NCBI GenBank assembly: GCA_947628665.1
Contig: CANRAU010000012.1
Span: 1-63,234 of the forward strand
Reading direction: 5' to 3'
From: an uncultured Clostridia bacterium
GTDB taxonomy: Bacteria; Bacillota; Clostridia; Oscillospirales; Acutalibacteraceae
Length of the DNA stretch: 63,234 nt
Below the pieces are notes generated by a model that was not told where the DNA came from, ran no database searches, and worked only from the letters and a program-made list of their open reading frames with translations. Shown piece after piece: positions 1-63,234 of the stretch (positions within the stretch are counted from its first letter, which is position 1; every line of letters begins with the position of its first letter). The position numbers and the translations under genes are program-made.

Positions 1-770
1 TGCAGGGTAAGCGCCATGCCTGTATCGTCGAACTTCGTTCCCTCGACATATTCCATTTTGGTCGGGTTCTTGCCGACGGAAACAGAAGTCAACAATTTTG
101 CGATAACCTGAACTTTCAGCGTCGTTTCGCACCCCTGATAAGCGATGTGGACGTCGGCGTCACCGACCTTGCTAAAATCGTAATCGACGATTTTCCAGCC
201 CGTCGTGACGGTTTCAGTCGTTCCGTTGTCATAATGCAGGGTAAGCGCCATGCCTGTATCGTCGAACTTCGTTCCCTCGACATATTCCATTTTGGTCGGG
301 TTCTTGCCGACCGAAACGGAAGTCAACGATTTTGCGATAACATGAACTTTCAGTGTCGTTTCGTACCCTTGATAAGCGATGCGGACATCGGCGTCACCGA
401 CCTTGCTAAAATCGTAATCGACGATTTTCCAGCCTGTCGTGACGGTTTCGGTCGTTCCGTTGTCATAATACAGGGTAAGCGCCATGCCTGTGTCGTCGAA
501 CTTCGTTCCCTCAACATAGTCCATTTTGGTCGGGTTTTTGCCGACCGAAACAGAAGTCAACGATTTTGCGATAACCTGAACTTTCAGCGTCGTTTCGCAC
601 CCCAGATAAGCGATACGAACGTCGGCGTCACCGACCTTGCTAAAATCGTAATCGACGATTTCCCAGCCCGTCGTGACGGTTTCGGTCGTATCGTTGTCGT
701 AATACAGGGTAAGCGCCATGCCTGTGTCGTCAAACTTCGTTCCCTCGACATATTCCGTTTTGTCGGGATT
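1..770 (-). repeat. Tandem 234-bp repeat encoding Ig-like (Big_3) modules of the S8 protease
   Basis: A near-identical unit recurs with a period of exactly 234 bp: the string cagggtaagc occurs at 3, 237, 471 and 705. Each unit encodes a 78-residue Ig-like module with a conserved VGKNPTKMEYVEGTKFDDTG-type start. Units continue past the left edge. The near-identity at DNA level suggests recent expansion or ongoing copy-number change. Confidence 0.95.
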
Positions 771-3700
771 CGTCTTTACCGAGATCGCCTGCAGGGATTT
801 TGGCTTCACCGTCACCGCAAAGGTGGCGGTCAAATTCTGATAGGTTACCGTGATGGTATGCGTACCCGGGGTAGAGGCGTAGCCTGTGACCGTATAGTCT
901 CCATCCGCAAGCGTCTCTCGACTTCCGTCGCTGTACAGTGCGGTTACCTCAAGTCCCGCCGTGTCGAGGGCTTGCCCCTCGATATAGGTCGTCTTTGCGG
1001 GTTGTTTGCTGATTTCAATAGATTGCAGCGTCCGCTCTACGAACTTGGCAGGCAAGGTGATCGTTTCCGTATGCGCCTGCGGATTCGGATATGTTTTCGG
1101 ATCGCCCTTTTCCTGCTCTGTGACGGTAAGCTCTGTGGTTTGCTCCTTTTCCGTCGGCTCATAGGTAAATGTAACATTTACAGTCGCATTTTGCATTTCG
1201 TCCGCGTCGGCAAAGGCGACCGTTACTTTCCCTGTTTCACTGTCATTGCGGAAAGACTGATACGGCATTGACGCGGTAAGGTCGGAGAAGGTCAGTACTT
1301 CCGGATCATAGGCAAAGCTTGTAAGTCCGTTCGTCGTGTCGTCCGCCGTCCAATGATATGTGACGGTTTTTTCGTCCTCGTTCACTTCAACATGGACGGG
1401 ATTTTCGGCGTGCGTCTGAACCGTGTCGGAGACGTTCGCCGCAGTCGGCGTAAGGTCGGGATAATCCGAATAATCGTATTGATACAAAACGCCTACCTGC
1501 CGCACGTCGTCGTCGAATTCGCGGGTCATCACCAACGAATGCGTCTTCGGGTCGATGACCTGCACCTTGGCAAGGCCGTTGCCGATTTTGCTGACGAGTA
1601 CGAGCTTGTCGGACGCGGCGTCGTAGATCATCGAAGAGGTGGCATAGTTTGACATCTGGCTCACGCCGGGCAAGCTCACGCCGTCCACGTGGCCGAGCCG
1701 CTCTTCATAGACTATCTCCGTATCGGCCCATTCGCCCGGCTCGCCCAGCTTTGGATCGTAGTACCAGCGAGGCGCCTCGTAGCAGTACAGCGCGAACAGG
1801 TCGCCGCTCTCGTTGATCACATAATACATGTCGGCCGTATACTTTTCGCCCTTGAGATCGGGATTCTTATCGCTCTCTCTGTAATCGGAGAGATCCTCGA
1901 TCTCGACGACGCCTTTGCTGGCGATGCCCGCCAGCGCGCCGATGCCCACGCGGCCCGTGTGCAGGCTCACCGTCACCGTATCGAAACAGTCTTTTTTATT
2001 CCTATGCTCCTTGTCAAGTCGGGAACCGAGCAGAAGCGTCTGTCCGCTGTCATCCACGGTGAAATAGCCGAAATCGACACGGAAGCCGTCCGATCTGCCG
2101 GGCGCGGCGTCGGCGTGCTTGTTGTTGAAAGTGTCGATGGCCGCATCCAGCGGTTCCGCCCGGAAGGTCTGCGGATCCACCCGGTACGCCCAGCTTCCCG
2201 AGAACAGGTACAGGCAATTCCGGCTGCGGTTCAGCGTGCCGGCGGTGTACGCGTTCGAGGAGGCGAGGCGCTTGCGGTCGTTGGGCCGGGCGGTGCTGAA
2301 ATTCTCCCAGTAGTAGGCGCCGTTGCCCTCGCAGAACACGGCGGTAACGTCGATATCCGGCGCGGGCTTTACCTCGATCTCGCACGACGCAGTGAGAGGC
2401 TCGCCACCCGTCTCGAGGGTTGCGGTGACGGTCGTCTTCCCCGCTTTGACCGCGGTGACCAGTCCGTTTGCGTCAACGGTGACAACGCCCTCGTTGCTCG
2501 ACTGCCATTTCACCGCCGAAGTGGCAAATTCCGCGTTCCACGGGGAAATCGCGGCGGTGAGCTGCAGCGTGTCGCCCGCGATCAGTTCCTCCTTCGCGCC
2601 GAGGATCCGAAGCACGGCGGGCGCGGCGGCCTCGCCGTCCTTCACAAGGCCGAGCGTCGGCATTGCGGCGAGGTTGACCAGCCCGCGCACTGCTTCGTAA
2701 AACAGCGACATGTTGTTGTCAAACCCGGAATTGGGTTTGTACGCCGTGCTGGTCCCGTTTTCAAAGTTGATCGAGGAGATCACGTACAGATAGTTTTTGA
2801 GGTTCGACCGTTCGAGGTTCTCGGCGCAGGCGGCGTAAAGATCCGTGCGGGCGGAATTCCTCCACGTCAGGCTGATATAGCGCATGGTCGAAAGCTCGCG
2901 GTGGCCGATGGGGCACGTTTCGGCGGCCACCGTGTCGGCGCTTCCGGCAATCTGCCACCGGACAAGTGTGCTCTTCTTCGCCGATTCGTCGTAGTGGGTG
3001 GCGTAGGCCTCCCCCGCTTTGTTGACGGCGAGGCCGTACAGCGCGGCGGGCTTCCCGTCAACCGTGATATGCGGCATGCGCTTAACATCGCCGCGCATCG
3101 GGTCGATCTGCCAAAGCGTATCGGAGCCGTCCGTGGCGTACAGCATTTTGTCTTTCGGGTTGAACGAAAGGTCGCGCACCGCCTGCATTCCGGCGGCGGA
3201 AAGGTCGCAGATAAACTGCTTTGCGTTCACGTCGCCAATCGGCGCGGCGCAAAGGCTGCCGTCCTCAAACGCCTGCCAGAGATACCCGTCCGACGCGTCC
3301 GCCCCGGCGAGGAGCGCCGACGCGTCGTTGGAGAAAACGATCCCGTTGCCATAGGAGAAGCGGTTGGGGTCGACGGCGATCCAGTCGCCGCGGCCGAGCT
3401 GCCCGCTGCCGCCGGAGCTCGAGCGGACGTTGGCGATGACCCTGCCGGAAATATCCTGCTTTTCCCCGAAGGTGAAGCGGTACATGCTCCGGTTGCCGGC
3501 GTAATCGCCGACGATGATATTGTAGCTGCTGCCCTCCTGAAGCGGGGACGCGCTGAACTCCGTCAGCAGCTCCGGCGTCGCGTCGGCCCCGTCCGGAATG
3601 CGCTTTTCGAAGGAATAGGTGCCGTTGCTGCTGTAAAGGCCGACAAAGGCGACGCTCTGCTCGTCCCTGGCGGTGACGCGGAGGATTCCGCCGTCCGGCT

Positions 3701-6700
3701 GCACCTCCTCGACCGTGGGCGCCTTGCTGTCGAGCGTGACGGTGGTGGTGAGATAGGCGCCGTCGCCGAGTGCGCCCTCTTCGATCAGCTTCTTAATCCG
3801 GTAGGCGTTGATGGTCTTGCCGGGCGTTTCCTCGTAATATTCCGGCAGCGCCACGGCACCGAGTTCGATCGTATCGCCCTCCTTGACGCCGGTATTTTTC
3901 AGCATCTTCTTCAAGGTGGCGCGCACGGGCAGGCTCACCGACGTGCGACTCCATCCGCTCGTGCTGTTGGGACTCGGGAAGGCGCAGGTCTGGTGGACGT
4001 AAACGGCGTCGATATGCTCTACATGGCGGTTGCCCGCTTCGTCCTTTGTCATAATGACGAAGCACATCGCGCCCGCCGGACGAATCAGGGTCAGCTGCAC
4101 GCTGCGGATCGTGACGTTCGGGCTGAGAGCGAGCTTGTCGAGCGGAATGCTGCTTTTGTCGTCGTACAGGTTGACGGCCTGCTTCAGCAAATTGCCGCCT
4201 TCGTCCTGATAGGTCATGTAGTTGATTTCATAAACGCTCTGCGGAACCTGCGTATAGGGGATCGTGTCGTTTATGCCGCTGAAGCTCTCCACAAAATTGT
4301 TGCGGTCGAACATCGAGGGATCGGACCAGTTGCCGCAGAAGCCGAGGATCGGAATGGTGTGCGTGACGTCCGCCTCCGCTTCGTCCAAAGCGACGGGAAC
4401 AACCGAGGTAAAGCCCTCTAAATAGGTGCCGTTCGGGTATTTGACCTTTATGTCCTCCGAGACCTTGATATTTACGTCAACGGTGACGCTTTCGTTTGCT
4501 TTGACCGTAACGGCGGAGGCTTTCAGCCCCTTCAAAATCAAATGCGCGTCATAGGTCGTTTTCTTGCCGTCCGTGTCAACGTCGGCGACCTCCAAATTAA
4601 GGCCTGTTCCGTCGTTTTTGCCGGAGAGGTAATCGAGCAGAGCCTGCGCGTCGTCAGCGTCGGTCTTGCCGTCCCGGTTTATGTCGGCGTTCAGCTCTGT
4701 GTTGAAATCAAGCACCTCGTCGCCGATTTGGTAGGTTGCCGCTCCCGCAAGGGTGCGGGTCTTGTCGGCAAGGTAATCGATGCCGTTTTCGGTGACGATA
4801 TCCTCGGTAAACAGGTTCGTTTGAAATACGTAGCTTCTGTCGGTGTCGCTCACGTTGTGCAGCGTGAAGGTATAGTGAAACGTATTGCTGCCGTCGGGGC
4901 AGTCGCCGACCTCGGCCTTGACGCGGCCGCGGCTCTGGCCGGCTATTTCGATAAACGATTTGGCCGAGGCCGCGCGCTCTGTGTTCAGAAGTCCCGCGCC
5001 TTGGCGCAGCAGCGAATAATAATTGCCCTCCGGATCAAGCATCGGCTCTGCGGTGGACATCAAAAGCCCGCCGGCGATCATGCCCTTGTTCAGGTTGCTA
5101 TTTTGCGCCAGCGCACGGTTCAGGAAGGAATCGTTGCCAAATCGTGCCTGCTTTGCGCGCAGATATTGCGCAACGACCGCCGCCGCGCCCGCAACGTCCG
5201 GCGACGCCATAGACGTGCCGGAAAGCTTTGTATAGCCGTTTTTCGAGCCTCCGTCAACGGAGTTTACCTGCGTTCCGTTCGCGGTGATCTCCGGCTGGAG
5301 CATCAGACTGCTCGGAATGCCGTATGCGCTGCTTTTGTTTATGGTGGGGTGTGTACCGTCTGCGCCGTTGCCGTCTGCCCATGCAACGCCCATCAAGTCG
5401 GCGTAGGACGAGGGAGGGGTGCAAAGCGACATATTCACGTCGTCCGCGTACAGCTTGTTCGGTCTGCCCTTTGAGTTTTCGCTCACCCAGGAGCCGTCAT
5501 TGCCGACCGCGCCCATAATGAGAACACCCTGCGAAGTCAGCTCCTCAAAAACGTCGCCGAAAATGCCGTCGGCGCAGGAAAACCCGACCTCGGCCGTGCC
5601 GAGAGAAAGGTTCAGCACGTCCGCGCCGAGTATGAGCGCGTCCTCAATCGCCATGGCGATCACGGAATCGGTGCACATCACGTTGCCGAAAACCTTCAGG
5701 TTCAGAATCTGCGCGTCGGGTGCAGTACCAACCATGGCGTTTGCTTCCTCGGCCTTGACGAATGTTTTCTCTGTATTTTCCGTATTTTCCTCGTTTTGAA
5801 CGGGAATATATGTATTTGCGGCGGCGATACCCGAAACGTGCGAGCCGTGAATGCCCGCGCCGCCGTTTTGCGTGAACAGGCTAAAGTCGGCGTAATTATA
5901 GGCAAACGGGATCTTGTCGTTCAGGTAAAGTTCTTCGGCATTTTGATGCGCTTTCAAAACGTGGAGACGGTCTGTGTTCACAGCCTTGGCGACGTCGTCC
6001 TGCGTCATAAAATGAAGACTTTCTTTATAGGCTTCCAACTCATTGTCGTCAACCGTGCCGTTGTTGTCGGCGTCCGGCGCGGACTGCTTTAATGAGTAGT
6101 TGAGCGCGTCCGCATCAAAGGACTGGTGTTCGTCATTCACGCCGGAGTCGATAATGGCGATCCGCGACCCCGCACCCGTGTATTCGGTCAGCGCCTTTTC
6201 GACAGCGTCGACTTTTTCGGCCGTGGTCTGTTCGTCCTCCAGCGGCTCGTACACATTCTCAATAACGACCTCTTTAACGCCTCTGACCTTTTCGATCTCT
6301 TCGATTTGCGAATATTCCACGTCGGCAGAGACAAGGTTCGCAACGAGCGTCAGATTTGTGACGACGTCCAAATCATCGCCGTCCAAAACCTTTTCCTCGA
6401 TTCTGTCCACGACCTTTTCCTGCTCGCGGCACAGCTTGTCCTGATAATTGGCGGCGGCCTTGTCGCTCCCGATGGTTTCCACGGGATAGCCCTCGTCAAT
6501 GGCGGACTCGTCCTTTAAAACAATGGCCACACGCACAATGTCGTCCGGTGCGTATTCCGGCTCGGTCGGCGCATCCGCTTGCTCAAACAGCTCCGGCAGA
6601 CGCGGGTCAATGGTGGGCTCGACCTCGGTCAGCGCCAGGCTGTCGCTCGCCGACGCAGCGAAAACGACCGCAGGGGCGCTGCTTACCAGCAGAACGAGCG

Positions 6701-6737
6701 CTAAGAGAATGGATAAAATGGACTTCATATGTTTCAT
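1..6737 (-). CDS. Secreted subtilisin-like (S8) serine protease with dockerin-like, cohesin-like and Ig-like repeats (C-terminus cut by window edge)
   Basis: This is a single open frame of about 2245 codons that runs off the left edge. The ATG at 6737 follows an AGGAG-type ribosome site and opens with a signal peptide (MKHMKSILSILLALVLLVSS). The S8 triad is complete: Asp197 in AIIDSGVN, His297 in HGSHVSG and Ser509 in GTSMASP. An inhibitor-like propeptide region lies between the signal peptide and the catalytic domain. Residues about 680-735 form a type I dockerin-like pair (ADINRDGKTDADDAQALL, then VADVDTDGK). A BIG2-type Ig module follows at about 1375-1455, a cohesin-like module at about 1780-1890 (SFAYDPEVLTF), then at least five Big_3-type Ig repeats. 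It should be exported and wall- or cellulosome-associated; the anchor is outside the window. Catalytic class is certain; substrate is unknown. Confidence 0.93.
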   Translation of the reverse strand, partial: MKHMKSILSILLALVLLVSSAPAVVFAASASDSLALTEVEPTIDPRLPELFEQADAPTEPEYAPDDIVRVAIVLKDESAIDEGYPVETIGSDKAAANYQDKLCREQEKVVDRIEEKVLDGDDLDVVTNLTLVANLVSADVEYSQIEEIEKVRGVKEVVIENVYEPLEDEQTTAEKVDAVEKALTEYTGAGSRIAIIDSGVNDEHQSFDADALNYSLKQSAPDADNNGTVDDNELEAYKESLHFMTQDDVAKAVNTDRLHVLKAHQNAEELYLNDKIPFAYNYADFSLFTQNGGAGIHGSHVSGIAAANTYIPVQNEENTENTEKTFVKAEEANAMVGTAPDAQILNLKVFGNVMCTDSVIAMAIEDALILGADVLNLSLGTAEVGFSCADGIFGDVFEELTSQGVLIMGAVGNDGSWVSENSKGRPNKLYADDVNMSLCTPPSSYADLMGVAWADGNGADGTHPTINKSSAYGIPSSLMLQPEITANGTQVNSVDGGSKNGYTKLSGTSMASPDVAGAAAVVAQYLRAKQARFGNDSFLNRALAQNSNLNKGMIAGGLLMSTAEPMLDPEGNYYSLLRQGAGLLNTERAASAKSFIEIAGQSRGRVKAEVGDCPDGSNTFHYTFTLHNVSDTDRSYVFQTNLFTEDIVTENGIDYLADKTRTLAGAATYQIGDEVLDFNTELNADINRDGKTDADDAQALLDYLSGKNDGTGLNLEVADVDTDGKKTTYDAHLILKGLKASAVTVKANESVTVDVNIKVSEDIKVKYPNGTYLEGFTSVVPVALDEAEADVTHTIPILGFCGNWSDPSMFDRNNFVESFSGINDTIPYTQVPQSVYEINYMTYQDEGGNLLKQAVNLYDDKSSIPLDKLALSPNVTIRSVQLTLIRPAGAMCFVIMTKDEAGNRHVEHIDAVYVHQTCAFPSPNSTSGWSRTSVSLPVRATLKKMLKNTGVKEGDTIELGAVALPEYYEETPGKTINAYRIKKLIEEGALGDGAYLTTTVTLDSKAPTVEEVQPDGGILRVTARDEQSVAFVGLYSSNGTYSFEKRIPDGADATPELLTEFSASPLQEGSSYNIIVGDYAGNRSMYRFTFGEKQDISGRVIANVRSSSGGSGQLGRGDWIAVDPNRFSYGNGIVFSNDASALLAGADASDGYLWQAFEDGSLCAAPIGDVNAKQFICDLSAAGMQAVRDLSFNPKDKMLYATDGSDTLWQIDPMRGDVKRMPHITVDGKPAALYGLAVNKAGEAYATHYDESAKKSTLVRWQIAGSADTVAAETCPIGHRELSTMRYISLTWRNSARTDLYAACAENLERSNLKNYLYVISSINFENGTSTAYKPNSGFDNNMSLFYEAVRGLVNLAAMPTLGLVKDGEAAAPAVLRILGAKEELIAGDTLQLTAAISPWNAEFATSAVKWQSSNEGVVTVDANGLVTAVKAGKTTVTATLETGGEPLTASCEIEVKPAPDIDVTAVFCEGNGAYYWENFSTARPNDRKRLASSNAYTAGTLNRSRNCLYLFSGSWAYRVDPQTFRAEPLDAAIDTFNNKHADAAPGRSDGFRVDFGYFTVDDSGQTLLLGSRLDKEHRNKKDCFDTVTVSLHTGRVGIGALAGIASKGVVEIEDLSDYRESDKNPDLKGEKYTADMYYVINESGDLFALYCYEAPRWYYDPKLGEPGEWADTEIVYEERLGHVDGVSLPGVSQMSNYATSSMIYDAASDKLVLVSKIGNGLAKVQVIDPKTHSLVMTREFDDDVRQVGVLYQYDYSDYPDLTPTAANVSDTVQTHAENPVHVEVNEDEKTVTYHWTADDTTNGLTSFAYDPEVLTFSDLTASMPYQSFRNDSETGKVTVAFADADEMQNATVNVTFTYEPTEKEQTTELTVTEQEKGDPKTYPNPQAHTETITLPAKFVERTLQSIEISKQPAKTTYIEGQALDTAGLEVTALYSDGSRETLADGDYTVTGYASTPGTHTITVTYQNLTATFAVTVKPKSLQAISVKTNPDKTEYVEGTKFDDTGMALTLYYDNDTTETVTTGWEIVDYDFSKVGDADVRIAYLGCETTLKVQVIAKSLTSVSVGKNPTKMDYVEGTKFDDTGMALTLYYDNGTTETVTTGWKIVDYDFSKVGDADVRIAYQGYETTLKVHVIAKSLTSVSVGKNPTKMEYVEGTKFDDTGMALTLHYDNGTTETVTTGWKIVDYDFSKVGDADVHIAYQGCETTLKVQVIAKLLTSVSVGKNPTKMEYVEGTKFDDTGMALTL

Positions 6738-6859
6738 GCAAAACTCTCCTGTTATGTGCGATGCACAAACCCGCTCGTCACTTGTCCGCTCGGGCATGAT
6801 TCTCGCTTTTCATTCGGCGTACAATAAGAACGAAGCATATCGCTTACGATAGCACTTAC

Positions 6860-6888
6860 TTTATAGCATATCTATCTGAAAATTACAA
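6860..6888 (-). promoter_or_regulatory. Sigma-A promoter of the S8 protease
   Basis: On the minus strand a TTGTAA -35 (6883-6888) and a TATAAA -10 (6860-6865) are separated by 17 bp, giving a leader of about 115 nt before the ATG at 6737. Confidence 0.55.
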
Positions 6889-6944
6889 TAGATTGCGACG
6901 GTTTTGTGCCTGTGCGTCTCGCGATACGTGGGTATGTTTTCCAT

Positions 6945-7619
6945 CTACAATCCGTACTTGGTTTGGATGCGTTCGAGTATCTTTCCGATGGGTTTGGAAA
7001 ACAGCAGCAGAAAAATCAAATTCGAGACGGCATAGATCGCCGTGAACGGGAGGGAGGACACAAGGGTGGCGGCATAACGGGAAAGATTGAAATACCCGTC
7101 CGCCAAAAGCACCGTCCAGACATCCATAAGCGCCGAATAGAGCACGCCGGAGACGGCGCCGTACACCGCCAGCAGGATCTTGCTGCGTTTCAGCGGGTCG
7201 GCAAGCAGACCCGCAAGCAAGCCCAAAAGCCCCCAACTGAACATTTGAAAGGGCGTCCACGGCCCTTGCCCGAACCAGAAATTGGAAATCAAAGCACAAA
7301 GCGAGCCGGTGAGAAAGCCGACCTCACCCCCGAAATACAGGGCGGTAATCACCACCATGGCGGTCACGGGCTTGAACCCGGGGATCGGCGTAAAGAGAAT
7401 ACGCCCCAGCACCGACAGCGCCGTCATGGAGGCAATCAGAATCAGCCGCTTTGTGCTGACGCTCTTTCGCTCAAACCGCAGAAAAACCGGCAGACAGGAA
7501 AGCAGCGCGACGCAGAGGGAAATCCACGCATACTGCTTGGCCGGAAAGAGAAACATGCCGCACAGCACAACTGTGGGAATCAACAGACAAAGAATGCCGT
7601 AAGAGATCCATTTTTTCAT
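6945..7619 (-). CDS. ECF transporter S component (substrate-binding membrane protein)
   Basis: This 224-residue protein has about six hydrophobic segments and the look of an energy-coupling-factor S component, including the GFKPVTAMVVI stretch and the FGQGPWTPFQMF motif before a transmembrane helix. The ATG at 7619 overlaps the stop of the upstream ATPase gene (ATGA). It is the last gene of an operon encoding its own ATPase and EcfT, so it probably forms a dedicated transporter. The linked barrel and DUF4430 proteins suggest a corrinoid-type ligand, but that is inference; the sequence alone does not fix the vitamin. Confidence 0.85.
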   Translation of the reverse strand: MKKWISYGILCLLIPTVVLCGMFLFPAKQYAWISLCVALLSCLPVFLRFERKSVSTKRLILIASMTALSVLGRILFTPIPGFKPVTAMVVITALYFGGEVGFLTGSLCALISNFWFGQGPWTPFQMFSWGLLGLLAGLLADPLKRSKILLAVYGAVSGVLYSALMDVWTVLLADGYFNLSRYAATLVSSLPFTAIYAVSNLIFLLLFSKPIGKILERIQTKYGL

Positions 7620-9286
7620 AGCTGTCCTCCTGTCGTGCGGCAACCTTCTATAACCTGCTCGCAGGTTACGGCGTTTTTCCAAAGCCCCCGTGCCATGCGG
7701 TTGGCGGCGGTGGTGTAAAAGCTGTTTTCCGCAAAGAATTTCTGCGGCGGGTCTGCGGAGAGGATCTCCCCGTCAAAAACAAATGCACAGCGGTCGGCGG
7801 TCTCGGCGGCGAATTCCACATCGTGGGTCACCAGCACTATGGTCATGCCGTCCCGCTTCAGTTTTCGTAAAATTTCCCGCAAATTTGATTTTGCAAAAGC
7901 GTCTATGCCTTTGGTCGGCTCGTCCAGCAGCAGGATCTTCGGCTCGGAGAGCAGGACTTTGGCAAGGGCGCTTTTTTGCTGTTCTCCGCCGCTGATGTCA
8001 AAGGGATGTCGATCAAGCAGGTGGACGATCCCCAGCTTTTCCGCGATTTTTTCAATTTGTGCGGCGTGTTCCGACCTCGGGATCTCCATGACTTCCAAAA
8101 TTTCCGCAAGATCGGCGCGCACCGTGTCTTTTACAAAAACCGTCTCCGGGTTTTGCGGCAGAAGGGCAAGTCCCCGTCTGTACAGTGTGCCGCCTTTATA
8201 GTCCTTGATCGGTTTCCCGCCTACCAGAACCTTCCCCCGATAGGGCTTGTCCAGCCCCGCAAGCACATTCAGCGCCGTGGTTTTTCCGACGCCGTTGCCG
8301 CCGAGCATACAGAAAATCTCGCCCCGATACACCTTTGCGGATACGCCCCGCAGAACGTCAGGCGCATCCTTTTCATAGCGAAACCACACGTTTTTCAGTT
8401 CCACCGCCGTCTCGCCGATCCGGGGAACTTCCGGCTCCGGCAGCGTTTCGGCGCGATTTTCAAAATGCCGCTCCAAAAATTCCCGTCCCTCCCGCACGGT
8501 CAGCGGGCAAGTATCGTCTATATGCAGCCCCTGCCAAATGCGTACCGCACCGGGGAGCGCGTGCAGCATGATGGGGTGGTCGCAATGCAGCTTGGACAAC
8601 CGCAGGCCGATCTTCCGCGGCTCGTCATCCAGCAGAATGCGTCCGTTTTCCAGCACAAGCACGCGGTCGGCAATCGGAAAGACCTCTTCCAAACGATGCT
8701 CGGCCAGCAGGATCGTCAGTCCCAATTCCCGATTGATTTTTTGCAGCGTTGCGATAAAATCAGCGGCGGCGATTGGGTCAAGCTGGCCGGTCGGTTCGTC
8801 CAGTATCAGGAGTTTCGGCTGCATCACCATGACGGAAGCGAGGTTCAAAAGCTGCTTTTGCCCGCCGGAAAGCGCGTCCGTCTTTTGCCGAAACCAGCCC
8901 TGCATCCCGAAGAAGCTCGCCATTTCTCCTACACGGCGGCGAATCGTCTCGGTGGGGAGTCCCATGTTTTCAAGCCCGAAGGCCAGCTCATGCCAAACCT
9001 TGTCGGTGACGATCTGGCTTTCCGGATTTTGCTGTACAAAGCCGATTTCTCCGGCGTTGGTAAGCGCTTCCTGCGGCGCGCCCGCATACAAAATGCGGCC
9101 GGTTTTCTCCCCGACGGGGGCGAGTTCCTTTTTGAGCAGCCGCAAAAGCGTGGTTTTCCCGCAGCCGGACGCTCCGCAAAGCACGATAAATTCGCCGTTT
9201 TGCACCGACAGATTGATTTCTTGGAGCGCGTCCCGCTCCGCTTTCGGGTAGCGGAAGCTCAAATTTTCGACACGGAATAGTTCCAT
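7616..9286 (-). CDS. ECF transporter fused double ATPase (EcfA-EcfA')
   Basis: The 556-residue protein carries two complete ABC nucleotide-binding domains in one chain. The first has Walker A GASGCGKTTL, signature LSGGQKQ and Walker B LLILDEPTG. The second has GGNGVGKTTAL, signature ISGGEQQKS and ILLLDEPTKG. The frame is open further upstream, but the ATG at 9286 has a GGAGGCGAT ribosome site and starts the usual MELFRVENLSFRY. It overlaps ecfT upstream and the S component downstream. It should hydrolyse ATP to drive vitamin uptake on the cytoplasmic face. Confidence 0.92.
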   Translation of the reverse strand: MELFRVENLSFRYPKAERDALQEINLSVQNGEFIVLCGASGCGKTTLLRLLKKELAPVGEKTGRILYAGAPQEALTNAGEIGFVQQNPESQIVTDKVWHELAFGLENMGLPTETIRRRVGEMASFFGMQGWFRQKTDALSGGQKQLLNLASVMVMQPKLLILDEPTGQLDPIAAADFIATLQKINRELGLTILLAEHRLEEVFPIADRVLVLENGRILLDDEPRKIGLRLSKLHCDHPIMLHALPGAVRIWQGLHIDDTCPLTVREGREFLERHFENRAETLPEPEVPRIGETAVELKNVWFRYEKDAPDVLRGVSAKVYRGEIFCMLGGNGVGKTTALNVLAGLDKPYRGKVLVGGKPIKDYKGGTLYRRGLALLPQNPETVFVKDTVRADLAEILEVMEIPRSEHAAQIEKIAEKLGIVHLLDRHPFDISGGEQQKSALAKVLLSEPKILLLDEPTKGIDAFAKSNLREILRKLKRDGMTIVLVTHDVEFAAETADRCAFVFDGEILSADPPQKFFAENSFYTTAANRMARGLWKNAVTCEQVIEGCRTTGGQL

Positions 9287-10140
9287 ACGATCGCCTCCTT
9301 CACTTCCAAAATAAACGGCAGTACCGACAGCGTCCCGAACGCCGCATACACAGCGATAGCGGCGGGCGTCGTCTGTATGACGCCGACGCGGGGATAATAC
9401 ATAAAATCCGTGATGCCGACCGCCGCTCCGATCAGCGGTACGGCAAGCAGGCAAATGCAGATGGCAAGCAAAACGCCGTCCGAGGCGCGGAAACGAAACA
9501 GGGAAAAATTCGTCCGTCCCTTTTTGCCGTACCCTCGCGCTTTCATGGATGCCGAAGTCTCCATCGCGTTCTCCAGTGACCAGGAGATCATGGCGGCGAG
9601 TACCCGCATTCGGTTTTTCACCCGATCCGTGATGCTTTTGCCCGCATACAGTCCCATCGCTTTCTGCGCGCGGCTGACGCGGCGGGACTGGCGCAGATAG
9701 GTGGGAATGAATCGCAGCGCCATCGACAGCACCAGCGACAGCTTCGGAATCAGCTTTCCGAACAGATAAAGGAATTTGTCGCTTGTCATGATTTCGTTGT
9801 ACGCTTTGCACCACAGCAGAACGCCGATGACCATAACGGCCAAGGAAACGCCGTAAAGAAGCGCCTCCAACGTGACCGGATTTTCGTTTAAGAAAAACAG
9901 GGGTGTGACGCCATTGTGGGAAAAAAGAGGATTTACAACGGCGACCATCAGAAAGAGCGGCAGATAAAAGCCGAGATCCCGCAAAGCCGCGCCGCGCTTT
10001 TGTAAGGCCGCGCAAAAAAGAGCGCCGCCAAGCAGCGCTTCCGCCTGCAAAACGGGATGGGGAATAAACATACAGACCAGCAGCACCGACAGAAAATACA
10101 GCATACTGACTGCCGGATGCATATTTGCGAATGCTTTCAC
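9259..10140 (-). CDS. ecfT: ECF transporter transmembrane protein EcfT
   Basis: This is a 293-residue membrane protein with several hydrophobic helices and the cytoplasmic coupling motif MKARGYG that contacts the ATPases in EcfT proteins. I take the GTG at 10140 as start because it overlaps the preceding stop as GTGA and sits nine bases after GGGAGG. ATG codons at 10161 and 10122 are alternatives. It overlaps the ATPase gene by 28 bp, so translation of the module is coupled. It links the S component to the double ATPase. Confidence 0.88.
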   Translation of the reverse strand: MKAFANMHPAVSMLYFLSVLLVCMFIPHPVLQAEALLGGALFCAALQKRGAALRDLGFYLPLFLMVAVVNPLFSHNGVTPLFFLNENPVTLEALLYGVSLAVMVIGVLLWCKAYNEIMTSDKFLYLFGKLIPKLSLVLSMALRFIPTYLRQSRRVSRAQKAMGLYAGKSITDRVKNRMRVLAAMISWSLENAMETSASMKARGYGKKGRTNFSLFRFRASDGVLLAICICLLAVPLIGAAVGITDFMYYPRVGVIQTTPAAIAVYAAFGTLSVLPFILEVKEAIVWNYSVSKI

Positions 10141-10691
10141 TTTCCCTGACCTCCCATCCATGGAGCGCCTATATCCTGCCCAAGGTCGCAGGTATAGATC
10201 CACTCAATATTTTGTCCGTCGTGCAGTTCGTATCGGGAACAGCCGTAATGCGGGAACTCGCCGTCCACCCGATACATCCAGCCGGAAAGCGGTCCGCAGG
10301 AGAATTCATACAGATAGTGGATTCCCTGCATATACACGCTTCCGAAAGGGCTTTTCGCCGCCCCTTGAAATTCCATTTGAATTTTGTTGTACCGCACCGC
10401 CCGATCAAGAATATCAAACACGGTGTCGCCTTCCCGAAGCACATATTCGGTGGGCGGCAGGATCACCCCGTCGGGCGGCACAAATTCCTCCGAGCGAAGC
10501 GCCGGATCGAGATCCTCGTAGTGCTGCAAAACCGTATCACAGCGGATACTCAAAGTCACCGTTTCGCTCTCCGGCGTAATATCGTCGATATGGGTGAGAT
10601 AATATTCGTCCACCGATTGGATGTGCGTGCCGTTGATCAGGACGGCAAGAATCAAAATGATGCCGAATACGGCCAGTATATCCTTTTTCAC
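10137..10691 (-). CDS. DUF4430 domain protein, membrane-anchored or secreted
   Basis: The 184-residue protein starts at a GTG preceded by AAAGGA. It has an N-terminal hydrophobic anchor (ILAVFGIILILAVLI) and a C-terminal DUF4430 domain, recognisable by the EGDTVFDILDRA and GPLSGWMYRVDG motifs. DUF4430 is structurally related to the beta domain of transcobalamin and intrinsic factor. It lies 17 bp after the barrel-protein gene and is translationally coupled to ecfT, so I infer that it helps capture the ligand outside the membrane and passes it to the S component. Confidence 0.85.
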   Translation of the reverse strand: MKKDILAVFGIILILAVLINGTHIQSVDEYYLTHIDDITPESETVTLSIRCDTVLQHYEDLDPALRSEEFVPPDGVILPPTEYVLREGDTVFDILDRAVRYNKIQMEFQGAAKSPFGSVYMQGIHYLYEFSCGPLSGWMYRVDGEFPHYGCSRYELHDGQNIEWIYTCDLGQDIGAPWMGGQGK

Positions 10692-10708
10692 GGCACACCG
10701 TCCTTTCG

Positions 10709-12355
10709 TTATGCTTCATCCTCGTCCGCAAACTGCGCGGCAAGCTCCTCCATCTCTTTTGTCTTGCGCCGTCTCTTTTTGCAGATCCTGCAAATCAGAA
10801 AGATGGTAAGCAGAATGGCTACAGCTCCCAAGGCAACGCCTATAATAAGTCCTCTCAGCAATCCCTCGATCTGCGTTTTGGCCTTTACAACGTCCTCCCA
10901 ATGGGCGATTTTCGTGCGGTCGAAGTCACTTAAAGCATGATACCGCTCCACGATCGCGTCCACCGTCTGCTTATCGCGAAGCGAAATGCTTTCAAGCGGA
11001 TAGAGCTTTTCTTGTATCTGTGCATTGAGATCGTCGATTTCGTCCCGGATTTTTGCAATTTGCTCTTTTGCCGCCGTCAGCTTTTGCCGATAGGCTTCTT
11101 TGTTTGCAAAATCCGCCGACCTTTCCAGCTTGTCCAGCAGCGCGGTAACGGTCACATACTGCTCGGTCGTCAGCCTTGCAGGGAGCGAATCGACCGCCCG
11201 TTTGTCTGCGTCGGAAAAGACGGTCTGTGCATTGGATGCGGCGCTTGCCTCCGGGCGAAAATCGTACAGCGTGCGCATCCCGTTTTGCTGACGCCACAGC
11301 GCCGCCATAGCGAGCAGCGTCTGCTCGCCCGCCATGCTGTCGGACTGCCCGGGCAGAGCGTTCGGATTTTCCGGATCGAATATAAAGGAATGCGCGAAAC
11401 CGCCGTCGGACTGTCGGTAACAAAGAACGCCGTCCAACAGCGTATGCCCGTTTTTGATGAAACGGGCGTCCGTCAGTGGGTCGATCCCAAGACAGCACAA
11501 AGCGATAATGACCTGGTCTGTACTCTCCACATTCTGCGTTCCCCAGCTCTTGAAATCGCCGTCCGCAAGCTGCATGACGGAAAGACAGGCAAGCGCTTCG
11601 TCCACGGACTCACGAACGGTTGCTTTGGTTTCTGTGTTTATGGATTTTCGCAAATAGACGTAAGTCTTTTCGTCCGCATAGTATGGCGCGAGCGACTGCA
11701 CCGCCATAGCGGTCAAATTGGGGTCGGAAACGTTGCCGCTTAACGCCCAGCCGCCGTCAGACAGCTGTTCGGAAAGAATTTCGGTAATGATAGCATCCCG
11801 CGTATAGTAAGCGTTCGCAGGGATTGCATAGCGTCTCGTGTCGAGTGCGATCAGCCCCCAGATCCAGCCGTTGACGCCCTGCCGTCCGAGCGGCGTCGTT
11901 TTTCCCCGGTCATAAGTACCGTCCGCAATCAGATTGATAGGCCGTCCGTTTTCATCCGTTCCGAAAGCGGTCGGGTCGCCGCCTGCCGCCAGCACCGACA
12001 GCGTTATGCGATGCCATTCGGTGGCTTTTGCGGCGCTTAACTTGCCCGGCTGTCGGTAACGTTCTTCGACGAACTCGCGCAACACGGCGAGGTACCCCGC
12101 ATAGTTGTCGGCTTTTCCAAGACGGGACAGCCCGATGGGATACCAGTCGCCCGCCGTTGAACCGGCAAGCGTCAAAAAAGTGTCGTTCAGCAAATAACCG
12201 TTTGGGGAAGAATCGACGTCGGATTTTTTCCAATCGATGATCCCCTGCGCGATCGACAGCGGCGTATCCGAGGCTTCCTCTGCATATGCGACATAGGAAA
12301 AGGGAACAAGGAGAAAGACAGCGCAGAGCAGCCACGCCGTCAGATGCTTCGCCAT
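10709..12355 (-). CDS. Prenyltransferase/squalene-cyclase-like alpha/alpha-barrel surface protein
   Basis: The 548-residue protein has a signal peptide (MAKHLTAWLLCAVFLLVPFS). Repeats of the terpene-cyclase/prenyltransferase alpha-alpha barrel type follow at about 40-350, for example DGGWALSGNVSDPNLTAMAV and QSDGGFAHSF. A helical linker leads to a C-terminal transmembrane segment (about 505-527) with a basic tail. The barrel is the fold of the alpha domain of cobalamin carriers as well as of cyclases. No cyclase DxDD motif is evident. It heads the ECF operon, so an extracellular ligand-binding role is likelier than an enzymatic one. Confidence 0.8.
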   Translation of the reverse strand: MAKHLTAWLLCAVFLLVPFSYVAYAEEASDTPLSIAQGIIDWKKSDVDSSPNGYLLNDTFLTLAGSTAGDWYPIGLSRLGKADNYAGYLAVLREFVEERYRQPGKLSAAKATEWHRITLSVLAAGGDPTAFGTDENGRPINLIADGTYDRGKTTPLGRQGVNGWIWGLIALDTRRYAIPANAYYTRDAIITEILSEQLSDGGWALSGNVSDPNLTAMAVQSLAPYYADEKTYVYLRKSINTETKATVRESVDEALACLSVMQLADGDFKSWGTQNVESTDQVIIALCCLGIDPLTDARFIKNGHTLLDGVLCYRQSDGGFAHSFIFDPENPNALPGQSDSMAGEQTLLAMAALWRQQNGMRTLYDFRPEASAASNAQTVFSDADKRAVDSLPARLTTEQYVTVTALLDKLERSADFANKEAYRQKLTAAKEQIAKIRDEIDDLNAQIQEKLYPLESISLRDKQTVDAIVERYHALSDFDRTKIAHWEDVVKAKTQIEGLLRGLIIGVALGAVAILLTIFLICRICKKRRRKTKEMEELAAQFADEDEA

Positions 12356-12467
12356 TGTCTTTCGCCCCCTTTTCGTTTGCTATGGGATGAATGCATACCA
12401 AAAAGCAGATCAGTCGGATAAAATGGCAGACAAGAGAAACCAGAGCGGGTCGGCCTTCATCCATCCA

Positions 12468-12509
12468 CAAAAACAAAAATACTCTTTTGCCCGCCCGGGT
12501 AAAAAGAGT
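12468..12509 (-). terminator. Intrinsic terminator or attenuator inside the 5' leader of the ECF operon
   Basis: On the minus strand ACTCTTTT and AAAAGAGT arms (12481-12509) close a GC-rich loop and are followed by a T-rich run (ATTTTTGTTTTTG). It lies about 115 nt after the predicted transcription start and about 115 nt before the first gene, which is the position of an attenuator. Confidence 0.65.
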
Positions 12510-12623
12510 ACCATAGATTTTATCCGAAACGAGCGACCGCTTTCGCCCTACGCACAACAAAAAAGAGCGCAGACGATAAAACCCGATATGTCCCACGTCG
12601 GTTCTTTATTTCCCATATGCATT
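12510..12623 (-). promoter_or_regulatory. Structured 5' leader upstream of the ECF operon, riboswitch-like, class not recognised
   Basis: The leader begins just after a promoter and ends at the attenuator-like terminator. A 9-bp pairing (12575-12583 with 12516-12524) can enclose a region that includes the GCGAAAGCGGTCGC hairpin. I looked for cobalamin, TPP, FMN, THF and ZTP core motifs and did not recognise any. The layout of aptamer-sized RNA followed by terminator is seen directly; ligand control is inference. Confidence 0.4.
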
Positions 12624-12629
12624 TTTTAT

Positions 12630-12659
12630 ATCATAGCATATTTCTGTACGGGAAAGCAA
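12630..12659 (-). promoter_or_regulatory. Promoter of the ECF/DUF4430 operon
   Basis: On the minus strand a TTGCTT -35 (12654-12659) and a TATGAT -10 (12630-12635) are separated by 18 bp. A leader of about 270 nt follows. Confidence 0.5.
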
Positions 12660-12857
12660 TATGTGTCGAAAATTTTCTGATTTGTGTTTTTCCTCGCCGT
12701 GCGGCCTTGCTGCTTTGTCTGCCGCAGAGCAAAAATTGCGCTTTGATTTCGCATGGCATCCAAATTGCATCAAGAATGGATTCCAGCCCCCTCTGCTCCA
12801 CATTTTATTTTTGAATGTGTCATATTGTTGAAAATGCGGGACAAAATTGCTTTCCGA

Positions 12858-12890
12858 AAATAAAAAAGCCGCCTGCTGTACAGCAGGCGG
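12858..12890 (-). terminator. Terminator of the flavodiiron gene
   Basis: A perfect 22-nt palindrome at 12869-12890 (arms CCGCCTGCTGT and ACAGCAGGCGG) is followed on the minus strand by CTTTTTTATTTT. It lies just after the flavodiiron stop codon. Confidence 0.85.
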
Positions 12891-12920
12891 TGATGCATTC
12901 CCCTACCCTGTTTGTGATCC

Positions 12921-14717
12921 CTACTCGATCGGTTCAAAGTCAACCGCGCCGTGTTTGCACAGCGGGCAAACAAAGTCTTCGGGCAGTTCGTCGCCCTCAT
13001 AGACATAGCCGCACACCTTGCAGACAAAGCCCTTTTTGCCCTGCGTTTCGGGCTTGGGCTTTACGTTCTGCTGATAATAGGTGTAGGTCATGGTTTCCGC
13101 ATCCGAAATGACGCGCGCCTCGGTGACGCTGCAAATAAACATGCCGTGCGTGTCCAAATCCACATACCGCTCCACCTTCAGAGACAAAAACGCGTTGATA
13201 TACCGCGGCAGGAAAGCAAGTCCGTTGTCGGAGCGCAAGGGCGTGCAGTCCGCAAACTTATCCACAGTTCTGCCGCTTTGGAAGCCAAAATTCTCAAACA
13301 CCTGGAAAGGCGCGTCTGTCGATAAGCAGTTCACATTCAGAACGCCCGTCCGCTTGATGACATCGTGGGAATAGTTCGCTTTGCTGATGTTCACCGCCAC
13401 CCGATAGGGGTTGTCGGTCAACTGCGTCACGGTGTTCACGATCAGGCCGTTGTCCTTCGTCCCGTCGTTGCAGGTGACGACATACAGGCCATACCCGATT
13501 TTGAACAAGGCGGTCATATCGCTCTTATTGGCGGTTTCCTCATGTTGGGCGAGGTAATCCATGCAAAGCTCGTCTGCCAAATCCTCGATTTGACTGCGGT
13601 TCTCCGCGTTCAACGCAGACAGAAGGCTGACCGTATGTTTGGTAAAGGTCAGATTCTTGCAGCCCTCCAGCATTTGCTTCATCACCTTGGCTGCCTGCGG
13701 CGCCCAAGAGCCGTTTTCCAAGAAAGCAACCGTGCGGTTTTGGTAATTGCGCTCCGTCAAATGCTCGATGAAAGTGCGCATGAACGGGAAAATATCCGCG
13801 TTGTAGGTCGTGGTTGCCAGCACCAGCTTGCCGTAACGGAACGCGTCCTCCACGGCCTCGGCCATGTCGTCTCGGGCAAGGTCGGTCACCGAGACTTTGG
13901 GGCAGCCCTTCGCGCGCAGCCGCTCGGCCAACAACTGCACCGCTTCTTTGGTGTGACCGTATACCGAGGTATAGGCGATTAGAATGCCCTCGCTTTCCAC
14001 GCGATACGACGACCAAATGTCATAAAGCCCCAAATAATGGTCAAGATTTTCCTTTAACATCGGACCGTGCGTGGGGCAGATGATCTGAATATCGAGATCG
14101 GCAGCCTTTTTCAAAAGCCGCTGCACCTGCGCGCCGTACTTGCCCACAATGCCGATATAATAACGGCGGGCTTCACAGTCCCATTCTTCCTCTACATCCA
14201 ACGCGCCGAATTTCCCGAAGCCGTCGGCGGAGAAAAGAATTTTGTCATAAGAATCATACGAGACAATGACCTCCGGCCAGTGTACCATGGGCGCGGTCAC
14301 AAAGGTCAGCGTGTGCTTGCCAAGTGTAAGCGTGTCTCCCTCGTTCACCACGATGCGGCGGTCAGCATAGTCCGTGCCGAAGAAATGCGCCATCATCGAG
14401 AACGCCTTGGCGGAGGCCACGATCTGCGTGTCGGTATACAAATTCATAAAATCGGTGATACTGCCCGCGTGATCCGGCTCCATATGCTGGATGAGCAGAT
14501 AATCCGGCTTTCTGCCGCCCAAAGCCGCCGATACATGATCGAGCCACTCCTGCGTAAAATGCCGATCCACCGTGTCGATGACAACGGTTTTTTGGTCTAA
14601 GATCACATAGGAATTGTAGGCCATGCCGTTCTCAACGACATACTGCCCTTCAAATAAGTCTACCTCGTGGTCATTGACGCCTACATATTTGACGTCATTG
14701 GTAACATGGATGTCCAT
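12921..14717 (-). CDS. Flavodiiron protein fused to flavin reductase and rubredoxin domains
   Basis: This 598-residue cytoplasmic protein joins four modules. A metallo-beta-lactamase-like diiron domain (about 1-250) has the HMEPDHAGS ligand motif. A flavodoxin domain (about 255-390) contains ILIAYTSVYGHTKEA. A flavin-reductase-like domain (about 400-540) follows. A C-terminal rubredoxin has the two knuckles CKVCGY and CPLCK. Such proteins reduce oxygen or nitric oxide to water or N2O, and the fused domains feed electrons without separate partners. It is a single-gene transcription unit with its own promoter and terminator, as expected for an oxygen or NO scavenger in an anaerobe. Confidence 0.93.
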   Translation of the reverse strand: MDIHVTNDVKYVGVNDHEVDLFEGQYVVENGMAYNSYVILDQKTVVIDTVDRHFTQEWLDHVSAALGGRKPDYLLIQHMEPDHAGSITDFMNLYTDTQIVASAKAFSMMAHFFGTDYADRRIVVNEGDTLTLGKHTLTFVTAPMVHWPEVIVSYDSYDKILFSADGFGKFGALDVEEEWDCEARRYYIGIVGKYGAQVQRLLKKAADLDIQIICPTHGPMLKENLDHYLGLYDIWSSYRVESEGILIAYTSVYGHTKEAVQLLAERLRAKGCPKVSVTDLARDDMAEAVEDAFRYGKLVLATTTYNADIFPFMRTFIEHLTERNYQNRTVAFLENGSWAPQAAKVMKQMLEGCKNLTFTKHTVSLLSALNAENRSQIEDLADELCMDYLAQHEETANKSDMTALFKIGYGLYVVTCNDGTKDNGLIVNTVTQLTDNPYRVAVNISKANYSHDVIKRTGVLNVNCLSTDAPFQVFENFGFQSGRTVDKFADCTPLRSDNGLAFLPRYINAFLSLKVERYVDLDTHGMFICSVTEARVISDAETMTYTYYQQNVKPKPETQGKKGFVCKVCGYVYEGDELPEDFVCPLCKHGAVDFEPIE

Positions 14718-14745
14718 AACAGCCCTCTTTTACGGTTTTTAGGTT

Positions 14746-14774
14746 ATTATATGCCTTATGAAACCAAAAAACAA
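14746..14774 (-). promoter_or_regulatory. Promoter of the flavodiiron gene
   Basis: On the minus strand a TTGTTT -35 (14769-14774) and a TATAAT -10 (14746-14751) are separated by 17 bp, about 30 nt upstream of the ATG at 14717. Confidence 0.6.
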
Positions 14775-14905
14775 GCCCTTTTCCGCGTTCTTGGCTTTGA
14801 TACGCGCGCTCGGCGTGCCGAAATGGGTAAGTCTCGCGTTTGAGGGGGAGCATCGGTCAAAAGAACGGGAAAGGGCGATCGTTATGTGCAAAAGCTTTTA
14901 TTTTT

Positions 14906-15253
14906 TCAAGCGTTTTCGGCGGAATTTCCCTGCATGGCCATATAATCCTCGCCCCATGCTTTCATGGCGTCTAAGATCGGCTGTAGGCTCTGTCCCAGAT
15001 CACTTAGGGCATATTCCACTCTCGGCGGGATCTCCGGATAAACGGTTCGGGTGATCAGCCCGTCCGCCTCCATGGAGCGCAGGCTGTCCGTCAGCACCTT
15101 TTGGCTGATGCCCTCCAGATTTTTCTGCAATTCATTAAAACGCCACGGGCGCCGGAGCAGATTTCGGATAATCAGGAGCTTCCATTTGTTTCCGATCAGT
15201 TGGACGGTCATCGCCACAGGGCATTCGGGGATCAGTTCAGCTTTGGTTTTCAT
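14906..15253 (-). CDS. HxlR-family winged-helix transcriptional regulator
   Basis: The 115-residue protein has the HxlR signature: an N-terminal conserved cysteine (PECPVAMTVQLIGNKWKLLI), a winged helix with RRPWRFNELQKNLEGISQKV, and the wing GLITRTVYPEIPPRVEY. Several HxlR regulators sense aldehydes, quinones or disulfide stress through this cysteine. It is divergent from the ACGX peptide operon and shares about 200 bp of regulatory DNA with it, so it is the obvious candidate regulator of that operon and of itself. Confidence 0.92.
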   Translation of the reverse strand: MKTKAELIPECPVAMTVQLIGNKWKLLIIRNLLRRPWRFNELQKNLEGISQKVLTDSLRSMEADGLITRTVYPEIPPRVEYALSDLGQSLQPILDAMKAWGEDYMAMQGNSAENA

Positions 15254-15300
15254 AAAGCGCCTCCGATAATGTTACCATTAAAATATAATACTGCATATAA

Positions 15301-15329
15301 ATTATACTGTATATTCCATTCAGCGTCAA
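15301..15329 (-). promoter_or_regulatory. Promoter of the HxlR gene
   Basis: On the minus strand a TTGACG -35 (15324-15329) and a TATAAT -10 (15301-15306) are exactly 17 bp apart. This is a near-consensus sigma-A promoter pointing at the regulator gene. Confidence 0.7.
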
Positions 15330-15343
15330 TAGGTTACCAAAAG

Positions 15344-15370
15344 GTGCGCATCCCCATAAAAAAGTGCGTA
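15344..15370. promoter_or_regulatory. Candidate HxlR operator: GTGCGYA direct repeat
   Basis: GTGCGCA (15344-15350) and GTGCGTA (15364-15370) are in direct orientation 20 bp apart, about two helical turns. They lie between the two divergent promoters and abut the -35 of the peptide operon. The repeat is visible; that HxlR binds it is inference. Confidence 0.35.
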
Positions 15371-15371
15371 C

Positions 15372-15399
15372 TTGCGCGGCAAAAAAATATCCGTACAAT
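15372..15399 (+). promoter_or_regulatory. Promoter of the ACGX peptide operon
   Basis: TTGCGC (15372-15377) and TACAAT (15394-15399) are separated by 16 bp, about 50 nt upstream of the peptide ATG at 15451. The weak -35 fits a regulated promoter. Confidence 0.5.
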
Positions 15400-15450
15400 G
15401 GAAAATACAGGGAGCGAAAGCCCGCTGAATCCATAAAGGAGGCAACATAT

Positions 15451-15684
15451 ATGGCACTCTCAAACCTGTTTGGATGGGAAAAGAAGGAAGCCGAAGCGCC
15501 TGCTTCTGCCTGCGGTTCTGCTTGCGGCGCGGGCGACAAGCCGGAAGAAAAACCCGCCGCCTGCGGTTCTGCTTGCGGCGCGGGCGATAAGCCCGAAGAA
15601 AAGCCCGCCGCCTGCGGTTCTGCTTGCGGTGCGGGCGATAAGCCCGAGGAAAAGCCCGCCGCCTGCGGCGCTTCCGATCGGTAA
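15451..15684 (+). CDS. ACGX-repeat peptide, predicted RiPP precursor
   Basis: The ATG at 15451 follows a strong AAAGGAGGC ribosome site and gives a 77-residue peptide. The leader-like start (MALSNLFGWEKKEAEAPAS) precedes three perfect 17-residue units, ACGSACGAGDKPEEKPA, and a last ACGASDR, giving seven ACGX tetrapeptides and seven cysteines. Peptides of this type are known as ACGX-repeat peptides and sit next to a cognate radical SAM/SPASM enzyme, which is the next gene here. The modification is presumably on or near the cysteines. The mature product and its function are unknown to me. Confidence 0.9.
   Translation: MALSNLFGWEKKEAEAPASACGSACGAGDKPEEKPAACGSACGAGDKPEEKPAACGSACGAGDKPEEKPAACGASDR
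15508..15660 (+). repeat. Three tandem 51-bp units in the ACGX peptide gene
   Basis: Three 51-bp units encode the 17-residue repeats. They differ at only a few synonymous positions, such as GGCGCGGGCGACAAG versus GGTGCGGGCGATAAG, so the peptide sequence is strictly conserved while the DNA has drifted slightly. Confidence 0.9.
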
Positions 15685-15699
15685 GCGTTTTCCCCAACC

Positions 15700-15729
15700 G
15701 TTCCCGACGGGAATGTTCTTGTCGGGAAC
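15700..15729 (+). terminator. Hairpin between the ACGX precursor gene and its maturase gene
   Basis: The arms GTTCCCGAC (15700-15708) and GTCGGGAAC (15721-15729) form a perfect 9-bp stem with a 12-nt loop, without a long U-run. It may be a partial terminator or an RNA-stabilising hairpin that keeps precursor mRNA more abundant than enzyme mRNA. Confidence 0.55.
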
Positions 15730-15776
15730 CTTTGATCTTATCTCGGCAAAGCCGATTTCTATACGAGGACTTTTGT

Positions 15777-16808
15777 ATGAAACAGTATTTCTCTTTTCAA
15801 TGGCATATCACCGACGAATGCGACCAGCGGTGCAAGCATTGCTATATCTTCTCCGGCGACAAAAGCCATACGCTTTGCTCCATGTCATGGGCGCAGATGC
15901 AGGACACTTTCTATAACTGCTTGGATTTCTGCGAGATGTACGACCGCTTGCCGTATTTCTATATTACGGGCGGCGATCCCATCCTGCATCCCGATTTTTG
16001 GAGATTGCTCGAACTGTTGCATACACGGGATATTCCTTTTACGATCCTTGGCAATCCGTTCCACCTCAACGACCGAATATGCAGAGAATTAAAATTTTTC
16101 GGCTGTCAAAAATATCAGCTGTCCTTAGACGGCTTGCGGGAGACGCACGATTGGTTCCGCAAGCCCGGTTCGTATGACTGCACCTTAGAAAAAATCGGCT
16201 GCATCAATCGAGCCGGGATACGCAGCGTGGTCATGACTACCGTTTCCAAAACGAATCGCATGGAAGTACCCGGTATCATCGACGCCGTCGTGGCGGCGGG
16301 CGCAAATGTGTTCTCCTTTTCGCGCTATGTTCCCTCGGGCGGGGAGTTGGATGCTTCCATGACCCCGCAGGCGTATCGCGAACTGCTCAGCGTGTGCGAT
16401 CAAAAATTCAAGGCATATGAAGCCGCCGGGTGTCAGACCTATTTTAACAAAAAAGACCACCTTTGGACGCTTTACGAATATGAAACGGGGGCGTTCCAAA
16501 TCCCCGAAACGGCGAAGGACGGTATGATCTACGGCGGCTGCAACTGCGGCAACTGCCATATCACCATTCTCCCCACCGGCGATGTGTACGCCTGCCGCAG
16601 AGTGACAAACAGCCGTGTCGGCAATGTGTCGGAAGACCGCCTTGCCGATATTTGGGTGTGCGAAATGGAAGCTTATCGGGATTATGAAAAATTCAAAAAA
16701 TGCAGCAAATGTGAACTGAAAGCATGGTGTCGGGGTTGCCCTGCCGTAGCGAGCGGCACAAACGGCGATTTTTATGCCGCCGACCCACAATGCTGGAAAG
16801 AGGTGTAG
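15777..16808 (+). CDS. Radical SAM/SPASM maturase of the ACGX system
   Basis: The 343-residue enzyme starts at an ATG after ACGAGGACT. It has the radical SAM cluster motif in TDECDQRCKHCY (CxxxCxxC), the GGDP SAM-binding motif, and a SPASM region with cysteines in GGCNCGNCH, VYACRR and CSKCELKAWCRGCP that hold auxiliary iron-sulfur clusters. Sequence and context match the radical SAM family paired with ACGX-repeat peptides. It probably installs a radical-mediated crosslink or epimerisation in the upstream peptide. The stop is 2 bp before the nitroreductase start. Confidence 0.9.
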   Translation: MKQYFSFQWHITDECDQRCKHCYIFSGDKSHTLCSMSWAQMQDTFYNCLDFCEMYDRLPYFYITGGDPILHPDFWRLLELLHTRDIPFTILGNPFHLNDRICRELKFFGCQKYQLSLDGLRETHDWFRKPGSYDCTLEKIGCINRAGIRSVVMTTVSKTNRMEVPGIIDAVVAAGANVFSFSRYVPSGGELDASMTPQAYRELLSVCDQKFKAYEAAGCQTYFNKKDHLWTLYEYETGAFQIPETAKDGMIYGGCNCGNCHITILPTGDVYACRRVTNSRVGNVSEDRLADIWVCEMEAYRDYEKFKKCSKCELKAWCRGCPAVASGTNGDFYAADPQCWKEV

Positions 16809-16810
16809 AT

Positions 16811-17389
16811 ATGGAACTGTCCGAACAAATCAAGGCAAGACGTTCTATCCGCAAATATCAGGATACACAAATTCCCCGCGAGGCCTTGGAAAAGATCATC
16901 GAAGCGGGAACCTACGCCTCCAATGCAGGCGGCGGGCAGCGCAGTATGATCGTGGGCATCCGCAATGCCGAGCTTGTGGAAAAGCTCGGCAAACTGAATA
17001 TGGCGCATTTTGACCGCAGCAGGCTCATCGGCTCCTATGTTTCCAAAGAACAGCCGAGCGTGATCGACGACCCGACCATAAAAAGCGGATTTTACGGCGC
17101 GCCGTCGCTGTGCATCGTATTTGCGCAAAAGGATTTTCTGTTTTCCGTACCCGACGCCTTTTGCTGTGCCGAGAGCATGTGCATGGAGGCTTTTGACCTC
17201 GGCATTTCCTCCTGCATCGTCTCCCGCGCCGAAGAGACCTTTTTGAGCGAAGAGGGCAGAGTTTTTCTTCGGGAATGGGGCGTGCCGGAAAATTATATCG
17301 GTCGTTGCTTTGTTACGCTCGGCTATTGCGACGGATCGTATCCCAAAGCGAAACCCCGACGCGAAAATCGGGTTGTTATCGTGGAATGA
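16811..17389 (+). CDS. Nitroreductase-family FMN oxidoreductase
   Basis: This 192-residue protein has the nitroreductase fold, with the N-terminal RRSIRKYQDTQIPREALEKI signature that binds FMN phosphate and the C-terminal VTLGYCDG motif. It is an NAD(P)H-dependent flavoprotein of the cytoplasm. Possible substrates are nitro compounds, quinones or an enone intermediate. It begins 2 bp after the radical SAM gene, so it is co-translated with it. Some family members act as dehydrogenases in RiPP pathways, which leaves a peptide-modifying role open. Confidence 0.88.
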   Translation: MELSEQIKARRSIRKYQDTQIPREALEKIIEAGTYASNAGGGQRSMIVGIRNAELVEKLGKLNMAHFDRSRLIGSYVSKEQPSVIDDPTIKSGFYGAPSLCIVFAQKDFLFSVPDAFCCAESMCMEAFDLGISSCIVSRAEETFLSEEGRVFLREWGVPENYIGRCFVTLGYCDGSYPKAKPRRENRVVIVE

Positions 17390-17400
17390 GGTGTGATACA

Positions 17401-18018
17401 ATGGATGCACAAACTTGTTTGAAGAAATTGGAATATGTGGGCGTATTGGCTTTTGCCACGGTGGACGAGAATGGCGCGCCGCAGATACGCAATATCAGCG
17501 CCATCCACTACGAGCCGAATCGAATGCTCTTCTTTACGGCGAAAGGAAAGGCGTTTTGCAAAGAGCTTTTGCGTGACGGACGGGTGCAGGTTCTGGGCTA
17601 TACAAAGTATAAAGAGATGATCCGTCTGTCGGCAAAGGCGATTCCCGTCCCAGAGGACGAACAGGAGAAGTGGATCGACACGATTTTTGCGGAGCAGCCG
17701 TATCTTTCCAATGTATATCCCGGCGATACACGAAAACCGGCGGGAATCGTCTTTGAAATTCAAAATGCCGAAATTGAATATTTCAATCTCGGCGTCAATC
17801 CGATCTTTAGGGAGAGCTACACCATCGGCGCGGGCAACCTCACCCCAAAGGGATATTTCATTACCGAAAAATGTATCGGATGCGGCAAATGCTTAAAAAA
17901 TTGTCCGCAACGGTGCATCCGGCCGGGGAAACCCTATCAAATCCAACAGGAGCATTGCCTGCATTGCGGGAACTGTTTTTCGGTATGTCCCGCAAAAGCA
18001 GTCGAAAGGAGGATGTAA
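17401..18018 (+). CDS. Pyridoxamine-phosphate-oxidase-like flavin protein fused to a 2[4Fe-4S] ferredoxin domain
   Basis: The 205-residue protein has an N-terminal split-barrel flavin-binding domain of the pyridoxamine 5'-phosphate oxidase family (about 1-140, with GVLAFATVDENGAPQIRNIS). Its C-terminal ferredoxin has two CxxCxxCxxxC motifs, CIGCGKCLKNCP and CLHCGNCFSVCP. It should pass electrons between a flavin and low-potential clusters. In this operon it could supply reducing equivalents to the radical SAM enzyme or couple to the neighbouring nitroreductase. It ends 1 bp before the macrodomain gene. Confidence 0.88.
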   Translation: MDAQTCLKKLEYVGVLAFATVDENGAPQIRNISAIHYEPNRMLFFTAKGKAFCKELLRDGRVQVLGYTKYKEMIRLSAKAIPVPEDEQEKWIDTIFAEQPYLSNVYPGDTRKPAGIVFEIQNAEIEYFNLGVNPIFRESYTIGAGNLTPKGYFITEKCIGCGKCLKNCPQRCIRPGKPYQIQQEHCLHCGNCFSVCPAKAVERRM

Positions 18019-18019
18019 C

Positions 18020-18793
18020 ATGACGCAGACTGAGCGAAGGGTCTTTCTGATCCAAGCCCTGCTTGACGAGCAGCCGCAGTATCAAAGCATAACCGTTCCG
18101 AAAACTGCGGAGGAGCAAAAGGTGCTGCTGCGCTCGCTTTTGAATGTTCGCCCGCCGAAACCCATAGGTGATGACTTCCTCGCGGTGCAGGACGCATATC
18201 TGCAAGCGGAGATCGCCGCGAAAGGGATCACCGGTATAGCCGACCTGTCGCCCATCAAGGACGGCTTGTATCTTTGGCAGGGCGATATTACAACGCTTCG
18301 CTGCGGCGCGATCGTCAATGCCGCAAACAGCGGCATGACCGGATGCTATGCCCCTTGTCACGCCTGTATCGACAACTGCATTCACACCTTCTCGGGAATC
18401 CAGCTTCGCCTGGCCTGTGCGGAATTGATTGCCGCACAGGGACACGCCGAGCCGACGGGGCAGGCAAAAATCACATCGGCCTACAATCTCCCCTGCGAAT
18501 ACGTCATCCACACGGTTGGACCGATCGTTTCTACGCGGGTGAGCGAAAGAGACCGTCAACTGCTTGCGTCCTGTTACCGCTCGTCTTTGGAATTGGCGGT
18601 GCAAAATGGTGTACAAAGCCTTGCGTTCTGCTGCATTTCAACCGGGGAATTTCATTTCCCGAACGCCGAAGCGGCGCAAATCGCGGTGGAGACGGTGCGC
18701 ACGTATCGGGAACAGACAAACAGCGACATAGAGGTGATTTTCAATGTGTTCAAGAATATCGACGCCAAAATCTACCGAGAATTGCTCGGATAA
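18020..18793 (+). CDS. Zinc-dependent macrodomain protein-ADP-ribose hydrolase
   Basis: The 257-residue protein has an N-terminal helical extension and a macrodomain (about 80-257) with the ADP-ribose loop GDITTLRCGAIVNAANS. The zinc-binding segment GCYAPCHACIDNCIH is typical of Zn-macrodomains. These enzymes remove ADP-ribose placed on proteins by SirTM sirtuins and are normally encoded beside them, as here. The start lies 1 bp after the upstream stop, and the next gene begins 1 bp after this one. The substrate protein is not identifiable from the locus. Confidence 0.93.
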   Translation: MTQTERRVFLIQALLDEQPQYQSITVPKTAEEQKVLLRSLLNVRPPKPIGDDFLAVQDAYLQAEIAAKGITGIADLSPIKDGLYLWQGDITTLRCGAIVNAANSGMTGCYAPCHACIDNCIHTFSGIQLRLACAELIAAQGHAEPTGQAKITSAYNLPCEYVIHTVGPIVSTRVSERDRQLLASCYRSSLELAVQNGVQSLAFCCISTGEFHFPNAEAAQIAVETVRTYREQTNSDIEVIFNVFKNIDAKIYRELLG

Positions 18794-18794
18794 C

Positions 18795-19613
18795 ATGAAG
18801 CGCCTGCAAGAGGCGCTCGACGCGGCGGACGCCGTGGTGATCGGCGCGGGGGCGGGGCTTTCCACCGCGGCGGGATTTGTCTATACCGGGGATCGATTCC
18901 AACAATTCTTTTCCGATTTTGCCGCCAAATACGGCTTTCGGGATATGTATTCGGGCGGCTTTTATCCCTATGCGTCCCCCGAAGAATACTGGGCGTATTG
19001 GAGTCGGTATATTTTCATCAACCGCTATTTGGACGCCCCAAAGCCCGTTTATGAGAATCTGCTCCAATTGGTACAGGACAAGGATTACTTTGTTATCACC
19101 ACAAATGTCGATCACTGCTTTCAAAAGGCGGGTTTCGATAAAAAACGGCTGTTTTATACGCAGGGCGATTACGGTCTGTTCCAATGCTCCGTACCCTGCT
19201 GTAACGAAACCTTCGACAATGAGGCCGTGATCCGGCGGATGGTGGAGCGGCAAAAGGATATGCGTATTCCGTCGGAGCTTCTGCCCGTTTGCCCGCATTG
19301 CGGCAAGCCCATGGCCATGAATCTGCGCGCCGATGACAAATTTGTCGAGGATGAGGGCTGGCTGGAGGCCGCCGAACGGTATGAAAACTTCCTGCGCACA
19401 AGGCAGGGGCAACGCATCGTGTTTTTAGAATTGGGCGTCGGCTACAACACCCCCGTGATCATAAAATACCCGTTTTGGCGCATGACCGCGCAGAACCCGA
19501 AAGCGACCTATGTTTGCATCAATTTCGGCGAGGCGGATTGCCCGAAGGAAATCGAGAAGCAGTCTATTTGCATAAACGAAGATATTGCGGATGTGCTGCA
19601 AGGCCTGCGGTAA
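18795..19613 (+). CDS. SirTM (class M) sirtuin, predicted protein ADP-ribosyltransferase
   Basis: The ATG at 18795 gives a 272-residue protein with the sirtuin NAD-binding motifs GAGAGLSTAAG and TTNVDH. In place of the catalytic His of deacylating sirtuins it has YTQGDYGLFQCS, the hallmark of SirTM transferases. A structural zinc pair of cysteines is visible in the CSVPCC and CPHCGKP segments. In Staphylococcus and Streptococcus SirTM modifies a lipoylated GcvH-like protein encoded in the same operon. No such gene or lipoate ligase is present here, so the target must differ or lie elsewhere. Confidence 0.93.
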   Translation: MKRLQEALDAADAVVIGAGAGLSTAAGFVYTGDRFQQFFSDFAAKYGFRDMYSGGFYPYASPEEYWAYWSRYIFINRYLDAPKPVYENLLQLVQDKDYFVITTNVDHCFQKAGFDKKRLFYTQGDYGLFQCSVPCCNETFDNEAVIRRMVERQKDMRIPSELLPVCPHCGKPMAMNLRADDKFVEDEGWLEAAERYENFLRTRQGQRIVFLELGVGYNTPVIIKYPFWRMTAQNPKATYVCINFGEADCPKEIEKQSICINEDIADVLQGLR

Positions 19614-19640
19614 AACAGGACGGCAAAGGAAAGCAAAAAA

Positions 19641-19675
19641 TGAGCCGGAACAGGGACAAACCCTGTTCCGACTCA
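19641..19675. terminator. Bidirectional terminator between the SirTM operon and the surface protein gene
   Basis: TGAGCCGGAACAGGG and CCCTGTTCCGACTCA pair with a single mismatch. The plus strand continues TTTATTTTAT and the minus strand continues TTTTTTGC, so both convergent genes can end here. Confidence 0.88.
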
Positions 19676-19698
19676 TTTATTTTATGCTTTTCACGATG

Positions 19699-22600
19699 TT
19701 ACGACTCTGTTTGATCAGAAGCTTTGCCGCGCTTCCGCGCCGCAACGGCGCTGACAAGCCCGGGAACGCTTGCACTGACCAGCGCCAACCACATCACCAA
19801 ACGGCGGCCGTTGCCGGTCGGCGGGATCACAACGGCGTCGTTGACATGATCCTTACCGCCCGTCGTATTCTGACCGTTTGTATTGTCGGTCGACGGTTTC
19901 GTCGTCGGCTCGGTCGACGGTTTCGTCGTCGGTTCGGTCGACGGTTCAGTAGACGGATTGGTCGACGGTTCAGTAGACGGATCGGTCGACGGTTCAGTAG
20001 ACGGATCGGTCGGCGGTTCAGTAGACGGATCGGTCGACGGTTCAGTAGACGGATCGGTCGACGGTTCAATGCCTGTCGCCGCAAGAACGGTTTCCTCTTT
20101 CGTAATGGGCTGCGTTAAGGCTTCATCCTTAAAGCACTGCCCGCAGGTCTCGCAATACCAGTAGGCAATATTACCGTCCTCTGTGGCCGTGGGCTCTTTG
20201 GCCTCGACCTTCGTTACGATATGCCCCAGCGCATCGACTGCAATCGTCTGCGCATCCGTGTATTCCTGCCCTTCAAATACCGCTTTGGCGGTATAATCGG
20301 CAACGCCCTCTTCGGTGCAGGTCGGGTCTTTTGTGATGCCGCCCTCCACCGTGACTTGCGGCGTCTGTGTCGACTTGCAGTTGGAGCAAGTCATCGTAAG
20401 GGTCGCGGTGACTTCGCCCTCGGTGAACCATTGCCAGCCGACAGGCTCTATACTCCAATTGTGACCCACAGCGGAGGTGGTCTCAGAATTCACTTCGCCG
20501 CAGACTCGGCAGATACCGACATTTTCGCCTCCGGTCAAGCAGCCGGCAGGCGTAGACAGCGCGGGATCGGGAACGATCTCATGGGGCAACAGGTCGCCTG
20601 CTTCCACAACGGAATTCTGCAAATTGCAAACTTCGCATTGATAGATCTTTTCCGCGTGATGTACACAGGTGGCCGGCTTCGTCTCAACAGGTTCTGCACC
20701 GAATTTGTGTTCCGTCATAGGTACATCGACTTTAAGCACATTCTGAACGGTTACTTTTCCGGCAGTAACGGTCGCGGTGTACGTGGATTCACCCATCTCG
20801 GTGCAGGTAGGCGCCTTGCTTACGGTCGGAGCGCTGAGCGTGGCGACAAACGCCTCCTGATGGGTAGGATCGTTCTTGCAGGTCAATACGACCGATGCGG
20901 AAATTTCGCCCTCGTTAGACCAATGCCATACTGCGGAATCGGGATCCCAATCGTGTCCCGTTGCGGGAACGACCTGCGGCTGGTCAATAATGTCATGACA
21001 AACGGCGCAGCGTGTACCGCCCTTTCTGCCGTCTGTCGTGCAGGTTGCGGGAATTTCTTCCAGCGGTTCGGGCGTATGCTGATCGCTTTTCAGCTGCTCG
21101 CCGCATACGGTGCAGACAGAACCGGCAACGTGGCCTTCAAATTTGTGTCCTGTTGCAAGGAGGCGTTCTTCCTTGACTTTCCAGTCGCCGCAGACCGTGC
21201 ACTGCTCTCCGGCGGTATGGCCGTCTTGGGTACAGGTGGGATCCTTGGCGGGCGTGATTTCGTACTGGTGGCCTTTTTCACAGGCGAAAGCACCGCACTT
21301 TGTGCAAAGACCGTTCTCGCCGAAATCGTGTCCTGTTTTGGTACCCTCCTTGACCACCAATTCCGTTTCGGTACACCACTTGCATTGATAGACGTCAACT
21401 TCGTCATCCGTGCAGGTAGCGACTTTTGTTTCAATCTTCTGTTCAAACTCATGATCGACACTGCCGGAAGCGACGATCTGCGTCTCTTTCTGCGTTTTGC
21501 AGCGGTCGCACACGGCAACCTTGGCCTGCCCCTGGCAGGTCGGATCGCCTTCGTCGACATAATTCGTAAAGACGTGGCCGAGCGCGGGGATCTCTGTATT
21601 CGTGGAAAGCTCATCGCCGCACGTTGTACACTTTACATAGTCGCGTGTACCGTTCGCCGTGCAGGTGGCGGCTTTGCCCTTGGTATAGAATCCGTCTTTC
21701 GTCTTGTCGATCGTGTGGCCGGTAGCGGGGATCACATGCCCCTCGGTAAGCGTCTGCCCGCAGTCGGCGCACTGTGTGCCAAGTGCATAACCGTCGGTCG
21801 TGCAGGTGGCTTCTTTCGCCTGATGCTCGGGATCCTGCACCTCGACGACTTCGGTGTGCGTACAGACGGCGGGAACAACGGCATTGCCGTACTCTTTTTC
21901 CTCGGTCTCCTTGACCGTCTGTTTAATGAACGTAACATTGAGAACCGCACCGTCCTCGGGATCGGTAACGGTGAATTGATTGTTGTTGACCGAAATCTGC
22001 TCGCCGTCCAGCGATACCGTGTTCACGACATAGCCGGGTTTGGGGTCAACGGTAAAGGTCTTGGAAGCGCCTTGCGTAAATTTCACATTGCCGTCTTCAT
22101 TGACAGCGGTAACTTCCTTAGTGCCGTTGTTGTATTTAACGGTGCCGTTCGAGTCGGAAACGACGATCAGGGTCTTGTCGGTAGAGGCGGTAGCTGCCTT
22201 AGCTGCGCCGTCCTTTTGGACAGCCACGATCTCAAACGGAGAGAACGCGTCGCACATAATGACCATGCCGTAGGGCGTGGGGATAATTTTGATCTCCTCC
22301 ACGGAGATGATGTGCGAACCCCACTTGTGGGTTTGCTGCTCTGCGGGCGATTCCTTTTTATATTCTTCACACAACTCGTTTTGGGCGCAGCGCGTGAAGT
22401 GGTAAGCCTTTAATTCCACATTCCCGCTGCCCAAGCTCTCATAAGTGACCCCGGCAGGATAGCCGACCTGCACGCGCAGGGACTGACCCTGATTGGGTTT
22501 GAGTTTGACCATGGGGCAAATGCGGTTGAAGTTGATCTCAAACACGGAGGAGGCCAGAATATCCCCATCCACTTGGCCGTTTTCTTCCAGGTAACCGTCG

Positions 22601-25011
22601 ATTTTTTCGTATTCTTCACGGTTGCCCGAACCCTTGCTCTTATTCTCGACGACCAGCATCAGACGACCGTTCAGATCGCTGGTGTTCATTTCTCTGTTCA
22701 GAGCTTCAAGGGTGTCTTTATCCGTTCCGCCGGTTTGCGCCATACCGTACAGGTCGAGATTTTCGGGCGCATCCAAAAGCGTAGGCTGTCCCCAAAGGTT
22801 CCAGTCTATCCCCTGGCTTCTGTAGCAGGCGGGGCAAAGGCCGGGAACTACTGCGATCACCGAGAAATTGTTGGCATATTTCAAGGAGCGCGAACCGACG
22901 ACGCCCTCGATGGAGAAGTTGTATTCCGTAACGTCGTCTATCCACTGATCGGAAGCGCGGAAATTAAACTCGACGCCGATGATCGGGCAGCCCTTCTCCA
23001 CGGAGCAGGGCTCATCGCCCTTGACGTGATAGGCCTCGTTCGGGCATTTGACGCCCTGACCGCCTGTTTCGGTCGAATCGGACTTGTAGATCCATCTGAA
23101 GTCGGTATATTCGCTCGTCATATCGACAACGCCGTCACGGTTCGCATCAAAGGGCAGCTCGCCGCAGACCTGCGTTGCCATGATGGCGCCGCTGTGCAGA
23201 TCCTGCTGGTTGGTGCTATAGCGAACCTGAACCGTCTGCTGCTTCGCGTCTTCGTAATTGTTGACAAAGTTGGTGTCTACCGCAGTGGCGGATATGCCGT
23301 TGCGGGCGTCGCTGTCGTTCGGCAGGATATGGTAAAGGTCATCGTCAAAAATAACTTTGAATCTGTAGGTATAGCCCGCGGTGGCGTTGCCGTTGGGAGC
23401 AGGCGTCTGGCTGACGACATAAGGCGGCGCCTCATAGGTCGAGTTGACGTTGTAGAGCATCCCGGAGGTGGCAACGATCTCGCTCTCGTCGCCGTGGAAG
23501 TAACCCGCCTCATAATGCTGAGACAGATAGCTCGTGGCGGGATTATTGCTCCACTGATCGTAATGGTCGGGCTGGCGCGAGGTGACCGCGATTTCGCAGT
23601 ACTCGCAGGTCGCGCTCGAAAAACGCAGGCCGTCGGGCTGATCGCCGAAATAAGGGCTGTCGCCTATAAGGAGCAAGGACGCGTCAACATAGTACCATTC
23701 ATCCATGATGCTGGCCGTCCCGTCGGGATGGTAGTCGTACATCTTGATGATAAAATAGAAGCCTTTTTTGGCAGCTTCCTTGGCGTTCATGCCTTGGAAT
23801 GTGGCGGTATAGACACCTGCGGGCACACCGTCTTCCTGCGAACCGCCCGCAGAGTATTTGACCTTGAGGCCGTTGTCATCTTCAAACACGGTGGAACCCG
23901 AATACGCGTTGACCTCAATGGTCGGATACTGGAATTCAAAGTTGCCCGTCGAAACATAGCCGGAAGGCTGCCAGTATTGGCCGACAAGCGACTGCCCCAC
24001 CAAAAGATAGGTATTGGTCTCTTTTTCGTCAAGGCCGCCCTTGAACGAAAGATCCCGCGTGCCGTCCCAGTTTGCGGTAAGCGGATCGTCCCAAGTAGCG
24101 TCTACCACATACCAGTGTTCCCCGGTCTCATCGGGGATGTTGACGGCATTCCACATATGATCCTCGGGCGTACCCTTGCTTTGGACGCCGTGGATCAGGA
24201 CGCACTCGATGCCCAGCTTCGTAAGGCAGACCTGCAGGGTGCGGGCATATGCCTCACAAACGCCCTCATGCGTCACGATACCGTAAATCGTGCGGATATA
24301 TTTGGCATTGGCGTTCGGAACGTCATCGATCGTTCTGCACTCGGTTTCATAACGGTAATGGATCTGCCGAACGATTTGGTCATGAACCGAAGTAACGAGC
24401 ATGGCCTCTCTGTCTTGCTCGGAGAAAGGCTGACCGGCACGATCCTCGGCGGTTTGCAGACTCTTCAGAGCCTCGTCGGTGATCGCTTGGATCGCCTTGT
24501 CGATCTCTTTGGTCTTGCCTTCCACATCGTCAAGTTCTTTGCCCGCCAGCAGATAGGTGTCGCCTCTGCCGGGGCCAATCAAGACGTGGTAGCCGTCGGA
24601 ATCCTGCGTGACCTGGAAGGACAGATACCCCGAATCCATATACCAAAGCTCGGAATGGTCTAAATCCAGGGCGTCCTTTGCGGCGGCGAAATCGTTAAAG
24701 ATATCTTTGTTGCCTTTTTTCACATAGTCATCGACATCCGTTTTGTCGATGACCGTTTCGCCGTCCCTGGTAAGTCCAAACAGGTCGATAAATTCCGTAC
24801 CTGTATAATACTTATCCGCATGCTTTGTAAATTCGTCTAAGAGCTTATCGTAAATCGCTTTCGCGCGATCATTAAGCTGCTCATAAAAATAGTCAGATTT
24901 GATTTCTTTCACTTGATAGGCGTTGCCGGCCGAAAAAGCTTCTATCGGCAGCAACGGAAGCACTATCGCCAATGAAAGGAAGAGTGAGATGATTCTCCGT
25001 CTCATTTTCAT
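19699..25011 (-). CDS. Giant cell-surface protein with transglutaminase-like domain, Cys-rich repeats and C-terminal sorting signal
   Basis: The protein of about 1770 residues has a signal peptide (MKMRRRIISLFLSLAIVLPL). A transglutaminase-like domain (about 210-340) shows the Cys in HEGVCEAYARTLQ, the His in DHMWNAV and the Asp in YVVDATWDDP. A beta-rich middle follows, with an InlB-like repeat near 950-1030. A long run of CxxC-containing repeats of the CTTDGYALGTQCADCGQ type spans about 1050-1600. A TEPSTDPS linker and a PPTG-type sortase signal with hydrophobic segment and basic tail end it. It is exported and wall-anchored. The catalytic fold could be peptidase-like or crosslinking. A TTG at 25020 is an alternative start. 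Confidence 0.88.
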   Translation of the reverse strand: MKMRRRIISLFLSLAIVLPLLPIEAFSAGNAYQVKEIKSDYFYEQLNDRAKAIYDKLLDEFTKHADKYYTGTEFIDLFGLTRDGETVIDKTDVDDYVKKGNKDIFNDFAAAKDALDLDHSELWYMDSGYLSFQVTQDSDGYHVLIGPGRGDTYLLAGKELDDVEGKTKEIDKAIQAITDEALKSLQTAEDRAGQPFSEQDREAMLVTSVHDQIVRQIHYRYETECRTIDDVPNANAKYIRTIYGIVTHEGVCEAYARTLQVCLTKLGIECVLIHGVQSKGTPEDHMWNAVNIPDETGEHWYVVDATWDDPLTANWDGTRDLSFKGGLDEKETNTYLLVGQSLVGQYWQPSGYVSTGNFEFQYPTIEVNAYSGSTVFEDDNGLKVKYSAGGSQEDGVPAGVYTATFQGMNAKEAAKKGFYFIIKMYDYHPDGTASIMDEWYYVDASLLLIGDSPYFGDQPDGLRFSSATCEYCEIAVTSRQPDHYDQWSNNPATSYLSQHYEAGYFHGDESEIVATSGMLYNVNSTYEAPPYVVSQTPAPNGNATAGYTYRFKVIFDDDLYHILPNDSDARNGISATAVDTNFVNNYEDAKQQTVQVRYSTNQQDLHSGAIMATQVCGELPFDANRDGVVDMTSEYTDFRWIYKSDSTETGGQGVKCPNEAYHVKGDEPCSVEKGCPIIGVEFNFRASDQWIDDVTEYNFSIEGVVGSRSLKYANNFSVIAVVPGLCPACYRSQGIDWNLWGQPTLLDAPENLDLYGMAQTGGTDKDTLEALNREMNTSDLNGRLMLVVENKSKGSGNREEYEKIDGYLEENGQVDGDILASSVFEINFNRICPMVKLKPNQGQSLRVQVGYPAGVTYESLGSGNVELKAYHFTRCAQNELCEEYKKESPAEQQTHKWGSHIISVEEIKIIPTPYGMVIMCDAFSPFEIVAVQKDGAAKAATASTDKTLIVVSDSNGTVKYNNGTKEVTAVNEDGNVKFTQGASKTFTVDPKPGYVVNTVSLDGEQISVNNNQFTVTDPEDGAVLNVTFIKQTVKETEEKEYGNAVVPAVCTHTEVVEVQDPEHQAKEATCTTDGYALGTQCADCGQTLTEGHVIPATGHTIDKTKDGFYTKGKAATCTANGTRDYVKCTTCGDELSTNTEIPALGHVFTNYVDEGDPTCQGQAKVAVCDRCKTQKETQIVASGSVDHEFEQKIETKVATCTDDEVDVYQCKWCTETELVVKEGTKTGHDFGENGLCTKCGAFACEKGHQYEITPAKDPTCTQDGHTAGEQCTVCGDWKVKEERLLATGHKFEGHVAGSVCTVCGEQLKSDQHTPEPLEEIPATCTTDGRKGGTRCAVCHDIIDQPQVVPATGHDWDPDSAVWHWSNEGEISASVVLTCKNDPTHQEAFVATLSAPTVSKAPTCTEMGESTYTATVTAGKVTVQNVLKVDVPMTEHKFGAEPVETKPATCVHHAEKIYQCEVCNLQNSVVEAGDLLPHEIVPDPALSTPAGCLTGGENVGICRVCGEVNSETTSAVGHNWSIEPVGWQWFTEGEVTATLTMTCSNCKSTQTPQVTVEGGITKDPTCTEEGVADYTAKAVFEGQEYTDAQTIAVDALGHIVTKVEAKEPTATEDGNIAYWYCETCGQCFKDEALTQPITKEETVLAATGIEPSTDPSTEPSTDPSTEPPTDPSTEPSTDPSTEPSTNPSTEPSTEPTTKPSTEPTTKPSTDNTNGQNTTGGKDHVNDAVVIPPTGNGRRLVMWLALVSASVPGLVSAVAARKRGKASDQTES
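19886..20068 (-). repeat. Tandem 24-bp repeat encoding the Thr/Glu/Pro/Ser/Asp linker
   Basis: Units of the type ggttcagtagacggatcggt recur about every 24 bp and encode TEPSTDPS on the minus strand. This is a flexible, rigid-rod wall-spanning linker just before the sortase signal. Copy number is probably variable. Confidence 0.9.
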
Positions 25012-25060
25012 AGTTTCCAAAATCCTCCTTACTTTTTCAGATTGTACTTGGAACGCCTGT

Positions 25061-25089
25061 ATTTTAGCATGATTTTCCTATAGAATCAA
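25061..25089 (-). promoter_or_regulatory. Promoter of the giant surface protein
   Basis: On the minus strand TTGATT (25084-25089) and TAAAAT (25061-25066) are 17 bp apart, about 50 nt upstream of the start codon. Confidence 0.6.
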
Positions 25090-25181
25090 GTGTTTTTCCG
25101 AGAATTCTTTGTAAATTCCGGCTCAAAATGCGCCGTGTTTTCAGTGGGCGTTTTCGGCGTCTAAAAATGCAGATTTTTTGC

Positions 25182-25209
25182 TTGACAAATCCAAAAAGGG
25201 CTGTATAAT
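25182..25209 (+). promoter_or_regulatory. Promoter of the trp operon
   Basis: A consensus TTGACA (25182-25187) and a consensus TATAAT (25204-25209) are separated by 16 bp. This is the strongest promoter in the window and precedes the T-box leader. Confidence 0.88.
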
Positions 25210-25215
25210 GTTGTC

Positions 25216-25491
25216 ATAAACCGTTGACGCGGAGATAACGGTGATGATGCTTCTACAGAGAGCCCGCGGCGCTGAGAGTCGGGTGAAAAACAAGTCATCA
25301 AATGGACCGCTGAGGGTGCAGTCAAAGGCTTCGGCCGAGTATTCTGCAACGTGAGGGCATACGTCAGTTGCCGGGGATATGTCGGTATCCCGCTGAGTGC
25401 GCGGCTCTTACAGCCGCGAAGCAAGGTGGCATCGCGGATAAGCATTTATTCGTCCTTGACAGAAACGATCTGTCAAGGGCTTTTTTTATTT
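25216..25491 (+). promoter_or_regulatory. T-box leader (tRNA-Trp sensing) of the trp operon
   Basis: The leader contains the conserved T-box sequence AAGGTGGCATCGCGG (about 25423-25437), whose TGGC bulge would pair with a tRNA acceptor end bearing discriminator G, as in tRNA-Trp. A TGG specifier codon followed by A lies at 25303-25306 in the Stem I arm. The terminator CCTTGACAG/CTGTCAAGG with a U-run (25454-25491) is the regulatory hairpin. Uncharged tRNA-Trp should stabilise the antiterminator and turn on trpEGDCFBA. Confidence 0.9.
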
Positions 25492-25510
25492 CTCCAAAGG
25501 GGTTTTACAA

Positions 25511-26977
25511 ATGCGAATTTTACCCGATTTTCAAGAAGTGCAGGCCATTGCGGCTTCGGGCGAATACAAGGTACTGCCCGTAAGCTGCGAGCTGCTTTCG
25601 GACATTTGCACGCCCATCGAGGCGCTGCGCATTTTAAAAAACGTATCGACCCACTGCTATATGCTCGAATCGGTCAGTGAAAGCGAAAAATGGGGACGCT
25701 ATACCTTCCTCGGCTTCGACCCGAAGTTGGAGATCACCTGTAGGGACGGCGAACTGCGCGTGGGAGAGCTGTGTCTGCACACGGACGACCCCGCGCCGTA
25801 TCTGCGGCAGGTGCTTCGTGCCAACAAAAGCCCGCGTTTTGCTTACCTCCCCTCTTTTACGGGAGGCTTGGTGGGCTATTTCTCCTATGATTATCTCGGC
25901 TACAGCGAGCCCGCCGTGCGTGTGGATGTGCAGGACACCGAAGACTTTCGCGACGTGGATCTCATGCTGTTTGACAAGGTCATTGCATTTGATAACTTCC
26001 GTCAAAAAATCGTGCTGATCGTCAATATGCCGCTGGACGACCCCGAACCCGCCTACAACCGCGCGGTTTTGGAACTTAGGCGGCTTGCTTCGCTCTTGCG
26101 CACGGGCGAAAAGAAAAACGAACCGGGCGGGCATTTGACAGGCGAAGTCACACCCCTGTTTGACCGCGCCGCCTACTGCGCCATGGTCGAAAAGGCAAAG
26201 CGGTATATCCGCGAGGGCGATATTTTTCAAATCGTGCTGTCCAATCGTTTGAGCGCGCCTTTCGAGGGCAGTCTTTTGAATACCTACCGTATCTTGCGCA
26301 CGCTCAACCCTTCGCCGTATATGTTCTATTTCTCAGGTACGGACGTGGAGGTCGCGGGGGCTTCCCCCGAAACGCTCGTCAAGTTAGAGGACGGCGTCCT
26401 GCACACCTTCCCCTTAGCGGGAACGCGGCCGCGCGGCAAAACCGAGGCCGAGGACAAGGCTTTGGAAGCGGAGCTTTTGGCGGACGAAAAGGAACTGGCC
26501 GAACACAATATGCTGGTAGACCTCGGCAGAAACGATCTCGGCAAAATCAGCCGCTTCGGAACGGTGGAGGTGGAAAAGTACCACTGCATTGAACGGTATT
26601 CCCATGTGATGCATATCGGCTCGACCGTGCGCGGAGAGATCCGCGAGCCGTTCGACGCGCTGGACGCCGTGAGCGCGGTACTGCCCGCCGGTACGCTGTC
26701 GGGCGCGCCGAAAATTCGGGCGTGTCAGCTCATCGGGGAACTGGAAAATAACAAGCGCGGCATTTACGGCGGCGCGATCGGGTATATCGATTTCACGGGC
26801 AATATGGATACCTGCATCGCCATCCGCATCGCCTATAAGAAAAACGGAAAGGTATTCGTCCGCAGCGGCGCGGGCATTGTAGCAGATTCTGTCCCCGAAA
26901 AGGAATACGAAGAATGCATCAACAAGGCCGCGGCAGTCATCAACGCTTTACACGAAGCGGAGGAGGCGGAGCTATGA
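25511..26977 (+). CDS. trpE: Anthranilate synthase component I
   Basis: The 488-residue enzyme converts chorismate to anthranilate with ammonia supplied by TrpG. The N-terminal MLESVSESEKWGRYTFLG segment is the LLES-type site for tryptophan feedback inhibition. The catalytic domain has SPETLVKLEDG, LAGTRPRGKT and the LPAGTLSGAPKIRACQLI motif. It is first in the T-box-controlled operon, and its TGA overlaps the ATG of trpG as ATGA, so subunits are made in balance. Confidence 0.97.
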   Translation: MRILPDFQEVQAIAASGEYKVLPVSCELLSDICTPIEALRILKNVSTHCYMLESVSESEKWGRYTFLGFDPKLEITCRDGELRVGELCLHTDDPAPYLRQVLRANKSPRFAYLPSFTGGLVGYFSYDYLGYSEPAVRVDVQDTEDFRDVDLMLFDKVIAFDNFRQKIVLIVNMPLDDPEPAYNRAVLELRRLASLLRTGEKKNEPGGHLTGEVTPLFDRAAYCAMVEKAKRYIREGDIFQIVLSNRLSAPFEGSLLNTYRILRTLNPSPYMFYFSGTDVEVAGASPETLVKLEDGVLHTFPLAGTRPRGKTEAEDKALEAELLADEKELAEHNMLVDLGRNDLGKISRFGTVEVEKYHCIERYSHVMHIGSTVRGEIREPFDALDAVSAVLPAGTLSGAPKIRACQLIGELENNKRGIYGGAIGYIDFTGNMDTCIAIRIAYKKNGKVFVRSGAGIVADSVPEKEYEECINKAAAVINALHEAEEAEL

Positions 26978-27561
26978 TCCTGCTCATTGACAATTACGAC
27001 AGCTTTTCGTATAACCTCTATCAAATGGTCGGCGCGATCTCGCCCGACGTCCGCGTCATTCGCAACGATGAAATGACGGTACGGGAGATCGAGGCGCTCT
27101 CCCCGAGCCGAATCATCCTCTCCCCCGGGCCGGGGCGACCCGAACACGCGGGCGTTTGCATGGAGGTCGCCGCAACGCTCGCACAGCGCATCCCGACGCT
27201 CGGCGTATGCTTGGGGCATCAGGCAATCTGCGCGGCTTACGGCGCAACCGTGACCTACGCTAAAAAGCTCATGCACGGAAAGGCGTCCGAGGTCGCTTTG
27301 GACACACGCTGTCCCCTTTTCGCGGGCTGTCCCGATACCGCGTCGGTCGCCCGCTACCATTCCCTCGCGGCGGGTGCGCAGACGCTCCCCGAAGCATTAC
27401 AGGTTACCGCCCGCACCGCAGACGGCGAAATCATGGCGGTACAGCACAAGGTCTATCCGATCTACGGCGTGCAGTTTCACCCCGAATCGATTTTGACGCC
27501 GCTCGGAAAAACAATGCTCGAAAATTTTATACATTTTGATAACGGAGGAATCAAGCCATGA
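26974..27561 (+). CDS. trpG: Anthranilate synthase component II (glutamine amidotransferase)
   Basis: This 195-residue class I glutamine amidotransferase has the nucleophile in [14 protein letters not shown] and the His-Glu pair in QFHPESILT, and starts with the usual [15 protein letters not shown]. It hydrolyses glutamine and channels ammonia to TrpE. The frame is open upstream, but the ATG at 26974 is fixed by the AGGAGGCGGAG site and the overlap with trpE. It overlaps trpD by 4 bp. Confidence 0.97.
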
Positions 27562-28574
27562 TCAAAGAAGCGATCACCAAAATTGTAGACAAGCAGGATC
27601 TCACCTACGACGAAGCGTATGCCGTCATGCGGGAGATCATGTGCGGGGAAACGACCCCCACGCAAAACGCCGCGTTTTTGGCGGCGCTGTCCACCAAAAG
27701 CACAAAGGCCGAAACCATCGATGAGATCACAGGCTGTGCGGCGGCCATGCGCGATCAGGCGCTGAAAGTCGAGAACGACTTGGATCTGTTTGAAATCGTC
27801 GGCACGGGCGGCGACGGCGCACACAGCTTCAACATTTCGACCACATCCGCCATCGTCGCCGCGGCGGGCGGTATGCAGGTCGCCAAGCACGGCAACCGCG
27901 CGGCCTCCTCGCAAAGCGGCGCGGCGGACTGTTTGGAGGCTTTGGGCGTCAAAATTGATTTGGAGCCGCAAAAATGCCTGGAACTGCTTGAAGAAGTCGG
28001 CATTTGCTTCTTTTTTGCACAGAAATACCACACGTCCATGAAATATGTGGGCGCGATCCGCAAGGAACTGGGCATCCGCACGGTATTCAACATTTTAGGC
28101 CCGCTGACCAACCCCGCAAACCCCAAAATGCAGATTTTGGGCGTGTATGACGAGTCGCTGACCGAGCCGCTCGCAAGGGTGCTTTACAAGCTCGGCGTTC
28201 GTCGCGGCATGGTCGTTTACGGGCAGGATAAGCTCGACGAAATCTCGTTAAGCGCGCCGACAACGGTCTGCGAATTCGCGGACGGTCAATATAAAAGCTA
28301 TACCATCGCGCCGGAGGACTTCGGTCTGACGCGTTGCCAAAAGGCGGACTTGGTCGGCGGAACGCCCCAAGAAAACGCCGCCATCACCGAAGGCATTTTC
28401 CGCGGCGAGAAAGGCGCGAAACGCGACGCAGTCCTGTTAAACGCGGGTGCGGCGCTGTATATCGGCGGCAAAGCGCAGACGATCGCGGACGGTGTACAGT
28501 TCGCGGCAGAGTTGATCGATTCGGGCGCGGCGCTTCAGAAGCTGGAAGCGTTTCGCATGGCAAGCAATCGGTAA
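27558..28574 (+). CDS. trpD: Anthranilate phosphoribosyltransferase
   Basis: The 338-residue enzyme transfers the phosphoribosyl group of PRPP to anthranilate. The PRPP site [17 protein letters not shown] and the [21 protein letters not shown] stretch are intact. Length is normal for the family. It overlaps trpG by 4 bp and is followed by trpC after 11 bp. Confidence 0.97.
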
Positions 28575-28585
28575 GGGGTGAACGG

Positions 28586-29371
28586 ATGGCTACCATACTG
28601 GACGCCCTCGCCGACCACGCACGGGCGCGCGTCGCGGCGGCAAAAGCCGTCGAACCGCTCGAAAAGATACGTGCGCGGGCATACGAACTGCCGAAGGGCG
28701 ATTTCGCATTTGAAAAGGCGCTCTCGCAAAAAGGCGTTTCGTTTATCTGCGAATGTAAAAAGGCCTCTCCGTCAAAGGGACTGATCGCGCCCGATTTTCC
28801 GTATCTGCAAATCGCAAAAGCATATGAACAGGCGGGTGCGGCGTGCATTTCGGTGCTGACCGAGCCGAAGTGGTTTTTGGGGAAAGACCGCTATTTACAG
28901 GAGATCGCCCGCAGTGTTTCCATCCCCTGCCTGCGCAAGGATTTTACAGTGGATGCATACATGCTGTATGAAGCGAAGCTCCTCGGCGCGCAGGCCGTGT
29001 TGCTCATCTGCGCCATTCTCGATACCGAAACGATCGCCGAATACATCCGCATTTGCGATACGCTGGGCTTGGGCGCGCTGGTAGAGGCGCACAACGAAGC
29101 AGAGATACAGTCCGCGCTTTCTGCGGGCGCGCGCATCATCGGTGTGAACAACCGCAATTTAAAGGATTTTTCGGTAGACGCCGAAAACAGCCGGCATTTG
29201 CGCGCGCTTGTACCGTCGGACGTACTGTTCGTTTCGGAAAGCGGCGTGCAGACCGCCCGCGACGTACAGATGCTCGCCGAGATCGGCGCGGACGCGGTGT
29301 TGATCGGCGAAACGCTGATGCGCGCGGCAGATAAAAAAGCCAAGCTCGACGAGCTTCGAGGTGTGCTATGA
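28586..29371 (+). CDS. trpC: Indole-3-glycerol phosphate synthase
   Basis: A 261-residue TIM barrel with the substrate-binding ECKKASPSKG loop, the LRKDFTVDAYMLYEA strand and the GVNNRNLKDFSVD motif. It closes the indole ring from carboxyphenylamino-deoxyribulose phosphate. The ATG at 28586 follows AAGGGGTGAACGG. The stop overlaps the trpF start by 4 bp. Confidence 0.97.
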   Translation: MATILDALADHARARVAAAKAVEPLEKIRARAYELPKGDFAFEKALSQKGVSFICECKKASPSKGLIAPDFPYLQIAKAYEQAGAACISVLTEPKWFLGKDRYLQEIARSVSIPCLRKDFTVDAYMLYEAKLLGAQAVLLICAILDTETIAEYIRICDTLGLGALVEAHNEAEIQSALSAGARIIGVNNRNLKDFSVDAENSRHLRALVPSDVLFVSESGVQTARDVQMLAEIGADAVLIGETLMRAADKKAKLDELRGVL

Positions 29372-29982
29372 CCAAAATCAAGCTGTGCGGTATGCAGCGA
29401 CCGCAGGACATCGATCTCGCAAACACCCTCTCCCCCGACTATGTGGGCTTCGTGTTCGCAAACGGGCGCAGACGCTGTATTTCGGAAGAAACGGCCGCCC
29501 TTTTGCGAAGCAGGTTGTCTCCGACGATCACGCCTGTCGGCGTTTTTGTGGACAACGATCTGCAAACGGTCGCCCGACTGCTGGAAAAGCACATCATTTC
29601 CGTCGTACAGCTGCACGGGCATGAGGATGAAGCCTACATCAAACGGCTTCGGGCGCTGACAGACCGTCCGATCATACAGGTCTTTCGCATCGATTCCGAG
29701 AGCGATATAGAGAAAGCCCGAAACAGCTCGGCAAATCTCGTTACGCTGGATTCCGGCATAGGCGGCACGGGTACGGCGTTTGACTGGTCGCTCATCCGCG
29801 ATTTGGGTCGTCCCTTTGTCCTCGCGGGCGGGCTGACTGCCGAAAATGTGCGCGAAGCGATTCTCCGCCTTCGTCCCTACGGGGTCGACGTAAGCTCGGG
29901 CATTGAGCGCGACGGCGTAAAAGACCGCGAAAAAGCGGAAAGCTTTATCCGTGCGGTGCGCGTTACGGACAGGCAAGGCTGA
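29368..29982 (+). CDS. trpF: Phosphoribosylanthranilate isomerase
   Basis: This 204-residue TIM-barrel protein starts [15 protein letters not shown], where the KxCG motif holds the catalytic cysteine, and carries the later acidic residue and phosphate loop in [14 protein letters not shown] and [11 protein letters not shown]. It performs the Amadori rearrangement between the TrpD and TrpC steps. It overlaps trpC by 4 bp. A 70-bp gap containing a palindrome separates it from trpB. Confidence 0.96.
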
Positions 29983-30021
29983 ACCTTTTTCGGGACAGCC
30001 AAAACATACAAAAGAAAGGAC

Positions 30022-30039
30022 GGATACCGCGCGGTATCC
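30022..30039. repeat. Perfect 18-bp palindrome between trpF and trpB
   Basis: GGATACCGC is immediately followed by its own reverse complement GCGGTATCC. In RNA it can form a 7-bp stem with a GCGC loop, ending 13 nt before the trpB start. It has no T-run, so it is not a terminator. Confidence 0.85.
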
Positions 30040-30052
30040 GACGGTAAGGCAT

Positions 30053-31243
30053 ATGACAAATCCCAACGGACGCTTCGGCATACACGGCGGGCAGTACATT
30101 CCCGAAACCCTGATGAACGCCGTCATCGAACTGGAGGAAGCGTATAACCATTACAAAAACGACCCGACCTTTCAAGAAGAGCTTACCAAGCTCTTCAACG
30201 AATACGCGGGTAGGCCGTCGCTGTTGTATTTCGCCGAAAAAATGACGAACGATCTCGGCGGCGCGAAAATCTATTTAAAGCGCGAGGATCTCAACCACAC
30301 GGGCGCGCATAAAATCAACAATGTGCTTGGGCAGGCATTGCTTGCGAAGAAAATGGGGAAAACCCGCCTGATCGCGGAAACGGGCGCGGGTCAGCACGGT
30401 GTGGCGACCGCCACCGCCGCCGCGCTTATGGATATGGAATGCGTGGTCTTTATGGGCGAGGAGGACACCAAACGGCAGGCATTGAACGTCTACCGTATGC
30501 GTCTGCTCGGCGCGCAGGTCGTCCCTGTAAAATCGGGTACGGCCACACTCAAGGACGCGGTTTCCGAAGCCATGCGCGAATGGACGAGCCGCATTGCCGA
30601 CACGCATTATTGCTTAGGTTCGGTGATGGGGCCGCACCCCTTCCCTACCATTGTACGGGATTTTCAGGCGGTCATTTCCAAAGAGATCAAAGAACAGATG
30701 CTCGAAAAGGAAGGGCGGCTTCCCGACGCGGTCATTGCCTGCGTGGGCGGCGGCTCGAATGCCATCGGCAGCTTTTACCACTTTATTGACGACAAAGACG
30801 TGCGCCTCATCGGCTGTGAAGCGGCGGGCAGGGGCATTGATACGTTCGAGACCGCCGCGACCGTCAACACGGGCAGGATCGGCATTTTCCACGGCATGAA
30901 ATCCTACTTTTGTCAGGATGAATTCGGGCAGATCGCGCCCGTATATTCGATTTCGGCGGGGCTGGACTACCCGGGCGTAGGCCCTGAACACGCACATCTG
31001 CACGACATCGGCCGCGCACAGTATGTCCCCATTACGGACGAAGAAGCCGTCTGTGCATTTGAATACCTCGCCAAGACCGAGGGCATTATTCCCGCAATCG
31101 AATCCGCACACGCTGTCGCATACGCGATGCAGCTTGCCCCGACGCTGCCGAACGACAAAATTCTGGTCGTTACGGTTTCGGGGCGCGGCGACAAGGACTG
31201 CGCCGCCATTGCAAGATACAGAGGAGAGAACATCCATGAGTAA
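30053..31243 (+). CDS. trpB: Tryptophan synthase beta chain
   Basis: The 396-residue PLP enzyme condenses indole and serine. The PLP lysine lies in [11 protein letters not shown], the catalytic Glu in AETGAGQHG, and the phosphate-binding loop in VGGGSNAIG. The frame continues 34 codons upstream, but family length and the start [19 protein letters not shown] favour the ATG at 30053; the ribosome site there is weak (TAAGG close by). It overlaps trpA by 8 bp. Confidence 0.96.
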
Positions 31244-32006
31244 TATCCATTCGGCTTTTGCAAACGGCAAAGCGTTTATCGCGTTCATCACCTGCGGCGA
31301 CCCCGATTTGGAGACGACCGCCAAGGTCGTGCGCGCTGCCGCGCAGAACGGCGCGGATTTAATAGAGCTTGGCATTCCGTTTTCCGACCCGACGGCGGAA
31401 GGCCCTGTGATCCAGGAGGCCAACCTGCGCGCGCTCACGGGCGGCGTGACCACGGAGAAGATTTTCGGACTTGTGCGCGAGCTTCGGCGGGACGTTACGA
31501 TCCCGATGGTATTCATGACCTATGCAAACGTCGTATTCTCCTACGGCGCGGACAAATTTATCCGTACCTGCAGGGAGATCGGCATAGACGGACTGATCCT
31601 CCCCGATCTGCCCTATGAAGAAAAGGACGAGTTCCAGCCGATTTGCAGAAAATACGGCGTTGATCTCATTTCGCTGATCGCGCCGACCTCGGACAATCGC
31701 ATCGCCATGGTGGCGAAAGAGGCGGAGGGCTTTCTCTATATCGTGTCGAGCCTCGGCGTAACGGGTACGCGCAGCGAGATCAAAACGGATATTGCCTCTA
31801 TCGTGTCGCTCGTCCGCGAAAACACCGATATTCCCTGTGCGGTGGGCTTTGGCATTTCCACCCCCGAACAGGCCGCCAAAATGGCCGCCGTCTCCGACGG
31901 CGCGATCGTCGGTTCGGCAATCGTCAAACTGATCGGGCTTTACGGAAAAGACGCGGCGGAGCCTGTCGGCGCATATGTGCGCAGCATGAAGGACGCCCTG
32001 CGGTAA
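31236..32006 (+). CDS. trpA: Tryptophan synthase alpha chain
   Basis: This 256-residue TIM barrel cleaves indole-3-glycerol phosphate and channels indole to TrpB. The catalytic Glu is in [16 protein letters not shown] and the catalytic Asp in [14 protein letters not shown], with the phosphate loop in [11 protein letters not shown]. The ATG at 31236 follows GAGGAGAGAAC and lies inside the end of trpB. It is the last trp gene. Confidence 0.96.
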
Positions 32007-32216
32007 AGGCGCTACAGAGAAAAACAGCGGGAGCAGACTGCTGACGCCACATAGGGCAGTAATCGGAAAGTATCCGTCCAATACACCTGAACGGGCGTTA
32101 GCAAAGACAAAAGACCGCATAGAGATCGGATTGCATCCTTACTAAAATATGCAGTTGCATGTATAAAGTGATAAATCCCGTTTGCGTGGAGTCAAACAAA
32201 TAAAAAGCAGGCAAAA

Positions 32217-32615
32217 ATGATGAAAATAAGAAGAATACAGGGCGATTTTACGATATGCAAAGTTGTGGACTTTTCCGAAGTAAATCTTCAGACAGAATAC
32301 TGTTTTATCGGAAAAACCAAGGAAGAAAATTCTGTGGTTTGCCGAACAGAGGACGCGCCGGAACATACACTTGAACGAGAGGACGGATGGCGGGCTTTTC
32401 GGGTCGAAGGAATATTGGACTTTTCTCTGACGGGCATACTGGCGGACATTTCAGCATTGTTAGCGGAAGAGAAAATAGGAATATTTGCAGTTTCTACCTT
32501 TGATACGGATTATATTCTCGTAAAAAAAGAGAGTGAAATGGCTGCGCTTGGTAAACTGCAAAGATCCGGCGGATATGAGATACTGACCGTGGATCATGCG
32601 CAGACTGCTTTATGA
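32217..32615 (+). CDS. ACT-domain protein (CASTOR-like)
   Basis: The 132-residue protein has a C-terminal ACT domain with the FSLTGILADISALLAEEKIGIFAVSTFDTDYILV pattern characteristic of single-ACT proteins related to CASTOR amino-acid sensors. The usual start is probably one of the two adjacent ATGs at 32217/32220. It lies 210 bp after trpA on the same strand, with no strong terminator between, so it may be read with the trp operon. A ligand-binding amino-acid sensor role is inference. No enzymatic domain is fused. Confidence 0.75.
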   Translation: MMKIRRIQGDFTICKVVDFSEVNLQTEYCFIGKTKEENSVVCRTEDAPEHTLEREDGWRAFRVEGILDFSLTGILADISALLAEEKIGIFAVSTFDTDYILVKKESEMAALGKLQRSGGYEILTVDHAQTAL

Positions 32616-32773
32616 GCCGTCCATAGCGGATAGTATACCTGCATACGGCAAACAGCATAACGAATGGAAACTATAATTATGGGAGAACCGTCACTGATTT
32701 TGCAGGGAACAGCATTACGGACAGCGGACGCATGTTAGAGACGCTCCCCTAACCCATCGATGAAAAATTATAC

Positions 32774-32817
32774 TTACAAAAAGATACGGTGCAGCGCTGT
32801 TTTCGGCACTGCACCGT
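32774..32817 (-). terminator. Terminator of the DUF2442/DUF4160 unit
   Basis: ACGGTGCAG (32786-32794) and CTGCACCGT (32809-32817) form a 9-bp stem, followed on the minus strand by ATCTTTTTGT. It is placed to end transcripts of the DUF2442 gene. Confidence 0.75.
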
Positions 32818-32907
32818 ATTCCTATATCATTGCTTCCTTATCCGGCGTTCACAAAAGGTACGCTCCCGCTGTTTTGTGTTTGATTCTGTGCGTTTCGTTT
32901 CGATTTT

Positions 32908-33264
32908 CTACGTTCCCTGTATCGGTACGCTGTCTACATAACAACTGTCCGGACATAAATCCACCTTGTTATTCCACACGACTTGGCTGTCAATATCGGG
33001 GTTTATATCCCATGCTATGCAGTGTGTATCATCGATATACACCCTGCGGAAATTTTTCAAGTCTGCAAATGTTTCAAATACTGTGCCGGGCTTTAAGAGC
33101 GGAGCAACATCGTACAGCCGTTTCTCTCCGTTGTTAAAGCTCAATGTCAGCGTAAAATCATCGTTCGGAACAACATCTGTTATGGTTTTTCTGCCTGCTG
33201 CGAAATATTCTGCCATTTTTCTGTCAAAGCCCTTGGATAGATAATATTCCACACTTTTTCCCAT
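32908..33264 (-). CDS. DUF2442 domain protein
   Basis: This 118-residue protein has a C-terminal DUF2442 domain (about 30-105, with FTLTLSFNNGEKRLYDVAPL and RVYIDDTHCIAWDINPDID). The N-terminal helix MGKSVEYYLSKGFDRKMAEYF is a common extension. The ATG at 33264 has an AAAGGAAAG site. DUF2442 genes are commonly paired with DUF4160 genes, and the remains of one lie directly upstream. The pair has been suggested to be toxin-antitoxin-like, but I know of no firm function. Confidence 0.88.
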   Translation of the reverse strand: MGKSVEYYLSKGFDRKMAEYFAAGRKTITDVVPNDDFTLTLSFNNGEKRLYDVAPLLKPGTVFETFADLKNFRRVYIDDTHCIAWDINPDIDSQVVWNNKVDLCPDSCYVDSVPIQGT

Positions 33265-33310
33265 GATTTCACTTTCCTTTGCTGTTTCGGATGGGAAATC
33301 CAGATCCGCA

Positions 33311-33571
33311 TCATCTCAACGGCTCAATAGCAAATAACTCTTGTCTTTCCTCTGCAAGCTCCCAGTTTTCAAGCAGTTCTTCTTGATGAAAAGCCGCCCA
33401 GCCCAAAAGCATTTTCAATTGTTTATTCGGCATTTCACCGTCTATAACTTCCAAATCCTTTATGGATACGATCACTTCTTGACCGCCATAGGTTGCGTGA
33501 AAGTGCGGCGGTTAGTGCTCTCGCCAATTGATATAAATTTTAATCCCTCTGAACATACAAATTGTCGGCAT
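33311..33571 (-). pseudogene. DUF4160 gene interrupted by an in-frame TAA
   Basis: From the ATG at 33571 the frame reads MPTICMFRGIKIYINWREH, then TAA at 33512-33514, then PPHFHATYGGQEVIVSIKDL on to a natural TGA at 33311. DUF4160 proteins have a leucine at the stop position (HLPPHFHA), so one TTA-to-TAA change explains the break. The frame before and after is otherwise intact and of normal length (86 codons). A sequencing error is possible. It sits 47 bp upstream of the DUF2442 gene. Confidence 0.88.
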
Positions 33572-33618
33572 TTTGCTCATCTCCATTGCTGTGTACGCAT
33601 TCCTAAGAGCCTTTTCCG

Positions 33619-35961
33619 TTAGGATAAGACGTCCAACTGCAAATCGCCGTTTTGTACGGACAGGCGGATGGTTCGGATCGGTTCGTCGCAATGCTCCACG
33701 AGGTAGGCGGAGATTTTATTTTCCGCGTGGCGGCGAATGACGTTGCGCAAATCGCGCGCGCCGCGCGAAGAGCCGTCCATTTTGGCAACCAGCGCGGCCG
33801 GCACGTCCTCGGCATAGTCGAGTGTGATCGCCTTATCGTGCAGCGCGTCCTTGAGTTCGTCCAGCATCAGCACGGCGATCTTGCAATAATCCTCCGTTTT
33901 CAAATCGTTGAACACGACGATCTCATCCACACGGCCGATGAACTCGGGGCGCAGGAACTCCTTAAGCGCACGAAGCGCAAGCTCTTTTTTGACCTCGCCC
34001 GCCTCCTTGCCGAAGCCAAGCGCCGCCGATTTGCGGTCGCTGCCCGCATTGGAGGTCATAATAATGACAGTATTGGCAAAGCTGACCGTGCGGCCGTGCG
34101 CATCGTTGGTTTTGCCCTCGTCGAGGATTTGCAGCAGAATGTTCATCACATCCGGATGTGCTTTTTCGATCTCGTCAAACAGGATGATGGAATAGGGCTT
34201 TCTGCGCACCTTTTCCGTAAGCTGCCCCGCTTCGTCGTACCCGACATAACCGGGCGGCGACCCAATAAGGCGCGACACCGAATGCTTTTCCATGAATTCT
34301 GACATATCAAAACGGATCATGGTCTCGGGCGTATCGAACAACTCCTGCGAAAGCTGCTTGACAAGCTCGGTTTTACCCACGCCCGTAGGGCCGACGAAAA
34401 TAAAGGATGCGGGACGCTTTTGCACCGTAAGCTGGATACGGCTGCGCTTGATGGCGGCGGACACCAGCTCCACGGCCTCATCCTGCCCGATCAAATGCGC
34501 TTTCAAGCGCTCCTCCATGCCCGCAAGGCGTTTGACGTCGCCCTCCACGATCTTGGTGGTGGGGATACCCGTCCACAAATTGATGACCCGCGCCAAATCC
34601 TCCTCCAGCACATAATTGTCGCTCGCCTTTTCCCGCAAGCTTTCTTCCTGCTGTTTGCAGGTCAAAAGCTGGGTGCGGATATTCGCCAAGGCGGCGTATT
34701 TTTCGTTTTTCTTTTGCTCGTCGTTCTCGGTCTCCGCTTCGGTCAGGAGAATTTCCTCATCGACCTGCAGATCCTCCATGTGCTTTAAGAACAGCTCATA
34801 GTCGCTGATGGCCTTGTTGCGCAGATTCGCGCAGGTGCAGGCTTCGTCCAGCAGATCGATCGCCTTGTCCGGCAAAAAGCGGTCGGTGATATAGCGTTCC
34901 GACAGCGTCACCGCCTTATACACCAGCGCGTCGGAGATTTGCACCTTATGGAAGTCCTCATAATACTTTTTGATGCCCAAAAGCATTTGGTAAGCGTCGT
35001 CTATGGAGGGTTCTTCGACCTTGACAGGCTGGAAACGGCGTTCCAATGCGGCGTCCTTTTCGATGTTTTTGCGATATTCGTTAAAGGTGGTCGCACCGAT
35101 GACCTGAATTTCGCCGCGCGACAGGGCGGGCTTCATGATATTCGCCGCGTTCATCGTGCCCTCGGCGTCCCCCGTGCCGACCAAATTGTGTACCTCGTCG
35201 ATAAACAGGATGATATTGCCCTCGGACTTGACCTCGTCGATCAGCCCTTTAATGCGGCTTTCAAACTGCCCGCGGAACTGCGTACCCGCAACCAAAGCAG
35301 TCAAATCGAGCAGATGTATTTCCTTGTCCGCCAGCTTTGCGGGAACTTCCCCTGCCGCAATCTTCTGCGCGAGCCCTTCGGCGATGGCGGTTTTGCCCAC
35401 GCCCGGTTCACCGATAAAGCAGGGATTGTTTTTGGTGCGGCGGCAAAGGATCTGCACCGTGCGGTAAATTTCGCGATCCCGCCCGATGATTCGATCCAAT
35501 TCCCCGTTGCGCGCACGCTCGGTCAAATCTGTGCAGTACAGGGAGAGGTATTTGCGTTTTTTATTTTTGTTTTTGTCGCCCTTCTTTTTGGAAGCGGACT
35601 TCCCGGTTTCGCCCGACGCGGGAGTATCCTGTGCATCGGTGGGCGCTTCTCCGTCCGATTTCGGATTCTGCATACCGGGGAACATCCCCTGCAGGAACGA
35701 CAGCGGCAGCGCGCCGCCGGGATGGAAGCCCTCCTCGCCGTCCGAATCCTCCATCATCTGCTCCATTTGGGCAGAAACCTCCTCCATTTCGTCCTCGGTG
35801 ATCCCCATTTGCTGCATGATCTGCTTAATAGGGCCGATGTTCAGCTCCATGGCGCACTTGATGCAAAGCCCCTCATTGGTGGTTTTATCCCCATCGACCT
35901 TGGATATGAAAAAGACCGCGGGGTTTTTATGACATCTGCTGCACAGCATATTCTTATTCAT
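33619..35961 (-). CDS. ClpC-like AAA+ unfoldase with N-terminal zinc finger
   Basis: The 780-residue protein has two AAA+ modules (Walker A GEPGVGKT near 187 and GPTGVGKT near 525). Instead of the double Clp N-domain it starts with a McsA-like zinc site (C7, C10, C33, C36) and a charged Gly/Lys-rich linker. An LGF tripeptide in SAALGFGKEAG sits where ClpP-binding loops lie in ClpC/ClpA, so it can probably dock ClpP and degrade proteins. The sensor and arginine-finger region FLRPEFIGRVDEIV is intact. It is separated from pgsA by 6 bp. The zinc head may serve as an adaptor. Confidence 0.9.
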   Translation of the reverse strand: MNKNMLCSRCHKNPAVFFISKVDGDKTTNEGLCIKCAMELNIGPIKQIMQQMGITEDEMEEVSAQMEQMMEDSDGEEGFHPGGALPLSFLQGMFPGMQNPKSDGEAPTDAQDTPASGETGKSASKKKGDKNKNKKRKYLSLYCTDLTERARNGELDRIIGRDREIYRTVQILCRRTKNNPCFIGEPGVGKTAIAEGLAQKIAAGEVPAKLADKEIHLLDLTALVAGTQFRGQFESRIKGLIDEVKSEGNIILFIDEVHNLVGTGDAEGTMNAANIMKPALSRGEIQVIGATTFNEYRKNIEKDAALERRFQPVKVEEPSIDDAYQMLLGIKKYYEDFHKVQISDALVYKAVTLSERYITDRFLPDKAIDLLDEACTCANLRNKAISDYELFLKHMEDLQVDEEILLTEAETENDEQKKNEKYAALANIRTQLLTCKQQEESLREKASDNYVLEEDLARVINLWTGIPTTKIVEGDVKRLAGMEERLKAHLIGQDEAVELVSAAIKRSRIQLTVQKRPASFIFVGPTGVGKTELVKQLSQELFDTPETMIRFDMSEFMEKHSVSRLIGSPPGYVGYDEAGQLTEKVRRKPYSIILFDEIEKAHPDVMNILLQILDEGKTNDAHGRTVSFANTVIIMTSNAGSDRKSAALGFGKEAGEVKKELALRALKEFLRPEFIGRVDEIVVFNDLKTEDYCKIAVLMLDELKDALHDKAITLDYAEDVPAALVAKMDGSSRGARDLRNVIRRHAENKISAYLVEHCDEPIRTIRLSVQNGDLQLDVLS

Positions 35962-35967
35962 TCGGAT

Positions 35968-36615
35968 TTATTCCTCGGTTTCTTTTTTGACATTTTGCGC
36001 CGCCTTTTTCTCTTTGACCTGCTTCCAAGTCGGCGGTATGTAGCTTAAAAGCGCAATGAAGGTCAGAACGGCCGCCAGAATGACCAACGCGATCATCAGG
36101 GGCGACGGCAGCGTAAACAGGTTGCGCAGCGCGCCGATCTCCGGGCCGAAAGCAATGACCAACACCATGACGACATAAAATACAAAGGTAGCCACCTTGC
36201 CGTAAATCTCCGCCGCGCTCGGACGAAGTCCGAACGCCAGCATGATCGCACCGACAAGCACCATCAACAGCTCCTTGAACAGGAAGAACAGGAACACCCA
36301 CTTGAACCACTGCATCGTCGGGTCGGCGGATTTGTCGAGCTGCAGGAAGATCACGACCGCAATCGTGATCTGTGTCAGTTTATCGGCTACGGGGTCGAGC
36401 ATTTTGCCAAGCTCGCTGACCTGATTGAAGCGGCGGGCGATCTTCCCGTCCAAAAAGTCGGTGATCCCCGAAAGGATCAATATGACGACCGACCAAAGGA
36501 TGTACCCCCTATAAAACAGTACGCCGAATACAGGGATGAGCAAAATGCGGATCAGCGAAAGCAGATTCGGCACAGTCAATGAGCCTTTAAACAGATTTTT
36601 CAGATTTTCCTTCAT
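35968..36615 (-). CDS. pgsA: CDP-diacylglycerol-glycerol-3-phosphate 3-phosphatidyltransferase
   Basis: The 215-residue membrane protein carries the CDP-alcohol phosphotransferase motif in DFLDGKIARRFNQVSELGKM followed by LDPVADK, with the four conserved aspartates. It makes phosphatidylglycerol phosphate, the first step to acidic phospholipids. The C-terminal tail is rich in Lys and Glu. It lies between the clp and cvpA genes on the minus strand and is probably co-transcribed with them. Confidence 0.94.
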   Translation of the reverse strand: MKENLKNLFKGSLTVPNLLSLIRILLIPVFGVLFYRGYILWSVVILILSGITDFLDGKIARRFNQVSELGKMLDPVADKLTQITIAVVIFLQLDKSADPTMQWFKWVFLFFLFKELLMVLVGAIMLAFGLRPSAAEIYGKVATFVFYVVMVLVIAFGPEIGALRNLFTLPSPLMIALVILAAVLTFIALLSYIPPTWKQVKEKKAAQNVKKETEE

Positions 36616-36637
36616 AATATGTCACCTCGTTTGGGAT

Positions 36638-37330
36638 TTAGGAAATCGTTGACGGGATATAGCTTTCAATCAAACGGACGATCTGCGAAGCGTCCACCGC
36701 CTGTGCGAAAGTCCCGCCGATGCGCGGGGCGAGAAGCAGGAGAATCGCAGAGACGACAAATACCAGCACCGCGCCCTTGATCGCACCAAACACGCCGCCG
36801 AACACCGCGTTGACCGTGCCGACAATCGGCAGCTTAAAGGCTTTCGCAAGTAGCCTCGCAAGTCGTTGCAGCAAAGCGCTCAAAACCGCAAACAGCAGCA
36901 GGAAAAATACGGAGGTCAACACCCCGATACAGGCGGGTCGCGCGATTTGGGCGTTCAGATCCGCCGCCGCGTTTGCAGGCGTGTAGTTGCCCGACGCCAT
37001 TTGCTTGGTGATCAACGATATATCGCCTTCGGAATTTTCAAGAAAATCCTTTGCGAATCCGGGCAGACTGTCTATCACCAAAGCGGCCGTTTTGGAAGCG
37101 GTGGCATTTTGGTTTTCCTCGAGCTTCTGTTCGAGCGTCGTCTCCACCCGTTCGGAAAACAGGGCGTCATAGCACCCTTTCGCCAAAGGCGTTGAAAACT
37201 GCGCCGCCAAGACCAATGCAAGTACGAACGCAACGACGTCCAGCACCGTCCGCACAATGCCCTTTTTGGCGGAAACACCTATCGCCGCCAAAAATATGAT
37301 CAGTAAAATCAAATCGATCGCATACTGCAT
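36638..37330 (-). CDS. CvpA-family membrane protein
   Basis: This 230-residue protein has the N-terminal CvpA helix pair (IDLILLIIFLAAIGVSAKKG and TVLDVVAFVLALVLA) and further hydrophobic segments near 140 and 175-200 with the VGTVNAVFGGVFGAIKGAVL motif. CvpA proteins are linked to colicin V export and to envelope stress in other bacteria, but the biochemical role is unclear. It is 22 bp upstream of pgsA in the same operon. Confidence 0.85.
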   Translation of the reverse strand: MQYAIDLILLIIFLAAIGVSAKKGIVRTVLDVVAFVLALVLAAQFSTPLAKGCYDALFSERVETTLEQKLEENQNATASKTAALVIDSLPGFAKDFLENSEGDISLITKQMASGNYTPANAAADLNAQIARPACIGVLTSVFFLLLFAVLSALLQRLARLLAKAFKLPIVGTVNAVFGGVFGAIKGAVLVFVVSAILLLLAPRIGGTFAQAVDASQIVRLIESYIPSTIS

Positions 37331-37383
37331 ACAAGCGCCTCCTGTACCTCTATTGTACCGTATCTTTGCCGATGTGGCAAGCG

Positions 37384-38634
37384 TTATTCCGTATTCGCGA
37401 CGGTTTTATCGGTCGTATCGGTATCGTCAACAGCTTTTTCCGTTGTCTCGGCGATCCCGACCGTCTTAAAGCATTTTATGCTGCTCATGGCATAAACATA
37501 AGTGTTTTGGCCATCCGTGAAGGGTTTTATACAATCCGCATCCACAGGCGTTTTGCCGACCAGCTGCCCCTTGTGGTTATAGTTGTACAAAAAGCTGTCG
37601 GTCAAAACGGACATATGCCCCGAATCGCACGAAATGCCCCGAACGCTTTCGGAAAGCTCGGTCTCAAACAGCATTTTGCCCTTGCGGTCATACAGGCGCA
37701 GGATTTTGGAGGCCGTGCTGCCGTATTTGGAAAACGCCGCAGCGGTAAAATGGCTGTCATCCGAATAGACATGGGAAAGGGTGTTGAGCGAAAGATCCTC
37801 TTCCAAAACTTTCTCGGCGTCATCCACAACGGTAAAGACGCTTTCGCCCGTAATGAGCAGACGGTGACCCGAGAGAAAATACACGCCCGAAATGGCGGTG
37901 TTGTATTCAAAAGATGCGACAGGCTCGGCCTTGTCAAAATCGAAAATATGCACCTTGGAATACAGTTCGCCGTTTTTTGCGCCGATCGCGGACACCGCCG
38001 CGCGCTTGCCGTTGTCCGAAAGACTGACGGCGACGATGTTTTCCGACGCGCAATTCCATTGGAACACCTCGGTCTGACGGCGGTTATAGACCGTCAGCGC
38101 GCTTTGCGACTGCGCGCCGCGCGATGCGATCGCCACGCTGCCGTCCTTGCCGATCGCGCCCGTCAAGAGCCGCTGCGGAAAATTGCCCTCATACAGCACC
38201 TTGGTTTTGGAAAGGATGCGATAGCCGGTTTCGCCGACGTCCAAAAGCAACACGCGGCCGCCCGCAGTATAAGCAACAGGCGATGAAAAGCTATGCTGCG
38301 TACTGCCGAGCTGACGGGCGGTAGAATCCAGCGAAAAGGTGGAGTCCTCGCCGAGTACGAACAGATCCGAACCAATCGTCCGAACGTCGCGAACACCCGT
38401 GCTCTCTAAAAAGTACGGGTAGCCGTCGCCACTTTTTGCGCCCGAAACGAGCGTATCGAAATAGTCGCTGACGCTCGAAAATGTGACGTTGCCGAAGCGC
38501 TGCGCGGCAATCACCACAAGCACCAAAAGCACCGCGATGATGCTTACGGTCTTGAATACCGCGATCAGGCGTTCCTGCCCTTTTCTGCGCCCGCTCTTTT
38601 GGGGCGCGGTGTCCTTTTTCTCTTGCACAGCCAT
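37384..38634 (-). CDS. DUF5711 family membrane-anchored beta-propeller-like protein
   Basis: The 416-residue protein has a basic N-terminus, one transmembrane helix (about 27-45, TVSIIAVLLVLVVIAAQRF) and an extracellular region of repeated beta strands with KVLYEGNFP, SDNGKRAAVSAIG and RLYDRKGKMLFE motifs resembling WD/PQQ-like blades. In clostridia such DUF5711 proteins often lie beside cvpA, as here. No catalytic residues are visible. A structural or sensing role at the cell surface is inference. Confidence 0.78.
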   Translation of the reverse strand: MAVQEKKDTAPQKSGRRKGQERLIAVFKTVSIIAVLLVLVVIAAQRFGNVTFSSVSDYFDTLVSGAKSGDGYPYFLESTGVRDVRTIGSDLFVLGEDSTFSLDSTARQLGSTQHSFSSPVAYTAGGRVLLLDVGETGYRILSKTKVLYEGNFPQRLLTGAIGKDGSVAIASRGAQSQSALTVYNRRQTEVFQWNCASENIVAVSLSDNGKRAAVSAIGAKNGELYSKVHIFDFDKAEPVASFEYNTAISGVYFLSGHRLLITGESVFTVVDDAEKVLEEDLSLNTLSHVYSDDSHFTAAAFSKYGSTASKILRLYDRKGKMLFETELSESVRGISCDSGHMSVLTDSFLYNYNHKGQLVGKTPVDADCIKPFTDGQNTYVYAMSSIKCFKTVGIAETTEKAVDDTDTTDKTVANTE

Positions 38635-38650
38635 TGCTTTTCACCCACTG

Positions 38651-39403
38651 TTATTTGCTGTATACGGGCGGATACGCCACCCGATCCAAGTATAACCCCT
38701 GCGGCGGCGCGGTCACGCCCGCCCCGGTGCGATCCCGACTTTCCAAAATCGCGGGAATGGAATCTTGCTCCAGTACGCCGTCGTGGATATCGAGGAGCGT
38801 ACCGACCATAATGCGCACCATGTGATAAAGAAAACCGTTCCCCTCTGTCGTAAAAATCACCAAATCGCCGTTCTTTTGCACATCGGCACGGCGAATTTCA
38901 CGCACTTTATCCTCCACTTCGCTTTTGGACGCACAAAAGGCCGAAAAATCGTGTACCCCTAAAAAGTCCTGTGCCTGCGCGTTTAACAGCGCAACGTCCA
39001 AGGCGCGGGGAATATGATACGCGCGGTTTTCATAAAACGGATCGCGCACCGCGCTGTTCAAAATGCAGTATCGATACGTCTTGCCCGTGCAGTCGTACCG
39101 CGCGTGAAACGCTAAGGGTACTTCGCGACAGGCGGTCACCGCAATATCGCGCGGCAGCACCGCGTTGAGCGCGGTTTGCAGCTTTTGGGGCGGCATTTCC
39201 TTTTCGGTGCGCAGATTGCAGCAAAACATATTCGCGTGTACCTGTGCGTCCGTTCGGCTGCATCCGATCACGTTTTCCCGTATGCCGAGAATGCGTTCCA
39301 CGGCGTTTTGCAGAGTCTCCTGCACGCTGACGGCGTTTTTCTGCACCTGCCAGCCGTGATAGTTCGTGCCGTCGAACCGCAAGGTCAAAAGATAGTTTTT
39401 CAC
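38651..39403 (-). CDS. truA: tRNA pseudouridine synthase A (positions 38-40)
   Basis: The 250-residue enzyme has the TruA start MKNYLLTLRFDGTNYHGWQ, the catalytic Asp in GCSRTDAQVHA and the FCASKSEVEDKVREI and GNGFLYHMVRIMVGTL motifs. I choose the GTG at 39403 because the family starts here. Codons upstream lack a ribosome site, but a short upstream ORF with its own site ends one base before this GTG, so translation is probably coupled. A TTG at 39442 is an alternative start. Confidence 0.92.
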   Translation of the reverse strand: MKNYLLTLRFDGTNYHGWQVQKNAVSVQETLQNAVERILGIRENVIGCSRTDAQVHANMFCCNLRTEKEMPPQKLQTALNAVLPRDIAVTACREVPLAFHARYDCTGKTYRYCILNSAVRDPFYENRAYHIPRALDVALLNAQAQDFLGVHDFSAFCASKSEVEDKVREIRRADVQKNGDLVIFTTEGNGFLYHMVRIMVGTLLDIHDGVLEQDSIPAILESRDRTGAGVTAPPQGLYLDRVAYPPVYSK

Positions 39404-39404
39404 G

Positions 39405-39452
39405 TCAACGCCATGCGATACCAAAGCCGCACAAAATGCCAAACGTCTGCAT
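39405..39452 (-). CDS. 15-codon upstream ORF probably coupled to truA
   Basis: An ATG at 39452 follows GAAAGGA at good spacing and encodes a 15-residue peptide (MQTFGILCGFGIAWR). Its TGA at 39405-39407 is one base from the truA GTG. The peptide itself shows no motif. Its likely role is to deliver ribosomes to a start codon that has no Shine-Dalgarno of its own. Confidence 0.4.
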   Translation of the reverse strand: MQTFGILCGFGIAWR

Positions 39453-39489
39453 TTTATACGCGTACCGTTCCTTTCGCTTTGTTCAATAA

Positions 39490-39605
39490 GGGGCTTGCCC
39501 CGTCATGAAACGTGGCAAGGTGCGGCAACAGCCGCACGGAGGAATCAGAAAGGGATTGTATCCCCTCCTGATTCCAAAATGGAACCCGCCGCCTATAGTG
39601 GCGGG
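39490..39605. repeat. Cluster of four inverted repeats between ecfT and truA
   Basis: Four hairpins lie within 116 bp: GGGGC/GCCCC at 39490-39501, TGCGGC/GCCGCA at 39521-39536, GGAATCAG/CTGATTCC at 39541-39575 with an inner GGGA/TCCC, and CCCGCC/GGCGGG at 39585-39605. None has a clear T-run. The block looks like a dispersed repetitive element or a structured spacer RNA rather than a gene. Confidence 0.6.
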
Positions 39606-39621
39606 GGACATCTTGCCTAAG

Positions 39622-40437
39622 TTATATGACTGCGGGCAACAGCCGATTGGCAACCGCAATTCCCGCGACGCAAACGGCTGTAACCAAAAATACGATGTAA
39701 TCCCGCGCGCGAAGCCGCATGACCCGCAGGCGAGTTCTCCCCTCGCCGCCCCGATAGCAACGGCATTCCATGGCGAACGCCAAATCGTAGGCACGCGTGA
39801 ACGCGCTGACAAACAAGGGGACAAATACGGGAATGAGCGCTTTGCCGCGCTGCACGATCCCGCCCGTGTCCAAATCCGCGCCGCGCGCCTTCTGCGCGGA
39901 CATGATCTTATCGACCTCATCAATGAGCGTCGGGATAAAGCGGAGCGCGATCGTCATCATCATGGCAATGGAATGGACGTTGATATGCACGCGCTTGAGC
40001 GGGGAAAACAGCCGCTCGATGGCGTCGGTCAAGAGCGTCGGCGACGTCGTATAGGTCAGCAGCGCGCTCGCCGTCACCAAAGCGATAATGCGAACCGTCG
40101 TAAACAGCGCCATGAACACGCCGCCTGTGGTAAGCTTGAATTTGCCGAGTTCCCAAAGCACCGTTCCGTCCGAGTTATAGAAAATCTGCAAAACCGATGT
40201 GATACAGACCAAAATGACGATGGGCTTCAGGCTTTTTAAAATCATGCGCACGGAAATGCGCGACAGCAGCACCGAAACAAGCAGATACGCGACAAGAATG
40301 CCCAAAGAAACAAAGTTCTTGCACAGAAAGATCAAAAGGATGTACACAAAAGTCAACACGAGCTTTGCGCGCGGGTCGAGCTTATGCACAAGGGAATTGC
40401 CCGGAAAATACTGCCCGATGGTAATGTCCTTGATCAC
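39622..40437 (-). CDS. ecfT: ECF transporter transmembrane protein EcfT (shared module)
   Basis: The 271-residue membrane protein has the typical EcfT start (IGQYFPGNSLVHKLDPRAKL) and multiple helices. Its two cytoplasmic coupling regions are recognisable: MSAQKARGADLDTGG and AFAMECRCYRGGEGRTRL. No S component is nearby, so this is a group-II module able to serve several S proteins encoded elsewhere. It overlaps ecfA2 by 4 bp. Confidence 0.94.
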   Translation of the reverse strand: MIKDITIGQYFPGNSLVHKLDPRAKLVLTFVYILLIFLCKNFVSLGILVAYLLVSVLLSRISVRMILKSLKPIVILVCITSVLQIFYNSDGTVLWELGKFKLTTGGVFMALFTTVRIIALVTASALLTYTTSPTLLTDAIERLFSPLKRVHINVHSIAMMMTIALRFIPTLIDEVDKIMSAQKARGADLDTGGIVQRGKALIPVFVPLFVSAFTRAYDLAFAMECRCYRGGEGRTRLRVMRLRARDYIVFLVTAVCVAGIAVANRLLPAVI

Positions 40438-41300
40438 GCAGTTCCCCCCTTTTCGAAAAAAAGCCGCAAAAGCTCCCGCTTGGCCTGTGCAAGTGTGTAA
40501 ATATCGGTACGCACCGATACGCCGCTTGCCTGCAAGCGAAGAAAAATCTTGGTCAGCTGCGGCACGTCCAGTCCCATGGAAACGAGCTTGTCAACCTGCC
40601 GAAACACCTCGTCCACCGTGCCGCCCAGCACGTTTTGCCCGTGATCCATCACGAGAATGCGCGAAGCGAAGCTCGCCACGTCGTCCATGCTGTGCGATAC
40701 CACAAGCACCGTGCTGCCGGTGGACAGACCGTACTTGCAGATCATATCGGTGATGCGATCCCGACCGCGCGGGTCAAGCCCCGCCGTCGGTTCGTCCAAA
40801 ATCAAAATTTCGGGCTGCATGGCCATCACGCCCGCAATCGCAACGCGTCGTTTTTCACCGCCGGACAAATCAAAGGGCGATTTATCCATCCAATCCGAGC
40901 GAATTTCCAAAAATTCGGCGGCGCGCTGCACACGCTCACGAATTTCGGTCTCGTTCAGCCCCATGTTACGCGGGCCGAAGGCGATATCTTTATAGACCGT
41001 GCTTTCAAACAGCTGATATTCGGGATACTGAAAGCAAAGCCCCACCCGAAAACGCGCGGCACGGGTGGCTTCTTTGGAAGCGTGGATGTCCTCGCCGCCG
41101 AGCAGCACTTTCCCCGAAGTCGGCTTTAAAAGCCCGTTGAGATGCTGCATCAGCGTGCTTTTGCCCGAACCCGTATGGCCGATCACGCCGACGAGTTCGC
41201 CTTTTTCTATGGAAATGTTGACGTTTTTCAGCGCCTCGATACGAAAGGGTGTCCCCTCGCCGTACACATAGGTCAGATTTTGCGTTTCAAGAATGGGCAT
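40434..41300 (-). CDS. ecfA2: ECF transporter ATPase EcfA2
   Basis: The 288-residue ATPase has Walker A GHTGSGKSTL, the Q-loop region CFQYPEYQLFESTVY, signature LSGGEKRRVAIAG and Walker B ILILDEPTAGLDP. The YPEYQLF form of the Q loop is usual for the A2 subunit. The ATG at 41300 is chosen over upstream codons because it starts the conserved MPILETQNLTYVYG; it overlaps ecfA1 by 14 bp. Confidence 0.94.
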   Translation of the reverse strand: MPILETQNLTYVYGEGTPFRIEALKNVNISIEKGELVGVIGHTGSGKSTLMQHLNGLLKPTSGKVLLGGEDIHASKEATRAARFRVGLCFQYPEYQLFESTVYKDIAFGPRNMGLNETEIRERVQRAAEFLEIRSDWMDKSPFDLSGGEKRRVAIAGVMAMQPEILILDEPTAGLDPRGRDRITDMICKYGLSTGSTVLVVSHSMDDVASFASRILVMDHGQNVLGGTVDEVFRQVDKLVSMGLDVPQLTKIFLRLQASGVSVRTDIYTLAQAKRELLRLFFEKGGTA

Positions 41301-42159
41301 GGGTCTTTTTCTCCAGCAAATTGTGTATCGAATCCGCAAATTCCTCTGCGGTCAAAACCGTTTTCGGAATCGGGACGCCTTGCGAACGCAGTTCGCTTGC
41401 AAGCTGCGCGGCCATCGGCACATCTAAGCCAACGCGTTTGAGCGTGTCCGCCTTTTGGAACACGTCCTGCGGTGTGCCGTCCAACAAAATCTTCGCGTGA
41501 TCCATAACGACCACGCGGTCGGCCGTGGCGGCTTCTTCCATAAAATGGGTGATGAACACAACGGTCATGCCCATTTCGCGATTGAGCTTGCGTATCGTGG
41601 CCATGACCTCGGCGCGTCCCTGCGGGTCGAGCATGGCGGTGGGTTCGTCCAGCACCAGGCATTCGGGGCGCATGGCGATCATCCCTGCGATGGCCACGCG
41701 CTGCTTTTGCCCTCCCGACAGCTTATGCGGCTCGTGAAAACGGTAATCGTACATACCGACCGCCCGAAGCGCGTCGTCCACACGCGTGCGGATCTCCTCC
41801 GGCGGGACGCCCAAATTTTCCGGGCCGAAAGCGACGTCCTCCTCCACGATAGACGCGACGATCTGATTGTCGGGGTTCTGAAATACCGCCCCGACCGTAC
41901 AGCGAATGTCATAGGAGCGCGATTCGTCGGCCGTGTCCATGCCGTTGACAAGCACTTTGCCGCTTTCGGGTATCAAAATGGAATTGGAGAGTTTCGCAAG
42001 CGTGGACTTGCCCGAGCCGTTCGCTCCAAGGACAGCCACGAACTCCCCCTTTTGGATCGTCAACGATACGTCGTCTACGCAAAAAGGCAGTTTGGCCTCG
42101 TTCTCGTCCGCGTCATAGCGAAAACAGACATTATGAAATTCGAGAATGTTTTCCGACAT
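41287..42159 (-). CDS. ecfA1: ECF transporter ATPase EcfA1
   Basis: This 290-residue ATPase has Walker A GANGSGKSTLAK, Q loop FQNPDNQIVAS, signature LSGGQKQRVAIAG and Walker B CLVLDEPTAMLDP. The NPDNQ Q loop is typical of the A1 subunit. It pairs with EcfA2 to power EcfT-S complexes. It follows the methyltransferase gene by 9 bp and overlaps ecfA2. Confidence 0.94.
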   Translation of the reverse strand: MSENILEFHNVCFRYDADENEAKLPFCVDDVSLTIQKGEFVAVLGANGSGKSTLAKLSNSILIPESGKVLVNGMDTADESRSYDIRCTVGAVFQNPDNQIVASIVEEDVAFGPENLGVPPEEIRTRVDDALRAVGMYDYRFHEPHKLSGGQKQRVAIAGMIAMRPECLVLDEPTAMLDPQGRAEVMATIRKLNREMGMTVVFITHFMEEAATADRVVVMDHAKILLDGTPQDVFQKADTLKRVGLDVPMAAQLASELRSQGVPIPKTVLTAEEFADSIHNLLEKKTHAHS

Positions 42160-42168
42160 AATGATTCC

Positions 42169-43032
42169 TTACCGTTTCCAAATTGCGGTCGCGCCGCAGG
42201 GCAAAACCATACCGCTTTGCATGACGGGCAAGCCGATCTCGTCGCTCTCGACCGTGCCGCCGAAATGCGGACAGATCGTCGCGCCCAAAATATACTGCAT
42301 GACCGCCGGAGACAGCCCCGTGGTATACGAATTGAGCAGTACGGCGATGGGGTTTTCGGACAATACGTCTTTGCACTTTTGCACAAAGTCGTATACCTCG
42401 TTTTCGAGCTTCCAGACTTCGCCGCCCGGCCCTCTGCCGTAAGAGGGCGGATCCATAATCAAAATATCGTACCGATTGCCGCGCCGAATTTCGCGCTGTA
42501 CGAATTTGATGCAGTCATCGACGATCCACCGAACCGATCTGTCCTGCACGCCGCTCGCCGCAGCGTTTTCCTTCGCCCACTGCACCATGCCTTTGGAAGC
42601 GTCCACATGCACGACCTGCGCGCCCGCCTTTAGGGCGGACACCGTGGCCGCGCCCGTATAGGCGAATAAATTCAGTACCCGCACAGGCCGCCCCGCCGAG
42701 CGGATCAATGCTGCGGTATAATCCCAGTTGACCGCCTGCTCGGGGAACACGCCCGTATGCTTAAAGCCCATGGTTTTGACCCGAAAACGCAAATCCCGAT
42801 ACGAGATTTCCCAGTGTTCGGGAACGCGGTTGCGCACCTCCCAATGCCCGCCGCCCGTATTGGAGCGGCGGTAGACGGCGTCCGCCTGAAACCAGAGCGG
42901 ATGGGTTTTCGGCGTATGCCAAATGACCTGCGGGTCGGGTCGAATGAGCGTGACCTGCCCCCAGCGCTCCAGACGTTCGCCGTCGGAGCAGTCGATCAGC
43001 TCATAGTCGCGCCAGTCGGATGAAAATCGCAT
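42169..43032 (-). CDS. Class I SAM-dependent methyltransferase, RlmI/RlmK-like
   Basis: The 287-residue protein has a Rossmann SAM-binding region (VLNLFAYTGAATVSALKAGA) and the catalytic-type motif MDPPSYGRGPGG, in the style of rRNA cytosine methyltransferases related to RlmI, but without the N-terminal PUA domain. A long N-terminal segment (about 1-110) precedes the SAM fold. It abuts glmM with no gap. The RNA target is inference. Confidence 0.87.
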   Translation of the reverse strand: MRFSSDWRDYELIDCSDGERLERWGQVTLIRPDPQVIWHTPKTHPLWFQADAVYRRSNTGGGHWEVRNRVPEHWEISYRDLRFRVKTMGFKHTGVFPEQAVNWDYTAALIRSAGRPVRVLNLFAYTGAATVSALKAGAQVVHVDASKGMVQWAKENAAASGVQDRSVRWIVDDCIKFVQREIRRGNRYDILIMDPPSYGRGPGGEVWKLENEVYDFVQKCKDVLSENPIAVLLNSYTTGLSPAVMQYILGATICPHFGGTVESDEIGLPVMQSGMVLPCGATAIWKR

Positions 43033-44382
43033 TTATACTAACCTTTCCCGAACGACTTCGGCAATCGTTTCACCGAGGATTTGAATTTTCTGTTGATCCT
43101 TACCCTCCAGCATCACGCGCACCAGAGGTTCTGTACCCGAAACGCGTACCAGCACGCGCCCGTCGTCGCCCAGTTCCTCTTCGGCGCGGGCGATGGCGTG
43201 CTTGATCTCCAAATCGCTTGTAAAGCGCACGCGCCCGTACTTCGATACACGGACGTTGATCAGCACCTGCGGATAAATTTCCATTTCGCCCGCCAGATCT
43301 TTGAGCGTCCTGCCCGTATGATGCAGTACATTCAGCACCTGCAGCGCGGAAAGCTGCCCATCGCCCGTTGTGGCGTGATCGAGAAAAATAATATGCCCCG
43401 ACTGTTCGCCGCCGATGGAATAGCCGTTTTCCAGCATATTCTCCAGCACATAGCGGTCTCCGACTTTGGTTTTCTCGCAGCGGATGCCGTTCTGTTCGCA
43501 GAACTTGAAAAAGCCCATATTGCTCATAACAGTGACGACGGCGGCGTTTCCGCGAAGCGTACCCTGCGCCTGCATATATTTTGCGCAAAGGGCGATGGTT
43601 CGGTCGCCGTCCACCAAATTCCCCTCGTGGTCGACCGCGAGCATACGGTCGGCGTCGCCGTCAAAGGCAAAGCCGATGTCACAGCCGTTTTCCAATACGC
43701 AGCGCTGCAGAGATTCCATATGCGTAGAACCGCAATGGTCGTTGATGTTCACACCGTCGGGCGCGTCATGGATGACCACGCAGGAAGCCCCCAGCGATTC
43801 AAAAACCGTTTTTGCCGACACACTTGCCGAACCGTTGGCGCAGTCCAGGGCGATTTTCATGCCGTCGCAACGCATATCGACCGTCGAGAGCAGATGGCGG
43901 ATATAATCCTCCACCGCGTGTTCGGCGCGGGTGATCCTGCCCACGTCTCCGCCCACCGTGACGGGCGGCACTTTGGCTTCATCCAAAATTATGGCTTCGA
44001 TCTCATTTTCCAGCTCATCGGGCAGCTTATAACCCGTGGACTGGAAAATTTTGATGCCGTTGTACTCGCAGGGGTTATGAGAAGCGGAGATCATCACACC
44101 CGCGTCATAGCCATAAGCCCGAACGAGATACGCGACGGCAGGCGTTGGCAAAACGCCCAGCAGCAGTACGTCCGCGCCCACGGAGCAAAGCCCCGCCGCA
44201 ATGGCGGATTCAAGCATTTCACCCGAAGCGCGGGTATCCATGCCGATCATAACCTTCGGGCGGTGCGACAAATTCTCGGTCAGCACCATAGCCGCCGCAC
44301 GGCCGATCTGCATGGACAATTCACAAGTGATCTCTTTATTGGCGACGCCGCGCGCGCCGTCTGTTCCGAATAATCTACCCAT
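43033..44382 (-). CDS. glmM: Phosphoglucosamine mutase
   Basis: The 449-residue enzyme interconverts glucosamine-6- and -1-phosphate for UDP-GlcNAc and peptidoglycan synthesis. The phosphoserine loop MISASHNPCEYNGIK, the metal loop DGDADR and the sugar loop GEQSGHI are intact. The frame extends 30 codons upstream, but the ATG at 44382 begins the family start MGRLFGTDGARG and follows AAGAGGAATC. It lies 16 bp after ruvB. Confidence 0.96.
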   Translation of the reverse strand: MGRLFGTDGARGVANKEITCELSMQIGRAAAMVLTENLSHRPKVMIGMDTRASGEMLESAIAAGLCSVGADVLLLGVLPTPAVAYLVRAYGYDAGVMISASHNPCEYNGIKIFQSTGYKLPDELENEIEAIILDEAKVPPVTVGGDVGRITRAEHAVEDYIRHLLSTVDMRCDGMKIALDCANGSASVSAKTVFESLGASCVVIHDAPDGVNINDHCGSTHMESLQRCVLENGCDIGFAFDGDADRMLAVDHEGNLVDGDRTIALCAKYMQAQGTLRGNAAVVTVMSNMGFFKFCEQNGIRCEKTKVGDRYVLENMLENGYSIGGEQSGHIIFLDHATTGDGQLSALQVLNVLHHTGRTLKDLAGEMEIYPQVLINVRVSKYGRVRFTSDLEIKHAIARAEEELGDDGRVLVRVSGTEPLVRVMLEGKDQQKIQILGETIAEVVRERLV

Positions 44383-44398
44383 ATTGATTCCTCTTTTC

Positions 44399-45430
44399 TT
44401 ATGATAAATCCAACTGCTGCTGTCCGGGCATCGGTATCCCCAAATGCCGGTAGCCGAGCGGCGTGACCACACGCCCGCGCGGTGTTTTGGACAGAAACCC
44501 GATCTGCATCAAATACGGCTCGTAAACATCTTCGATCGTCACGGCTTCTTCCCCGATGGTCGCGGCGATGGTCTCTAAGCCCACAGGGCCGCCGTTGTAG
44601 TTGCGGATCATGGATGTTAAGAGCAGGCGGTCAACGGAATCGAGCCCCAACTCGTCGATCTCCATACGGCTGAGGGCGATTTTCGCGTTGTCGGCGGTAA
44701 TGACGCCGTTGCCCATGACCTCGGCAAAATCGCGCGCACGCTTGAGCAGGCGGTTGGCGATACGGGGCGTCCCACGGGAACGCGAAGCGATCTCCAACGC
44801 GCCCTCATCCTCAATGGCGATCCCGAGAATGCCCGCGCTGCGCCGAACGATTTGCGAGAGCTGCTCGGGCGTGTACATTTCCAGTCGCGCGATCACGCCG
44901 AAGCGATCCCGCAGCGGCGCGGTCAACTGCCCTGCGCGCGTCGTCGCGCCGACCAGCGTGAATTTCGGCAGATCCAAACGGATCGAACGCGCCGAAGGCC
45001 CTTTGCCGATGATGATGTCGAGGGCGTTATCCTCCATGGCGGGGTACAGGACTTCCTCCACGCTGCGCGACAGGCGGTGAATTTCATCGATGAACAACAC
45101 GTCGCCGTCGCCCAAATTGGTAAGCAGCGCGGCCAGATCGCCCGGCTTTTCGATGGCAGGGCCGGAGGTCACGCGAATCTGCACCTGCATTTCATTAGCG
45201 ATAATGCCCGCAAGCGTCGTTTTGCCGAGGCCCGGCGGGCCGTAAAGCAGAACGTGATCCAACTGCTCGCCGCGCCCTTTTGCGGCCTCAATATAGATTT
45301 TCAAATTTTCCTTTGCCTTTTCCTGCCCGATATACTCCCGCAGGGTCTTTGGGCGCAGAGACATTTCCAAATCGCTGTCGCTCTCTAAGAAATCCGGCGA
45401 AACGATGCGGTTTTCGTTCTCAAAATCCAT
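44399..45430 (-). CDS. ruvB: Holliday junction branch migration ATPase RuvB
   Basis: The 343-residue AAA+ motor has Walker [12 protein letters not shown], Walker [10 protein letters not shown], sensor-1 LVGATTRAG, and a C-terminal winged helix ([21 protein letters not shown]). With RuvA it drives branch migration of recombination junctions. It is 9 bp after ruvA in a ruvC-ruvA-ruvB order. Confidence 0.97.
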
Positions 45431-45439
45431 ACCTTACAC

Positions 45440-46042
45440 CTACCTTGCGAGTCCTTTGAGCGCCTGCCGGATCAATTCCTCCACGGGCAGGCTGCCGTCC
45501 AGCTTGGAAACGGCCATAGCCGCTTCGCTCTGCGAGTAGCCGAGCATCGAGAGCGCACTGACCGCTTCCGATGCATTGCCGTCCGCAGAAGCCCGCCCCG
45601 CCGCTTCGATCTCGGGCGAATCTGCGGGCAGCACAAGCCCCTTTGCGACCTTGTCCTTTAACTCCAAAATCACGCGCTGCGCCAAACGTGATCCCACGCC
45701 CTGCGCGCGGGTGAGTGCCTTGCTGTCGCCCGTGCTTAACGCCAGCGCGAGCTTTTCGGGGCTTAGCTCCGACAGAATGGCGAGTGCGACCTTCGGCCCG
45801 ACGCCCGACACCGAGATCAGCAGCTTAAAGGAATCAAGCTCCTGCTGCGTGGAGAAGCCGAACAGATCGAGTGCGTCCTCGCGCACGTTCAAATACGTAT
45901 ACAGCGTCGCCGTACTGCCTTTTTCCGCAACTTTTTGGAGCGTTGTGCGCGTGGTATTGCAGTGAAACGCCACGCCGCCCGTTTCCAGGGCGACGGACTG
46001 CGCGTCAAAGTACACCACTTTTCCCGTAATCGAATAAAACAT
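45440..46042 (-). CDS. ruvA: Holliday junction DNA-binding protein RuvA
   Basis: The 200-residue protein has the three RuvA domains: an OB fold (MFYSITGKVVYFDAQ), two helix-hairpin-helix motifs (SVSGVGPKVALAILS and TRAQGVGSRLAQRVILEL), and a C-terminal UBA-like domain (SALSMLGYSQSEAAMAVSKL). It loads RuvB on four-way junctions. It begins 3 bp after ruvC. Confidence 0.97.
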   Translation of the reverse strand: MFYSITGKVVYFDAQSVALETGGVAFHCNTTRTTLQKVAEKGSTATLYTYLNVREDALDLFGFSTQQELDSFKLLISVSGVGPKVALAILSELSPEKLALALSTGDSKALTRAQGVGSRLAQRVILELKDKVAKGLVLPADSPEIEAAGRASADGNASEAVSALSMLGYSQSEAAMAVSKLDGSLPVEELIRQALKGLAR

Positions 46043-46045
46043 GGC

Positions 46046-46552
46046 TTATCGAATCCCCAATGTATTGAGCTTACCCATCAGCGAACCGCTGGCATGCCCA
46101 TGGCAGATCGCCATGGCGAGCGCGTCCGCAGTATCGTCGGGCTTAGGTATCTTGTCGAGATGGAGAATAATGCGCGTCATTTCCTGCACCTGCTTTTTCT
46201 CGGCGCGGCCGTAGCCGACCACGCTTTGCTTGACCTGCAGGGGGGTATATTCAAAAATACCGAGGCCGTGCTGCTGCGCCGCAAGCACGGTCACGCCGCG
46301 CGCCTGCGCCACGTCGATGACCGTTTTGGCGTTGGTGTTGTAAAACAGCTTTTCAATGGACATCGCTTCGGGTCGATAGCGTTCCATCAAATCGCTCAAG
46401 TCCCGATAGATCGTCGCAAGGCGCTGCGGAAAAGGCGTTCCCGCCTCGGTGGTAATCGCGCCGTAATCCACGACGGAAAACCGATTGTTTCGGTAGTCCA
46501 GCACGCCGTAGCCGATGATGGCATAGCCCGGGTCTATCCCTAAAATAATCAT
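46046..46552 (-). CDS. ruvC: Crossover junction endodeoxyribonuclease RuvC
   Basis: The 168-residue nuclease resolves Holliday junctions. It has the RNase-H-like start [18 protein letters not shown] and the acidic residues in SIEKLFY and the [15 protein letters not shown] region. The ATG at 46552 follows AGGGAGAGAA; upstream codons are less suitable. It heads the minus-strand block that continues through glmM. Confidence 0.96.
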
Positions 46553-46991
46553 CTTTCTCTCCCTTTGGGCTTCCGCCAAAAGAATAGAAGTCCAATTTTC
46601 CCGATTTTAAAGATTTTAACATAAATCGGGAGAAATAGCAAGTAAACAGAATGTAAACAATGCCATAAAAGGAAAACTCTCCCGACGGGTTTGCGCGATG
46701 GCTGTAAAACAGACGGATTTTTAAGGGCGGGGGATTGGATAAATCACCTTAACTGACGGTAGATTTCTTCACAATTCGGGGGTATAATGTTTGGTGTTGA
46801 ATGGGTGACTGTTCGACAAATCGGGATTTATCACGCCAACAAGAATTGCTATTGTGTAAAAATGCGTAGAACTTTTCGGATGTTTCTTGCGGGTGACAAA
46901 TTTCCAACAAAGGTTGGTTGAAAGAACTCCTTAAATATGCGATAACTTTCTTGCGGCCGCAAAACTAAATTGCATATCGGAGGAAACTCTT
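46553..46991. other. Intergenic region between ruvC and the XRE regulator
   Basis: No convincing ORF or RNA gene is seen. It must hold the divergent promoters of the ruvC block and the regulator. A TATAAT box lies at 46783-46788 on the plus strand without a good -35 at 17 bp. The arms GATAAATC (46738-46745) and GATTTATC (46824-46831) are complementary but far apart. The ribosome site CGGAGGAAAC precedes the regulator ATG. Confidence 0.5.
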
Positions 46992-47363
46992 ATGAACTTT
47001 AATGAGAAATTGATTAACTTGAGAAAATCAAAAGGACTTTCGCAAGAAGAATTGGGTGCGGAGCTAAAGGTTTCCCGACAGACCATTTCAAAATGGGAGT
47101 CTTGTCAATCATACCCTGATTTTCAGCGTCTCGTCCTTTTGAGCGATTACTTTGGTTTAACTCTCGACGAGTTGGTAAAGGATATTGATGTAGAGGAAGT
47201 TAGAGACAAAAACATAAACAGTGAAAAGCTCAATTCAATATACAATGATGTAAATACTGCGAAAAGTATCTTCAAGTGGTATTTGATAATTGGTGGAAGT
47301 ATCGCTGCTATTGTCATCTTGATTATCGCTTATTTCTGTATCAACGCCATTTTTAGATGGTAG
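46992..47363 (+). CDS. XRE-family helix-turn-helix regulator with C-terminal membrane helix
   Basis: The 123-residue protein has an N-terminal HTH (about 5-60, KGLSQEELGAELKVSRQTIS) and a C-terminal transmembrane helix (about 95-118, YLIIGGSIAAIVILIIAYFC). Membrane-tethered XRE regulators of this size are common in clostridia and their signals are mostly unknown. It is a lone plus-strand gene between two minus-strand blocks and is more AT-rich than they are, with its own terminator. Confidence 0.87.
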   Translation: MNFNEKLINLRKSKGLSQEELGAELKVSRQTISKWESCQSYPDFQRLVLLSDYFGLTLDELVKDIDVEEVRDKNINSEKLNSIYNDVNTAKSIFKWYLIIGGSIAAIVILIIAYFCINAIFRW

Positions 47364-47415
47364 TATTTTAGGAGAACCCCAACAACAAAATACCGAAAAT
47401 CAGACCGTTGACACA

Positions 47416-47449
47416 CCGGCTCCCCGGTGAAAAGCCGGCGGTCTTTTTG
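47416..47449 (+). terminator. Terminator of the XRE regulator
   Basis: CCGGCT (47416-47421) and AGCCGG (47433-47438) form a GC-rich stem followed by CGGTCTTTTTGT on the plus strand. An alternative CACCGG/CCGGTG stem overlaps it. Confidence 0.65.
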
Positions 47450-47458
47450 TCCGTATGC

Positions 47459-47502
47459 ACGCAAAAACCGAAGTGGCATGAACAAAATCATACCACTTCG
47501 GT
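47459..47502 (-). terminator. Terminator of the yceD-rpmF-DUF512-der block
   Basis: ACCGAAGTGG (47467-47476) and CCACTTCGGT (47493-47502) form a perfect 10-bp stem. The minus strand continues TTTTTGC, so it ends the der transcript. Confidence 0.75.
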
Positions 47503-47576
47503 GAATGTTTTCTAAACTGTCTTATGCCCACACGCCTTTAAGTCGGGAGAATATGTGAAGCCGTAATTGGATGGGT

Positions 47577-48920
47577 TTATTTGGTATCTTTTTTGCCGTT
47601 GTGCGCGCCGCGTTCGCGGATGATAAAGCGCGTCGGCGTGCCTTCCAGCCCGAACACCTCGCGAATACGGTTATCGAGATACCGTTGGTAGCTGTAATGG
47701 AACAGCTCCTTGCTGTTGACAAAACACACAAATGTCGGCGGACGTGTGGAGGCCTGCGTCATATAATAGATTTTGAGCCGCCTGCCCTTATCCGTCGGCG
47801 GTTGGACGCGCATTGTGGCGTCGGACAGCACTTCATTGAGCTTTCCCGTGGAAATGCGCATGGCGTTCTGCGTATCGACAAAACGGATAAGCTCAAACAG
47901 GCGGTCGAGCCGCTGCCCTGTTTTGGCGGAAATAAAGATGATCGGCGCATAGCTCATAAACGCGAAATCCTGCATAAGCTGTTTGCGGGTCTTATCCATC
48001 GTTTTGCCGTCTTTTTCCACGATGTCCCATTTGTTGACCGCGATGATACAGCCCTTGCCAAGCTCGTGCGCAATGCCCGCGACCTTGGAATCCTGCTCGG
48101 TAAAACCCTCCGTGCCGTCGATTAAAATCACGCAGACGTCGGCGCGTTCCACTGCCATGCGCGCACGCAGAGCCGAATATTTCTCGATTTGATCCTCCAC
48201 CCTGCTCTTGCGGCGCAGCCCCGCTGTGTCGATAAAGACAAAGCGTCCGAAACGATTTTCGACGAGCGTATCGGTCGCATCGCGCGTTGTCCCCGCGATT
48301 CCCGAAACAATGGCGCGCTCCTCCCCCGAAATGGCGTTTACGAGTGAGGATTTGCCCACATTCGGTTTTCCGATCACCGCGACGCGGATGATGTCGTCAT
48401 CGCTCTCCTGCGGCTCTTCTTCGGGCAAAAAGCGCAGGACCGCATCCAAAAGATCACCCGTGCCGTGGCCGTGTACGGCGGAGACCGCCACGGGATCGCC
48501 GAGGCCGAGGTTGTAGAATTCATAGAATTCGGGCGGCGTTTCGCCGATGGTATCGCACTTGTTGACACAAAGCACGATGGGCTTCCCGCTTTTTTGCAGC
48601 ATAGCCGCGACTTCGCTGTCGGTCGCGACCGGCCCCGAACGCAGATCTGTGACCAAAACGATCACATCCGCGCTCTCGATCGCCAACTGCGCCTGCCTGC
48701 GCATTTGTGAAAGGATCACATCGTCGGAATACGGCTCTATGCCGCCCGTATCCACAAGCAGCATGGTATGCCCCAGCCATTCGCAGTCGCCGTAAATGCG
48801 GTCGCGCGTAACGCCGGGCGTATCGTCCACGATCGACAGCCGCTTGCCGATCAGCTTATTAAACAACGTGCTTTTGCCCACATTCGGTCTGCCGACAATC
48901 GCAACAACAGGTCTTGCCAT
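47577..48920 (-). CDS. der: Ribosome biogenesis GTPase Der (EngA)
   Basis: The 447-residue protein has two GTPase domains in tandem, with P-loops GRPNVGKSTL and GKPNVGKSSL, the paired NKCD and NKWD base-recognition motifs, and a C-terminal KH-like domain. It acts in 50S subunit assembly. It is 3 bp after the DUF512 gene. Confidence 0.97.
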   Translation of the reverse strand: MARPVVAIVGRPNVGKSTLFNKLIGKRLSIVDDTPGVTRDRIYGDCEWLGHTMLLVDTGGIEPYSDDVILSQMRRQAQLAIESADVIVLVTDLRSGPVATDSEVAAMLQKSGKPIVLCVNKCDTIGETPPEFYEFYNLGLGDPVAVSAVHGHGTGDLLDAVLRFLPEEEPQESDDDIIRVAVIGKPNVGKSSLVNAISGEERAIVSGIAGTTRDATDTLVENRFGRFVFIDTAGLRRKSRVEDQIEKYSALRARMAVERADVCVILIDGTEGFTEQDSKVAGIAHELGKGCIIAVNKWDIVEKDGKTMDKTRKQLMQDFAFMSYAPIIFISAKTGQRLDRLFELIRFVDTQNAMRISTGKLNEVLSDATMRVQPPTDKGRRLKIYYMTQASTRPPTFVCFVNSKELFHYSYQRYLDNRIREVFGLEGTPTRFIIRERGAHNGKKDTK

Positions 48921-48923
48921 CGC

Positions 48924-50231
48924 TTACACTCCCAAAAGGCTGTCGAGCAGCTGCCCACCGCTTTGTCCCGTCGGGATCAGCGGCACGCCGAGCTGCTTTT
49001 GAGCATCCTTTACCGTAATATCGTCTAAAAATTTGTTTTTCTCCGTAGCATGCGAGGTATAGTCTATCGTCATAACCAACGGGATCAGTACCGCGTCGCC
49101 CAGATCCCGCCCCGCAAGCGTTTCCAAAAGATCCTGCCCCGTCAAAAGCCCCGCGACGGTAATCTCCTCCCCGAAAAAGCGGTTGACGACCCGCACCGTC
49201 TCGATTTTACAGCCGATAACATCCTGTGCGGCGGCAGTCAATTCCAAAAGCAGCGGATAGGCCGCCACGCCCGTGGCAAGCGTCACCTTACGGTAGCGCG
49301 AGCGCGCCGAGCAGGTCGCCAACGCGTCGTAAAATTCCTCGCGAAACGACGTCCAAAGTCCCACGCCGTTGTCGATTTGCGGATAGCCGTCGTAGTATTC
49401 GCCCGCAGGCAGCTCCCGCTCGGCCTTTAAGAAAAATTCATCGGCGGGATAGCACAGCCGTATGCCGTTTTCGGCCTTGAATTTGTCGGAAAAGCGCTCG
49501 ATCATATCGATGACCTCCCCCGCCGTCTCCTTGGTGTAGGCGTGCAAAGGGTACAGCCCGTCGCGATATTTGGTCAAGCCCACAGGCACGGCGGCAATGC
49601 TCTGCACCGCAGGATACAGGCGGGAAAGCTGCTCGATGCTGTATTCGAGCTCCTTGCCGTCATTGATCCCCGGACACAGCACCAGCTGGGTGTTCATGGC
49701 AATGCCCGCTTCGGCAAAGCGGTTCAAAATTTGCAGCGCCTCGCCCGCATGGGGATTGCCCATCATTTCGACGCGCAGACGCGGATTCATCGTGTGTACG
49801 GAAATGTTGACGGGGCTGATGTGCATATCGATAATGCGTTCGATCTCGTGTTCGGATATATTGGTCAGCGTGATATAGTTGCCGAACAGGAACGACAGCC
49901 GCGAATCGTCGTCCTTAAAATACAGGCTTTCACGCATCCCCTTGGGCAGTTGGTCGATAAAGCAGAAAATGCACTTATTCTTGCAGTGCTGCTGCTTGTC
50001 CATCAAATACGTGGAAAAGGAAAGTCCCGTATCCTCGGTTTTGACGCGCACGGTACGCTCCCGACCGCCGCAGAGGAACACCATGGTGACGGGGGCAAAG
50101 CTCATGCGGAAATCATAGTCGAGTACATCCTCGATCTCGTAGCCGTCCACGGTCAAAAGCCGATTTCCGGCGCGCACACCCGCGCGCCAGCATTTGGAAA
50201 ACCGCCGCACGGCGCTGATCTCAACGGACAC
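48924..50231 (-). CDS. DUF512 radical SAM protein with N-terminal PDZ-like domain
   Basis: The 435-residue protein starts with a PDZ-like region (about 1-60, RKCWRAGVRAGNRLLTVDG-like), then a radical SAM motif HCKNKCIFCFIDQ (CxxxCxxC) and the C-terminal DUF512 domain. Family members are widespread in anaerobes and usually neighbour der, as here, but their reaction is not established. A role linked to ribosome or translation factors is inference from the neighbourhood. Confidence 0.9.
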   Translation of the reverse strand: MSVEISAVRRFSKCWRAGVRAGNRLLTVDGYEIEDVLDYDFRMSFAPVTMVFLCGGRERTVRVKTEDTGLSFSTYLMDKQQHCKNKCIFCFIDQLPKGMRESLYFKDDDSRLSFLFGNYITLTNISEHEIERIIDMHISPVNISVHTMNPRLRVEMMGNPHAGEALQILNRFAEAGIAMNTQLVLCPGINDGKELEYSIEQLSRLYPAVQSIAAVPVGLTKYRDGLYPLHAYTKETAGEVIDMIERFSDKFKAENGIRLCYPADEFFLKAERELPAGEYYDGYPQIDNGVGLWTSFREEFYDALATCSARSRYRKVTLATGVAAYPLLLELTAAAQDVIGCKIETVRVVNRFFGEEITVAGLLTGQDLLETLAGRDLGDAVLIPLVMTIDYTSHATEKNKFLDDITVKDAQKQLGVPLIPTGQSGGQLLDSLLGV

Positions 50232-50311
50232 ACTTTATCCCCCTTTCACACGAGAAAAAGGCGGGGAAGCTATACCTTCTCCACCTTTTCAGCGTCTAAA
50301 ATGATTGGAAG

Positions 50312-50497
50312 TTACGCTTCTTCCTTGACAACGACCTGTCTGCCGTTATAGTAGCCGCAGGACGGGCAAAGTCTGTGGGTACGTTTGTATTCCCCGCAGT
50401 TGGGGCACTTTTGCAGTTCGGGCGCGCTGATCTTCCAGACGTTGGAACGTCTCTTGTCGCGTCTTGCTTTGGAAACTCTTCTCTTCGGTACAGCCAT
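50312..50497 (-). CDS. rpmF: 50S ribosomal protein L32
   Basis: This 61-residue protein has the L32 start MAVPKRRVSKARRDKRRSNV and a four-cysteine zinc ribbon (CPNCGEYKRTHRLCPSCGYY). It follows yceD by 34 bp, the standard yceD-rpmF pair. Confidence 0.97.
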   Translation of the reverse strand: MAVPKRRVSKARRDKRRSNVWKISAPELQKCPNCGEYKRTHRLCPSCGYYNGRQVVVKEEA

Positions 50498-50531
50498 TTT
50501 TATGCTCTCCTTCTCATAATATACTCTAAGG

Positions 50532-51011
50532 TCATGATTCGTCCAACAGCTCCTGCAAAACCGCCCAACGCGGGTCGGTCGGCTTTTTGCAGGTACAGCT
50601 TTGTTCGTTTAAATTGATGCCGCACATCGGGCAAAGCCCTTTGCAATCGGGCTTGCAAAGCACCTTTGTCGGCAACGCCAGCAGGATGTCCTCGCGCAGA
50701 AGCGCATCCAGGTCGAAGTGCATATCCTCCACGAGAATGAAATCGTCGTTGTCCTCATCGTGCAACCTGTCTACCAGCACATGGGTGAACTGCGCTTGAA
50801 AGGAGCGATCGATCGGTGCAAGGCAACGGTCGCATTCCGTTTTGTAAAACAGATCGACGTCCGCAGTCAGGGTCACGACCCCCGCGCGATTTTCAACGCG
50901 CCCTTTGACCGAGGCAGGTTCTTTGATGCCGCTGTCGGCCAAAACGAACGTATAATCGAACGTCTTGTATGCCCCGACGTTATTAAAAACAGGCTCCAGT
51001 TCAATAAACAT
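50532..51011 (-). CDS. yceD: YceD/DUF177 family protein
   Basis: The 159-residue protein has the DUF177 pattern CDRCLAPID and a C-terminal cysteine cluster (CKPDCKGLCPMCGINLNEQSC). It is linked to 23S rRNA accumulation or ribosome assembly in other organisms. The start near 51011 (MFIELEPVFNN) is preferred to the GTG and ATG further upstream because the family begins here; exact placement may shift by a base. Confidence 0.9.
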   Translation of the reverse strand: MFIELEPVFNNVGAYKTFDYTFVLADSGIKEPASVKGRVENRAGVVTLTADVDLFYKTECDRCLAPIDRSFQAQFTHVLVDRLHDEDNDDFILVEDMHFDLDALLREDILLALPTKVLCKPDCKGLCPMCGINLNEQSCTCKKPTDPRWAVLQELLDES

Positions 51012-51160
51012 ACCATAACCTCTAAGGCGCAAAGCGGGCAAACCCATATGCACCCTAAACTAACGCAAAAAATATTATACTGGCTTGCGCGCACTTTGTC
51101 AACAAAAACTTTTGAAGATTGCAAAAACGCGCCACATGCGGCGCGTTTGGCTTTTATCAT

Positions 51161-51472
51161 TCAATTTGTACTAAAACGCTTTGACAACTGAATAAGTATA
51201 TTCAGATCGTCTTTGGACAGATTTTTGGATAAATCGTTCAATTCTTGAACAAGCAACGTCTCATGACTTTGCGTATCAAAAAAATCTACAGGGGTTATGT
51301 TGAAATAATCACAGATATACAGGAATTCGCTCATGGAGGGCAACGCTCTGCCCGATGAAATGCTTTGAATATAGCTTCTGCTGTGACCGAGGTCTATACT
51401 CATTCTGTATTCCGAAACATTTTTTTGGAGTCTGAGCTGTGTAATTCGTTTTCTTATGAATTCTTCATCCAT
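51161..51472 (-). CDS. Small XRE-type helix-turn-helix regulator
   Basis: The 103-residue protein has an HTH (about 8-62, RLQKNVSEYRMSIDLGHSRS) and a helical C-terminus (LNDLSKNLSKDDLNILIQLS). It lies divergent from the adenylate-forming enzyme, with 400 bp between them, and shares its AT-rich composition. Similar small HTH proteins are common in clostridia. Regulation of the divergent gene is inference. Confidence 0.85.
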   Translation of the reverse strand: MDEEFIRKRITQLRLQKNVSEYRMSIDLGHSRSYIQSISSGRALPSMSEFLYICDYFNITPVDFFDTQSHETLLVQELNDLSKNLSKDDLNILIQLSKRFSTN

Positions 51473-51818
51473 AAAATCACCCCATTACACATAGTGTACA
51501 CGAATTAAATCGGTAAAATACACGATGAATTTAATAATTATACTTGAAATATGACGATTTAATTTGTATAATGTAGAATGTTATAACAATTTGAACGGTA
51601 TAAACTACTATTTCATGCGGCGGGAGGGGGGCATCCGCTGTGAGCCAAAATAAAAAAGGATTCCAAACGTATTCCATTTATATACGGATACCTTTCCTAC
51701 GCAATACACCCTGTAAACGCAGTCCGTTTTTCTAAGCGTATTACTGTTGGAAATGGATCGATATACAATTTTTCAACATATGTTATCAGAAGTATTCGCC
51801 CGCCAAAAAAGCGTTAAC
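51473..51818. other. AT-rich divergent intergenic region
   Basis: No ORF or RNA gene is convincing here. A weak inverted repeat with AAGGATTCC and ATACCTT arms lies at about 51655-51694. The region must contain the promoters of both the HTH gene and the adenylate-forming enzyme; I cannot place them reliably. Confidence 0.4.
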
Positions 51819-51845
51819 TAAATAAAAACAACGCGTTTTTATTTA
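51819..51845 (+). promoter_or_regulatory. Hairpin just upstream of the adenylate-forming enzyme
   Basis: TAAATAAAAAC (51819-51829) and GTTTTTATTTA (51835-51845) form a perfect 11-bp AT-rich stem with an AACGC loop, ending 27 nt before the ATG. It could be an operator for the divergent HTH protein or a leader hairpin. Confidence 0.45.
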
Positions 51846-51872
51846 ACTAAAAATTAAAGTGAGGAAAAGAAT

Positions 51873-53627
51873 ATGAATGTTAATTTTAAGGAATTAAGAG
51901 AGGAAGTCTTAAAATTAAAAAAAGCAGGTGAGATTGAAAATATCTTAACGCACGAAACCTGCTATAACCGATTTAAAGAAACCGCAGAGGAAAGCCCAAA
52001 TTTAACAGCGATAAATTATTTGGGCAATAAAATGACCTTTTCTCAGGCTTTATCTTTAATAGACAATATTGCAAGAGGACTTTATGCTTTAGGAATACGA
52101 GAGAATGATGTTGTAACAGTAAGTATGTTGCCGACTTTATATGGTGTTGCTACTTTCTATGCATTAGATAAAATAGGCGTTACACAGCATTTGGTAAATT
52201 GCGCAGCAAGCAAGGAGGAACTGAAAAGAGAACTTTCAAATTTTGATTCTAAAATATTTATATGTAACGATATTTTTTATACGGAGGATACGGCAACTGC
52301 GTTAAAGCAAAAGAATGTGACCACTATAATCACCACCTCGCTGACAGATGGACTGCCTAAAGTCCTTAATGCAGACAAAATAAAGTATACAATAATCGAA
52401 ATATCTAAAGGCATCCGAAAAAAAGATTATGATAATAAACATTTGATGAATTTTAAACAGCTCTTACATATTGCAAAAACGAATCCTGTAGATGTTCCGA
52501 TTTGCAGTTACAAATCAAATCATATGGCGGCTGTTGCATATACATCGGGGTCTACCGGTCATTCAAAAGCCTGTGTCGCGACTTGGGAAGGTATTGATTC
52601 TATGGTTCAAACACAAGCCATGTCGGTGCAAGACCTTTGTTCCAAGGGAGATACCATGTTTTCAACTATTCCCCTTTGGATTTTTTATTCATTGATTAAC
52701 ATGATTCACGACCCTTTGTGTATGGGGATGGCTGTTGCGCTTGATCCTCTGTATGATCCAAAAAATTTGGAGAAAAGAAATAAGCAATATCAATTCAATC
52801 ATTGGCTTACTGCGCCCACATTTATTGAAAAGTCTGTTCATCTTACAAAAAGAAAAATCGACTGTTCAAGATGGAAGATCATTATGACCGGCGGTGAGCC
52901 GTTGAAAAATGAAACAAAACGCATGGCAGATTCCTTTATCCAAAAAAACGGCGGACACGTCGAATTGGGACAAGGGTACGGAGCCACAGAAAGCTTAGGT
53001 TCATTGTTTTGCTGGTACTATGAAAATCCGAGTTTAGGATCAGTGGGAAAAGCCTGTATAGGAAACTTTGTTAAAATCATTGATCCCGAAACAGGAAAAG
53101 AAGTAGATACAAACGAATCAGGCATTGCATATGTTTACAGCCCATCGTTGATGAAAGAATATTACAATGATGAAGAATCTACTAAAAACACCTTGATAAA
53201 AGACGAAAATGGAGCAATTTGGTATAACACGGGCGATTATGTTTGGCTCAACGAAAGAGGGGAAATGTTTTTCGATGATAGAGTAAAAAGATTAGTGCTT
53301 ACAATAGACGATCAAAATAATCCCACAAAGATAAGCCCCGCCCGAGTAAAATCGGCAACCGAAAAGATAGATATTGTAGAAAAATGTGAAATCATAACGA
53401 TTCCGGATAAAAGAATCATCAACAAGCCTATAGCGATTATTAAATTAAAAAGCGGAATTGCAAGGGATCAGAAAGTTCAGGAAAAAATTCTGGCGCAACT
53501 AAATCATGAATTGCCGAAATATATGATCCCAAAAGAATTAAAATTTATTGATGAATTCCCATTAACCGCTTCTTCAAAAGTGGATTTACAAAAGTTAGAA
53601 CAGATATATCTATCCACATCAAAATAA
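51873..53627 (+). CDS. Orphan adenylate-forming enzyme (acyl/aryl-AMP ligase family)
   Basis: The 584-residue protein has the full set of ANL-superfamily core motifs: the phosphate loop AYTSGSTGHSKA, A5 GQGYGATES, A7 YNTGDYV, the hinge RVKRLV and the C-terminal Lys in LTASSKVDLQKL. It should activate a carboxylate as acyl-AMP. No carrier-protein, condensation or thioesterase domain is fused or adjacent, so the acceptor (CoA or a carrier) is unknown. The gene is clearly AT-richer than the GC-rich blocks on either side, suggesting horizontal acquisition. Confidence 0.88.
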   Translation: MNVNFKELREEVLKLKKAGEIENILTHETCYNRFKETAEESPNLTAINYLGNKMTFSQALSLIDNIARGLYALGIRENDVVTVSMLPTLYGVATFYALDKIGVTQHLVNCAASKEELKRELSNFDSKIFICNDIFYTEDTATALKQKNVTTIITTSLTDGLPKVLNADKIKYTIIEISKGIRKKDYDNKHLMNFKQLLHIAKTNPVDVPICSYKSNHMAAVAYTSGSTGHSKACVATWEGIDSMVQTQAMSVQDLCSKGDTMFSTIPLWIFYSLINMIHDPLCMGMAVALDPLYDPKNLEKRNKQYQFNHWLTAPTFIEKSVHLTKRKIDCSRWKIIMTGGEPLKNETKRMADSFIQKNGGHVELGQGYGATESLGSLFCWYYENPSLGSVGKACIGNFVKIIDPETGKEVDTNESGIAYVYSPSLMKEYYNDEESTKNTLIKDENGAIWYNTGDYVWLNERGEMFFDDRVKRLVLTIDDQNNPTKISPARVKSATEKIDIVEKCEIITIPDKRIINKPIAIIKLKSGIARDQKVQEKILAQLNHELPKYMIPKELKFIDEFPLTASSKVDLQKLEQIYLSTSK

Positions 53628-53737
53628 CGGGGAAAAATCGATAAAAGGAATCTCTTGTTATGATAAATGCATGCTTAGGTTTTATCAATCTGTTCTTTGC
53701 TTGCCTGTATTGCTAACAACCGTACACTTGACACAAA

Positions 53738-53768
53738 AAAGCACGAGCTGAAAAACAGCCCGTGCTTT
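53738..53768 (-). terminator. Terminator of the small P-loop gene
   Basis: AAAGCACG-A-GCTG and CAGC-C-CGTGCTTT pair with one internal mismatch. The minus strand continues TTTTTTGTGTC, a strong U-run for the leftward gene. The plus strand gives only a weak T-rich tail for the adenylate-forming gene. Confidence 0.8.
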
Positions 53769-53864
53769 ACTTTACTTGCTTTTCTTTGCTTTGCTCCGGA
53801 ATCTGCATATAGGCTCGCGGAATGAGCCTTTAGCTTGCGGAGCGGCTCGTACTTACGTTAAAAA

Positions 53865-54284
53865 TCAGTTGACTTTCTCGCAGTAAGCGAACATTCTCTC
53901 GGGCAGGTTCTCGAGATCGGTCGAAACGGTAAAGGTAAAGGCCGTATCCGCAATTTTGGAAAGCTCATCGACCTTTTTGAGGAAATCCGCCAGCGCTTCA
54001 TAATCTCTGCCGCCGATACGCAGCGTTGCATCGACAAAAATATCGGTAATGTCGTGATCGCCTGCGCAAAGCCCGCTCAAAAAGCCGTAAAACGCATCAA
54101 AACCGGATATGGAAAAGCTGTCCGCAGCAACCAAACGCGCACGATAGTTGACATCGTATGTAAGTTTGGTCTCTTTCTCAACGCAAATCACGTTGCCGTT
54201 GGATTGTTCAATCGCCGCATTGACCTTGTCAACCAGCAGTTTGGTTTTTCCCGAGCCTTTGTGGCCGATGATAAGAGATACCAT
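53865..54284 (-). CDS. Small P-loop protein of unknown function
   Basis: The 139-residue protein has a Walker A GHKGSGKT at residues 7-14 and a Walker-B-like hydrophobic strand ending in ITDIFVDATLRIGG. It is a single domain, smaller than a typical kinase or AAA module. The ATG at 54284 follows AGGAGGAG. Similar short proteins are annotated as hypothetical twitching-motility-type ATPases in clostridia. It follows pgi on the same strand by 56 bp. Confidence 0.8.
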   Translation of the reverse strand: MVSLIIGHKGSGKTKLLVDKVNAAIEQSNGNVICVEKETKLTYDVNYRARLVAADSFSISGFDAFYGFLSGLCAGDHDITDIFVDATLRIGGRDYEALADFLKKVDELSKIADTAFTFTVSTDLENLPERMFAYCEKVN

Positions 54285-54340
54285 AGTATACTCTCCTCCT
54301 GTTTATATTTGTCTTTACCCCATGCGGGGAAGAAAGCGAA

Positions 54341-55681
54341 TCAAAGCCCGAGCCTTGCTTCCAGCTCGCGGGTCTGCGCCTCATAGCCGGGTTTTCCGAG
54401 CAGGGCGAACATATTGCGTTTGTAGCTCTCCACACCGGGCTGATCAAAGGGATTGACACCCAGCACATAGCCCGAGATCGCGCACGCCTTTTCTAAAAAG
54501 TATACAAGCCAGCCAAAGTTATACGCATCCATTTCGGGGAGCTCCAGAACCACATTCGGCACGCCGCCGTCTACGTGCGCCAGCACCGTACCCTCAAACG
54601 CCTTGCGGTTGACGAAAGCCATCGTTTTGCCGGAAAGGAAATTCAGCCCGTCGGCATTGGATGCTTCCTCCCCCAAAGTCGCCTCGGTTTTGGGGTTGTC
54701 AAAAACGACCGCCGTTTCAAACAGCAGGCGCACGCCCTCCTGAATATACTGCCCCATGGAATGGAGATCGGTGGAGAACACCGCGCTTGCCGGGAAAAGC
54801 CCCTTGCCGCACTTGCCCTCGGACTCGCCGAACAGCTGCTTGAACCATTCGTTCATCATGGTATAATCCGGCTCATAGGCGACCATCATTTCGACGGCCT
54901 TGCCTTTTCTGTATAAAATATTGCGGATCGCCGCGTACTTATAGCAGTCGTTGGCCGAAAGATCGTCGCGCATATATGCCGCGCGCGCCTCGGCAGCGCC
55001 CCGCATCATGGCGGCAATGTCGATCCCCGCCGCCGCGATGGGCAGAAGCCCCACCGCAGTCAATACGGAGTAGCGGCCGCCCACATCGTCCGGCACGACA
55101 AAGGTTTCGTAACCCTCCTCATCGGCGAGCGCCTTTAACGTGCCGCGCGCCTTATCGGTCGTCACATAAATACGCTTGGCGGCTTCCTCTCTGCCGTACT
55201 TCTTTTCGAGCAATTCGCGGAACAGACGGAATGCGACGGCAGGTTCTGTCGTCGTACCCGATTTGGAAATGACGTTGACAGAAAAATCCTTACCCTCGCA
55301 CAGCGCAACGATCTCATTGAGCGCCGCGGAGCTTAACGAATTGCCGCTGAAAAAGATTTGCGGCGTATCTTTACAAAGCAAATTGTAGTTTTGCGATTTG
55401 CAGAATTCGATCGCGGCGCGCGCGCCGAGATAGCTGCCGCCGATGCCGATGACCACAAGGACTTTAGAATCCCTGCGAATCTTTTCGGCCGCTTTTTGGA
55501 TGCGGGCAAATTCCGCGCGGTCATAGGTTTCGGGCAGATCGACCCACCCGAGAAAATCGCTGCCCGCACCCGTATGGGCGTGCAGAGCTTTATGTGCGGC
55601 CGCGACCTCCGGCGCGAGGGCGGCGTAATCGCTGTCGGTAACAAAAGATTCCAGATATTTGGTATTTAACTTGACTGCCAT
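54341..55681 (-). CDS. pgi: Glucose-6-phosphate isomerase
   Basis: The 446-residue enzyme has the SIS-fold phosphate site [11 protein letters not shown], the [16 protein letters not shown] motif and the later catalytic region. Length is typical of the bacterial short form. The frame is open upstream, but the ATG at 55681 starts [10 protein letters not shown], which agrees with family starts. It feeds glycolysis. Confidence 0.95.
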
Positions 55682-55846
55682 ACCTTTGCTTTTACCCCTT
55701 TTCCCCGCCCGCTTCATCCACAGGCGGACGGATTCGTTCGGCATAGACTTCTCCTGTTATGTCTCTCTTATTCTACCCTAAATCCCCCTGCTTTTCAATA
55801 CGAATTTGTGAATTTTTTTGAAATTCTCCCCATGCGCGCCGTGCGC

Positions 55847-59127
<3,281 letters not shown>

Positions 59128-59148
59128 ACCCGATCCATTGCGCGCCAT

Positions 59149-59186
59149 ACACCGCTGGGGATTTCCCTTGCGGTGTGTATATTTTT
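59149..59186 (+). terminator. Terminator of ligA
   Basis: ACACCGC (59149-59155) and GCGGTGT (59170-59176) form a 7-bp stem followed by GTATATTTTTAG on the plus strand. Confidence 0.7.
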
Positions 59187-59191
59187 AGTGA

Positions 59192-59242
59192 AAAAACGCC
59201 CTGCAAGAGCAGGACGTTTTTTGCGTGATGAGGTATACTTTT
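59192..59242 (-). repeat. Duplicated terminator module, copy 1
   Basis: A hairpin with CGCCCTGC/GCAGGACG arms and flanking A/T runs can terminate in both directions. It and the next 25 bp (gcgtgatgaggtatac) recur at 60445-60495 with only a few changes, and both copies lie after minus-strand genes. Confidence 0.8.
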
Positions 59243-59322
59243 TTCATTATCGGACAATTTGCCCTCGGGAACGTCGGGCATCATGGACGAGCTTCAGACT
59301 TTGCTCGGCAGATATTTTTTCT

Positions 59323-59550
59323 TTACATTCTGCGATAGGTCTGTAAGATCTCAAACAGAGCCACATTCTCCGACATCGGCAGTAAGAAAGCGACGCGTCG
59401 GCATTTTTGCCGCAATGCCCGGAGCAGTTCCTCGGACAGCTCCGCGGCATACAGCAAAAACAGGACGTCCGAGATCGTCTCAATTTGCTCGATCTCCACC
59501 GCCGTGTGTATTGCACGCAGGTCCAACAGATAGTAATATCGGTATTGCAT
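59323..59550 (-). CDS. Small hypothetical protein
   Basis: An ATG at 59550, seven bases after AGGAGA, gives a 75-residue protein (start MQYRYYYLLDLRAIHTAVE) with alternating hydrophobic and charged residues (DVLFLLYAAELSEELLRALR). I do not recognise a family. A second frame continues past the stop (KEKISAEQSLKLVHDARR), so a frameshifted longer gene is possible. It lies alone between two terminators. Confidence 0.45.
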   Translation of the reverse strand: MQYRYYYLLDLRAIHTAVEIEQIETISDVLFLLYAAELSEELLRALRQKCRRVAFLLPMSENVALFEILQTYRRM

Positions 59551-59694
59551 ATACATCTCTCCTTGTTTGCTTCTTACACAAAGAAAGACGTTGGCGCTTT
59601 TCAATTTGTCTGCGCGGTGTTTAAAATCGAGGTATGGGGCTTCCAAAAATGCATTGCGCGCATTAGAGACCCATGCGCCGTCCTATCGTCCCGC

Positions 59695-60357
59695 TTAATG
59701 CAGGACGCATTTTTCACATGGCGTGTAGCCGCGCGATTTGGCCTCCGCGAGCGATACGGGATAGTATGTACCGTTGCCGCAGGGGTTTTCGTGGTGGTAT
59801 CTTTTTCCGGTTTTGGTGATATACACCGTCACCTGTGCGTCGGGGTCGAGGGTCGTTGTTTCCTTCGTGCGGTTTTTCGTGGTCGTGGTCTTTGTGCCGC
59901 CGCTTTGATTGGACGACTGCCCGCCGGTTTGCTTTTTGGATGCTTGACCCGTTGATTTCCCCGTACTCTTGGCGGTTGCATTGCCGTTTGTCTGCGCGCC
60001 TGCCTGTGCCGATCCATCTTCGGGCGCTTTCGATGCAGCGTCGGACGTTGACGCCGTGGTCGAAGTCTCGGTCGTCGGCTCGTCGGTCGTCTTTTCTGTC
60101 GCGGATACGGTAAACGGCTGTGCAGTCATTTCGGTTTGCACTTCCGACTGCACAGGTATGTCGCTCGCGGATTCTGCGGGGGTATCCGAAAATGTGCCGA
60201 TCAGCATACCGATAAACCAAATGCAAAAGAAGCCCGTCAGCACATATTTCAGGGGTTTTCCCCACGTCGGCCTGTACCGCCACATCAGGAAAAGTCCAAG
60301 CGGCGCAAAGAAAAACAGCGATAAAACGATAAACCATGTTTTTTGATAGAACTTCAT
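59695..60357 (-). CDS. Membrane protein with C-terminal Ada-like zinc module
   Basis: The 220-residue protein has two short hydrophobic segments near the N-terminus (about 8-26 and 36-53), a low-complexity Thr/Ser/Gln linker (about 65-165), and an end domain with HHENPCGNGTYYPVSLAEAK and YTPCEKC. That module resembles the Ada-type metal-binding domain often found at the end of secreted nucleases and competence proteins. It probably displays a zinc site outside the membrane. No catalytic domain is visible. Confidence 0.75.
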   Translation of the reverse strand: MKFYQKTWFIVLSLFFFAPLGLFLMWRYRPTWGKPLKYVLTGFFCIWFIGMLIGTFSDTPAESASDIPVQSEVQTEMTAQPFTVSATEKTTDEPTTETSTTASTSDAASKAPEDGSAQAGAQTNGNATAKSTGKSTGQASKKQTGGQSSNQSGGTKTTTTKNRTKETTTLDPDAQVTVYITKTGKRYHHENPCGNGTYYPVSLAEAKSRGYTPCEKCVLH

Positions 60358-60444
60358 CCAATACCCTCCTCTTATTAGTGCTATTTTATCACATATCAGT
60401 CAGAAACGCAAATAAAAGGAAAAAAGGTGTATAACATTTCTGTC

Positions 60445-60495
60445 AAAAACAAAAACGCCCTGTAAGAGCAGGACGTTTTTGCGTGATGGGGTATG
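60445..60495 (-). repeat. Duplicated terminator module, copy 2
   Basis: The CGCCCTGT/GCAGGACG hairpin with flanking runs and the trailing gcgtgatggggtatgc nearly duplicate 59192-59242. It sits just downstream of the M56 peptidase gene and can end that transcript. Confidence 0.8.
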
Positions 60496-60504
60496 CCTTT
60501 TGAT

Positions 60505-62550
60505 TTATAGGTAGTAGGGCTTTTCTTCTATTGCGGAAGCTTCAAAGAAGCTGAGCAAACGATCATAACAGTCCATTTTACCTATACTATATTTGTAACT
60601 GCCAATATTAACAGTGCTTGAATTACTACTGCCGAAGCTGATCAAGATCGGCTGCATAACGCGATTGCCCGTATTAGCCGGCCATATTCTGAGGGACAGC
60701 GTCCATCCGCCGGTAGACTCTTGGGATATAGATGAGGTATGGATATCCGAAGTATTCAAAATCGACAAAATGTCCTGTATATCGTCTTTCTTCGAGAAGG
60801 TCTTATACACCCGCTCACCGCCGTCTATGGGTCGAACGTATACAATGTCGATTTCCCGAATATCCGCAGGCGAAAGCGCCTGCAAAGCAGCCAATTCTTC
60901 TTCATAGGACGGGTATGAAAAATCTCTTTCCCCCACAATGATTGCATCCTTCGGGTCAAAGTAGTCTGCCGTATTGCTGCTAAGTCCGCTTGCTTTCCAA
61001 ACTTGGTCAAAGGTAATATCTTTCGTATTGCTTAAAACGATATAGGTGGTGTTTTTGGCGGCGTTGCTCAGCTTACCCGAGATTTCCAGACGATATGGAT
61101 AACAATGCCCCTCCGAAAACCACCCTTCCTCTGTTTTATAGTGCAGTTTTGTTATTACAAATTCTCCCCTATCGTACTTTTCTTCAATTTGATCCGGTGG
61201 CGTCACCTGATAGAACCGTTCAAGCGTTTCATTTAAACCGTTTTTGATCGCATAATAAACTTTTTTCGCTTTTTGAGGATGGATAACCCTATAGCTATAC
61301 GTCGGTTTTAATCCACCATTGACCCATACCGACGTGAAATCGGAATTAAAATGTATATACAATCCATTTAGAGATTCGTCAATCGGTTCGACATCGTCCT
61401 TTCTCTGCAAAATAAGCGTATGGCTTTTATCTCTGCCCTCGCCTCGGTTCTGAGAAATTTTCTTTTCAGATATCTGAACATCAGAAAGATCCTGCAATAA
61501 ATCTTGACTGACTGCCCCCATCGATTGATAGAATTCTCCATCTCCCGCCCAAACAGCGACGGTTTTTTCGATTCTTGAATTTATGGTCAGGTCTTCGATA
61601 TTTTTAAGCCGATTCGACAAAGGATTTGTTAAAAAACATACGGCCGCCGCAACGCTTGCAATCCCTGCAGCAATGATGATCCAAAATGCAGGTTTTCGGT
61701 AATTCAGTACAGATTTTACCCTATCCTTTACCCCAACCTCTCCGAAAGCAAGCGGACAAGCCGCAATCATACGGCGGTTTACGCTGCAAGCGAGCAGAGC
61801 CTCGGAATAATCCGCCCGTTGCTCCGTGCTCAATTCTTTGATAACCTTTTCATCGCAGGCAAGCTCAATATCCCGGCAAAGCAGTACATAGCCGAGCCAC
61901 ATAAGCGGGTTGAACCAATGCAGGGACAGCAGAAAGAAGCCCAGCGGCTTCCACAGGTGATCCCTACGGCGAATGTGCGATTGCTCGTGCGCGATCACCT
62001 GCTCCATATTCTGTTCGCTTAACGCAAACGGCAAATAAATCTTCGGCTTGATCATCCCAAGCACAAACGGGGAAACAACGTTCTCGCTTTGAAAGATGTT
62101 ATCACGCAGTAGAACCGCAGTTCTTGTTTTTTTCCGCAGTCTGATGCAACTGATGACCGTATATGCGAAAAGCGCAACGATACCAACAAGCCAAACCATA
62201 CTCAAGATCGTAGCAATATTGGTAAAATTACCCGTTGGCCTCGTAACGCCTTCGGCGTAATGATCACTTAAATAATGATTTACCTGATCGTCTATTGCCG
62301 TAAAGCCTGACGTAAAATACGGTCTCAGAGATTCGGGCGGTTTGCTGATCGTTTGGGCGCTTGGTATCAAGCTCATGACGCTCTCAATGCTTACCGGGCA
62401 TAGTAAGCGTATGGCAACAATGCCCCACAGCAAAACGGTAATCCATTTCGGCGCTTTTTTGAGCAGCAACCGCAGAAGAAGTACAGCGAGGACGGTAAAG
62501 CTTGCAGATATGCTCATATTGATCATTTTTAAGAAGATCTCCGTCATCAC
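60505..62550 (-). CDS. BlaR1-type M56 membrane metallopeptidase with extended sensor region
   Basis: The 681-residue protein has four predicted N-terminal membrane helices, the metallopeptidase motif VIAHEQSHIRRRDH (HExxH) near 190, and another helix near 290. The rest is an extracellular region of about 380 residues (about 305-681) with no penicillin-binding SxxK domain. So the sensed ligand is unlikely to be handled as in classical BlaR1. It overlaps the BlaI gene by 4 bp; the pair is a repressor-cleaving sensor circuit. Confidence 0.88.
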   Translation of the reverse strand: MMTEIFLKMINMSISASFTVLAVLLLRLLLKKAPKWITVLLWGIVAIRLLCPVSIESVMSLIPSAQTISKPPESLRPYFTSGFTAIDDQVNHYLSDHYAEGVTRPTGNFTNIATILSMVWLVGIVALFAYTVISCIRLRKKTRTAVLLRDNIFQSENVVSPFVLGMIKPKIYLPFALSEQNMEQVIAHEQSHIRRRDHLWKPLGFFLLSLHWFNPLMWLGYVLLCRDIELACDEKVIKELSTEQRADYSEALLACSVNRRMIAACPLAFGEVGVKDRVKSVLNYRKPAFWIIIAAGIASVAAAVCFLTNPLSNRLKNIEDLTINSRIEKTVAVWAGDGEFYQSMGAVSQDLLQDLSDVQISEKKISQNRGEGRDKSHTLILQRKDDVEPIDESLNGLYIHFNSDFTSVWVNGGLKPTYSYRVIHPQKAKKVYYAIKNGLNETLERFYQVTPPDQIEEKYDRGEFVITKLHYKTEEGWFSEGHCYPYRLEISGKLSNAAKNTTYIVLSNTKDITFDQVWKASGLSSNTADYFDPKDAIIVGERDFSYPSYEEELAALQALSPADIREIDIVYVRPIDGGERVYKTFSKKDDIQDILSILNTSDIHTSSISQESTGGWTLSLRIWPANTGNRVMQPILISFGSSNSSTVNIGSYKYSIGKMDCYDRLLSFFEASAIEEKPYYL

Positions 62551-62915
62551 TCTGCCCCTTTCCGATAGCGGTCAATCATCTGCTGTACCGCGTCGATCTC
62601 ATCCGCAGAAAGCTTTTGGTGTTTTGTAAAAGCTGCGATAAAAGCCGGAAGTGACCCTTCAAAGGTTTTCTCCACCATTTCGTTGAGTTCTGCGGCCTGC
62701 ACCTGATCCTTGCTTACAAGCGAAGTAACAACGGTGTTTTCGTTCTTCAACACGCCCCGTTCCGACAAGCGCTTGATGACGGTATAGGTGGTGGTAGGCT
62801 TCCAGCCAAGCCTTTCCCTGCAAAGTTCGACCAGCTTACTGCTTTTAACAGGTTCACATTCCCACAGGATTAAGCAAAAACGATATTCACTCTCAAAAAC
62901 TTTCGGTGTTTCCAT
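62547..62915 (-). CDS. BlaI/MecI-family transcriptional repressor
   Basis: The 122-residue winged-helix protein (TTTYTVIKRLSERGVLKNEN) has the C-terminal dimerisation helix region cleaved by BlaR1-type peptidases in this family. The ATG at 62915 follows AGAGGAGGA, a ribosome site that overlaps a palindromic operator. It overlaps the M56 gene as ATGA. It probably represses its own operon until the sensor peptidase is activated. Confidence 0.92.
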   Translation of the reverse strand: METPKVFESEYRFCLILWECEPVKSSKLVELCRERLGWKPTTTYTVIKRLSERGVLKNENTVVTSLVSKDQVQAAELNEMVEKTFEGSLPAFIAAFTKHQKLSADEIDAVQQMIDRYRKGAE

Positions 62916-62924
62916 AAAATCCTC

Positions 62925-62966
62925 CTCTAATTCGTTAGAGTTCATGATCACTCTAACATATTAGAG
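62925..62966 (-). promoter_or_regulatory. Twin palindromic operator upstream of the BlaI gene
   Basis: CTCTAA-TTCG-TTAGAG (62925-62940) and CTCTAA-CATA-TTAGAG (62951-62966) share perfect 6-bp arms and lie 26 bp apart, centre to centre. The first overlaps the ribosome-binding site. Two identical dyads in front of a BlaI-type gene are the expected arrangement for autorepression. Confidence 0.8.
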
Positions 62967-63119
62967 CCGAAATGTCAATAGGGAGAATCGAAGTTTACAA
63001 AAAATGAATTTGACCGCCACATGCATCCGTCAACAAAACGCTCTGTCGTATTAAAAAATCTAAAAGGCAAGCGTTTTATGGAAAATACAAGAAGGCCAAG
63101 CCTTGCCGCAAATACAAAA
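62967..63119. other. Intergenic region upstream of the BlaI operon
   Basis: I see no ORF or RNA gene here. It precedes the operator and probably contains the operon's promoter, which I cannot place with confidence. Confidence 0.4.
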
Positions 63120-63142
63120 AGACCCGCCCTTGGGGCAGGTCT
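63113..63142 (-). terminator. Minus-strand terminator near the right edge
   Basis: AGACCCGCCC (63120-63129) and GGGCAGGTCT (63133-63142) form a 10-bp stem with one G-U pair. The minus strand continues TTTTTG, so it ends a transcript entering from the right. Confidence 0.7.
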
Positions 63143-63160
63143 TGCATACATCGTGCTTTA

Positions 63161-63234
63161 CACCCTGAAAACTGAACAAAGTGGGGAGATAAGAGAGGGA
63201 AACGAAGAAACAAGAGATAAACAGATGATTTCAG
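63161..63234 (+). other. rRNA leader/spacer-like sequence at the right edge
   Basis: The string CCTGAAAACTGAACAAAG resembles the boxA-like element found upstream of 16S and 23S genes in Bacillota rRNA operons. It suggests that an rRNA operon lies just outside the window. No mature rRNA or tRNA sequence is present here. Confidence 0.3.

Follow-up and report, generated by a model that had tools for sequence, protein, structure and literature searches.

Organization of the locus

The locus raises the question of whether an ACGX-repeat peptide, encoded together with its radical SAM/SPASM maturase beside a SirTM ADP-ribosyltransferase and a Zn-macrodomain hydrolase, is the target of these two enzymes or only shares their operon. 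We analyzed the window, i.e., the whole stretch of 63,234 nucleotides of contig CANRAU010000012.1 from an uncultured Clostridia bacterium. The six genes that the initial annotation had placed between positions 15451 and 19613 were all found at their given places, and their families were supported by profile matches (Table 1). The short gaps that it described were also recovered (2, 11, 1, and 1 bp), as was the longer precursor–maturase spacer (92 bp). A divergent HxlR/DUF24 gene that it had omitted is part of the same unit. The window gave no Rfam match. An anti-phage system was rejected: in PADLOC, pVip matched the maturase weakly (43 and 25 bits), as BrxP did the ferredoxin part (24 bits), and the nitroreductase, macrodomain, SirTM, and HxlR proteins had no match.

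Table 1. Features of the ACGX-SirTM locus, with positions in the window and the matches on which each assignment is based.
Feature	Position	Strand	Basis
HxlR/DUF24-family regulator	14906-15253	-	Pfam HxlR PF01638, 112 bits
Putative HxlR operator	15332-15373		GGTTACCAAAAGGTGCGCA (15332-15350) and AAGTGCGTACTT (15362-15373)
ACGX-repeat precursor, 77 aa	15451-15684	+	TIGR04341, 81 bits (cut-off 28)
Inverted repeat in precursor-maturase spacer	15700-15729	+	9-bp perfect stem (15700-15708/15721-15729)
Radical SAM/SPASM maturase, ACGX system	15777-16808	+	TIGR04340, 593 bits (cut-off 400); Pfam Radical_SAM and SPASM
FMN nitroreductase-family protein	16811-17389	+	PF00881, 71 bits
PNPOx-like flavin-type domain fused to a [4Fe-4S] ferredoxin-type part	17401-18018	+	PNPOx_N, 40 bits; Fer4, 46 bits (two stretches)
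Zn-macrodomain, protein-ADP-ribose hydrolase type	18020-18793	+	NF003163, 357 bits (cut-off 272); 8rsi, 256 bits; 5kiv, 253 bits
SirTM (class M sirtuin, ADP-ribosyltransferase type)	18795-19613	+	SpySirTM structure 5a3a, 248 bits

The ADP-ribosylation pair and the search for its known substrate

The SirTM protein gave only 21 bits with Pfam SIR2, below the cut-off of 24, and it carries the features of class M: Q123-G124 in place of HG, the catalytic Asn and Arg (N104 and R178), a GVGx[NT]TP motif (GVGYNTP), and a Zn-macrodomain gene 1 bp away. Q123, G124, and N104 were conserved in 41 of 41 aligned relatives, and R178 was invariant in 14 sequences. The Zn-macrodomain protein, which aligned with 8rsi over residues 3-256 including the N-terminal extension, contains NAAN (100-103), a complete Zn loop (C109-x4-H114-x-C116), and D118-x3-H122, all invariant in 35 of 35 aligned relatives. 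At the sequence level, the catalytic motifs of both enzymes are thus intact.

In the excerpt of the 2024 Zn-Macro paper (PMC11490716), GcvH-L is the sole known SirTM target, and the targets of other SirTM/Zn-Macro systems are described as unknown. We found no GcvH match in the genome studied here, while 13 of 14 control genomes gave one, and GcvH was therefore rejected as a hidden substrate. The test covered 20 of 100 genomes with SirTM only and 30 of the 31 maturase genomes (G151 omitted); a full match (E < 1e-30) was present in only four of these 30 and lacking in the other 26. The locus is also not an extended operon of the GcvH-L/LplA2 type, neither family being found among the eight window proteins scanned.

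Recurrent linkage of the maturase and SirTM

Related loci were taken as the best 80 of at least 561 candidate relatives (tblastn, E up to 1e-3), and they therefore lean toward close relatives. Many are, by their titles, rabbit-gut ("Lapin") MAGs, in which mis-binning is possible, and the link was also present in records not labeled as MAGs, from Butyrivibrio sp. INlla14 (L093), Agathobaculum sp. Marseille-P7918 (L107), and Ruminococcus bromii YE282 (L118). A macrodomain/SirTM pair usually separate from the ACGX genes in orthologous loci, the observation said to speak against a link, was not what this sample contained: among the best 80 of at least 561, SirTM was nearby (at least 60 aa matched, within 6 kb, either strand) in 38 of the 51 maturase loci whose downstream flank reached 5 kb. 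When at least 150 aa had to match, the count was 37 of 51, all downstream and on the same strand.

The genome survey suggested by the initial annotation pointed the same way. SirTM was present in 28 of 31 genomes with a maturase above the cut-off, within 5 kb in 19 of them, and absent from G151, G711, and G945. In 668 genomes of the order and class samples, it was found in 23 of 24 genomes with the maturase vs. 100 of 644 without (Fisher p 4e-17, kinship ignored), and in five of seven further maturase genomes of the phylum sample. Phylogeny was addressed solely by genus-level counting, with genera counted by hand, which gave p values of 8e-8 (class) and 3e-6 (order). These counts include SirTM from a contig-end fragment (G989) and from distant or broken copies (G909 and G999), and omit three genomes with a maturase under the cut-off, namely, G469 (308 bits; without SirTM), G201 (contig-end fragment; SirTM elsewhere), and G273 (fragment; SirTM beside it). 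The linkage in 38 of 51 loci, the Fisher test, and the genus-level values led us to reject chance neighborhood.

The two halves are nonetheless separable. Thirteen of the 51 maturase loci (best 80 of at least 561) had no SirTM nearby, and four of 16 unlinked loci tested came from genomes without any SirTM. In L172, the maturase is gone and the PNPOx-ferredoxin, Zn-Macro, and SirTM genes are kept; five named loci with enough flank (best 80 of at least 561) had SirTM and no Zn-Macro match. On a 101-row SirTM tree built with a "quick" method, the peptide–SirTM link required at least seven changes on starred branches, or 16 by parsimony, and such repeated gain or loss argues against one frozen inheritance. 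Genera that have both also include genomes with SirTM and no maturase, and the genome-level co-occurrence is therefore partly inherited. This recurrent partnership in related bacteria makes the peptide a candidate target of the ADP-ribosylation enzymes.

A divergent HxlR/DUF24 regulator and its putative operator

The regulator has an HxlR domain and the conserved N-terminal Cys of HxlR/DUF24 proteins, its single Cys (C11) being invariant in 51 of 51 aligned relatives. Of the 61 named loci that extend at least 2 kb upstream (best 80 of at least 561), 60 have its gene in divergent orientation ahead of the maturase, with or without SirTM; the exception is L123. The motif AAGTACGC, on either strand, was found in 73 of 76 unique regulator–precursor intergenic regions (mononucleotide shuffles: mean 0.4, maximum 2) and the 12-mer AAGTACGCACTT in 48 of 76. 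In the window, a −10-like TACAAT (15394-15399) lies just 3' of the putative operator.

A divergent HxlR gene was also present in 18 of 44 peptide-free SirTM loci that had 4 kb or more of upstream DNA (60 aa or more matched), or 19 without the length filter, and GTGC[GT]TACTT occurred in 14 of these 19 regulator-adjacent regions (mononucleotide-shuffle mean 0.04), one of them that of L172, a decayed peptide locus. A conserved, putative HxlR operator fronts both peptide-linked and peptide-free SirTM operons. HxlR/DUF24 sensors respond to quinones, diamide, and HOCl, as stated in excerpts of PMC6798810 and PMC6943732. The suggestion that peptide and ADP-ribosylation genes both serve a redox-stress response gains support from the invariant-Cys regulator, the operator-like motif, and the presence of flavin-type and Fe-S enzymes in the operon.

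The same data feed a serious rival, co-regulation without enzymatic coupling, because each half is also found alone. The peptide and SirTM/Zn-Macro modules would then be separate responses to one redox signal from one HxlR promoter, and the peptide would never be ADP-ribosylated. The regulator and motif at peptide-free SirTM loci, together with an HxlR gene that accompanies the peptide regardless of SirTM, are what such an arrangement would produce; however, it fits less well with the excess of SirTM in maturase genomes, with its position mostly just downstream and on the same strand, and with a genome in which the known substrate GcvH was not found. We regard this explanation as doubtful, but as the nearest competitor to the one favored below.

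Nitroreductase and PNPOx-ferredoxin

The nitroreductase cluster was found in 39 of 64 peptide-linked vs. 0 of 47 other SirTM loci, and the PNPOx-ferredoxin cluster in 42 of 64 and 11 of 47, respectively, the 64 including some contigs counted twice. With the length filter, PNPOx-ferredoxin was present in 10 of 44 peptide-free SirTM loci (11 without it), and it was matched in 37 of the 51 named loci whose downstream flank was 5 kb or longer (best 80 of at least 561). In Mantel tests with 200 permutations, in which co-evolution is indistinguishable from shared descent, PNPOx-ferredoxin distances closely tracked those of Zn-Macro (rho 0.76, 18 loci), and the weakest pair was maturase–nitroreductase (rho 0.24; 7 of 200 permutations as high).

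These data could be read as showing that SirTM modifies an enzyme of the operon, most likely PNPOx-ferredoxin, or the maturase, thereby gating electron flow, with the peptide a mere product or cofactor of the pathway. PNPOx-ferredoxin is indeed shared by both kinds of SirTM loci and has distances that track those of Zn-Macro, but it is missing from 36 of 47 peptide-free and 22 of 64 peptide-linked loci, and the known SirTM substrate is, in the excerpts of the SirTM literature, a small modified carrier and not an oxidoreductase. This possibility appears unlikely.

The precursor peptide and its maturase

The precursor and maturase are adjacent and both score above the curated cut-offs of the ACGX families; the precursor starts with the leader MALSNLFGW and contains 3.2 copies of a 51-bp tandem repeat (15508-15668). 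Precursors were sought in 81 loci (the 80 named loci and the window). Eight were unread: L049 and L059 had no recognized precursor start, and none was obtained from L058, L062, L071, L097, L098, and L117, among which only L058 had ample upstream DNA. In 72 unique precursors, 428 of 457 Cys conform to CX3D/E or CX3CX3D/E: Asp/Glu stands at +4 of 274 Cys and at +1 to +3 of none, and a further 154 belong to CX3CX3[D/E]. Conversely, 243 of 259 core Asp have a Cys at −4. Shuffles within each peptide gave a mean of 60 and a maximum of 79, although they overstate independence because the repeats share ancestry. An acidic residue at +8 is commoner (328 of 457 Cys) than at +4, an excess implied by the doubled repeats. 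A lipoyl-like DK attachment site in the repeats (235 DK) was set aside, since the divergent precursors of L041-L043 keep the acidic residue at +4 and then have Pro.

In the PapB substrate, as given in the excerpt of PMC9413430, the Cys of CX3D/E is thioether-linked to Asp/Glu, and by analogy the same chemistry is predicted for the ACGX peptide. The maturase has the motif CX3CX2C (C15, C19, and C22), and these Cys as well as C257, C273, C309, C312, C318, C321, and C339 are invariant in 25 sequences. It is only distantly similar to PapB, with 62.9 bits to model NF047865, far under the cut-off of 340, and the nearest solved chains by sequence were 5wgg (41 bits) and SkfB 6efn (39 bits). An AlphaFold2 model had a mean pLDDT of 85; no conclusion was built on it. 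The precursor–maturase spacer has a fold z of −3.9 against mononucleotide shuffles (median −3.2 over 66 spacers), and 45 of 66 spacers contain a perfect stem of at least 7 bp; this inverted repeat could tune the precursor:enzyme ratio.

Peptides in a sample of precursors have three to ten Cys each, arranged in short repeats, and the product might instead buffer metals or electrophiles by binding them, much like glutathione or metallothionein, with a maturase that protects or tunes its thiols and with ADP-ribosylation as an incidental event. The stimuli of HxlR/DUF24 sensors would suit such a role, as would the lack of an exporter or peptidase cluster recurring on the operon strand in a by-eye look over neighbor gene clusters. 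However, a buffer has no obvious need for the strict Asp/Glu at +4, and a radical SAM enzyme would be a costly extra, so that we consider this quite improbable. Many radical SAM maturases produce antibiotics of the sactipeptide or ranthipeptide type, and a MatE-family transporter gene lies about 2.2 kb upstream in seven loci, but an ordinary exported antimicrobial RiPP with the SirTM pair beside it by happenstance is very improbable, since this only transporter cluster recognized, on which our rejection of export rests, is on the opposite strand in six of the seven, no protease cluster recurs by eye, the leader in the window has no double-glycine site, and the linkage to redox genes recurs.

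A proposed pathway

We tentatively favor, with rather less than even confidence, an HxlR-controlled redox/electrophile-stress operon whose modified ACGX peptide would be reversibly ADP-ribosylated by SirTM and Zn-Macro. The operon would be induced when oxidants or electrophiles act on the lone Cys of its HxlR sensor. The maturase would then bind the MALSNLxGW leader and form PapB-type thioethers between Cys and the Asp/Glu at +4, which probably leaves one Cys per CX3CX3D repeat free. The modified peptide may be retained as an intracellular, repeat-bearing thiol/thioether carrier and partner the operon's flavin-type and Fe-S enzymes, i.e., the nitroreductase and PNPOx-ferredoxin, or elsewhere a zinc-dehydrogenase-type MDR enzyme. 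SirTM would place ADP-ribose from NAD+ on the peptide (Asp/Glu or Cys), reversibly, and the Zn-macrodomain would take it off, a pairing that has its precedent in lipoyl-GcvH-L of Staphylococcaceae and Lactobacillales. Against this proposal stand the separable halves (13 of 51 loci, best 80 of at least 561, without SirTM; 100 of 644 maturase-free genomes with it) and the distance of the maturase from PapB.

Somewhat more guardedly, a cross-linked RiPP might be the substrate of a dedicated ADP-ribosylation writer and eraser and represent a second, independent kind of SirTM carrier, a thioether/thiol peptide replacing lipoyl-GcvH-L. The operon offers a concrete, genetically linked candidate for a SirTM target in genomes mostly without a full GcvH match, with peptide, maturase, writer, and eraser all encoded side by side. 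Redox stress is thereby offered as a setting for the ACGX family, along with Cys-X3-Asp/Glu thioethers as its predicted chemistry and a predicted switch, and, if the proposal is true, RiPP chemistry and NAD+-based signaling would be joined in a single pathway. New here are the CX3D/E pattern, the operator-like motif shared with peptide-free SirTM operons, and the absence of a detectable GcvH from the genome.

Comparison with known systems

Among the open-licence PMC titles and abstract openings listed, none joined ACGX or TIGR04340/04341 with SirTM or a macrodomain, and the words "radical", "nitroreductase", and "ferredoxin" are absent from the main text of PMC11490716 and PMC4518038. The excerpts of these two papers (Ariza 2024 and Rack 2015, respectively) describe the extended SirTM operon of Lactobacillales and Staphylococcaceae as GcvH-L, LplA2, Zn-Macro, SirTM, OYE, and LLM. 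Like that operon as described there, the present locus combines adjacent full-motif Zn-Macro and SirTM genes, a small, putative carrier with its modifying enzyme, two oxidoreductases, and a redox-stress theme; unlike it, the cluster has the ACGX peptide and a radical SAM/SPASM maturase instead of GcvH-L/LplA2, nitroreductase and PNPOx-ferredoxin for OYE/LLM, and a divergent HxlR/DUF24 gene.

The repeated Cys-X3-Asp/Glu motif and the radical SAM/SPASM-type maturase recall the PapA/PapB ranthipeptide, whereas the maturase reaches only 63 bits with the PapB model (cut-off 340), the repeats are of the ACGx type and in many cases contain a further, paired Cys, and the chemistry is predicted. As in the HxlR/DUF24 redox regulons of YodB, CatR, HypR, and QsrR, the regulator has a conserved N-terminal Cys and would control nitroreductase/flavoenzyme genes, but here a peptide maturase and an ADP-ribosylation pair would belong to the regulon. 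Finally, the precursor and maturase of the window are clear members of the ACGX system (TIGR04340/TIGR04341), for which Haft and Basu 2011 is reportedly the primary paper; its NCBIfam entries name the peptide pair only, to which the present analysis adds the SirTM/Zn-Macro, HxlR, and flavoprotein context.

Gene Content of the Operon and Conservation of Catalytic Motifs

The initial annotation had claimed a six-gene operon, and all six genes were found, in the same order and on a single strand. Their assignments by family scan or by match to solved structures are collected in the table. The macrodomain also matched the solved Zn-Macros 8rsi (256 bits) and 5kiv (253 bits). The intergenic gaps following the maturase gene are 2, 11, 1, and 1 bp, and the precursor-maturase spacer of 92 bp contains a 9-bp perfect inverted repeat.

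Table. Operon genes and other features of the window.
Feature	Position (strand)	Assignment	Score (cut-off), bits
Tandem array	3-767	234-bp units, 3.3 copies, 93% matches; at the window's edge
ORF overlapped by the array	147-1271	374 aa
Redox fusion	12921-14717 (-)	Flavodiiron (ODP beta-lactamase), flavodoxin, flavin reductase, and rubredoxin-like parts
Putative HxlR operator motifs	15332-15373
Precursor		ACGX family TIGR04341	81 (28)
Maturase		TIGR04340	593 (400)
Third gene		FMN nitroreductase-family protein
Fourth gene		PNPOx-like domain fused to a ferredoxin-type part
Macrodomain		Protein-ADP-ribose hydrolase model NF003163	357 (272)
Sixth gene, SirTM		Solved SpySirTM (5a3a)	248
Surface-type protein	19699-25020 (-)	1773 aa; transglutaminase-like core, CxxC-bearing repeats
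Tandem repeat in the surface-type protein	19886-20068	24 bp x 7.6, near the C-terminus

The macrodomain carries NAAN (100-103), a Cx4HxC zinc loop (C109, H114, C116), and Dx3H (D118, H122), which are reported to be among the features describing the Zn-Macro group (PMC11490716), and these residues are invariant in the 35 relatives aligned. In SirTM, which also carries a GVGYNTP motif, the catalytic Asn N104 and Q123-G124 (QG replacing HG) were found in 41/41 aligned relatives, and R178 is invariant in 14 sequences; mutating the equivalents of the Asn, Gln, or Arg is reported to strongly reduce the activity of SpySirTM (PMC4518038). The maturase retains CX3CX2C, which is invariant in 25 sequences, as are seven cysteines of its SPASM region (C257, C273, C309, C312, C318, C321, and C339). 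Judged by the conservation of these motifs, these three enzymes look competent.

No match longer than 50 aa to the four-part redox fusion occurred among the matches listed for 94 loci, and thus this gene seemingly lies outside the operon unit.

Linkage of the Maturase and SirTM Genes

Relatives of the maturase were sought in GTDB-species genomes, and the best 80 of at least 561 candidates were kept as named loci. Among these 80, 51 had at least 5 kb of downstream sequence, and SirTM lay within 6 kb of the maturase in 38 of the 51; with a stricter match (at least 150 aa), 37 were retained, every one downstream and on the same strand. The other genes found near the maturase at these 51 loci were PNPOx-ferredoxin (37), Zn-Macro (33, all of them also with SirTM), nitroreductase (27), and an MDR gene (ADH_N/ADH_zinc_N; 20). 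A divergent HxlR gene was present at 60 of the 61 loci, again from the best 80, that had at least 2 kb of upstream sequence.

At the genome level, the maturase scored over the cut-off in 12/295 genomes of the order sample, 16/391 of the class sample, and 9/398 of the phylum sample, corresponding to 31 distinct genomes; a 17th match in the class sample (genome G469) was under the cut-off and without SirTM. SirTM was found in 62/295 and 69/391 genomes of the order and class samples, respectively. When these two samples were joined (668 genomes, 18 in both), SirTM occurred in 23 of 24 maturase genomes versus 100 of the remaining 644 (Fisher p 4e-17), and the association was also seen when counted by genus (p 8e-8 in the class, 3e-6 in the order). 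Five of seven further maturase genomes at the phylum level had SirTM, giving 28/31 over all samples, and only in genomes G151, G711, and G945 was a maturase over the cut-off found with no SirTM in the genome. In 19/31 genomes, the two genes share a contig and lie no more than 5 kb apart; in one of these (G989), SirTM is a contig-end fragment. The observation made in the initial annotation was borne out and extended, and the coupling is a real and recurrent feature in the window's phylum.

At five loci with a peptide-linked SirTM (L071, L097, L100, L112, and L122), the flank had no Zn-Macro match, leaving a writer without its usual adjoining eraser; at L122, SirTM was matched only partially, over 89 aa, and at L097 the match was a distant one. 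The distant SirTMs of L120 and L097 (40-41% identity) lie on a long separate branch of the SirTM tree, a placement that would fit the recruitment of a second SirTM lineage to the peptide operon.

Separation of the Two Modules

SirTM was not near the maturase at 13 of the 51 loci with at least 5 kb downstream (best 80 of at least 561). These 13 and three others with less flank were submitted to a whole-genome search, which found SirTM in 12 of the 16 genomes and none in four. Conversely, 47 SirTM loci without a maturase, part of those found, were examined. Where the upstream sequence spanned 4 kb or more (44 loci), Zn-Macro was present at 41, a divergent HxlR gene at 18, and PNPOx-ferredoxin, matched over 60 aa or more, at 10. 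The nitroreductase cluster was found at 39/64 peptide-linked SirTM loci versus 0/47 without the peptide, and the MDR cluster at 18/64 versus 0/47, which links both to the peptide and not to SirTM.

In a tree of 101 SirTM sequences (55 peptide-linked, 46 not), the peptide-link label changed 16 times, at least seven of them by starred branches, compared with roughly 34 when the labels were shuffled. It follows that the link was repeatedly made or broken and that it is clustered. Both features fit a useful but dispensable partnership.

At two loci, L172 and L046, the maturase was lost or cut to a C-terminal fragment, and the SirTM end of the operon was retained. What remains at L172 is HxlR, PNPOx-ferredoxin, Zn-Macro, and SirTM, without the maturase and with the adjoining genes partly missing, a loss that could also stem from an assembly fault; the start of the precursor runs into what is left of the nitroreductase.

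Precursor Peptide and Predicted Thioether Chemistry

The precursors consist of a short common leader of the MALSNLxGW type followed by a core of repeats, and 81 unique precursors are free of Cys up to residue 12. A precursor was obtained from 73 of 81 loci; at L058, which has a full-length maturase match and 4.6 kb of upstream DNA, the search used found none. Cysteine statistics were calculated on 72 unique precursors, containing 457 Cys. Asp or Glu was located at +4 of 274 of them (mean 60, maximum 79 after shuffling each core), and Cys at +4 of 161, including 154 in CX3CX3[D/E]. Acidic residues were absent from +1, +2, and +3, and were found at +8 of 328 Cys because the repeats are doubled. 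A Cys at -4 precedes 243/259 core Asp but only 31/342 core Glu. The divergent loci L041-L043 retain the acidic +4 residue and have Pro where Lys usually follows, and Glu is the acidic residue in most repeats of L115 and L118, indicating that the Cys/acid pair is the conserved element.

PapB is reported to make thioethers from a Cys-X3-Asp/Glu motif (PMC9413430). The ACGX maturase scored 63 bits against the PapB model, under the cut-off of 340, and on this score falls outside the PapB family; thioether formation is thus a prediction. In doubled CX3CX3D repeats, it would leave one Cys per unit free.

Regulatory Region

Of 76 unique intergenic regions between regulator and precursor, 73 contain the motif AAGTACGC (mean 0.4, maximum 2 after shuffling) and 48 contain AAGTACGCACTT, adjoining a GTTACAAAAAGGTGCGTA-like element. 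GTGC[GT]TACTT was also present in 14/19 regions adjoining a divergent HxlR gene at SirTM loci without a maturase (shuffled mean 0.04, maximum 1). The sole Cys of the window's HxlR regulator, C11, is invariant in 51/51 sequences. The family members YodB, CatR, HypR, and QsrR have been described as sensing quinones, diamide, or HOCl via an N-terminal Cys and as controlling nitroreductases and other flavoenzymes (PMC6798810, PMC6943732). We infer that HxlR binds the operator-like motif and senses a ligand at this locus.

Possible Substrates of SirTM and Comparison with the Known SirTM Operon

Lipoylated GcvH-L is reported to be the sole established SirTM substrate, with Asp27 as the likely site (PMC11490716, PMC4518038). 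No GcvH match was found in the window's genome (99% complete), and a full match (E < 1e-30) occurred in only 4 of 30 maturase genomes tested, with weak, partial matches in four more. Zn-Macros are reported to cleave ADP-ribose linked to Asp/Glu, and the 2024 paper extends this to Cys linkages (PMC11490716); the ACGX peptide is unusually dense in these residue types. By analogy with the known SirTM operon, we propose the peptide as a good candidate for the substrate of SirTM and Zn-Macro, a reading to which we give somewhat less than an even chance.

Full GcvH was also absent from the 20 SirTM-only genomes tested (three had weak matches), so that SirTM must act on other targets there, and such targets could serve in peptide-linked genomes too. 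Shared regulation of the peptide and SirTM modules without direct coupling is only slightly less probable than the peptide as substrate. That the target is one of the operon enzymes appears improbable.

No description of an ACGX-SirTM link appeared among the matches listed from open-licence PMC papers. The known SirTM operon comprises a small modified carrier, its modifying enzyme, a writer, an eraser, and two oxidoreductases. The parts list of the window operon is alike, but the chemistry of the carrier differs. The locus represents a variant SirTM operon and not a novel enzyme type.
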